The notes beneath the pieces were generated by a model. The model searched no databases, was not told where the DNA came from, and was given only the letters and a program-made list of their open reading frames with translations. The position numbers and the translations under genes are program-made. Shown piece after piece: positions 1-33,989 of a stretch of 33,989 nucleotides of DNA. Every line of letters starts with the position of its first letter. Within the stretch, counting starts at the first letter, position 1. Source of the DNA: Gammaproteobacteria bacterium. Its GTDB lineage: Bacteria; Pseudomonadota; Gammaproteobacteria; Beggiatoales; Beggiatoaceae. The stretch is from contig QNES01000026.1 of NCBI GenBank assembly GCA_003645255.1, forward strand, positions 1-33,989. The letters are read 5' to 3'.

Positions 1-1
1 A

Positions 2-928
2 GCATTTAATGTAATTGACTTTAACTATCAAGCTGAGGTAAAATCTAAATACGTTGTTCATGCCCAACTGGTTCAACTAACTATTTCTTCAATCACTAAA
101 TTAGTTCTTATTGCTATAAATGCCTCACTGATTTGGTTTGCTTGGGTTTATTGTTTGGATGCGGTGGTGTTTGCGATAGGTTTGAGCGTGATGTACTTGC
201 GTAAGAGTGGGAAATTGTGGTGTTGGCAATGGAAGTGGCAAGTTGCGAAGGAGTTGTTGAAGGATAGTTGGCCATTGATGTTTGCCTACATGTCATATTT
301 GATCTACGCAAGAATTGATCAAGTTATGATTAAAGAAATGTTAGATGAATATCATGTTGGTATCTATTCTGCTGCTTATATGATATATGAAGCCCCACTT
401 TTTATAGCATTGGTGACATCAAAATCGCTCTATCCATTAATTGTTAAATATTATCAGTCGAATAAAGTAAGGTTGTTTTATTTTTATCTTAAATTATCAA
501 GTTATATGACTTTATTGGCTTATATGATTGTGATAATTTTTTTGATATTTGCAGAAGATATTATTTTAATTTTGTATGGTGAAAAATATTATGAATCTGC
601 TGGTATTCTCGTATTTTTATCTTTTGGCTTAATACCTATGTTTAATGCGTTTCTACGTTCTAGTTATATAACTATATCAGGTAATCAGAAAATTATTTTA
701 TACACAACTATTTTTTCTTCTATTGTAAATATTTTATTCAATGTTTATTTTATCAGAGAATTTGGCGTAATAGGGGCAGCTTATGCAACTGTGATAACGC
801 AATTATTATCCTTATTATTGCTAAATATTATATTTTTTCAAACAAGAATAATTTTTTTAATTCAAATTAAGGCATTATTGCTTGTGGGAGTGTGGAAAAA
901 AGTTTATGCAAATACTTTACCAAAATGA
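2..928 (+). CDS. Wzx-type polysaccharide flippase, 5' end outside window
   Basis: The reading frame is open from the first bases of the window to the TGA at 926-928 (308 residues visible), so this is the C-terminal part of a larger gene; a TTG at 155 is not needed as a start. The protein is a chain of hydrophobic helices with short polar loops. The visible N-terminal stretch (FNYQAEVKSKYVVHAQ, then several helices) matches the central part of Wzx/MATE-like oligosaccharide flippases, which usually have 12-14 membrane helices and about 420-480 residues. Flippases of this family move undecaprenyl-linked repeat units across the inner membrane. It is the first visible gene of a glycan operon and overlaps the next gene by about 23 bases, which suggests translational coupling. 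The family is secure; the substrate is inferred from its neighbours to be a nonulosonate-containing glycan. Confidence 0.85.
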   Translation, partial: AFNVIDFNYQAEVKSKYVVHAQLVQLTISSITKLVLIAINASLIWFAWVYCLDAVVFAIGLSVMYLRKSGKLWCWQWKWQVAKELLKDSWPLMFAYMSYLIYARIDQVMIKEMLDEYHVGIYSAAYMIYEAPLFIALVTSKSLYPLIVKYYQSNKVRLFYFYLKLSSYMTLLAYMIVIIFLIFAEDIILILYGEKYYESAGILVFLSFGLIPMFNAFLRSSYITISGNQKIILYTTIFSSIVNILFNVYFIREFGVIGAAYATVITQLLSLLLLNIIFFQTRIIFLIQIKALLLVGVWKKVYANTLPK

Positions 929-1958
929 TTTTGTTCCTATGGTTTCTTTAAGTAATTTTCAAAAGGAATCAATCAGCAAACTTCTAAAAGATATTAAAGA
1001 TGATAAATTGGTTTTAGTGGAAAATGACTGTTTATGCTGTAATCGAAATCATGAAAATGATGTTATAATATCTGAAAAAGACAGATACGGAATTCCTGTC
1101 AAAAATGTAATTTGTTCTAAGTGTGGCTTGATAAGAAGTCAGACAATATTTAGTGAAGAATCAAACATAAGTTTTTATAAAAATTATTATCGGGATATAT
1201 ATGTCGGCTTGAGCAAACCTGATGAACAATTTTTTGATGATCAAAAAAGTCGTGGAAAGAACTTTTTATCTTTGGTCAAAACTCATATTGATTTAAATGA
1301 AATTCGACAAATATTGGAAATTGGTTGTGGTTCAGGCGGAATAATGTTTCCATTTCATAATATGGGTATTTCTTGTAAAGGAATTGATTTTAATAAAGAA
1401 TATCTTAAATTTGGTAGGAGTAAAGGACTTTTATTGCTTTATGGAGACTATAAAAATCAGATTGAAGATGAAAGTATTGATTTATTGATTTTGTCACATG
1501 TAATGGAGCATTTTACAAATCCTATTGAAGAAATGATAGAAGTGATTAAAAAGGTTACTATAAACAAATATTTGCTTATTGAAGTGCCTGGTATATTTTA
1601 TATGGATAAAGTTTATTTATATCCTATTTTGTATCTTCAGAATGCTCATGTCTTTAACTACTACTACTACTACTTAAGGGTGTTTTATGAGAAATTAGGA
1701 TTGGAAGTTATTTATGGTGACGAGCGATGCACTTTTTTACTAAAAAAGAACCAAAACTGGAAAGAACCCAAAATAAATTGTATTTACGAAGATTCTCTTA
1801 AAGTTTATCCTGAAAAGATTAAAAGATTTATATTAAAAACTCATTTTCAATATAAGTATTCGTTAAGCCTCTATGTATGGAAAAGAAGAATTATTAAAAT
1901 TCTTAATTTTTTGGGAATAAAAGAAATTATCAAAAAGCAACTGAAAAAGGAAACATGA
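906..1958 (+). CDS. class I SAM-dependent methyltransferase with N-terminal zinc-binding cysteines
   Basis: The SAM-binding motif I is visible as LEIGCGSGG (about residues 136-144), followed by an acidic residue after the second strand (GIDF) and a LSHVMEHF segment typical of Methyltransf_11/23 proteins. Before it are two cysteine pairs, CLCC and CSKC, spaced like the zinc site of sugar C-methyltransferases and related two-domain enzymes. I chose the ATG at 906; a TTG at 882 would add eight residues, and an ATG at 939 is also possible. The gene overlaps the flippase upstream, and its TGA overlaps the next ATG as ATGA. It probably methylates a sugar or a nucleotide sugar of the surface glycan, but the acceptor cannot be read from sequence. 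An in-frame run of five TAC codons (1659-1673) encodes five tyrosines in a row. Confidence 0.8.
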   Translation: MQILYQNDFVPMVSLSNFQKESISKLLKDIKDDKLVLVENDCLCCNRNHENDVIISEKDRYGIPVKNVICSKCGLIRSQTIFSEESNISFYKNYYRDIYVGLSKPDEQFFDDQKSRGKNFLSLVKTHIDLNEIRQILEIGCGSGGIMFPFHNMGISCKGIDFNKEYLKFGRSKGLLLLYGDYKNQIEDESIDLLILSHVMEHFTNPIEEMIEVIKKVTINKYLLIEVPGIFYMDKVYLYPILYLQNAHVFNYYYYYLRVFYEKLGLEVIYGDERCTFLLKKNQNWKEPKINCIYEDSLKVYPEKIKRFILKTHFQYKYSLSLYVWKRRIIKILNFLGIKEIIKKQLKKET

Positions 1959-2836
1959 AGATGTCATTTAACTACAACTATCAAAAACCCAAGGTGATAG
2001 CAGAAATAGGCTGTAATCATATGGGACATATGAAAATTGCTAAAGAGTTAATTGCTCTAGCAAAAGAGTGTGGTGCGGATGTTGCGAAATTCCAAACCAG
2101 AGATAATAAGTTGCTATTAACAGAAGAACAGTATAATATGCCTCATCCTGTTCAAGAAAATTCCTATGGAAGTAGCTATGGTGAACATAGAGAATATTTA
2201 GAGTTTAATCAAAAACAGCACGGTGAGTTAAAAGCATATTGTGATACGGTGGGTATTGAGTACTCAACTTCTGTTTGGGAGGAAAATTCCGCAAGAATGA
2301 TAGCAGAATTAAACCCTTCATTTATAAAAGTACCATCTGCTTGTAACAACAATTACAAGATGTTAAAGATATTAAGAGATGAATATCAGGGAGAAGTTCA
2401 GATTTCGTTTGGAATGACAACAAAAGAAGAAGGGGAGGCTGTTGTCAAATTTTTTGAGCAAACAGCGAAAGATCGTTTGATTATTTACGCTTGTACTTCT
2501 GGTTATCCGGTTCCATTTGAAGATGTTGCCTTGCTTGAAATTACAAGGTTATATGATAAATATGATGAAAGAGTGAAAGAAATTGGTTTTTCCGGTCATC
2601 ATTTAGGTATTGCGATTGATGTTGCCGCATATACTTTAGGTGCAAAATGGATAGAGCGGCATTTTACAAAAGATAGAACGTGGAAGGGGACAGACCATGC
2701 TGCCTCTTTAGAACCGGAAGGATTAAGAAAGTTGGTAAGAAATCTTAATGTTTCTTACCAAGCATTACGATACAAAGAAAAAGATATTTTGGATATTGAA
2801 AAAGTTCAAAGAGATAAATTGAAAAATAGAAAATAA
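1955..2836 (+). CDS. neuB: NeuB-type nonulosonate (sialate) synthase without SAF domain
   Basis: The enzyme class condenses phosphoenolpyruvate with a hexosamine derivative or hexose to give a nine-carbon sialate-like sugar. Visible hallmarks of the TIM-barrel NeuB domain are AEIGCNH near the start, AKFQT (about 43-47), STSVWEENS, KVPSAC, a GMTT turn, YACTSGYP, GFSGHH and IERHFT. The two metal-binding histidines (in GFSGHH and ERHFT) are kept, but the usual FSDH is FSGH here. The protein is only 293 residues; canonical NeuB proteins have about 340-350 because of a C-terminal antifreeze-like SAF domain, which is missing, and no in-frame remnant follows. It starts by ATGA overlap with the methyltransferase. 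Together with the cytidylyltransferase-phosphatase fusion downstream it makes a coherent synthesis module. Whether the product is Neu5Ac, Kdn or another nonulosonate is not known. Confidence 0.85.
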   Translation: MKMSFNYNYQKPKVIAEIGCNHMGHMKIAKELIALAKECGADVAKFQTRDNKLLLTEEQYNMPHPVQENSYGSSYGEHREYLEFNQKQHGELKAYCDTVGIEYSTSVWEENSARMIAELNPSFIKVPSACNNNYKMLKILRDEYQGEVQISFGMTTKEEGEAVVKFFEQTAKDRLIIYACTSGYPVPFEDVALLEITRLYDKYDERVKEIGFSGHHLGIAIDVAAYTLGAKWIERHFTKDRTWKGTDHAASLEPEGLRKLVRNLNVSYQALRYKEKDILDIEKVQRDKLKNRK

Positions 2837-2848
2837 GGTAACTAGAAA

Positions 2849-2955
2849 AAAAATATACACCCCTTCACCAATAAGGGATTGCAACTATATTTATTGAATA
2901 TTGTAGGAGCAATCCCTTGTGGTTGCCCCTTTTTGTTTGGGTATATTATTTTTTG
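2849..2955 (+). repeat. intergenic palindromic repeat
   Basis: The outer ends form an imperfect inverted repeat (AAAAAATATACACCC against GGGTATATTATTTTTT). Inside, AAGGGATTGC pairs with GCAATCCCTT. The right half, including CAATCCCTTGTGGTTGCCC, recurs in diverged form at 24025-24080, so it belongs to a dispersed family. Confidence 0.6.
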
Positions 2956-2968
2956 CGAGTTGCCTAAA

Positions 2969-3056
2969 GAAGTAAATATTATGATGTTAAATGGCTACGA
3001 TTCAAACAAAAGGAAGTAAATATTATGATGTTAAATGGCTACGATTCAGACAAAAT
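2969..3056 (+). repeat. 44-bp tandem duplication over a gene start
   Basis: Two copies of a 44-bp unit lie head to tail at 2969-3012 and 3013-3056; the first 36 bases are identical and the last few differ. Each copy contains the same translation start (ATGATGTTAAAT). The upstream copy reads ATG 2981 to TAA 3017-3019, a 12-codon minigene (MMLNGYDSNKRK). The downstream copy supplies the real start at 3025. Confidence 0.9.
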
Positions 3057-3681
3057 GTTTGAATATGAAAATGGTTTTCACATTACATCAACAGAATCTC
3101 GTTTTGGTAAATTTTTAGCTCATTATGAGCTTGACAAGAAAATTATTGAGTTACCAGGGCAAATTGTGGAATGCGGTGTTTTTAAAGGTAATTCATTTTT
3201 TAGGTTAGCTTATTTCAGAAACTTATTAGAAAGTATTAATTCCAGAAAAATTATTGGATTTGATATATTTGGTGAGTTTCCAAAAACTGAGTTTGAAGAT
3301 GATAAAACATATTTGGAACGTTTTGTGACTTCTGCTGGTAAAAACAGTATAGAGATTAAAGAGATGCGTAAAGCATTAAATTATAAAGGCATAAAAAATT
3401 ATGAGTTAATAAAGGGGGATATAAACCAGACTGTGCCAGAATATTGTATCAATAATCCACAGTTGAAAATTTCTTTGTTGCATATAGATACAGACGTTTA
3501 TGAGCCTGCTGTTACTATCCTGGATAACTTTTACGATAAAGTTGTGAGGGGGGGGGTGATTATGTTTGACGACTATGGAACTTTTCCTGGGGAAACTAAA
3601 GCAGTTGATGATTTTTTCGCAAGTTTAAGAATTAATAAATTGTCTATTTCTCACATACCTTCGTATATTATCAAACCATAA
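3025..3681 (+). CDS. TylF/MycF-family O-methyltransferase
   Basis: The product (218 residues) resembles the macrocin/sugar O-methyltransferase family. Seen features: a SAM-binding motif IVECGVFKGNSF, then IIGFDIFGEFP, and a C-terminal HIDTDVYEP and MFDDYG pair whose aspartates correspond to the metal-binding residues of this family. The family transfers a methyl group from SAM to a sugar hydroxyl, so a capping or modifying role on the glycan is likely. The start lies in the second copy of a 44-bp duplication, with GGAAG about 9 bases upstream. Within the gene, 3548-3556 is an uninterrupted run of nine G (codons for Arg-Gly-Gly-Val), very unusual in this AT-rich DNA. A change of one base there would destroy the metal-binding end of the protein. 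It lies 4 bases upstream of the next gene. Confidence 0.8.
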   Translation: MMLNGYDSDKMFEYENGFHITSTESRFGKFLAHYELDKKIIELPGQIVECGVFKGNSFFRLAYFRNLLESINSRKIIGFDIFGEFPKTEFEDDKTYLERFVTSAGKNSIEIKEMRKALNYKGIKNYELIKGDINQTVPEYCINNPQLKISLLHIDTDVYEPAVTILDNFYDKVVRGGVIMFDDYGTFPGETKAVDDFFASLRINKLSISHIPSYIIKP

Positions 3682-3685
3682 AATT

Positions 3686-4834
3686 ATGAATATAGCATTC
3701 ATTCCAGCAAGGTGTGGTAGTCAATCCATACCTTTTAAAAATATCAAAGAATTATGTGGAAAACCTCTCGTTTATTGGTCGTTAAAAGCACTTTCAGATT
3801 CATTAAGTATAGATGAAATTTATGTTGCTACAGACTGTAATGAAATAAAAGAAGTCGTAAAAGGGTTTCATTTAAAGAAAGTTAATATTTATAACAGAAA
3901 TAAAGAAAACGCAGGTAATACGGCAAGTACAGAATCCGTCATGCTGGAATTTATTAATAATAATAATTTTGCTGATGAAGATATATTTATTTTAGTGCAA
4001 GCGACTTCACCATTTGTTATCTCTAATGATTTTGATATAGCTATTACTCTATTAAAAAATGAAGGGGTAGATAGCCTTTTAACTTGTGTAAAGACAAAGC
4101 GTTTTTTTTGGAGTAAAAAGGGAAACCCAATTAACTACGACTATATGAATCGTCCACGGCGACAGGATTTTGATGGGGTTTTAATGGAAAATGGTGCTTT
4201 TTACATTAACAAGATCAAGAATATAAAAAAATATAAAAATAGATTAAGTGGCAAAATAGCAATCTATGAAATGCCAGAATTTACTGCGATTGAAGCAGAC
4301 GAAGAAGATGACTGGTTAATTATTGAAAAATTAATGTATAAGTATATTTGTTCTGAACAATCGTTAAATATAAAAATAAAACTTTTTGTCACTGATGTTG
4401 ATGGTGTATTAACTGATGCAGGCATGTATTATGATGAAAATGGTAATGAATCAAAAAAATTTAATACACATGACGGAATGGGATTTAAGTTATTAAGAGA
4501 AAGGGGTATTAAAACTGCGATAGTTACAAGTGAGAATACAAAGATAGTAAAAAATCGAGCAAAAAAACTAAAAGTTGACTATCTTTATCAAGGGCGATTT
4601 CACCAAGGTAAACTTGATGCTGTCAAAAAAATATGTGAACAAGAGAATATTACTCTTGATGAAGTTGCTTATATTGGTGATGATATTAATGATGAAGAGT
4701 TATTGAAAATCGTTGGTTTATCAGCTTGCCCTAATAATGCAGTTGAAAAAATTAAGAATATAGAAAATATCATCCATCTTAAAAAAACAGGTGGGAATGG
4801 TGCAGTAAGGGAATTTATTGAGCTTATTTTATAA
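3686..4834 (+). CDS. neuA: CMP-nonulosonate synthetase fused to KdsC-like HAD phosphatase
   Basis: Residues 1 to about 225 form a CTP-dependent acylneuraminate cytidylyltransferase: the N-terminal nucleotide-binding stretch IPARCGSQSIPFKN (canonical enzymes read ARxGSKxIxxKN), LVQATSPF, and a late EADEEDDW. Residues about 230-382 are a HAD-family phosphatase of the KdsC type: DVDGVLTDAG with nucleophile Asp237 and acid/base Asp239, a TSEN motif, a lysine in GKLDA, and GDDINDEE (331-338) for Mg binding. The length of 382 fits a full fusion with almost no linker. Similar two-domain arrangements are known in animal CMAS and in some bacterial enzymes for Kdn or sialic acid. The phosphatase suggests that the NeuB product is a 9-phosphate which is dephosphorylated and then activated with CMP. 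It starts 4 bases after the methyltransferase. Confidence 0.85.
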   Translation: MNIAFIPARCGSQSIPFKNIKELCGKPLVYWSLKALSDSLSIDEIYVATDCNEIKEVVKGFHLKKVNIYNRNKENAGNTASTESVMLEFINNNNFADEDIFILVQATSPFVISNDFDIAITLLKNEGVDSLLTCVKTKRFFWSKKGNPINYDYMNRPRRQDFDGVLMENGAFYINKIKNIKKYKNRLSGKIAIYEMPEFTAIEADEEDDWLIIEKLMYKYICSEQSLNIKIKLFVTDVDGVLTDAGMYYDENGNESKKFNTHDGMGFKLLRERGIKTAIVTSENTKIVKNRAKKLKVDYLYQGRFHQGKLDAVKKICEQENITLDEVAYIGDDINDEELLKIVGLSACPNNAVEKIKNIENIIHLKKTGGNGAVREFIELIL

Positions 4835-4839
4835 ATGCA

Positions 4840-5760
4840 ATGAATGTTAAAAACAAGTTAAAATCATTTTTACCACTTTTGCCACCAATATTATTTGATA
4901 AACTTTTTTACATAAATAGATACATTGCTTTTAAAAAATATAAAGCTTTGGTATCCAAAAATAGTGAATTAAAAGATATTCATCAAGGCAAAAGAGGTTT
5001 TATTCTTGGTAGTGGACCGTCTATAAAAAAGGAGAATCTAAAACCATTAAAAAACGAGATTGTTTTTGCTCTAAATAATTTCTATGTTCATCCTGATTTT
5101 CAGGAAATCATGGGTGGTGATGTTGAAAAATATTATATAACTGCACCAACTCATCTTCCACAAACGGAGCAAGAATGGAGAAATTGGTTTATAGGTATGG
5201 AAAAAAATATGCCATGTAATGCCACTATGATTTTTGGTCTTAATGGGTATAAGGGGAATATTAAGTATATTTTTGATAAATACAATATATTTCAACAGCA
5301 TAAAATATATTGGTATTTTTCTGGGGTTAATGTCGGGGAATATTATAGTTTTAATAAACGGCATATTGACATAATAAACATGATTTGGGCGGCAGAGGCG
5401 GTTAGTGTTTATGCTTTAATAATAGCTATCTATATGGGGTTTAATGAAATTATTTTGTTAGGAATGGATCATGACTATTTTTTGTATGATGATGAAAAAG
5501 AAATGAGGATGTATTCTTCAGCAATTCATCAGAAAGATGAATTTAAAAGAACTTTTGATGATAGTTTTTACATTAAAGAATTTCTTCGGCAGTACAGAAT
5601 TTTCTGTAAATATGCGTTACTCCAAAAGAAGTATAAAGGTAAGGTATTTAATGCATCAAATGGTGGAATACTAAAAGTATTTCCCCAGAAAAAATTGATG
5701 AGTTTTTTTGACTATGATGAAAAATTTATTGAAAAATCCGATTACCATATGGATTTATAA
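4840..5760 (+). CDS. GT42 sialyltransferase-like / DUF115-like protein
   Basis: The 306-residue protein has an early [11 protein letters not shown] motif (about 54-64), then FALNNFY, and later a hydrophobic segment ending in [14 protein letters not shown] (about 200-214). The pattern 'GxGPS ... N-x-F ... GxxEIxLxGxD' is shared by the CST-I type alpha-2,3/2,8-sialyltransferases (GT42) and by DUF115/MptE-like Rossmann proteins that act in flagellin and surface glycosylation. Because it directly follows the gene that would make the CMP-activated sugar, transfer of that sugar to a glycan acceptor is the best inference. The fold is moderately sure, the activity is not. The N-terminal 20 residues are hydrophobic/basic and could bind the membrane. 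It starts 5 bases downstream of the fusion gene; the next start lies inside its 3' end. Confidence 0.6.
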
Positions 5761-6400
5761 GTTAATAACATCATTATTTTTAGAATGGAAAAATAAAGAG
5801 AAGAATCTAAAAATAGGGTACATGTCTCATATAAGTAAATGTAAATTTGGAATATATAATACTATTTACAACAATGTAAATTTAAATGACGTTAATTTAA
5901 ATGACTTTACATATGTTGCTTCTAAAACAAATATCAATAAAACAAAAATAGGCAAATTTTGTTCCATCGGTCCAAATTGTAATATTGGGTTAGGTAAACA
6001 TCCATCAGAGATATTTGTATCAACTCATCCTATATTTTTTTCCCAACTCAAACAAGCTCAAATTACTTTTTCAGATAAAAATTATTTTAAAGAATTTAAA
6101 ACTATTATAATAGGTAATGATGTCTGGATTGGAACTAATGTGATCATAGTTGATGGTGTTACCATTAATGATGGGGCTATAGTTGCCGCTGGCTCTGTTG
6201 TAACAAAGGATATACCGGCTTATGCAGTAGTTGGTGGCATACCAGCAAAAATAATCAAATATAGATTTGAAAAAGACGAAATTGCTTATTTACATGATTT
6301 TAAGTGGTGGAATAAAGATTCAAATTGGTTAAAGAGTGATTTTAAGTTATTCCATAATATTAAAGATTTCATAAAAGAAACTTCTAAGTGTAAAAATTAA
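5714..6400 (+). CDS. left-handed beta-helix (hexapeptide) acetyltransferase
   Basis: The protein (about 228 residues) has the irregular six-residue repeats of the LpxA/CatB superfamily: [17 protein letters not shown], then a loop with a likely catalytic histidine (STHP), then [35 protein letters not shown] and the closing [16 protein letters not shown]. These are typical of the CatB/xenobiotic and sugar O-acetyltransferases, which use acetyl-CoA. I took the ATG at 5714; a TTG at 5708 and an ATG at 5717 are equally compatible. It overlaps the previous gene by 47 bases and ends the operon, with an AT-rich hairpin terminator about 100 bases on. O-acetylation of the sialate-like sugar is a plausible role. 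Confidence 0.85.
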
Positions 6401-6502
6401 TAGTGTTCGACACCATACTTTACACACGAAAAATGCATTAAATATTTGATATAAAACTAAAAGAAGCTTCGCTTGGTGTGTAAAGTATACTGTCGATCAC
6501 TA
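6401..6502. repeat. 102-bp inverted-repeat element at operon end
   Basis: The 27-bp arms 6401-6427 and 6476-6502 (TAGTGTTCGACACC... and its complement) match at 24 of 27 positions around a 48-bp centre. It begins directly after the acetyltransferase TAA. It may be a small mobile element or an mRNA-stabilising hairpin. The gene-free stretch 6401-6709 holds this element, a terminator-like hairpin, an 81-bp element, and 68 bases with no recognised feature. Confidence 0.75.
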
Positions 6503-6503
6503 T

Positions 6504-6528
6504 AAATGAAAAAAATTTTTCATTTTTT
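6504..6528 (+). terminator. AT-only hairpin with T run
   Basis: AATGAAAAA pairs with TTTTTCATT and is followed by TTTTTT. The stem is weak but placed properly to end the glycan operon. Confidence 0.4.
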
Positions 6529-6557
6529 CAAAAAATAAAAATATTTATGCATATTTA

Positions 6558-6638
6558 AGAACGTGCATAAAATAATTTCTAAAACTCTTCGTTCAAACCT
6601 GACAGGTTTAGTTGTCAATTTTATTTTATGCACGTTCC
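6558..6638. mobile_element. 81-bp MITE-like element, TTA target duplication (copy 1)
   Basis: The ends (A/G)GAACGTGCATAAAATAA are inverted and almost identical. TTA flanks both sides (6555-6557 and 6639-6641). The centre contains AAACCTGACAGGTTT. It has the same length, ends, centre and flanking TTA as the element at 7049-7129. Confidence 0.8.
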
Positions 6639-6709
6639 TTATTCAGTATTTGGATAATAGCTTCACCTAAATCTTTTAAGATTTTATAAAGGGGTTAGAC
6701 TTTAAAGTT

Positions 6710-7631
6710 GTGGCAGATAAATTCACTTATAAACCTCAAAACGAAGCTGGTGAGTTTACGCTGACTCGTCAAGGCGAATTCATGACGATAGAAAACACAC
6801 TCGGTGATTTAATTCCAGCGTTTTTCAGAAATAGCCCTTTAAATAAAAGTTTAAAACCTCAAACGCATCTACTTGAACAGCCTTTATTTCGGGGAATTGT
6901 CGCCGAACTGAATCAGATTGATATTTTTAACCATATTCCAGTGTATAACTTCGAGGTGGAACAACCTAAAAAAGCTTCTTTGATTGAAAGTCAACTTGAT
7001 TTAGAAGAAAATACCAGTAATTTAGCCATTGTTCTCCAAAATATCTTAGGAGTGAGGATTTAATAATTTCCAAAACTTTTGAGCCAAACCTGACAGGTTT
7101 CGTTTCAAATTTTATTGAATTCTCATTCCTTAGCAGATAAAGAGAAAAAAAGACGATTTCTTAATATGTTGACTGATGTTTTACCTTTTTGTGGAAGAAG
7201 TTCGTGTCGAACCCTTTGCCGAAAAGCATTTAGTTATCATCTTAAGAGAGGCGTACTCGACAGTCGATTTACCGATGGCTTTTCTTTCCCAAGGTACTAT
7301 CAATATTATTTCCCTAGTGACCATTTTATATTTTCAAGAAAAACCACTTTTGTTAATTGAAGAACCGGAGAAACATACTTACCCTTATCTGATCTCAAAA
7401 ATGATGGATATGTTAAAAGAAATCTCTAAGCGTAAACAAATCATTATTACCACATACGAGTCTGAAACGGTAAAGTATGCGAATTTAGAAAATATATTTT
7501 TCATTTCTAGAAACCAAGAAGGATTTTCGGTGATTTCAAACATGGCTGAAAAACCTGAGGTTAAAATATTTTTGCAGAGTGATGAAATTGGTATTGAAGA
7601 TTTATACCTAGACAATTTATTAGGAATTTGA
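6710..7631 (+). pseudogene. broken AAA_21-type (RecF/OLD-like) ATPase
   Basis: Three pieces read as one protein. Piece 1 (6710-7048, GTG start in the trace) ends LAIVLQNIL. An 81-bp repeat then introduces a stop. Piece 2 (7133 to about 7190, same frame) reads ADKEKKRRFLNMLTDVLPF. After a +1 slip in a T5 run (7186-7190), piece 3 reads VEEVRVEPFAEK, then a signature LSQGTINI, Walker B LLLIEEPEKHTYPYL, and a D-loop/switch part IIITTYES (intact relatives have TTH). The N-terminal Walker A domain is absent, probably lost near the first 81-bp element. ATPases of this family usually act with a TOPRIM-like nuclease in phage-defence cassettes, and such a remnant follows. At least three lesions make it non-functional. 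Confidence 0.85.
7049..7129. mobile_element. 81-bp MITE-like element inside the ATPase pseudogene (copy 2)
   Basis: The ends GGAGTGAGGATTTAATAA and TTATTGAATTCTCATTCC are inverted with 15 of 18 matches. The flanks are TTA at 7046-7048 and at 7130-7132. The interior matches copy 1, including AAACCTGACAGG. Removing 7049-7132 (84 bases) joins QNIL to ADKEKKRRF in frame, which restores the family sequence, so the insertion event and its TTA duplication are clear. Confidence 0.9.
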
Positions 7632-7634
7632 ACA

Positions 7635-7697
7635 ATGCAAAACCGGCTATTCATTTTTGTTGAAGGCGAAGATGATGAGAGATTTTTTGACCATTAA
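7635..7697 (+). pseudogene. N-terminal remnant of TOPRIM/DUF4276-like partner gene
   Basis: An ATG three bases after the ATPase stop opens a 20-residue frame, MQNRLFIFVEGEDDERFFDH, before TAA. The hydrophobic strand followed by VEGEDDERFF is the usual opening of TOPRIM-like or DUF4276-like proteins, with the first catalytic glutamate. Nothing further downstream continues it, so it is a truncated second gene of the ATPase cassette. It is too short to name a family with certainty. Confidence 0.55.
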
Positions 7698-7860
7698 GCC
7701 AATTCTTAACCAATCAATTTTGTCACACATTTAATTTAAAAAGTTTCATAAAATACCTTTCTTATCAATGCGTCAGTTTTAAATTATATACTTAGAACGG
7801 GAACAAACTTAAATTTTACATAGAAACACATCAACCCTTAAAGTTAAGTTAGGAACAACA

Positions 7861-8097
7861 ATGCAATTTTATAGCTTTGAAATTGTTATCGAAAAAGAAC
7901 CAGAAGATGAAGGCTATTTTGCTTATAGCCCGACTTTACCCGGTTGTTTTAGCAATGGTAAAACCATTGAAGAAACCAAAAAAAATATTAGGGAGGCGGT
8001 TATCCAGCATATTGAATCAAAGCGGCTCCACTCGCAACGGATTTCCCAACATGAAAAATTGGTACATGTAGAAGAACTCACAGTGGGGATAGCATAA
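7861..8097 (+). CDS. hicB: HicB-family antitoxin
   Basis: The 78-residue protein shows the HicB/UPF0150 partial RNase-H-like fold: FEIVIEKEPEDEGYFAYSPTLPGCFSNGKTIEETKKNIREAVIQHIES, with the conserved tyrosine and PGC motif. HicB binds and blocks the HicA mRNA interferase and normally represses its own operon. There is no separate C-terminal DNA-binding domain, so operator binding could need the toxin or another factor. The start has AGTTAGGAAC about 7 bases upstream. Its TAA overlaps the hicA ATG by one base (TAATG). The order is antitoxin first. Confidence 0.9.
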   Translation: MQFYSFEIVIEKEPEDEGYFAYSPTLPGCFSNGKTIEETKKNIREAVIQHIESKRLHSQRISQHEKLVHVEELTVGIA

Positions 8098-8324
8098 TGT
8101 CAAGAATGCCACAAGTGACTGCTCTTGAAATCATACGCTTCTTAAAATATCAAGGATTTATTGAGGACCGTCAATCAGGCAGTCACCTAACGCTTTTGCA
8201 TGAGTACCGTAATTTTTCTGTCACAGTACCTGTTCATAGCGGCTGCGATGTAGGACGAGGATTAGCCGTTCGTATCCTAAAAGATGCTGGTTTTTCCGTT
8301 GAAGATTATTTACGTGGGCGATAA
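8097..8324 (+). CDS. hicA: HicA-family toxin (mRNA interferase)
   Basis: The 75-residue protein has the double-stranded RNA-binding-like fold of HicA: VTALEIIRFLKYQGFIEDRQSGSHLTLLHE, with the catalytic histidine in SGSH (residue 30), then VTVPVHSGCDVGRGLAVRILKDAGFSVEDYL. Length and motif are complete, so it is probably active. HicA toxins cleave mRNA and tmRNA during translation. It is coupled to hicB by a one-base overlap, so the two should be made at fixed ratio. Confidence 0.9.
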   Translation: MSRMPQVTALEIIRFLKYQGFIEDRQSGSHLTLLHEYRNFSVTVPVHSGCDVGRGLAVRILKDAGFSVEDYLRGR

Positions 8325-8327
8325 CTT

Positions 8328-8432
8328 ATGTCATTTATTCCAGTTAATTATTTCCACACCATCATTTCTTGTGTTGCTGCTATTATTCATGCTAGTGCCG
8401 CCATTATGACGCTAGGTTTCTATAACCCATAA
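8328..8432 (+). CDS. possible 34-residue single-helix membrane peptide
   Basis: A short frame starts 3 bases after the hicA stop and reads MSFIPVNYFHTIISCVAAII..., with one hydrophobic helix of about 20 residues and a short tail. No ribosome-binding site is obvious apart from the coupling distance to hicA. It resembles no family I recognise. It could be a real small membrane protein, the truncated start of a membrane gene, or chance. Confidence 0.25.
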   Translation: MSFIPVNYFHTIISCVAAIIHASAAIMTLGFYNP

Positions 8433-8464
8433 GAGGAATACAAACAATTTTTAAGCGAAATTTA

Positions 8465-9538
8465 ATGAAAATCCTATTCCTATGCAAACGTCGCCCTCAA
8501 GGAAAAGACTTATTAACTCGCCCTTATGGGCGTTTTTTTTACATCCCTTATTGGCTCTCAAAACGTGGACATGAAGTCTATATTTTATTGTTGAGTTATA
8601 AAAAAGAACCAGCCGTTCAGATCGAAAAAGATGGAATTTATTGGCTATCAGAAAGTCTTTATCCGTGGGGACCATTGAAATATATCGCTAAAGCTAATGG
8701 TTTAGTTCGTACCCTTGAACCGGATTGGATTGTTGGGTTTTCAGATACTTATTATGGTATTTTGGCAGAAAAATTAGGCTCAAAATATGGTATCAAATCA
8801 GTCATTGATGCTTATGATAACTACGAAAGTTATATCCCTTGGTTTAAGCCACTGCACTCTGTTTGGAGAAAAGCAATTGCTAAGGCAACGCGAGTAATAG
8901 CCGCTGGACCAGATTTAGGTGATTATTTAAATACTTTTCGCCCTCACAAAACCGTTTCAACGGTACCCATGGCAGCTGATCCGGCATTTGTGTCTTTAAA
9001 TAAAAAAGAATGTCGTCAAAAACTGGGCTTACCGGTGGATAAAAAGCTGGTAGGTTATGCAGGATCAATTCATAAGAGTAGGGGCATTGAACTGTTCTTT
9101 AAAATCTTTGAAAAATGGCGTTGTGAAGCTCCTGAAATCTTATTTCTTCTCTCTGGGCGTAAAGACAAAAAGATAGATTTACCACAACCCATCAAATGGC
9201 TGGGCTATTTATCTGATGAACAAATGCCGTTACTATTAAATAGTTTAGATGTATTGCTGGTTATTAATAAGCCATCAAGCTTTGGAAATTTTAGTTATCC
9301 TGTGAAGTTATATGAGGCGATGGCTTGTCAAATACCAGTTGTCGTTTCTGATGTTCTTGGTTCAAAATGGATATTGAAAGATCACCCACAGTTTTTAGCA
9401 CGCGATGCCCTCGATTTTGCCGAAAAAATCAAATCGGTGTTAGCGTTAGATAGATTTGATTATGGTTACCAAGAGACTTGGGAAGATTGTTGTAATCTGT
9501 TTGAAGCGAACTTATTAGACTCGATGTTCAAGCCTTAA
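8465..9538 (+). CDS. GT-B glycosyltransferase, group 1 (GT4-like)
   Basis: The 357-residue protein begins MKILFLCKRRPQGKD, followed by an N-terminal Rossmann domain (YIPYWLSKRGHEVYIL, DWIVGFSDTYYG). The C-terminal half has the nucleotide-sugar-binding domain: LVGYAGSIHKSRGIELFF (about 198-215), KWLGYLSDEQMPLLLNSLDVLLV, and KLYEAMACQIPVVVSDV with the conserved glutamate of the E(x)7E region. This is a retaining glycosyltransferase of the GT4 type, acting on lipid-linked glycan in the cytoplasm. The donor sugar is not readable. It heads a second glycan gene group that continues with a GT-C enzyme and another GT4, with gaps larger than in the first operon. Confidence 0.85.
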   Translation: MKILFLCKRRPQGKDLLTRPYGRFFYIPYWLSKRGHEVYILLLSYKKEPAVQIEKDGIYWLSESLYPWGPLKYIAKANGLVRTLEPDWIVGFSDTYYGILAEKLGSKYGIKSVIDAYDNYESYIPWFKPLHSVWRKAIAKATRVIAAGPDLGDYLNTFRPHKTVSTVPMAADPAFVSLNKKECRQKLGLPVDKKLVGYAGSIHKSRGIELFFKIFEKWRCEAPEILFLLSGRKDKKIDLPQPIKWLGYLSDEQMPLLLNSLDVLLVINKPSSFGNFSYPVKLYEAMACQIPVVVSDVLGSKWILKDHPQFLARDALDFAEKIKSVLALDRFDYGYQETWEDCCNLFEANLLDSMFKP

Positions 9539-9648
9539 CCACAAATTCTTGAAGAAATAGTATTTGTCATAAGCCAAAATTTATCTGGATATAGTTACTA
9601 AAAATATAGTGAAGTGTTGACAATGACGATGTCTACGTCGAGTGGTCA

Positions 9649-9695
9649 TGACGCTGGCGCGTCAAGAATGAGTTCCCACGCCGGCGCGTGGGAAC
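9649..9695. repeat. GC-rich double palindrome (REP-like)
   Basis: Two GC-rich palindromes lie side by side in AT-rich DNA: TGACGCTGGCGCGTCA (9649-9664) and a 24-base one (9672-9695) with arms GTTCCCACGC and GCGTGGGAAC. The composition differs strongly from the surroundings, as expected for a REP-type extragenic palindrome. Confidence 0.7.
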
Positions 9696-9741
9696 TAGAA
9701 AATTAATTCAAATAAAATTTTACATTTGGAGATTAATCCCG

Positions 9742-11142
9742 ATGAATATAAAAAAACACAATATAATGAGCCGTTCTGAATGGAAAATCATTTTTGTTAT
9801 TTTCACGATAGCATTTATTTTTAGAAGCATACTATTTATCTCCGCTTCTCCGTTTACTGATGACTATTCATCAAAACTTATAACAGGAGACTCCGTACAT
9901 TATCATCAGCTAGCAATAACCCTAGTGGAAACAAATACCTATGCGACTGAGGGTAAACCACATTCACTTTGGGCACCTGGTTATCCTTTCTTTCTGTCAA
10001 TTTGTTATAGGTTATTTGGAATTCAAATTGAGTATGCCATTTTGGTACAGATTGTCATCAGTTCACTGTTATTTTTGCCTTTTTTTATTTTTACTCACGA
10101 TATATTTTCTACCAAAGTTCGCCTAATCGGTTCGATTATTTTGGCGTTTGAACCTCATCTCGTGCTATTCTCTAATATTTTTCTTTCTGAAACTGTTTTT
10201 CTAGCGTTATTTATTTCTTCTTTAACTTGTTATATTCGCTATCTTAAAATTAAACACATTTCATGGTTATTTTATTCAGCATTATTACTGGGATTGGCTA
10301 CTTTAACTCGTGTGGCAGCGCAATACTTTTTTATTCTGCTCATTATGCATATGTTTGGCTATTTAATTATAAACCGTTGTGGACGTCAAATAATTAAAGC
10401 GGGTATTGTGTTTATCATCGTCTTCAGTGCCATCACGACTCCTTGGATGATGCGTAATTATCTGAATTATGGATATTTTTCTATGTCATCTGGAACAGGT
10501 TATAACCTCCTTATCAATAATATATCGACTATTGATTTTATGGAAAGTCCATTAACTTTGTCTGAGATACGCCAATACCATTTTCAACAAGCAAGAAAAC
10601 AGGCAAAGCTCACATCAAATGCTAATGCGTTTGAACTAAACCAAGCTTATCTTGAATATGGTTTGGGAAGAATAAAACAGGATATTTATCGGTACTTTGT
10701 TGGTCATCTCATTGAGATACAACAAGTAGCTTATGAACATAGAGAGTATTTTTTGTTTTTGGAACACTTGCTACAAATTGAAACAAGAAAGTTTTTTGTG
10801 AAATACATTCCTCAACCGGGAGGCGAGATGATTATTATCCGAGACGAGGTATTTAAATTGCCTTACTTGTCAGCTAAGATTATGATGGAATTTTATCAAA
10901 TAATAATGTTAATATTAATACTGGTTTATTTACTCACTAACATCAAGAAAAGAGATCCGGCATTAGGAATTGTTTTACTATTTGTGCTGGTTATATTTTA
11001 TTTTCCAATTATTTCCAGCATGAGTGCGCCTACTCGCTTCAGAGTGCCGATGATCCCTTTTATTACCTTTATAGGTGTGCACGGGTTGTTTTTTGTGTTA
11101 CAATATTATCGCAAATACAAACAAGTCATTACAAGCACATAA
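9742..11142 (+). CDS. GT-C (PMT_2/family 39-like) membrane glycosyltransferase
   Basis: The 466-residue protein has a first transmembrane helix (IIFVIFTIAFIFRSILFI) followed by a periplasmic loop containing an acidic pair (FTDDY), GDSVHYHQLA and APGYPFFLSICYRLFG. This is the layout of the dolichyl-phosphate-mannose mannosyltransferase/ArnT superfamily, with some ten further helices. Such enzymes use polyprenyl-phosphate sugars to modify proteins, lipid A or glycans on the periplasmic side. The frame extends up to a GTG at 9688, but that lies inside a GC-rich palindrome. I chose the ATG at 9742, with GGAG at 9729-9732. Substrate unknown. Confidence 0.8.
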   Translation: MNIKKHNIMSRSEWKIIFVIFTIAFIFRSILFISASPFTDDYSSKLITGDSVHYHQLAITLVETNTYATEGKPHSLWAPGYPFFLSICYRLFGIQIEYAILVQIVISSLLFLPFFIFTHDIFSTKVRLIGSIILAFEPHLVLFSNIFLSETVFLALFISSLTCYIRYLKIKHISWLFYSALLLGLATLTRVAAQYFFILLIMHMFGYLIINRCGRQIIKAGIVFIIVFSAITTPWMMRNYLNYGYFSMSSGTGYNLLINNISTIDFMESPLTLSEIRQYHFQQARKQAKLTSNANAFELNQAYLEYGLGRIKQDIYRYFVGHLIEIQQVAYEHREYFLFLEHLLQIETRKFFVKYIPQPGGEMIIIRDEVFKLPYLSAKIMMEFYQIIMLILILVYLLTNIKKRDPALGIVLLFVLVIFYFPIISSMSAPTRFRVPMIPFITFIGVHGLFFVLQYYRKYKQVITST

Positions 11143-11215
11143 AACCTCTGTACAGGAAAGGGCAATTTTGTAACTCATTGTTTTTAAAAAGATAATTTTA
11201 AATAGGAGCGAACAA

Positions 11216-11653
11216 ATGTATCAAAATCAGTTTAAAAAATTTAAAAACATTGAAAATTTGGCTGGTAAAGCTTGGGAACATGCTGTTGCAATAGATGTGT
11301 TAGCAACAACAGAGATTAAAGATTGTTCAATAGAATGCTTTCATTACCAACAAATGATGGAATTGTTTTTTAAGCATATATTAGAAACAAGAAGTCAATT
11401 CGGTTCTTATAGTAGGCGTCATAAATTGCAAAAACTATTAGAAGAAGTGATTGCAAATACCCAATTTAGAACCGATAAAACTAAATATTTTATGGCATTA
11501 CAAGTCATTACTGTTTGTGCCGAAGAATATAGATATAATTTTTTAATTGACTGTGATGGATATAAACAAAGTGTCACAATCTGTGATCAATTATTAGAAG
11601 AATTGCTCAAATTTGAAAGTGCTGAAGAACTTGAAGATACCAAACCAGTTTGA
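11216..11653 (+). CDS. HEPN-domain-like protein
   Basis: This 145-residue helical protein has the sequence pattern of HEPN domains: an N-terminal helix (AWEHAVAIDVLA), a central helix with HYQQMMELFFKHIL, HKLQKLLEEV after the loop, and a final helix with EEYRYNFLID. The start is supported by AGGAG 9 bases upstream. In RNase-active HEPN proteins the last helix carries R-x(4-6)-H; here R is followed by YNFLID, with Asp where His is expected, so it may be inactive as an RNase. No nucleotidyltransferase partner (MNT) is adjacent, and the next gene is a glycosyltransferase with its own leader. It may be a solitary antitoxin-like relic or a structural HEPN protein. Family call moderate. Confidence 0.55.
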   Translation: MYQNQFKKFKNIENLAGKAWEHAVAIDVLATTEIKDCSIECFHYQQMMELFFKHILETRSQFGSYSRRHKLQKLLEEVIANTQFRTDKTKYFMALQVITVCAEEYRYNFLIDCDGYKQSVTICDQLLEELLKFESAEELEDTKPV

Positions 11654-11714
11654 ACAGTTATTTTGAAGTGAGTATTTAGATTATGAACGAAACAACAGTT
11701 CCCCATTTTTTTTT

Positions 11715-11785
11715 AAATCGGATTTCTTGAGCTGGTTAAAAATGTTAAAATATTTTTGCATACATAAGTAAAAAGCCTAATAATC
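11715..11785 (+). promoter_or_regulatory. 71-bp leader shared with 15394-15464 (copy A)
   Basis: From AAATCGGATTTCTTGAGCTG to the ATG at 11786 there are exactly 71 bases. About 47 of the first 57 match the leader at 15394-15464, which also ends exactly at an ATG. TTGAGC could be a -35 element; the -10 is not clear. Confidence 0.5.
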
Positions 11786-12985
11786 ATGTCAGATCACATC
11801 AAAAAAATACTTGTCATCACCTCAACCTTCCCTCGCTGGCAAGGCGATAAAGAGCCACCTTTTGTCTATGAACTCAGTCAGCGATTGGCTGAACATTATA
11901 CGGTGCATGTCTTAGCTCCTCATACCTTCGGGGCTGCATTAACGGAACAATTTGGAAAACTTAAAATTACCCGATTTCGCTATTTTTTTCTTAAATATCA
12001 AACACTTGCTTATAATAGCGGCATTTTACCTAATCTGAAACAAAATCGTTGGCGTTATTTATTGATACCCTTTTTTATCATAGCGGAATGGTTTGCCCTG
12101 GTTCGTTTATTGCGCCAGGAAAAATTTGATTTAATTCATGCGCATTGGTTAGTGCCGCAGGGTATGGTTGCTGTCTTTGCCCGTTGGTTTATCAAAGCAC
12201 CACCACCTTTATTATGTACCTCTCATGGCAGTGATTTATTAGCATTAAGGGGCAGATTATTCCATAAATTAAAACAATTTATTTTAAATCGTACCACCGC
12301 TATGACGGTTGTCAGTCAAACCATGCAAGATACAGCATTGTCATTAGGTGCAAATAAGGCTAAATTACAGGTTATCCCTATGGGGGTAGATATTAAAAAG
12401 CAATTTATCCCCCCTTTAAGGGCACGAAATAAAAATACTTTATTATTTGTAGGACGTTTGGTGGAACAAAAAGGCTTATCTTATCTTTTAGAAGCTTTTA
12501 GTTTGATTATAAAACAATATCACAATGCCACTTTGACCATTATTGGTACTGGTTCTGATGAGAAAAAATTTAAACAACAAGCTTATAACTTAGCTTTAAA
12601 CCAATCTGTGTCATTTTTAGGAGCGGTAGAATATTCTCAATTGCCTACATTTTATCAAGCATCAGAAGTCGTCATTTTTCCCTCTATAATGGCTGAAGGT
12701 TTTGGTTTAGTCCTTGTCGAAGCATTAGGCTGTGAATGCGCAGTCGCTGCCAGTGATTTACCCGCAATGCAGGACATTTTGAAAGATAAAGAAAATGCTT
12801 TGATTTTCAAGCAAAAAAATGCTCAAGATTTGGCTGATAAAGTAAATGAGTTATTAGGTAATCCACAATGGCGCGTTTCTTTAGGCAAACGGGGGAGGCA
12901 AGATATGCTAGCGCGTTATGATTGGAAAATTATCACTCAGCGATATTATTTATTGATGGAACGTCTCATGCGTTTTGATATGTAA
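11786..12985 (+). CDS. GT4 glycosyltransferase
   Basis: The 399-residue protein is a full-length group 1 glycosyltransferase. The N-terminal domain reads ILVITSTFPRWQGDKEPPFVYELSQRLAEHYTVHVLAP and continues to a HAHWLVPQG segment. The C-terminal domain has LLFVGRLVEQKGLSYLLEAF, LTIIGTGSDEKKF, and EGFGLVLVEALGCECAVAASDLPAM with the two conserved glutamates of the EX7E motif. Such proteins transfer sugars from a nucleotide donor to a lipid-linked or other glycan acceptor at the inner membrane. It is transcribed in the same direction as the HEPN-like gene but is separated by 132 bases with a repeated leader, so it is probably a separate unit. Confidence 0.9.
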   Translation: MSDHIKKILVITSTFPRWQGDKEPPFVYELSQRLAEHYTVHVLAPHTFGAALTEQFGKLKITRFRYFFLKYQTLAYNSGILPNLKQNRWRYLLIPFFIIAEWFALVRLLRQEKFDLIHAHWLVPQGMVAVFARWFIKAPPPLLCTSHGSDLLALRGRLFHKLKQFILNRTTAMTVVSQTMQDTALSLGANKAKLQVIPMGVDIKKQFIPPLRARNKNTLLFVGRLVEQKGLSYLLEAFSLIIKQYHNATLTIIGTGSDEKKFKQQAYNLALNQSVSFLGAVEYSQLPTFYQASEVVIFPSIMAEGFGLVLVEALGCECAVAASDLPAMQDILKDKENALIFKQKNAQDLADKVNELLGNPQWRVSLGKRGRQDMLARYDWKIITQRYYLLMERLMRFDM

Positions 12986-13151
12986 CTAAGCCTGAACGTT
13001 TTTCTTAGGGTGATGTTTTGAAGGTATCGCAAATGCCAGATTTAACAATTGAGCTACTTGTATTATACTTATTATATATTGTTGAAAAAATAACAAAAAT
13101 AGGCAACTTCCTATCTATTTTCGCTGTTATTATTAAAGAGGCTTTAATACT

Positions 13152-13871
13152 ATGTCAGAACCCGCTTTAACGGAAGAATTTGTACCGTTGCAAACTGAAG
13201 CTCTGGTATCGCCACAATCTATGATGTTGCCTGCCGATGATGAACTTGCTTGCGAGGATAATATACCAATGGAAACTGAACAACACAAATTACAAATGGA
13301 ATTACTCATTGACTCGCTTAGGCTATGGTTAGATAAATTACCCAATGGGTATGTCGGGGGCAATATGTTTGTCCATTATTTAACCCCAAGTGGTCATAAG
13401 GCATTTAAAGGACCAGATGTCATAGTAGTGTTGGATGTCCCTAAGGGCTTACGTGATAATTGGGTTGTTTGGAAAGAAGGCAAAGGACCCGATGTGGTCA
13501 TTGAGCTATTATCTAAAAGTACCGCAAACGAAGATAAGAAGAATAAAAAGGAAGTTTATCGAAACCAACTGTTTGTAAAAGAATATTTTTGGTTTGATCC
13601 CAAAAAGCCGGTTGATTTTGCAGGATTTGTTCTTCAACATGGGATTTATGAACCACTACCCTTTGATGATAGAGAACGCTTGATAAGTCAACAGTTGGGA
13701 TTAGCCCTAGTACCCTGGAAAGGTTTTTATAAAAATGCGGATACGACGTGGCTGCGCTGGGAAACTTTGGAAGGTATTTTATTGCCCACACCTGAAGAAG
13801 CTTCGCAACAACGCGCTGAACGATTAGCTGAAAAGTTACATTTACTGGGAATTAATCCCGAAAAAATTTAA
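13152..13871 (+). CDS. Uma2-family (DUF820) putative endonuclease
   Basis: The 239-residue protein has the Uma2/DUF820 PD-(D/E)XK core: GPDVIVVLD (Asp89), PDVVIELLSKSTANED (Glu118) and EYFWFDP (about 144-150), followed by a short YEPL segment and a charged C-terminal tail (EEASQQRAERLAEKLHLLGI) typical of this family. Residues 1-45 are low-complexity and acidic. The family is greatly expanded in cyanobacteria and in large sulfur bacteria; its biological role is poorly known. AAAGAGG lies 8-14 bases before the ATG. An AT-rich hairpin follows 47 bases after the stop. Confidence 0.85.
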   Translation: MSEPALTEEFVPLQTEALVSPQSMMLPADDELACEDNIPMETEQHKLQMELLIDSLRLWLDKLPNGYVGGNMFVHYLTPSGHKAFKGPDVIVVLDVPKGLRDNWVVWKEGKGPDVVIELLSKSTANEDKKNKKEVYRNQLFVKEYFWFDPKKPVDFAGFVLQHGIYEPLPFDDRERLISQQLGLALVPWKGFYKNADTTWLRWETLEGILLPTPEEASQQRAERLAEKLHLLGINPEKI

Positions 13872-13918
13872 CGATTGCTGTTTTTTCATTAGTCCGCCCA
13901 TAAAATATTTGATTCTAC

Positions 13919-13952
13919 AAATACTATTTTTTTAAACAAATAGTATTTTTTT
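13919..13952 (+). terminator. hairpin terminator after the Uma2 gene
   Basis: AAATACTATTT (13919-13929) pairs with AAATAGTATTT (13938-13948), followed by a T run to 13952. It ends 21 bases before the next chosen ATG, so that gene probably needs read-through or a promoter overlapping the hairpin. Confidence 0.5.
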
Positions 13953-13973
13953 GATGTGAAATATCTTGTTATA

Positions 13974-15290
13974 ATGAAAATACTCCCCATTAACTTAGAT
14001 GATCTAATATATGCGCTCGCCGTTGAATCGGTTCGCCTGGAATTTAAAAAAACTTACTCCGAACCCACTTTGGAACAGATTATTCATACTATCTGTGCCT
14101 TTGCTAATGATTTTCATAATTTGAATGGTGGTTATATTGTTATTGGTATTGAAGAACAAAATGGTTTACCTATTCTACCATCGGTTGGACTTGATTCCCA
14201 AAATATTGATAAAATACAGCAAAAAATCCGGGGCAATTGTAGTAGAATTGCTCCAAAATATTTACCCATTATTTCACCAGAAATTTATCAAGGTAAACAA
14301 ATATTAGTTATATGGGTGCCAGCCAGTGATATACGTCCCCATAACGCGCCGATAAAATGGCAAAAAGGTAAACAAGAAAGGGCATACTATGTGCGTATAG
14401 GTAGTGAGACAATAGAAGCTAAAGATGATATTTTTACCCAATTAATGCAAATGACCGCAAAAGTGCCCTTTGATGATCGTAGAAATTTAACCGCTTCACT
14501 TGATGATTTATCACCTGCTTTGGTAAGACATTTTTTAGCCAATATTAACTGTGACTTGGTGGCACCTAACATTGATATGCAGGCTATTGATTTATATCGG
14601 AAATTAAGAATTATTTATAAAGTTAATGGACACGAAGTACCTAAAAATGTCGCTTTATTATTTTTTGCCAATCAACCAGAATATTTTTTGCAGGGTGCCA
14701 GGATTGAAGTGGTTCAATTTGGTGATGAAGCGGGTGGTGATTTGATAGAAGAAAAAATTTTTCGGGGTCCTTTGCATACACAACTTACCCAAGTATTAGA
14801 TTATCTTAATGCTTTTAACACTACCCTAATCAAAAAAGTACCCAATCAGGCGGAAGCACAAAAAATGGTGGCTTTTCCTTTTAAAATCGTTTTATTCGCA
14901 CATCCTCAATATATTGTTATTCAAGCCCTGAGAGAAAGTGGACACCTATGGGCTGTGGGAGAACGCCAAAGGGCTATTTTAAATTTAGAAATGGCTGCCA
15001 AAAATGTGCCCGATTCAGGAGTGCTGATAGCACAACTTATTGAATATAAAGGATATTTAGAAAATTTATCTGCCGCTGAACAATTATTTACAACCTCTTC
15101 ATCCGATTTAGCAATCACTGATAAACATTTACCATTTATTGCCATCGCTAAAATTTTTCTGGATCATAACCAAACTAAAAAAGCATCAGAAATACTTGCC
15201 AATGTACCTTCTTTCATAAAGGGTGACGATTTAATGGAATTAGCCGTTCTTAAAAAACGTTTAAAAGAAGCGCAGGAATCCAAAATTTAG
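13974..15290 (+). CDS. AlbA_2 (Schlafen-like) domain protein with unusual C-terminus
   Basis: The N-terminal 130 residues are an AlbA_2/divergent Schlafen domain: ESVRLEFKKTY, then CAFANDFHNLNGGYIVIGIEEQNG, IVWVPAS near DIRPHNAP, and the ERAYYVRIGSETIEA strand. The middle (about 145-300) matches the conserved region seen in AlbA_2 ATP-binding regulators (LVRHFLANIN, NVALLFFANQPEYFLQGARIEVVQF, IFRGPLHTQ). After AEAQKMVAFPF, where relatives continue into an ATPase domain with ALREALVNA and HRDY, this protein instead has helical TPR-like sequence (ERQRAILNLEMAAKN, AAEQLF, AIAKIFLDHNQTKKASEIL). It looks like a fusion or recombination product. ATG 13974 was preferred; a GTG at 13956 would add six residues. 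DNA or RNA binding by the AlbA_2 part is likely; the role is not known. Confidence 0.65.
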   Translation: MKILPINLDDLIYALAVESVRLEFKKTYSEPTLEQIIHTICAFANDFHNLNGGYIVIGIEEQNGLPILPSVGLDSQNIDKIQQKIRGNCSRIAPKYLPIISPEIYQGKQILVIWVPASDIRPHNAPIKWQKGKQERAYYVRIGSETIEAKDDIFTQLMQMTAKVPFDDRRNLTASLDDLSPALVRHFLANINCDLVAPNIDMQAIDLYRKLRIIYKVNGHEVPKNVALLFFANQPEYFLQGARIEVVQFGDEAGGDLIEEKIFRGPLHTQLTQVLDYLNAFNTTLIKKVPNQAEAQKMVAFPFKIVLFAHPQYIVIQALRESGHLWAVGERQRAILNLEMAAKNVPDSGVLIAQLIEYKGYLENLSAAEQLFTTSSSDLAITDKHLPFIAIAKIFLDHNQTKKASEILANVPSFIKGDDLMELAVLKKRLKEAQESKI

Positions 15291-15393
15291 TTTGAACGGT
15301 CCAACGAAGCGAAATCAACGTGATAGTTTTTTTCGGAGAACTACCAAAATAAGTAGGTGACGAGGTTTTAGTTTTTCTTCAAAAAAATATTAA

Positions 15394-15464
15394 AAATCGG
15401 ATTTTTTGAACAGGTTAAAAATATTACAAGATTTTTTCATACCTACATAATTAGGAAATAAAGC
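15394..15464 (+). promoter_or_regulatory. 71-bp leader shared with 11715-11785 (copy B)
   Basis: It begins AAATCGGATTTTTTGAACAG and ends directly before the ATG at 15465, the same 71-base spacing as copy A. TTGAAC is a possible -35 element. Confidence 0.5.
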
Positions 15465-15785
15465 ATGATAAGACTACACCCCCCCGACATTAAGCTACGT
15501 TATCTAAAAATACAAAATTTCAAAGCCCTAGATTCTTTTGAAATGGAATTTCTAGCGCTCGTATGATAGTTGTTCCGGATATTTTGGTTATGGAAAGTCG
15601 GAATGGTTTAGGTAAAACTACTTATCAGTTGACTTACATGAGTTACTGATGATAGACATGGGAATATATTAATTCACTACCGTACACTTTTAATAAATTT
15701 GAATGAACCGGCGGGCTTGAAAAAACTTGGTTGGATTGAAGTGAAATTATTTATCTGAAAAAACATTGTTTTATTGTTTTAACGA
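15465..15785 (+). pseudogene. N-terminal relic of a RecF/SMC-like ATPase
   Basis: The first frame reads MIRLHPPDIKLRYLKIQNFKALDSFEMEF, the standard opening strand of RecF/AAA_21 ATPases, then a stop at about 15564. A second frame continues RMIVVPDILVMESRNGLGKTT, a Walker A motif, up to a stop near 15649. A third frame reads DDRHGNILIHYRTLLINLN and EPAGLKKLGWIEVKLF. At least two frameshifts and a missing C-terminus show a dead gene. The rest of 15291-15942 has no coding frame; near 15895-15935 is a short imperfect palindrome (GAAACCAAGTTTC and TTTGGTTTTTC). This ATPase is not the same gene as the one at 6.7-7.6 kb, since that one lacks exactly this N-terminal part and the linkage is 8 kb. Confidence 0.7.
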
Positions 15786-15942
15786 TAATAAAAAAATTGA
15801 CGCAATGCGTTCCAACCAGTGTTCCATCGTCCAATTTGGACACTAAAAACTTTGGTAGTGATGTACTTTCGTAGTGATAGACACCGAACATTTAGAAACC
15901 AAGTTTCTTTAAAAAATTTGGTTTTTCATCACCACTTTATGC

Positions 15943-18357
15943 ATGACTACTAAAACTTTAATGACAGAGGTGAACTATAGTCGTATGAAATCCATTGTTC
16001 AACGTATTGCGGAAGAACTTTCCGTACCAGAAACTAAGGTGCAAGCAGCCATTACCCTACTGGATGAAGGCTCAACAGTACCTTTTATTGCCCGTTATCG
16101 TAAGGAAGTCACAGGTGGGTTAGATGATACACAACTGCGTACTTTGGAAGAACGATTGCGTTATTTACGCGAACTGAATGAGCGCCGTGAGGTGATTATA
16201 AATCAGATAGACGAGTTGGAAAAACTCACGCCTGAGTTAGAAGCATCCATTAAAGAAGCTGATACCAAAGCTCGCCTAGAGGATTTGTATTTGCCATACA
16301 AACCTAAACGTCGTTCAAAAGCTAAAATAGCTAAAGAAGCCGGATTGGAGCCTTTGGCACTTGATTTGCTAAATAATCCAATATTACAACCTGAAGAAGT
16401 AGCGGCTACTTATATCAATACCGAAAAGGGGATTGAAGACACGGGGGAAGCCTTAGAGGGCGCACGGCGTATCCTCATGGAAAAATTTGCACAAGATGCA
16501 TCGTTGTTAGAGGAATTACGTGAATACCTCCTACAAAATGCAACTTTTCAATCGAAAGTGGTCAATGGTAAAGAAGAAAAAGGCACGAAGTTTGCCGATT
16601 ATTTTGACTATCGTGAGCCTTGTAAGAAAATTCCCTCCCATCGTGCTTTAGCCATGTTTCGTGGACGTAAATCAGGCATATTGCAATTGGGTTTACCTGT
16701 TGAAGGTAAAGATGATGAAGGGAACACAATTGATATTTCGCCTAAGTATGCTGAAAGCAAAATTGCTGTGCATTTTGGAATTGAAGATCAAGGTCGCCAT
16801 AGTGATGCTTGGTTATTGGAAACGGTACACTTGGCTTGGCGTTTTAAGATTCGCCCCCATTTGGATGCTCAATTATTAACTCGGCTGCGTGAAACATCAG
16901 AAAATGAGGCGATTAAGGTATTTTCCAGTAATTTACACGACTTATTATTGGCGGCTCCAGCAGGACAACGGGTGACGATGGGCTTAGATCCTGGTTTACG
17001 CACAGGCGTTAAAGTGGCAGTCGTAGATAATACAGGTAAATTGGTAGACACGGCGACTATTTATCCCCATCCACCTAGAAAACGGTGGCAAGAATCTATT
17101 AAAAAATTGGCGGAATTAGTCAGCCAACATCAAGTGGAGTTAATTAGTATTGGCAATGGCACGGGTTCACGGGAAACTGACAAATTGGTCGCGGATTTTC
17201 TCAAAGAATATCCCGAATTGCATTTGTATAAACTGGTGGTTTCTGAAGCCGGAGCATCAGTTTATTCGGCTTCAAAAGTAGCGGCTTCGGAATTTCCTGA
17301 TTTAGATGTGTCGATACGTGGTGCCGTTTCTATTGCTCGACGTTTACAAGATCCCTTGGCGGAATTGGTAAAAATTGAACCGAAATCTATTGGTGTAGGT
17401 CAATATCAGCACGATGTCAATAGGAATTACTTAGCACGGGGGTTAGATGCTGTAGTAGAAGACTGTGTGAATGCGGTGGGTGTCGATGTAAATATGGCAT
17501 CGGTTCCTTTATTAAGCCGGGTATCGGGGCTAAATGCCGGTCTAGCCCGTAATATTGTGGCATTTCGTGATGAACACGGGGCGTTTTCTAACCGTGATGC
17601 CTTGAAAGAAATTCCCCGTTTAGGTGAAAAAAGTTTTGAACAAGCCGCGGGATTTTTGCGAATTATGAATGGTGATAATCCGCTTGATACCTCTGCTGTC
17701 CATCCAGAAGCATATCCTGTGGTAGAGCGCATTGTTGCAAAAACCAATAAGCCTGTTAAAAGTTTGATTGGTAATACGGATTTGCGAAATATTGCGCCAA
17801 CAGATTATACAGATGACACGTTTGGTATTCCCACCATCACTGATATTCTCCGTGAATTAGAAAAACCAGGGAGAGATCCACGTCCTGAATTTAAAATGCC
17901 CACTTTCAAAGAAGGTATCAATGATCTTGAAGACCTAGAATCTGACATGATTTTGGAAGGTGTGGTAACAAATGTGACCAATTTTGGGGCGTTTGTGGAT
18001 ATTGGAGTTCATCATGATGGTTTGGTACACATTTCTGCAATGTCAAATAATTACGTCAAAGATCCGCGTGATGTGGTTAAAGCGGGGGATGTGGTCAAAG
18101 TGAAAGTGTTGGGTGTCGATTTAAAACGACGACGGGTAGCCCTCCAATTATACTTGGAGGAGACAAAACGTGATTTACTAGTCGCGACTGCACCTAAAAA
18201 GAAAAGAAAACTGCCTAAAAAGCAGGTTCGTCGAACGAAAAAAACGACGACATCCACAGCAACAAGTAATAAATTAAAAAATTTCATACCGCCACAATCA
18301 ACTACCGGGTTTGTAGGTATTATGGCTGAGGCTTTTGCCAATGCTCGTCGGGGATAA
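15943..18357 (+). CDS. tex: Tex, RNA-binding transcription accessory protein
   Basis: The 804-residue protein is a complete Tex. In order: an N-terminal helical region (VQRIAEELSVPETKVQAAITLLDEGSTVPFIARYRKE), the YqgF-like fold starting MGLDPGLRTGVKVAVVD (about 345), a double helix-hairpin-helix segment (LLSRVSGLNAGLARNIVAFRDEHGAF, about 525-585), and an S1 RNA-binding domain (GVVTNVTNFGAFVDIGVHHDGLVHIS, from about 671). A basic tail (KKKRKLPKKQVRRTKK) follows S1. Tex binds nucleic acid and affects transcription and stress tolerance; the precise role is still unclear in most bacteria. ATG 15943 lacks a clear ribosome-binding site. An internal ATG at 15985 (MKSIVQRIAEEL) matches the usual Tex start and may be the true one. 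Monocistronic by position. Confidence 0.95.
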   Translation: MTTKTLMTEVNYSRMKSIVQRIAEELSVPETKVQAAITLLDEGSTVPFIARYRKEVTGGLDDTQLRTLEERLRYLRELNERREVIINQIDELEKLTPELEASIKEADTKARLEDLYLPYKPKRRSKAKIAKEAGLEPLALDLLNNPILQPEEVAATYINTEKGIEDTGEALEGARRILMEKFAQDASLLEELREYLLQNATFQSKVVNGKEEKGTKFADYFDYREPCKKIPSHRALAMFRGRKSGILQLGLPVEGKDDEGNTIDISPKYAESKIAVHFGIEDQGRHSDAWLLETVHLAWRFKIRPHLDAQLLTRLRETSENEAIKVFSSNLHDLLLAAPAGQRVTMGLDPGLRTGVKVAVVDNTGKLVDTATIYPHPPRKRWQESIKKLAELVSQHQVELISIGNGTGSRETDKLVADFLKEYPELHLYKLVVSEAGASVYSASKVAASEFPDLDVSIRGAVSIARRLQDPLAELVKIEPKSIGVGQYQHDVNRNYLARGLDAVVEDCVNAVGVDVNMASVPLLSRVSGLNAGLARNIVAFRDEHGAFSNRDALKEIPRLGEKSFEQAAGFLRIMNGDNPLDTSAVHPEAYPVVERIVAKTNKPVKSLIGNTDLRNIAPTDYTDDTFGIPTITDILRELEKPGRDPRPEFKMPTFKEGINDLEDLESDMILEGVVTNVTNFGAFVDIGVHHDGLVHISAMSNNYVKDPRDVVKAGDVVKVKVLGVDLKRRRVALQLYLEETKRDLLVATAPKKKRKLPKKQVRRTKKTTTSTATSNKLKNFIPPQSTTGFVGIMAEAFANARRG

Positions 18358-18441
18358 GGTGATATTAAAAGAATATACAGTTTTTTTAGTCAGAAAAATG
18401 TTTAATGGGCTTGATGGTATATTTTTTATAAGAAATCACTG

Positions 18442-18569
18442 TAACTATTCAGTCTTGAAATAAATGGCAAGGCTGAAAGCTAAAGTCTGCTAAAGCAGAT
18501 TATTCAAATTAGCTGGCTTTAGACGGCAATGCCTAAAGTTCTTCAAGTTTTTCAAGACTAACAACAACT
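18442..18569. mobile_element. inverted-repeat element, TAACTACTCAG family (copy 1)
   Basis: It begins TAACTATTCAGTCTTGAAAT and shares the interior GCTAAAGTCTGCTAAA...AGA and AGCT(G/A)GCTTTAGAC with 27691-27830. The right arm (CTTCAAGTTTTTCAAGACTA) is degraded. The gene-free stretch 18358-19203 holds this copy, a 297-bp element, a 112-bp palindrome and a hairpin; no coding frame is convincing. Confidence 0.75.
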
Positions 18570-18859
18570 ACAAGGATTGCATGTCACCTTCGATAAAAGC
18601 AACAATGGCTTATGAATAGTGATAAAGCAACCTTGAAGGCATGAAGAACTGTTCGTAAGGCAGGGCTTAATCTTTCTGAGATATTCTGACAGTGTCTTAT
18701 CAATTATAGATGTTCAGGTAAATAACTTACCTGAACCTGTCAGGTATCCAATTTCTGCCTGGTTTATAATGTGAAACGCAGTCACACAAAATTATTTTTT
18801 CCAACGTCTATAACTGATACAAGCTTTATCCTTGGTTACATGCAATCCTTGTAGTTATT
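18563..18859. mobile_element. 297-bp element with 26-bp terminal inverted repeats
   Basis: Left arm 18563-18588 (AACAACTACAAGGATTGC...) and right arm 18834-18859 match at 24 of 26 positions. Inside is a hairpin GTTCAGGTAA/TTACCTGAAC (18712-18736) followed by ACCTGTCAGGT. No transposase frame is seen on either strand, so it is non-autonomous. Confidence 0.75.
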
Positions 18860-19008
18860 GCTTTGAAGAAAAAACTTGAACATATGAGTATAAAATAAAC
18901 AGAACGAACCATTTCACAGCAATGATAAATTGACTCTTTTGACTTTCTTACTCGGCGCATTGAGAGGTATGAGCTTTACTCTATAAGAAACTACCTAACA
19001 AACCGAAC

Positions 19009-19120
19009 AATGCCATTAAGTATCGGGCAGTCGCGGTGGTCAGCCCCTACAAAACCCGACGTATTCATGGGCTTTCGGTGCTAACCAGCGTGTTCGCCCG
19101 CAGCGATACTTAATGGCATT
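19009..19120. repeat. 112-bp element with perfect 17-bp inverted ends
   Basis: AATGCCATTAAGTATCG (19009-19025) is perfectly complementary to 19104-19120. The interior is GC-richer than the flanks (around 19025-19100). Confidence 0.75.
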
Positions 19121-19163
19121 GCCCAAATGGTCTTCATCAATGCCACCCATCCGCGTGATAACT

Positions 19164-19197
19164 CTCATACAAAACCCATGATTTCGGCTTGTATGAG
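19164..19197 (-). terminator. hairpin just past the VWA gene
   Basis: CTCATACAA pairs with TTGTATGAG over a 16-base loop, 7 bases beyond the VWA gene stop. No T run follows on the minus strand, so a terminator role is uncertain. Confidence 0.3.
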
Positions 19198-19203
19198 TAT
19201 AAA

Positions 19204-20226
19204 CTACTTTTGAAGGGCACCCTTTTTTATAGCGTTTAAGGTATTGCCAAAATCTATAGTCACAATAATCAATAACGATGCCAGCATAAGAGCAAGACTG
19301 AGTGGCCAAGGATACAATACTTGAGTCGGACGAAAATGTTGCTTATCTTGCTCAATTGGTTCTAATTCATCCAATAGCTCATAAATTTTTTCTAACTCTA
19401 TTGTATCACGGGCGCGAAAATAGCGACCGCCGGTTTTGTTTGCAATCGCTTTAAGCGTTTTTTCATCCAAGTCCGCAGAGGGATTAACTCGTTTAGCACC
19501 AAAAAAACTTTGAACAACCATTTCATCTGCCCCAATGCCAATCGTATAAATTTTTAAAGCTTCCGTTGCTGCTAAATCAGCAGCCTTGAGTGGTTCTATT
19601 TCACCGGCGGTGTTTGCACCATCAGTAAGTAATATCAATACCCGGCTATCGGTTTTTTGCAGACGTAGGCGTTTCACTGCAAGCCCAATCGCATCACCAA
19701 TCGCCGTTTGTTTTCCTGCTAGACCAATAACGGATTCATATAACAATGTTTGTACTGTTTTACGGTCAAAAGTGAGTGGTGTTTGTAAATAAGCTTGTTC
19801 ACCAAATAAGATCAATCCTAATCGATCACCAATACGGCGTTCAATGAATTGTCCCGCCACATTTTTTATGGCGGTTAAACGGTCAACGATTTTACCCTCA
19901 ATTAGGAAATCCTCATATTGCATACTTCCTGACAAATCAACTGCCATCATCAAATCCCGCCCACTGATGGGTAATTCAATCGGTTCTCCCCACCATTGTG
20001 GGCGAGCTGTGGCAATAACCAGTAATATCCAAGCCAGTGTAGCTACCCACAAGGGCCATTTTTTCATCGTAGCATAATGTGGCTCATTGCCAAGTTGTTT
20101 AAAGTCTTCAATAAAGGGGACCCGTAGAGCGGGATTTTTAACAACCGCTATGGGTGTTAATAAATATCTGAATAATAAAGGCAATGGCAATATTAAAAAT
20201 AACCAGGGCCATTCAAAATGAATCAT
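19204..20226 (-). CDS. batA: BatA-like VWA-domain membrane protein
   Basis: The protein (340 residues from ATG 20226; a TTG at 20235 would add three) begins MIHFEWPWLFLILPLPLLF, a first membrane helix with the usual BatA opening. A second helix (ATLAWILLVIATARPQWW) precedes the VWA domain. The MIDAS motif is DLSGSM (about 91-96), with a threonine and TDGANT further on (LILLTDGANTAG), and a last helix near the C-terminus. Aerotolerance (Bat) proteins usually come as moxR-DUF58-batA-batB; none of those partners is in the window. It lies head to head with a protein kinase gene, about 110 bases between starts. The gene symbol is by resemblance only; BatB cannot be excluded. Confidence 0.8.
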   Translation of the reverse strand: MIHFEWPWLFLILPLPLLFRYLLTPIAVVKNPALRVPFIEDFKQLGNEPHYATMKKWPLWVATLAWILLVIATARPQWWGEPIELPISGRDLMMAVDLSGSMQYEDFLIEGKIVDRLTAIKNVAGQFIERRIGDRLGLILFGEQAYLQTPLTFDRKTVQTLLYESVIGLAGKQTAIGDAIGLAVKRLRLQKTDSRVLILLTDGANTAGEIEPLKAADLAATEALKIYTIGIGADEMVVQSFFGAKRVNPSADLDEKTLKAIANKTGGRYFRARDTIELEKIYELLDELEPIEQDKQHFRPTQVLYPWPLSLALMLASLLIIVTIDFGNTLNAIKKGALQK

Positions 20227-20335
20227 ATTTTTCAATTATCAGTTATTAGTTATCAGTTGCTACACTTTTGAACTCAATTTTTATAGCAGTACTATTTAAA
20301 GTCAATAGAATAATTAACTTTTTGATAATACACAA

Positions 20336-21748
20336 ATGATGAAAAAAAAAGCACAATTAGAAAATGGGCGTATTATTGAATACTTTCCTAACATGATAGG
20401 AGAGGGAACGATGAAAGAAGTTTATTTGACCAAAGATAGAGAGTTTGTTCTTTGTTTTTATAAAAATGATATTGCAAATTCTTTGCGTTTACGCCGCTTA
20501 CAAAAAATTCTGACAGATTTTAATCCGACTTTTGGTGATAAAAAAAATGCAGATTATTGGAATCAATTATTTTGTTGGCCAACCAGCATTGTTAAAAAAC
20601 CGAAACTGGGTGTCATGACACCTGTTTATCCAAAAAATTATTTTTTTGCGTCGGGGCAGTGGCGTGGCAAGGAAAAAAAAGGGCGTTGGTTTATCAGTCC
20701 AAAGTTACGACAATATTTGCCAAAGGAAGAACTGGGTACTTGGCTCAATTATTTTAAAATCGTTATTCTTTTGGCACGCACCGTTAGCCGTTTACATCTT
20801 GCGGGTTTGGCGCATTCTGATTTATCTGATAATAATGTTTTAATTGATCCCGCTTCAGGGCGGATGATTATTATTGATATTGATTCTCTCGTCGTTCCGC
20901 AAATTTTTCCGCCCGATGTTGAGGGTACGCCTAGTTATATCGCGCCGGAGGTGTTAGCTACAATTGCCCTATCTGCTGATCATCCTAATAAACAATTTGC
21001 GAGTATTCGCACCGATCAACATGCCCTTGCAGTGCTGATTTATGAACATTTGCTCAATCGTCACCCATTGCGAGGTCCAAAAGTTCATTCAATCTGCTCT
21101 GCCGAAGAAGATGAGCGACTCAGTTTTGGGAAAAAAGCTTTATTCATTGAACATCCTTATGATACTTCAAATTATCTTAAAAAGTGGCGAACGATTCCAG
21201 TCACTATTTTGGGTTCAACCCTGACGGAACTTTTTTATAAAGCCTTTGTGACAGGATTACATGCACCTTATAAAAGACCTAGTGCGTATGAATGGGAAAG
21301 GGGCTTGATTAAAACTTGGAATATGTTATACCCTTGCTCTAATCCTAATTGTACCCACCATTGGTTTGTTGTGATACCAAAAAAAATACGCTGCCCCTTT
21401 TGTTATACTGTTATTAACAGTGCTTTTCCCATTTTAACCATACGCTCACAAAAACGACCAGGGCAATGGATGCGACAGGGACAATTAGTAATTTATGATG
21501 GGCAAGGTTTATTTTTGTGGCATGTTTTTGATAATATTTTTCCAGGCCCCGATGTGGACAAAACACTTCAAGCCTATTGTGTTTTTCATCAAGGGAAATG
21601 GTTATTGATTAATCAAGCTTTAACTTCGTTAACTTTATCTAATGGTAACCGGGTTGATATTAACCAGGCGGTGGAATTAAAAGTGGGTAGCAAAATACGC
21701 CTTTCTCAAGATGCGCATGGTTGTATTGTTGATGTCCAGATGTGTTAG
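20336..21748 (+). CDS. eukaryotic-like protein kinase with zinc ribbon and FHA-like C-terminus
   Basis: The 470-residue protein has an N-terminal kinase domain: glycine loop IGEGTMKEVY (21-30), candidate ATP-binding lysine in CFYKND (43), catalytic HSDLSDNNVLID (His160, Asp162), a DIDS in place of DFG, and APEV. Between catalytic loop and C-lobe is GTPSYIAPEV. From about 334 there is a zinc ribbon (CSNPNCTHHW and CPFC), then roughly 100 residues of beta-rich sequence (LTLSNGNRVDINQAVELKVGSKIRLSQD) that looks like an FHA or FHA-like fold. This resembles kinases found with VWA (TerY-like) proteins and PP2C phosphatases in tellurite-resistance-type phosphorylation modules. A membrane VWA protein is encoded divergently; no phosphatase is seen. 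The kinase call is secure, the C-terminal fold is inferred. Confidence 0.8.
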   Translation: MMKKKAQLENGRIIEYFPNMIGEGTMKEVYLTKDREFVLCFYKNDIANSLRLRRLQKILTDFNPTFGDKKNADYWNQLFCWPTSIVKKPKLGVMTPVYPKNYFFASGQWRGKEKKGRWFISPKLRQYLPKEELGTWLNYFKIVILLARTVSRLHLAGLAHSDLSDNNVLIDPASGRMIIIDIDSLVVPQIFPPDVEGTPSYIAPEVLATIALSADHPNKQFASIRTDQHALAVLIYEHLLNRHPLRGPKVHSICSAEEDERLSFGKKALFIEHPYDTSNYLKKWRTIPVTILGSTLTELFYKAFVTGLHAPYKRPSAYEWERGLIKTWNMLYPCSNPNCTHHWFVVIPKKIRCPFCYTVINSAFPILTIRSQKRPGQWMRQGQLVIYDGQGLFLWHVFDNIFPGPDVDKTLQAYCVFHQGKWLLINQALTSLTLSNGNRVDINQAVELKVGSKIRLSQDAHGCIVDVQMC

Positions 21749-21789
21749 AAATCAGATTTTTTGAAAAATTTCTTTTTAGAAAAAGCATC

Positions 21790-24006
21790 TTAAGCATTTT
21801 TACGCCAAACTTTTAAAATATTAGCCAAATTGTCAATTTTACCTAAAACACGACTCAGTTGAATTAAGTTATTAAGTTCTAATGTGAACATCATTTTGAC
21901 AGAATTATCCGATTTATTGGTCTGGGTATTGGTTCCGAGAATGTTGATGTTTTCTTTACTAAGAAGCATACAAATATCGCGCAATAATCCCGCTCGGTCA
22001 AAAGCATCAATTTGAATGCTTACCGTATGCTTTGGGATTTGTTGTTTTTCATGACGGTCCCAATCGACTTCAATTAAACGTTCATTACCTTCGTCTTGCC
22101 AGCGTAAAGCATTAGCACAGTCACGGCGATGTATTATTACCCCTCGCCTTTTAGTAATATAACCTACAATGGAATCATAAGGTACCGGTTGACAACAAAA
22201 AGCCGTATGAGTCAATAAACCGCCCACGCCTTGAATTTGGATATCACCTTTAATAGGGGTTGCTTTAGCAACGGCTTTAAGATCAGACAGTCTTTTAGGA
22301 AAGACTTGTTCTTTAAAGGCATTAGCAATTTGAACAGTCGTGGTATCGCCGCGACCGATCGAAACTAATAAGTCATTAACTGTTTTAAATTGCATAAGGT
22401 GTGCAAGATGTTCAAAATTGCGATCTTTGATATTCAAACGCCGTAATAGGCGTTCTAGTGGCATTCGCCCATCATTGATATTTTTTTGAATATCCTGTTT
22501 TTTTAGCCATAGCTTTACTTTAGAACGGGCTCGCAATGTTTTTAAGTAGCCTGCTTGTCGAATCAACCAATCGCGGCTCGGCTTTTCTTCTTTAGAAGTT
22601 AGAACTTCAACCATATCGCCACTTTTGAGCGTGTAAGTCAGGGGAACAATACGATTATTTATTTTAGCACCGCGACAACGATGCCCTATCTCGGTGTGGA
22701 TATGATAAGCAAAATCTAGGGGAGTTGCACCTTGTGGTAAATCTATGATCTGACCAGCAGGGGAAAGTACATAAACGCGATCTTCAAAAATTTCAGATTT
22801 AAACCGATCAATAAAATCACCAACATCGCCATCTTCATCTTTCCATTGTAAAATTTGGCGTAGCCATGCAATTTTTTGTTCAAAATCTTTATCATGCCCC
22901 GTACCCGCTTCCTTATAACGCCAATGTGAAGCGACACCTAATTCTGCATGGTGGTGCATGGCATGAGTCCGAATTTGGACTTCAAATATTTTTTGTTCAG
23001 GACCTAGCACTGCGGTGTGTAAGGATTGATAGTTATTGGGTTTGGGGTTAGCAATATAATCGTCAAATTCATGACGTAGCGGTTGCCATTTATTATGAAT
23101 AACACCTAATGTCGTATAACATTCATTAGCAGTATTAACTAATATACGCACGGCACGAACATCAAAGATTTGGTCAAAGTTAAGACCTTTACGCTGCATT
23201 TTATGCCAAATACTGTAAATGTGTTTAGGACGACCAGATATTTCTGCTTGAATACCTAGTTTAAAAAATGCTTCAGACAAGTATTTTATAAGTTGCTGAA
23301 TATACCTCTCTCGGTCAATACGCCGTTCATCTAACAGTTGAGCCATTTTTTGGTAAACTTCCGGCTCCAAATAGCGCAATGATAAGTCTTCAAGTTCCCA
23401 TTTAATTTGCCCAATACCTAGACGATTAGCAAGGGGGGCAAATAGTTCTAGGGTTTCACGTGCAATGCGCCGCTGTTTGTCTTCAGGTTGATAACATAAA
23501 ACGCGCATATTATCTAAGCGATCGGCTAACTTGATCAGTACAACTCGTACATCTTCAACCATCGCTAATAGCATTTTACGCAAACGTTCAGTTTGAGACT
23601 TGCTATTGATGGTTTTATGTGAATTGTCGTTAAGTTCTTCAATAAATTGCATTTTAGCAACGCCATCGACTAAACGTGTTACGATGGGACCAAAACGTTT
23701 TTGAATATCAGAAAGCATGATTTGGGGGTTAAAAGCGACATCATGTAAAATAGCAGCGACTAAAACATCTGTATCCATACCTAATTGTGCCAATATATCG
23801 GCAACAGTAATGACGTGAATAAGATAAGGTTCACCGGAAATGTGAGTTTGGGATTGATGTACTTCTTGTGCCCACTGACAAGCTTTAATAATTGTTTGCT
23901 GTTCAATTAGGGGACGATCTTTAGTAATGTGTTCTATCCAAACTTGGATATCAAGAGTATCGCCGTTTTTCAATTTATCCGAGAGCAAATGTGTGGTACT
24001 GTACAT
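21790..24006 (-). CDS. relA: RelA, (p)ppGpp synthetase
   Basis: The 738-residue protein is a full-length RSH enzyme (E. coli RelA has 744). Domains: HD region (45-170), synthetase (245-365) with EFDDY (313-317), TGS (405-470), helical region, zinc-finger-like CC motif (604-605) and ACT (662-735). EFDDY is the acidic ExDD form of RelA, not the RFKD form of SpoT, so synthesis from ATP and GTP/GDP on starved ribosomes is expected. The hydrolase region is intermediate: His64 and HD (88-89) are kept, unlike E. coli RelA, but the following ED acidic pair is replaced by AFN, and RLHN is RLDN (163-166). It is probably inactive for hydrolysis. Its stop is 41 bases from the kinase stop (convergent). 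A dispersed repeat lies directly upstream of its start. Confidence 0.95.
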   Translation of the reverse strand: MYSTTHLLSDKLKNGDTLDIQVWIEHITKDRPLIEQQTIIKACQWAQEVHQSQTHISGEPYLIHVITVADILAQLGMDTDVLVAAILHDVAFNPQIMLSDIQKRFGPIVTRLVDGVAKMQFIEELNDNSHKTINSKSQTERLRKMLLAMVEDVRVVLIKLADRLDNMRVLCYQPEDKQRRIARETLELFAPLANRLGIGQIKWELEDLSLRYLEPEVYQKMAQLLDERRIDRERYIQQLIKYLSEAFFKLGIQAEISGRPKHIYSIWHKMQRKGLNFDQIFDVRAVRILVNTANECYTTLGVIHNKWQPLRHEFDDYIANPKPNNYQSLHTAVLGPEQKIFEVQIRTHAMHHHAELGVASHWRYKEAGTGHDKDFEQKIAWLRQILQWKDEDGDVGDFIDRFKSEIFEDRVYVLSPAGQIIDLPQGATPLDFAYHIHTEIGHRCRGAKINNRIVPLTYTLKSGDMVEVLTSKEEKPSRDWLIRQAGYLKTLRARSKVKLWLKKQDIQKNINDGRMPLERLLRRLNIKDRNFEHLAHLMQFKTVNDLLVSIGRGDTTTVQIANAFKEQVFPKRLSDLKAVAKATPIKGDIQIQGVGGLLTHTAFCCQPVPYDSIVGYITKRRGVIIHRRDCANALRWQDEGNERLIEVDWDRHEKQQIPKHTVSIQIDAFDRAGLLRDICMLLSKENINILGTNTQTNKSDNSVKMMFTLELNNLIQLSRVLGKIDNLANILKVWRKNA

Positions 24007-24024
24007 AAAATTCAGTTATCAGTT

Positions 24025-24080
24025 TGTAGAGGTAATCCCTTGTGGTTGCCCTGATGGGTATTTTATTTTTGCGAATTACC
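24025..24080. repeat. diverged copy of the 2849-2955 repeat (right half)
   Basis: TAATCCCTTGTGGTTGCCCT followed by GGGTATTTTATTTTTGCGAA matches 2905-2965. It starts 18 bases upstream of the relA start codon, so it may carry part of the relA promoter region. Confidence 0.6.
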
Positions 24081-24107
24081 ATACTAAAATACCAAAATTT
24101 AGAAATT

Positions 24108-24263
24108 ACTTAATAATCAAGTTTTTGATGTTATTTAGCTTTGCAAAGCTCTATTTTTGAGTGTTAAAATAGCTAATTCATTGATTTTTAAGATTATTTA
24201 GTTTTTAGACATAAAATTATATTTTTTTAAATCAAGGACTTATAAAAAACTTGATAATCAAGT
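24108..24263. mobile_element. inverted-repeat element, ATCAAGTTTTT family (copy 1)
   Basis: The ends ACTTAATAATCAAGTTTTT and AAAAACTTGATAATCAAGT are inverted. The left part (ATCAAGTTTTTGATGTTATT) is the same as at 29655-29812. The stretch 24007-24935 has no gene: it holds this element, a repeat copy, a long hairpin and a 112-bp element. A loose right-end piece ACGTTCCTTA (24661-24670) matches the TTA-flanked family. Confidence 0.75.
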
Positions 24264-24478
24264 TGTAGATATTCAGATAAATCAATTCACTTCGGGCAGA
24301 CAAGCAAATTTGGAATGTAGTACATGATATTAAATAGACTCATGTAGGGCTACCCTTTAGTGTTCGCCCTCTAAATGAAATTATTTATCTGAACGCCTAT
24401 AGAATAAATTTTGAGGCTAAAAGCTAAAGTGGCCTATTGTAATTTATTGAAAATCGTAAAATATTTTTAAGTCAGTGT

Positions 24479-24518
24479 TCGAGGTTTGAGTGTTTCTTCA
24501 AAAAACTCAAACCTCGAA
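24479..24518. repeat. 14-bp perfect stem hairpin
   Basis: TTCGAGGTTTGAGT (24479-24492) pairs perfectly with 24505-24518 over 12 bases. No T run follows. Confidence 0.6.
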
Positions 24519-24740
24519 AGGTAAATTTTTATAACTCATTGATATTTTTATCATTTTATAAACTAATTGCCACTTTTAGGTATCATATTGTTATCCAGAA
24601 AAGTTTTTTCCCTGCAAAATATTTATAGGTCTCGGCTAAAATTTATCTGGACACCTATACACGTTCCTTATTGGCGAAAATATTGATTATTAATTATCAA
24701 TTGTTTACATTATATTGTCTATTCATCTGTTTCGTAAAAA

Positions 24741-24852
24741 TTATTATAGTAGGTGAAAGCATAGAAGGAATTTGTATTTTGAACATCCATCGTTGATTTT
24801 GCAAGAAAAATTTCTTAATATTAGTTCCTTTTATGCTTTCACCTATTATAAT
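24741..24852. mobile_element. 112-bp element with inverted ends
   Basis: TTATTATAGTAGGTGAAAGC at the left matches the complement of GCTTTCACCTATTATAATG at the right; the match continues inward through CATAGAAGGAA/TTCCTTTTATG. No coding capacity. Confidence 0.7.
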
Positions 24853-24935
24853 GTCAATCAGAATTTTTAAAAATAGTATTTCTTGTACAAAGTGTTGTGT
24901 TGTTCCTAATAACTAATAATTGATAACTAAAAGTT

Positions 24936-26054
24936 ATGAAGAAAAAAAAAATCAAAACTCCAAAAGCTCGTAATAACACAGCCCATGCATCATTTCAAAG
25001 TTATTTTGATAGAATTTCTCATAGTATGGAAGATCGACTCAGTGAATATTTACAAATGAAAAAATATGTTCGAGTCTATAAGGAGTCTAACAAATTATTA
25101 GATATTGAAAAAACGATTAATATCGCAGCTGGAAGCATTTATGAAATTAATGTATCTAAAAAAGTAGATACCGAGATGCTAAAACGACTTTTGCAATTGT
25201 TAAATGGAAAAAATAAAGCATTAAAATCTTTTATCAAAGGAAAACAACCTTCATTACAACTTAAATTACTGAGTCAAATATCTAAAAATATCATTATAGT
25301 CATTAACAATCTTTTGCAAATCAATAAACATTTGCAAAAAATTACTGAATTGATTCCAGTTATGAAGGCTATCCTTAACTTAGTGGAAAAAGAAGATAAT
25401 TATGAAAATGATCCTATTCTCCTAGAAATCAGCAATATTTTAGCCGTCAATATTGACGAACCCCGTCTTGGTGATATTAAAAAGATATTAGAAAAAGAAA
25501 AAATTGATTCCAATCAATATGAGGCGAAATTGAATTTTGAAGATATGAACGACGTAAGTGATAAGTTGATTGGATTGCTAAATGATAAATTATTAGTTGT
25601 GATAGGTGTTTCTGAATTTTTAATCGCAGGGGTCGAAGATGATGGTGCTAATGATGTTCAGGCTGATAACAGATTACCTGAAGAATTGAGAGCGTTGTTT
25701 CTTGCTTCTAGTATATTAGATATTCTTTATAAAGTTAGAGAATTAAAAAATGCTATTAAAATTATTTTTAATAGTATTAAACTATACTTGCAAATTATGA
25801 ATAGTGATAAGTTGGAAAGTCAATATAAAGCCCTGTTAAAAAATGGTAATAATAATATCCATGAATTGCTTTCAAGTATGCTCCCTAACACTTTACAAAG
25901 GCTCAAAAAAACAATTATTGAAATTGTACCTGATTTAGATGCATTTGAGCTAAAATTAAGATTGGATACACTTGACCTTGATAGCGTGCTAAGAATGACT
26001 TACAGCTTAATATATGAAAAATCAACTAGAACATGGGGAAATCCGTATGAATAA
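24936..26054 (+). CDS. hypothetical helical protein, 372 residues
   Basis: I do not recognise this protein. It starts with a lysine-rich stretch (MKKKKIKTPKAR) and is then almost entirely predicted helical, rich in Leu, Ile, Lys and Asn, with heptad-like leucine spacing around 70-160 (LLQLLNGKNKALKSFI, NNLLQINKHLQKITELI) and 265-340. No signal peptide, no membrane helix longer than about 15 hydrophobic residues, and no catalytic motif is visible. The uninterrupted frame and typical codon use argue that it is a real gene. No clear ribosome-binding site precedes ATG 24936. It stands alone between two repeat-filled gaps, 84 bases after a 112-bp inverted-repeat element. It may be a scaffold or partner protein; no function is proposed. 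Confidence 0.65.
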   Translation: MKKKKIKTPKARNNTAHASFQSYFDRISHSMEDRLSEYLQMKKYVRVYKESNKLLDIEKTINIAAGSIYEINVSKKVDTEMLKRLLQLLNGKNKALKSFIKGKQPSLQLKLLSQISKNIIIVINNLLQINKHLQKITELIPVMKAILNLVEKEDNYENDPILLEISNILAVNIDEPRLGDIKKILEKEKIDSNQYEAKLNFEDMNDVSDKLIGLLNDKLLVVIGVSEFLIAGVEDDGANDVQADNRLPEELRALFLASSILDILYKVRELKNAIKIIFNSIKLYLQIMNSDKLESQYKALLKNGNNNIHELLSSMLPNTLQRLKKTIIEIVPDLDAFELKLRLDTLDLDSVLRMTYSLIYEKSTRTWGNPYE

Positions 26055-26500
26055 CTCACGTTTCGGACTTCACGTTTTTCAATAACTATTTGATTTACAA
26101 ACTATTATTTCTTGTGCAAAAATTCGTTTTCTTGACAACCCGTTTTGGAGCCCTAAATCTTTGACTTTTGGTAATCATATTTTTGAAAATAAAGGGGAAA
26201 GGCTAAATCAAACGCACCGTTTTTCCAGCAATCTGGATTTTTCAAAAAATTGACTTTAGCCAAAATTTTATATTTTTATCTTTAATAATCAATAGACTTG
26301 TTCCTAAATAATTATACTTTATATTTCATATACTTATACTGAATGCCCTTGAAATTTTTGAAGCAATGTTTTTACAAAACTCAAGGGCAAGCATTATATA
26401 TGAACAAAAATACTTAAAAATACTTAAAAAATCAATAAGTTATAAAATAATTGATATTGAGTTTAAATGGATAGATGCAAGCGTAAGTGGGCAGTATATT

Positions 26501-26568
26501 CTAGTTTGTATCCATCCGGAAACACGCTCAAAGCTTCAGCTTTGGAATTTTTACGGCTGTTTCCAGAG
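26501..26568. repeat. short, degraded copy of the 26783-26902 element
   Basis: TATCCATCCGGAAACACGCT and GGCTGTTTCCAGAG are the two arms; the middle is mostly deleted compared with the full copy. Further single-arm pieces lie at 26706-26728 and 27277-27295. Confidence 0.65.
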
Positions 26569-26782
26569 AATATGATTAAAAGTGCATGGCTGCTATAAAT
26601 TATAGAAATTCAGATAATTCTTTCTAAATGATTTTTCTTCTATATGCCCCATCTATTTTAGACTGCCTGAAGCACCTTAAAATGAAAAAACCATGTACTT
26701 TTAATCACACCCGTTTCCGGATGAACACGAGTTAATAAATGAATTATTTTGACTTTAAAAAAATCTTCTATTTCAATCTATT

Positions 26783-26902
26783 AGCTAGTGTCCATCCGGA
26801 AACACGCCTAAAGCTAAAGCTTTGGACTCCAAGATGTCCATTGTTTGGAATCCCAAGCTGATGCGAAGGGATTTTTACGGGTGTTTCCGGATGGACACTA
26901 GC
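26783..26902. mobile_element. 120-bp element, CCATCCGGAAACAC family
   Basis: The 25-bp ends (AGCTAGTGTCCATCCGGAAA...) are inverted with 23 of 25 matches. The interior contains AAGCTAAAGCTTTGGA and no coding frame. Confidence 0.85.
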
Positions 26903-27318
26903 TAGTGAATAAAATTGGTATTGCAAATAATTCCAATAACTTTCCTCAATATAAAAAGTATTAAACCAAATACAGCCAACAAAAATTATTTATATTACAA
27001 ATACTTACAAAGCTTTATTAAGGAACAAGTCTAATAGGTTACTGAAAATATTGAACCACGAAACGTGAGTGAATAATTGTTAATAGTTAATGCTCAATAG
27101 AGTTGTCCGAAAATAAGGGTTTTGTGAATCTAACTATTTGTTTTTATTAGCTAAAATTTTATTGACGGACAAGTCTAATGTTTAACGGGGTAATTTCACC
27201 ATTGACAATTAAGTTTAAAAATCCCAAAGCTTAAGATTCTAAATGGCATTTTAGAATCCAAAGCTTTAGCTTTTTCAGTGTTTCCGAATACTAACTGTAG
27301 CCATTAACTATTAAGAAT

Positions 27319-27693
27319 ATGGATATTATTTACTTAAAAGCATTAAAAATTGATACCATCATTGGTATTTTTGATTGGGAACGCCAAATTAAACAAACAG
27401 TTATATTAGATTTAGAAATGGCAACCGATATTCGTCAAGCTGCTTCCACCGATAAGATTGAAGATACACTTAATTATAAAGCGGTGGCTAAACGCTTGAT
27501 GGATTTTGTTCAAAATAGTGAATTTCAACTAGTAGAAACACTGGCAGAACGTATTTCGGAAATCATATTAACTGAATTTTCAGTTCCTTGGATACGTTTA
27601 CAATTAAACAAACCAGGAGCAATACGTGGAGCGCAAGAGGTTGGCATTATTATTGAGCGGGGGAAAAAACCGGATAATGGTCAGAAATTCTAA
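27319..27693 (+). CDS. folB: dihydroneopterin aldolase
   Basis: The 124-residue protein is a complete FolB: GIFDWERQIKQTVILDLEM (Glu21), LNYKAVAKRL (Tyr53), VETLAERIS (Glu73) and LNKPGAIRGAQEVGIIIER with catalytic Lys98. It cleaves 7,8-dihydroneopterin to 6-hydroxymethyl-dihydropterin and glycolaldehyde in folate synthesis, in the cytoplasm, as an oligomer. The start is ATG 27319 without a strong ribosome-binding site. No other folate gene is near; it stands alone. Its TAA stop (27691-27693) is also the first three bases of an inverted-repeat element, so the C-terminus (ERGKKPDNGQKF) may have been reshaped by the insertion. Confidence 0.95.
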   Translation: MDIIYLKALKIDTIIGIFDWERQIKQTVILDLEMATDIRQAASTDKIEDTLNYKAVAKRLMDFVQNSEFQLVETLAERISEIILTEFSVPWIRLQLNKPGAIRGAQEVGIIIERGKKPDNGQKF

Positions 27694-27830
27694 CTACTCA
27701 GCCTTGAAATAAATTTCAAGGCTAAAAGCTAAAGTCTGCTAAAACAGACTTCAATCCGATTGACTAAATTAGCTAGCTTTAGACAGCGATAACTTTCAAC
27801 CTTGAAACAAATTTCAAGGCTGAGTAGTTA
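27691..27830. mobile_element. 140-bp element, TAACTACTCAG family (copy 2)
   Basis: It runs from TAACTACTCAGCCTTGAAAT to AAGGCTGAGTAGTTA with well-kept inverted ends. It begins inside the folB stop codon, and its last TTA is the left flank of the next element. Confidence 0.85.
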
Positions 27831-27951
27831 GGAATGTGCCTGAAATAACTAGGGTAATCCTTCGATCTTGCTCCTACGTCAATTGAGATATCGTAGAGCT
27901 CATCCACTGTGGTTACCTTTTAAGTTATCGAAGTTATTTCAGGCACGTTCC
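27831..27951. mobile_element. 121-bp element with TTA flanks, related ends to the 81-bp family
   Basis: The ends GGAATGTGCCTGAAATAACT and AGTTATTTCAGGCACGTTCC are inverted. TTA flanks it at 27828-27830 and 27952-27954. The outer nine bases match the 81-bp elements but the interior differs. The gap 27694-28275 holds this and the previous element, plus about 240 bases with only a possible promoter. Confidence 0.85.
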
Positions 27952-28215
27952 TTACCAGAAGTTATTAAATCATCATTCCTTATAATAAGGATAGTTTTTG
28001 AAAATAGACATTATACCGATTTAATTTATACTTTAAACGGCTGAAATTTGGATTTTTATGTAGGGTGGTTTCGAGGTTTCCGTGAAAAGTCTTTTTTTGC
28101 CCACCAACCGTTAAAAAAAAGTCCAAAATTTACCCGTTAGTAGTATAAGAGCTTAATTTCATTAGTTTACAAAAGTTGGAATTTTAAGTAAATCAATGGG
28201 TTACATTAAAATTAG

Positions 28216-28221
28216 TATAAT
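28216..28221 (+). promoter_or_regulatory. possible -10 box of atpG
   Basis: A perfect TATAAT stands 55 bases upstream of the atpG start. The -35 region (28193-28198, TCAATG) is weak. If real, atpG has its own promoter. Confidence 0.4.
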
Positions 28222-28275
28222 GTCTAATGATAAATTGACTGAAGAAAATAGGCAATAACGGGGGAATAATAAATT

Positions 28276-29139
28276 ATGGCAAGTGGTAAAGAAATACGTA
28301 CTAAAATTGCAAGTATTAAAAGCACACAAAAAATTACTCGTGCCATGGAAATGGTCGCAGCGAGTAAAATGCGTAAGGCGCAGGATAGAATGCGTAAATC
28401 GCGGCCCTATGCTGACAAAATCCGTGCTGTAATCAGTCATTTGGCACATGCGCATCCTGAGTATAAACATTCTTATATGGTAACGCGTGATGTTAAGCGT
28501 ATTGGAGTTATTATTGTGTCATCTGATCGTGGATTATGTGGTGGATTGAATAATAACCTGTTTAAAACAACTGTGTCTTCCATGAACAAATGGCGCGATG
28601 ATAAAGTTGATATTGATATGTGCGCGATAGGCAATAAAGCCTCTGGTTTTTTTAGACGTTTTGGTGGCAATATCGTAGGACAAGCTGCTCATTTAGGCAA
28701 TGCGCCCACGCTTGAAAACTTAATAGGTACTGTAAAAGTAATGTTAGATGCCTATGAGCAGGATAAAATTGATCAGCTTTTCGTCGTTTACAACCACTTT
28801 GTTAATACCATGACTCAAAAGCCCATAGTGCGGCAGCTACTACCCATTTCAGCTGATGAACAAGATGAAAGGCTTGTTCATCATTGGGATTATATTTATG
28901 AACCAGAAGCGCAAGAAGTGTTAGATGGTTTGTTAATGCGTTATATTGAATCGTTGGTTTATCAAAGTGTAGTTGAAAATGTTGCCTGTGAGCAAGCAGC
29001 TCGTATGGTAGCAATGAAAAGTGCTTCAGATAATGCTGGCAACTTGATTGATGAATTACAGTTGGCTTATAATAAGGCACGTCAAGCAGCAATTACCCAG
29101 GAATTATCCGAAATTGTGGGAGGTGCAGCTGCTGTATAA
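28276..29139 (+). CDS. atpG: F1-ATP synthase gamma subunit
   Basis: The 287-residue protein is a full gamma subunit: N-terminal coiled helix [35 protein letters not shown], the central Rossmann-like part with [16 protein letters not shown], and the C-terminal helix [44 protein letters not shown]. It forms the rotating shaft inside the alpha3beta3 ring. GGGGGAATAAT lies 11-15 bases before the ATG. In nearly all Proteobacteria atpG sits between atpA and atpD; here the upstream neighbour is folB across repeats and the downstream neighbour is a repeat field and yggS on the other strand. It therefore appears split from the ATP-synthase operon. Confidence 0.97.
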
Positions 29140-29364
29140 GTACTAATGCACACCCAACTTAATTTATAAAATCTGTCAGAATATTGACAATTTTTTCACC
29201 CTACTTTTGTTCGACTCTATAATTAATTTTGCATAGTAATCAAGCATTTAAAATACAAGGAACAAAATCAGAATGAAAAATTATTGGCCATTTTTTGACA
29301 GATTTTACAGGCTACACCCAATCCATATGCATCAAAGCAATATTTTTACTATAACCCTATCTTT

Positions 29365-29378
29365 TTGATTTATATCAA
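29365..29378. promoter_or_regulatory. perfect FNR-type palindrome in a gene-free region
   Basis: TTGATTTATATCAA fits the FNR consensus TTGAT-N4-ATCAA exactly. TATAAT at 29383-29388 is too close for a standard class II layout. No intact gene follows on the + strand. The stretch 29140-29818 otherwise holds two inverted-repeat elements; AAAATCTGTCAGA at 29167 and TGACAGATTTTA at 29296 hint at a further degraded pair. Confidence 0.3.
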
Positions 29379-29513
29379 ATATTATAATGATGAGATTTGC
29401 TTTATGCGGGTATTTTTGCCGACACCCTTCATATTCCTGCAAAAGTAGTGAACAGTTTGTTTACTATAGACGTTCAGAAAAATAATTTCACATTAAAAAC
29501 CTGTCTTGGATAC

Positions 29514-29643
29514 CAATACCTTCGCCAAATTCTAAAAAACGTCAATTTAGAGCATTCGTAAATTTTTAACTTATTAATTTTACTAAAAATAAAAATCAGT
29601 ATTTTTTTAAAGTGGCTAAATTTTTAAATTGGCGAAGGTATTG
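29514..29643. mobile_element. 130-bp element, CAATACCTTCGCC family (copy A)
   Basis: It runs from CAATACCTTCGCCAAATT to AAATTGGCGAAGGTATTG, exactly 130 bp. The six-base flanks are GGATAC and GAATAG (four of six match). Its interior is in the opposite orientation to copies C and D. Confidence 0.85.
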
Positions 29644-29654
29644 GAATAGCGGCC

Positions 29655-29812
29655 ACTCGATGATCAAGTTTTTGATGTTATTTGGCTTTAAGATGACCTA
29701 TTTTTAGGGCCTAAAATAGGTAACTTATTGATTTTCAAGCTAATTTATTTTTAGCCCCTAACATAATATTTATTTTAAAATCAATCACTTACAAAAAACT
29801 TGATCATTGAGT
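29655..29812. mobile_element. 158-bp element, ATCAAGTTTTT family (copy 2)
   Basis: The ends ACTCGATGATCAAGTTTTT and AAAAACTTGATCATTGAGT are inverted with 18 of 19 matches. The interior corresponds to 24108-24263. It ends 6 bases before the stop codon of the next gene on the minus strand. Confidence 0.85.
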
Positions 29813-29818
29813 AAACAT

Positions 29819-30493
29819 CTATAAACGTTTTCCAAAAATTCCCGTCCCTATACGTACTAGAGTTGTTCCCTCTGCAATTGCCGCAACCATATCATTAGTC
29901 ATACCCATTGACAACGTATCAAGGGCAAAGCCGGATGCTTGTAATTGCTGATAAGCAATGTACAAAGCGCGAAATGGTTTTCGTTGTTGCTCAAAATTTT
30001 GACAGGGTGCCGGTAATACCATCAAACCACGTAAACGTAAACGCGGTAGTTTTACAACAGCTTGAACCAAAGTGGCTAAATCAGTTAAATAAACACCTGA
30101 TTTTTGCACTTCTTCACTAATATTAACCTGGATAGTTATGTTTAAAGGTGGAAATTTTTTTGGCCTTTGTGCATTCAAACGTTGAGCATGTTTTAGTTTA
30201 TCTAATGATTGCACCCAATCAAAATGTTCTGCAATCAAACAGATTTTATTGCTTTGCAAAGGACCTATAAAATGCCATTGTATTGAATAATCACGTAAAG
30301 CTTGTATTTTGGGTATAGCCTCTTGTATGTAATTTTCCCCAAAACGATATTGGCCACAATTAAAAGCCGTGACGATATCAGAAAGGGGACGAGTTTTACT
30401 CACAGCTAATAATTGTATGCTTTCAGGCCTGGTAAATTGTTGGGCGGCCTTTGTAATACGTTGTTTTATGCTCATCAGCGCGTTGGAAATCAT
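29819..30493 (-). CDS. yggS: YggS/PLPBP-family pyridoxal phosphate homeostasis protein
   Basis: The 224-residue protein has the single-domain alanine-racemase-like barrel of this family: LLAVSKTRP with the PLP lysine (33), FGENYIQEAIPKI, WHFIGPLQSNK, VNISEEVQKSGV, GLMVLPAP, LSMGMTNDMVAAIAEGTTLVRIGTGIFG. All PLP-phosphate-binding residues look present (SMGMTND, R-x-G). Members bind PLP without a known catalytic turnover and keep B6 vitamers and amino-acid pools balanced. In many bacteria yggS is near pilT or proC; neither is present here. The start ATG at 30493 is the obvious one. Confidence 0.93.
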   Translation of the reverse strand: MISNALMSIKQRITKAAQQFTRPESIQLLAVSKTRPLSDIVTAFNCGQYRFGENYIQEAIPKIQALRDYSIQWHFIGPLQSNKICLIAEHFDWVQSLDKLKHAQRLNAQRPKKFPPLNITIQVNISEEVQKSGVYLTDLATLVQAVVKLPRLRLRGLMVLPAPCQNFEQQRKPFRALYIAYQQLQASGFALDTLSMGMTNDMVAAIAEGTTLVRIGTGIFGKRL

Positions 30494-30613
30494 ATCAAAA
30501 AAATGGAATTAAGATTGAGTCTTCTCCGAAAAATCTAAAACATTGCTGTATTAAAAAATACAAATATTTTAATTAGACTTGTTCCTAAATAATTATCTTA
30601 TATACAGTTAATT

Positions 30614-30688
30614 AACTCCGGACGTTCAAGTTATCGTTTTTTTTTAAAAACGATAGTCTTAAATCCGAAAACTTGACTGCTCGGAGTA
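30614..30688. repeat. 75-bp palindromic repeat
   Basis: The outer arms AACTCCG/CGGAGT and TTCAAGTT/AACTTGA enclose an inner hairpin TATCGTTTTT/AAAAACGATA. The gap 30494-31241 holds this repeat, two members of the 130-bp family in opposite orientations, and a loose end (TAGACTTGTTCCT near 30575); no gene is seen. Confidence 0.6.
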
Positions 30689-30860
30689 TATATATTGAGC
30701 GTATTTGAAAATTTTGAAATTTCAAAATAACCTATAATCACACCCTGCACGTTTGCACGAGCCTAATTTGACAAACTGGAATAATTATTGCTTCTATTAT
30801 GAAATCAATATGAAATAAAGCTTTATGTAAGATTTTATATTCCTAGTCTATTTTAAACAG

Positions 30861-30974
30861 TACCTTCGCTAATATGTAAAAATTGAAAATTTCAAACCAA
30901 TATCCATTTTTAATTTATTTTGCGAAAAATCAGTATTTTTTTTGGAATAGCTAAAATTTAAAATTGGCAAAGGA
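30861..30974. mobile_element. degraded CAATACCTTCGCC element (copy B)
   Basis: TACCTTCGCTAAT at the left and AGCTAAAATTTAAAATTGGC near the right match copy A; the interior is diverged and shortened (about 114 bp). Confidence 0.65.
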
Positions 30975-31019
30975 TTATTCTTAAAAGTATAGCTATGATA
31001 TTGACGATATCGTATTAAT

Positions 31020-31149
31020 CAATAGCTTCGCCAATTTAAAATTTTAGCCAATTTCCAAAAAATACTAATTTTTATTTTTAGTGAAATCAATAAGTTAAAA
31101 ATTAACAGCTGCTCGAAATTGACGGTTTTTACAATTTGGCGAGGTATTG
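31020..31149. mobile_element. 130-bp element, CAATACCTTCGCC family (copy C)
   Basis: It runs from CAATAGCTTCGCCAATTT to CAATTTGGCGAGGTATTG, exactly 130 bp, flanked on both sides by ATTAAT (31014-31019 and 31150-31155). The orientation is opposite to copy B, 45 bases upstream. Confidence 0.85.
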
Positions 31150-31241
31150 ATTAATAAAAAGCATTTTTTATTTGGACTAGTGAAAATGGAATTATAAACT
31201 TTATGAATGCTTAATTTACATTGCTCTAAAAAGATTTTGGT

Positions 31242-32672
31242 ATGGTTAATAAAAAACTAACCAGCAAACAAAAGCCACCTCCGAATGATACAATAAGTTT
31301 AAGACGAATTTTATTAGTCGATGATGATCCTTTTATTTTGACTATAATCGCAACCTGGCTAAAAGATGCTGGCTATGAAGTCAAAACAGTTGAAAATGGT
31401 ACTGATGCTATTGAAACATTACCTGTTTTCAAACCTCATTTGGTGATCACAGATTTACGTATGGAAGACATGGATGGCATTGCCCTGCTCAAAAAAATTC
31501 AAAAATACAATTCTATTTTACCGGTGATAATGCTCAGTGGTAGTGCCGAAATTTCCGACGCGGTTCGTGCTACCCGTCAAGGCATCTTTAAATTTTTAAC
31601 GAAACCGGTGGAGCCTGATGAGTTATTTCGCGCTGTCAAATCTATCATCAGTCTTATAGGAACAACGAAAATTGATACTGAATTTGCCCCTGAAATTATT
31701 CATCAAAGTGCTATTATAACAAACTTATTAAATCAAGCGCAGCGTGTTGCAAGAACCCGTAGTAGCGTTTTTATTGGTGGCTATACTGGTACAGGCAAAG
31801 AGTTATTAGCCCGGGCTATTCATCGATCTAGCCATCGCAGTAATAAAGTTTTTATGGCAATTAATTGTGGAGCATTATCTGAACAATTATTAGAATCAGA
31901 ATTATTTGGGCATGAAAAAGGAGCATTTACCGGTGCAGTACGAAAAAATTTAGGATTGTTTCAAGCTGCTAATGAGGGAACTTTATTTTTAGATGAAGTA
32001 GGTGACATGTCACCCTCTTTGCAAGTCAAGTTATTACGAGTGTTAGAAGAAGGCAAAGTCAAACCCGTTGGAGCTATTCAAAATGTAGAAATTAATGTAC
32101 GAATTATTTCAGCCACACATCAAGATTTAGAAACCGCAGTTAAACGTGGTGAATTTCGTGAAGACTTGTTTTATCGGCTTAATGTGATACCTTTATATAT
32201 GCCATCATTAGCAAAACGTTATGAAGATATTCCATTATTAATTGACCACTTTTTGAATATGCAAGCAGAAAAAGAAAATACAGAGCGGGCACGTTTTTCT
32301 CCAGAGGCATTGGAATATATGATGTCATTGCCATGGCCAGGAAATGTACGACAATTGCAAAATGTTATTGAACAGTGTTGTGTCTTATCACTTTTTCCCC
32401 TGATTCCTATCTCATTGGTTAAACAAGCATTACGTGAAAGTGAAAATAAATTTCAAACACTTACAAAGGCTCGTTATGAATTTGATCGTTATTATTTAAA
32501 TAGGATATTGCGTATAGTTGAAGGTGACCTTATATATGCAGCTGATATCGCGGGATGTGATAGGGATGAATTTAAACATTTACTTGCTGAACATAATATT
32601 AACGTATCAGATTTTTGTTTACATTTAAAAAAAGACACTGCGCCCGAAGGCGACAGTATCTATTTACATTAG
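31242..32672 (+). CDS. glrR: sigma-54-dependent response regulator, GlrR-like
   Basis: The 476-residue protein has an N-terminal receiver (acidic DDD 27-29, phospho-acceptor Asp71 in [11 protein letters not shown], Lys121 in FLTKP), a sigma-54 AAA+ domain with Walker A GYTGTGKE, the GAFTGA loop (227-232) that contacts sigma-54, Walker [10 protein letters not shown] and an arginine-finger region, then a Fis-type helix-turn-helix ([21 protein letters not shown]). Overall similarity, including [12 protein letters not shown] and the C-terminal [10 protein letters not shown], is closest to GlrR/QseF, which activates sigma-54 promoters of small-RNA and envelope-stress genes with the kinase GlrK. 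No histidine kinase gene is adjacent. Its TAG overlaps the convergent rpsT stop by three to four bases. The upstream region is two inverted 130-bp-family repeats. Confidence 0.9.
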
Positions 32673-32935
32673 GATTGCATCGTAAGAATACGCGCATTGA
32701 GACGGCTTTTATGGCGAGCGGCTTTATTTTTGTGAATTAACCCCCTATTTGCCATACGATCAATAATAGGTACAACGACTTGATAAGCCGTTTGTGCCTC
32801 AGTTCGATTGTTTGTCGTTATTGCTTTAACCACTTTTTTAATGTAAGTACGTAATGTAGAACGCTGACTAGCATTGTGTTGACGGTGTTTTTCAGCCTGA
32901 CGAGTACGTTTTTTCGCTTGAGCAGAATTAGCCAC
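32669..32935 (-). CDS. rpsT: 30S ribosomal protein S20
   Basis: The 88-residue protein begins (M)[38 protein letters not shown] and ends [20 protein letters not shown], the normal S20 sequence and length (87 in E. coli). S20 binds 16S rRNA during early 30S assembly. The frame extends upstream to 32956, but the GTG at 32935-32933 is the right start: it has AGGAG seven to eight bases upstream and gives the standard N-terminus. S20 genes often use a weak start as part of autogenous control; E. coli rpsT uses UUG. It converges on glrR, with stop codons overlapping (32669-32672). Confidence 0.97.
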
Positions 32936-32973
32936 AATATAACTCCTATATAACAAATATGTAAAAATATGGC

Positions 32974-33126
32974 AACTACTCAGCCTTAAAATAAATTTCT
33001 AGATTGAATGCCAAAGTATCCAAAAGGAGACTTCAATTCAAATGACTGAGTTAGCGAAATTTTAACTGAATTTAGCTAGCTTGAACTGTCTTAGCTTTGA
33101 AATTTATTTCAAGACTGAGTAATTAC
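32974..33126. mobile_element. TAACTACTCAG-family element (copy 3)
   Basis: The left end AACTACTCAGCCTTAAAAT and right end TTTCAAGACTGAGTAATTA are inverted. The interior is diverged. It starts 38 bases upstream of the rpsT start, within the rpsT promoter region. The rest of the window (32936-33989) holds only repeats; the 70-codon minus-strand frame at 33185-33397 crosses two of them and is not credible. Confidence 0.75.
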
Positions 33127-33142
33127 TAAATATGTATAAATG

Positions 33143-33264
33143 GGGGCGTGAAAGGCAAAAGGGAGCTTAAGGTGAGAAGGACTTTTACGTGAATATCATG
33201 TTATTTAGAGTAAAAAACCAAATAACTTGATTCACCCTAAACCCCTTTTTGCCTTTCACGCCCC
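33143..33264. mobile_element. 122-bp element with GGGGCGTGAAAGGCAAAA ends
   Basis: The left end 33143-33160 pairs perfectly with TTTTGCCTTTCACGCCCC (33247-33264). Further inward TTAAGGTGAG and TTCACCCTAA pair. It is flanked by AT-rich sequence. Confidence 0.85.
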
Positions 33265-33309
33265 AAAATATGTAATTCTGTGTTATTTTAAACAAATTGT
33301 CAAGTACAA

Positions 33310-33375
33310 GTCCATTCCGAAAAATCATTTTTAAGGAAATGAGTCCACTCCAAAAAGTAATTTTTGAGGAAATAT
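33310..33375. repeat. 33-bp tandem repeat, two units
   Basis: GTCCATTCCGAAAAATCATT (33310 onward) and GTCCACTCCAAAAAGTAATT (33343 onward) begin two imperfect 33-bp units, each ending near GAGGAAAT or AAGGAAAT. Confidence 0.65.
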
Positions 33376-33384
33376 ATATTAGCT

Positions 33385-33541
33385 TTGTACAGGACATTTT
33401 TAAATTTTAGAATTTTTCCGCAATGAGTTTATTGACCTTATTGATGTTTTATTCTGAATAATTTTAAAATTCTGTCAATTCTGATTCAAACCATTAAAAA
33501 TGATTGAAATCAACAACTTAAATAAAAAATGTCCTGTACAA
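33385..33541. mobile_element. 157-bp element with TTGTACAGGACATTTTT ends
   Basis: The 17-bp ends TTGTACAGGACATTTTT and AAAAATGTCCTGTACAA are perfectly inverted. The right end abuts the following 130-bp element directly. Confidence 0.85.
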
Positions 33542-33671
33542 CAATACCTTCGCCAATTTTAAATTTTCGCTATTTCCAAAAAATACTGATTTTTATTTTT
33601 AGTAAAATCAATAAGTTAAAAATTTAGAACCGCTCGAAATTTACGATTTTTACAATTTGGCGAAGGTATTG
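33542..33671. mobile_element. 130-bp element, CAATACCTTCGCC family (copy D)
   Basis: It runs from CAATACCTTCGCCAATTT to CAATTTGGCGAAGGTATTG, exactly 130 bp, flanked by GTACAA at 33536-33541 and 33672-33677. The left GTACAA is the tip of the previous element, so D inserted into that tip. Confidence 0.9.
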
Positions 33672-33881
33672 GTACAAGTCAATATTTAAAAACTTATTAA
33701 AAATTTTTGAAAATTTGATATTATTAAGAATATGATATAGTTATTTCAGATAAATAAGTGCTAAATAAAAACTTGTGTAAAATCATATAGTTATAAATAT
33801 GCACCCATTTTTGTTCTGTACGAAGAAAAGATTCTTTAAAAAAGCTTGACATTATTAAGGAAATGATAAGTAGGTAGACAT

Positions 33882-33984
33882 AAGTATTTTAACATTTTGT
33901 TGAAGCAATTGTTATGGTATTTTATCAGGATAAAATTTCATAAATAGAGTTATTACATCTTTTTAAAATAATGTTAAAATACTT
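33882..33984. repeat. 15-bp perfect inverted repeat at window end
   Basis: AAGTATTTTAACATT (33882-33896) is inverted at 33970-33984. It may be another small element, about 105 bp, that ends near or beyond the window edge. Confidence 0.5.
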
Positions 33985-33989
33985 TTGTA

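Follow-up and report, generated by a model that had tools for sequence, protein, structure and literature searches.

Short gene-less elements with inverted repeats that interrupt genes have been reported from the giant sulfur bacterium Candidatus Thiomargarita nelsonii, in which MITEs lie in hupL and dsrA (PMC4853749). The hupL MITE is flanked by direct repeats of 10 bp and the dsrA MITE by TATAG, a parental element was not found there and ISAzo13 was not named as a parent (PMC4853749). Duplications of 3 bp are made by ISAzo13 and by its eukaryotic relative Zator (PMC10045372), which has a transposase of a related superfamily and is likened to our elements by description, not by sequence. Here we describe three elements in a 33,989-bp stretch of contig QNES01000026.1 (the window) from a gammaproteobacterium of the Beggiatoaceae, a relative of the giant sulfur bacteria. 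As in T. nelsonii, they are short, gene-less and bounded by inverted repeats, and one of them interrupts a gene. They share inverted ends and a 3-bp TTA/TAA duplication with the ISAzo13 family (PF07592/NF033519) but, being gene-less and 81-121 bp long without a transposase gene, they are not themselves ISAzo13 insertion sequences. The features of the window are:

6558..6638, + strand: 81-bp type A MITE, with TTA at 6555-6557 and 6639-6641
6690..7631, + strand: AAA-ATPase pseudogene (AAA_21/AAA_15, HEC-01A-like), split by the MITE at 7049; start approximate
7046..7048, no strand: left copy of the TTA target duplication (a single TTA codon in the G029 homologue)
7049..7129, + strand: 81-bp type C MITE, ends GGAGTGAGGATTTAATAA / GGAATGAGAATTCAATAA
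7130..7132, no strand: right copy of the TTA target duplication
7186..7190, + strand: T5 run where the intact homologue has T4; shifts the frame by one base, unless it is an assembly error
27831..27951, + strand: 121-bp type A MITE, with TTA at 27828-27830 and 27952-27954
27962..27979, - strand: solo type C end (GGAATGATGATTTAATAA), then TTA, beside the 27831 element

Joining the flanks of the copy at 7049 yields a protein reading ...SNLAIVLQNIL followed by ADKEKKRRF. Another genome in the family (G029, L306) encodes an uninterrupted 383-aa homologue that reads ...SNLAIVLKNIL followed by VDKDKRRQF, with one TTA codon at the site. The window sequence and this single TTA bear out the ends, the 81-bp length and the TTA duplication assigned to the element in a preliminary description of this DNA, which also advised looking for empty sites in relatives; the G029 homologue is such an unoccupied site. 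The insert is not part of an intact protein, the intact homologue lacking the 81 bp. This evidence bears on an unoccupied site in a relative, in a gene approximately 54% identical at the protein level, and not on an excision event itself; the ATPase gene is absent from the same-genus genomes. The proposal that exact excision restores the reading frame stands for the junction, which is mended, but not for the gene as a whole, because the T5 run at 7186-7190 shifts the frame relative to T4 in G029 and the N-terminal part is missing, homology beginning at about 6690, just downstream of the 81-bp element at 6558. Removal of the insert thus restores the frame only locally and leaves the gene broken. 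The T5 run is either a true mutation or an assembly error. The segment 6690-7700, comprising the ATPase and a broken frame after it, corresponds to an intact two-gene pair in G029 (L306:1189-2853). Since the ATPase of that pair resembles HEC-01A/AriA and its second member is weakly similar to the HEC-01B/AriB models, the segment may be what is left of a phage-defence pair.

The two other copies given in the preliminary description, 81 bp at 6558-6638 and 121 bp at 27831-27951, are present with TTA on both sides of each, but the common set of ends that it assumed for all three copies gives way to two types of terminal inverted repeats, which match two different ISAzo13 lineages (see below). The copies at 6558 and 27831 have ends of type A (GGAAYGTGCNTRAAATAA). 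The GGAAYGTGC ends ascribed to the copy at 7049 are absent from it; its ends, GGAGTGAGGATTTAATAA and GGAATGAGAATTCAATAA, belong to a separate type, type C (GGAATGAGGATTTWATAA; GGANTGAGGATTTNATAA). Despite their different ends, the copies at 7049 and 6558 are approximately 75% alike over their whole length.

Other repeats occur in the window. Palindromic repeats with ends TAACTACTCAGCCTTGAAAT / ATTTCAAGGCTGAGTAGTTA are present in several copies (27690-27831, 18443-18531 and 32974-33141), one of which abuts the MITE at 27831. A longer repeat is dispersed in both orientations at 29511-29691, 31036-31142 and 33494-33674, its copies being about 80% alike, and repeats with GTGTTTCCGGATGGACAC, in inverted and direct copies at 26501-26546 and 26782-26904, may represent another small element. 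At 2966-3053, where the gene at 3025-3681 starts, a 44-bp sequence is duplicated in tandem, its two copies being 95% alike.

When the 4.4-Mb genome of the organism was searched with the type A pattern GGAAYGTGCNNRAAATAA, allowing up to 2 mismatches, at least 170 ends were found compared to 9 for a reversed-pattern control, and at least 110 compared to 0 when TWA had to precede the pattern and no more than 1 mismatch was allowed; the repeat family is well beyond chance. Among the matches listed, paired type A copies were mostly 68-205 bp long with varied interiors, and further paired type C MITEs of 75-138 bp were present. Hairpins were predicted for all three window copies (z -3 to -8), the one at 7049 being weaker (z -3.0), and an Rfam search of the window returned zero matches. 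Identical 3-bp flanks were found in 22 of the 27 type A pairs and 14 of the 17 type C pairs listed for this genome (5 and 3 pairs lacked them), as well as in 73 of 81 pairs from other genomes, a set chosen with TTA on one side, so that only the opposite side tests the duplication. Random pairs of places had identical flanks in 2.2% of cases, and TTA/TAA in 0.18%. The identical flanks were nearly all TTA or TAA, ATA and AAA also occurring. The search for ends flanked by TTA elsewhere in the genome, suggested at the outset, thus returned many copies, with the TTA/TAA duplication in the large majority of pairs. Within one subfamily the same element strand is flanked by TTA in some copies (L040 and L055) and by TAA in others (L063 and L080), and Crenothrix copies likewise have either TAA (L156) or TTA (L267), indicating that element and target are not oriented to one another in a fixed way, as expected for two-ended DDE transposition. 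Short and non-coding, with terminal inverted repeats, a target duplication, insertions at many unrelated sites and ends in common with an autonomous element, these repeats have the features of MITEs.

The profiles of the ISAzo13 family (PF07592 and NF033519), for which full elements score far above the family cut-offs, matched four places in the same genome. One contig (C14) carries an intact 1312-bp ISAzo13 element with type C ends, TAA on both sides and a 421-aa transposase (E 1e-134) containing D, D and E motifs, which is the kind of same-ended transposase gene that the preliminary description proposed to look for. A 1312-bp copy in a genome of the same genus (G032), likewise between two TAA, is inserted elsewhere. 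The second match (C118) is a truncated element with type B ends (GGAATGGTCACGAAATAA). Type A elements were represented in this genome by transposase remnants only: the C-terminal remnants on C62 and C270 directly adjoin type A ends, that on C270 being a 304-bp internally deleted element between two TTA. An intact type A element of 1337 bp, with ends inverted at 18 of 18 positions and TTA on both sides, is present in G029. A methanotroph MAG (Methylococcaceae, L173) carries another of 1324 bp with type A ends and TTA/TTA (PF07592, E 6e-98; NF033519, E 6e-120); its third acidic position, which we take to be catalytic from the NPIE motif, is K instead of E, suggesting that this copy may be dead. 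The transposases cluster by end type, with 89% identity between C14 and G032 (type C), 88% between the C62 remnant and G029 (type A) and 77% between C118 and G033, compared to approximately 41-57% between end types for the longer proteins.

Of 28 positions in each end, the copy at 7049 shares 24 and 22 with the C14 element, while shuffled sequences reached at most 18-19 and types A and B at most 18. The ends of the 6558 copy match those of the G029 type A element at 23 and 26 positions, and overall the 6558 and 27831 ends match type A elements at 20-26 of 28. The shared ends and duplications, together with the grouping of transposases by end type, make ISAzo13 elements the probable drivers. 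The insert at 7049-7129 is a MITE, and we consider it very probable that such MITEs are moved by an ISAzo13-family DDE transposase from elsewhere. Since longer elements bounded by these ends code for an ISAzo13 transposase and make a 3-bp duplication, the three window elements are, judging from sequence, putative non-autonomous derivatives of ISAzo13, which agrees with the initial picture of a small element with a TTA duplication that needs its transposase in trans. Two inverted ends enclose a short gene-less hairpin interior; an ISAzo13-family transposase made elsewhere would bind the ends and cut out or copy the element, which would be joined into a TTA or TAA target, repair of the 3-base stagger leaving TTA on both sides. 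Both the action in trans and the cut-and-join chemistry are inferred from the sequences. The C14 element is the most likely present candidate driver of the type C copy at 7049, and the copies at 6558 and 27831 would go with a second ISAzo13 lineage, of which a family member has an intact element and which also occurs in Methylococcaceae.

Two observations speak against C14 as the driver of the 7049 copy. Their ends differ at 4 and 6 of 28 positions, so that the copy could have been driven by a sister of C14 that has since died out, and the interior that the copy at 7049 shares with a type A copy is not accounted for by the C14 element. The mismatched ends would also suit a reading in which the type A and type C MITEs are relics for which this genome has no active driver, the likeness between the 7049 and C14 ends reflecting common descent only, as would the decay of the host gene and the reduction of the genome's own type A transposases to remnants. 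We regard this reading as rather unlikely, since C14 is intact with its D, D and E motifs and an element 89% identical is inserted elsewhere in the genus.

The IS5-group (IS1031/ISL2-like) transposase that the preliminary description had favoured as driver is highly improbable. IS5 relatives are paired with Harbinger elements, which make 3-bp duplications, and four DDE_Tnp_1 matches are present in the genome. The IS5-Harbinger relationship is named in PMC5718144. However, the long elements that combine these ends with a TTA/TAA duplication, in this genome, in relatives and in the Methylococcaceae MAG, encode ISAzo13 and not IS5-group transposases, and a TNA target would exclude the AAA and ATA flanks that are present. 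The sole long type A-like element with an IS4-like gene (L185) has weaker ends and comes from a Methylovulum genome. In our searches, the IS4/IS5-type profiles PF01609 and PF13586 gave four matches and one weak match in this genome, and were set aside as partners after same-ended ISAzo13 elements had come to light; L185, L190, L010 and L039 were rejected as autonomous copies for weaker ends, unrelated genes or unequal flanks; and a match in a viral collection, one unpaired end on a contig of quite different composition, was judged to be chance. Most remote of all is an IS200/IS605-kind palindrome element placed 3' of TTA by an HUH enzyme acting on a single strand, with no real duplication. This reading draws on the TTA at the left side, the hairpins (z -3 to -8) and the palindrome-associated elements of this kind predicted in Thiomargarita (PMC4853749). 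It would require an insertion site in fixed orientation to the element, which is contradicted by same-family copies that have TTA or TAA on one and the same strand, and it conflicts with inverted repeats that extend to the very ends and with intact partners that are DDE elements.

The palindrome AAACCTGACAGGTTT is common to the copies at 6558 and 7049, although their ends belong to different lineages. The palindrome AAACCTGNCAGGTTT occurs in at least 222 copies in the genome (for instance at window positions 6595-6609 and 7086-7100), and this module is found in MITEs with different ends. Among 37 sampled places, about one fifth were enclosed by type C-like ends and a matching TTA/TAA pair; at the rest, the search used revealed no clear ends. 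In a tentative reading that we hold to be doubtful, a single genus has three or more ISAzo13 lineages, each with ends of its own (A, B and C), MITE populations go with two or more of them, and MITEs that share an interior module under different ends may swap ends between these lineages and thereby change drivers.

Type A ends are present in 21 of the 42 genomes of the family. A search with the exact type A pattern retrieved, among the matches listed, Parabeggiatoa and Thiomargarita (Thiotrichaceae), including Candidatus Thiomargarita nelsonii, the Methylococcales Crenothrix, Methylobacter, Methylovulum and Methylomonas, and also Nitrosomonas and Anammoxibacter. Near-identical 99-bp copies with TTA/TAA flanks at several sites in Crenothrix suggest recent movement there. 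A literature search, with subscription papers and ISfinder outside its scope, found no paper on ISAzo13 as a MITE parent; MITEs are familiar as a kind, and an ISAzo13 driver for such elements seems not to have been described before. The abundant short repeats of large sulfur bacteria and methanotrophs thus gain a probable driver, with TTA/TAA as the duplication. The natural pairs of transposases and ends are suited to testing the substrate choice of ISAzo13, and for annotation the MITEs would account for many of the small palindromic repeats, and for some of the broken genes, in these genomes.
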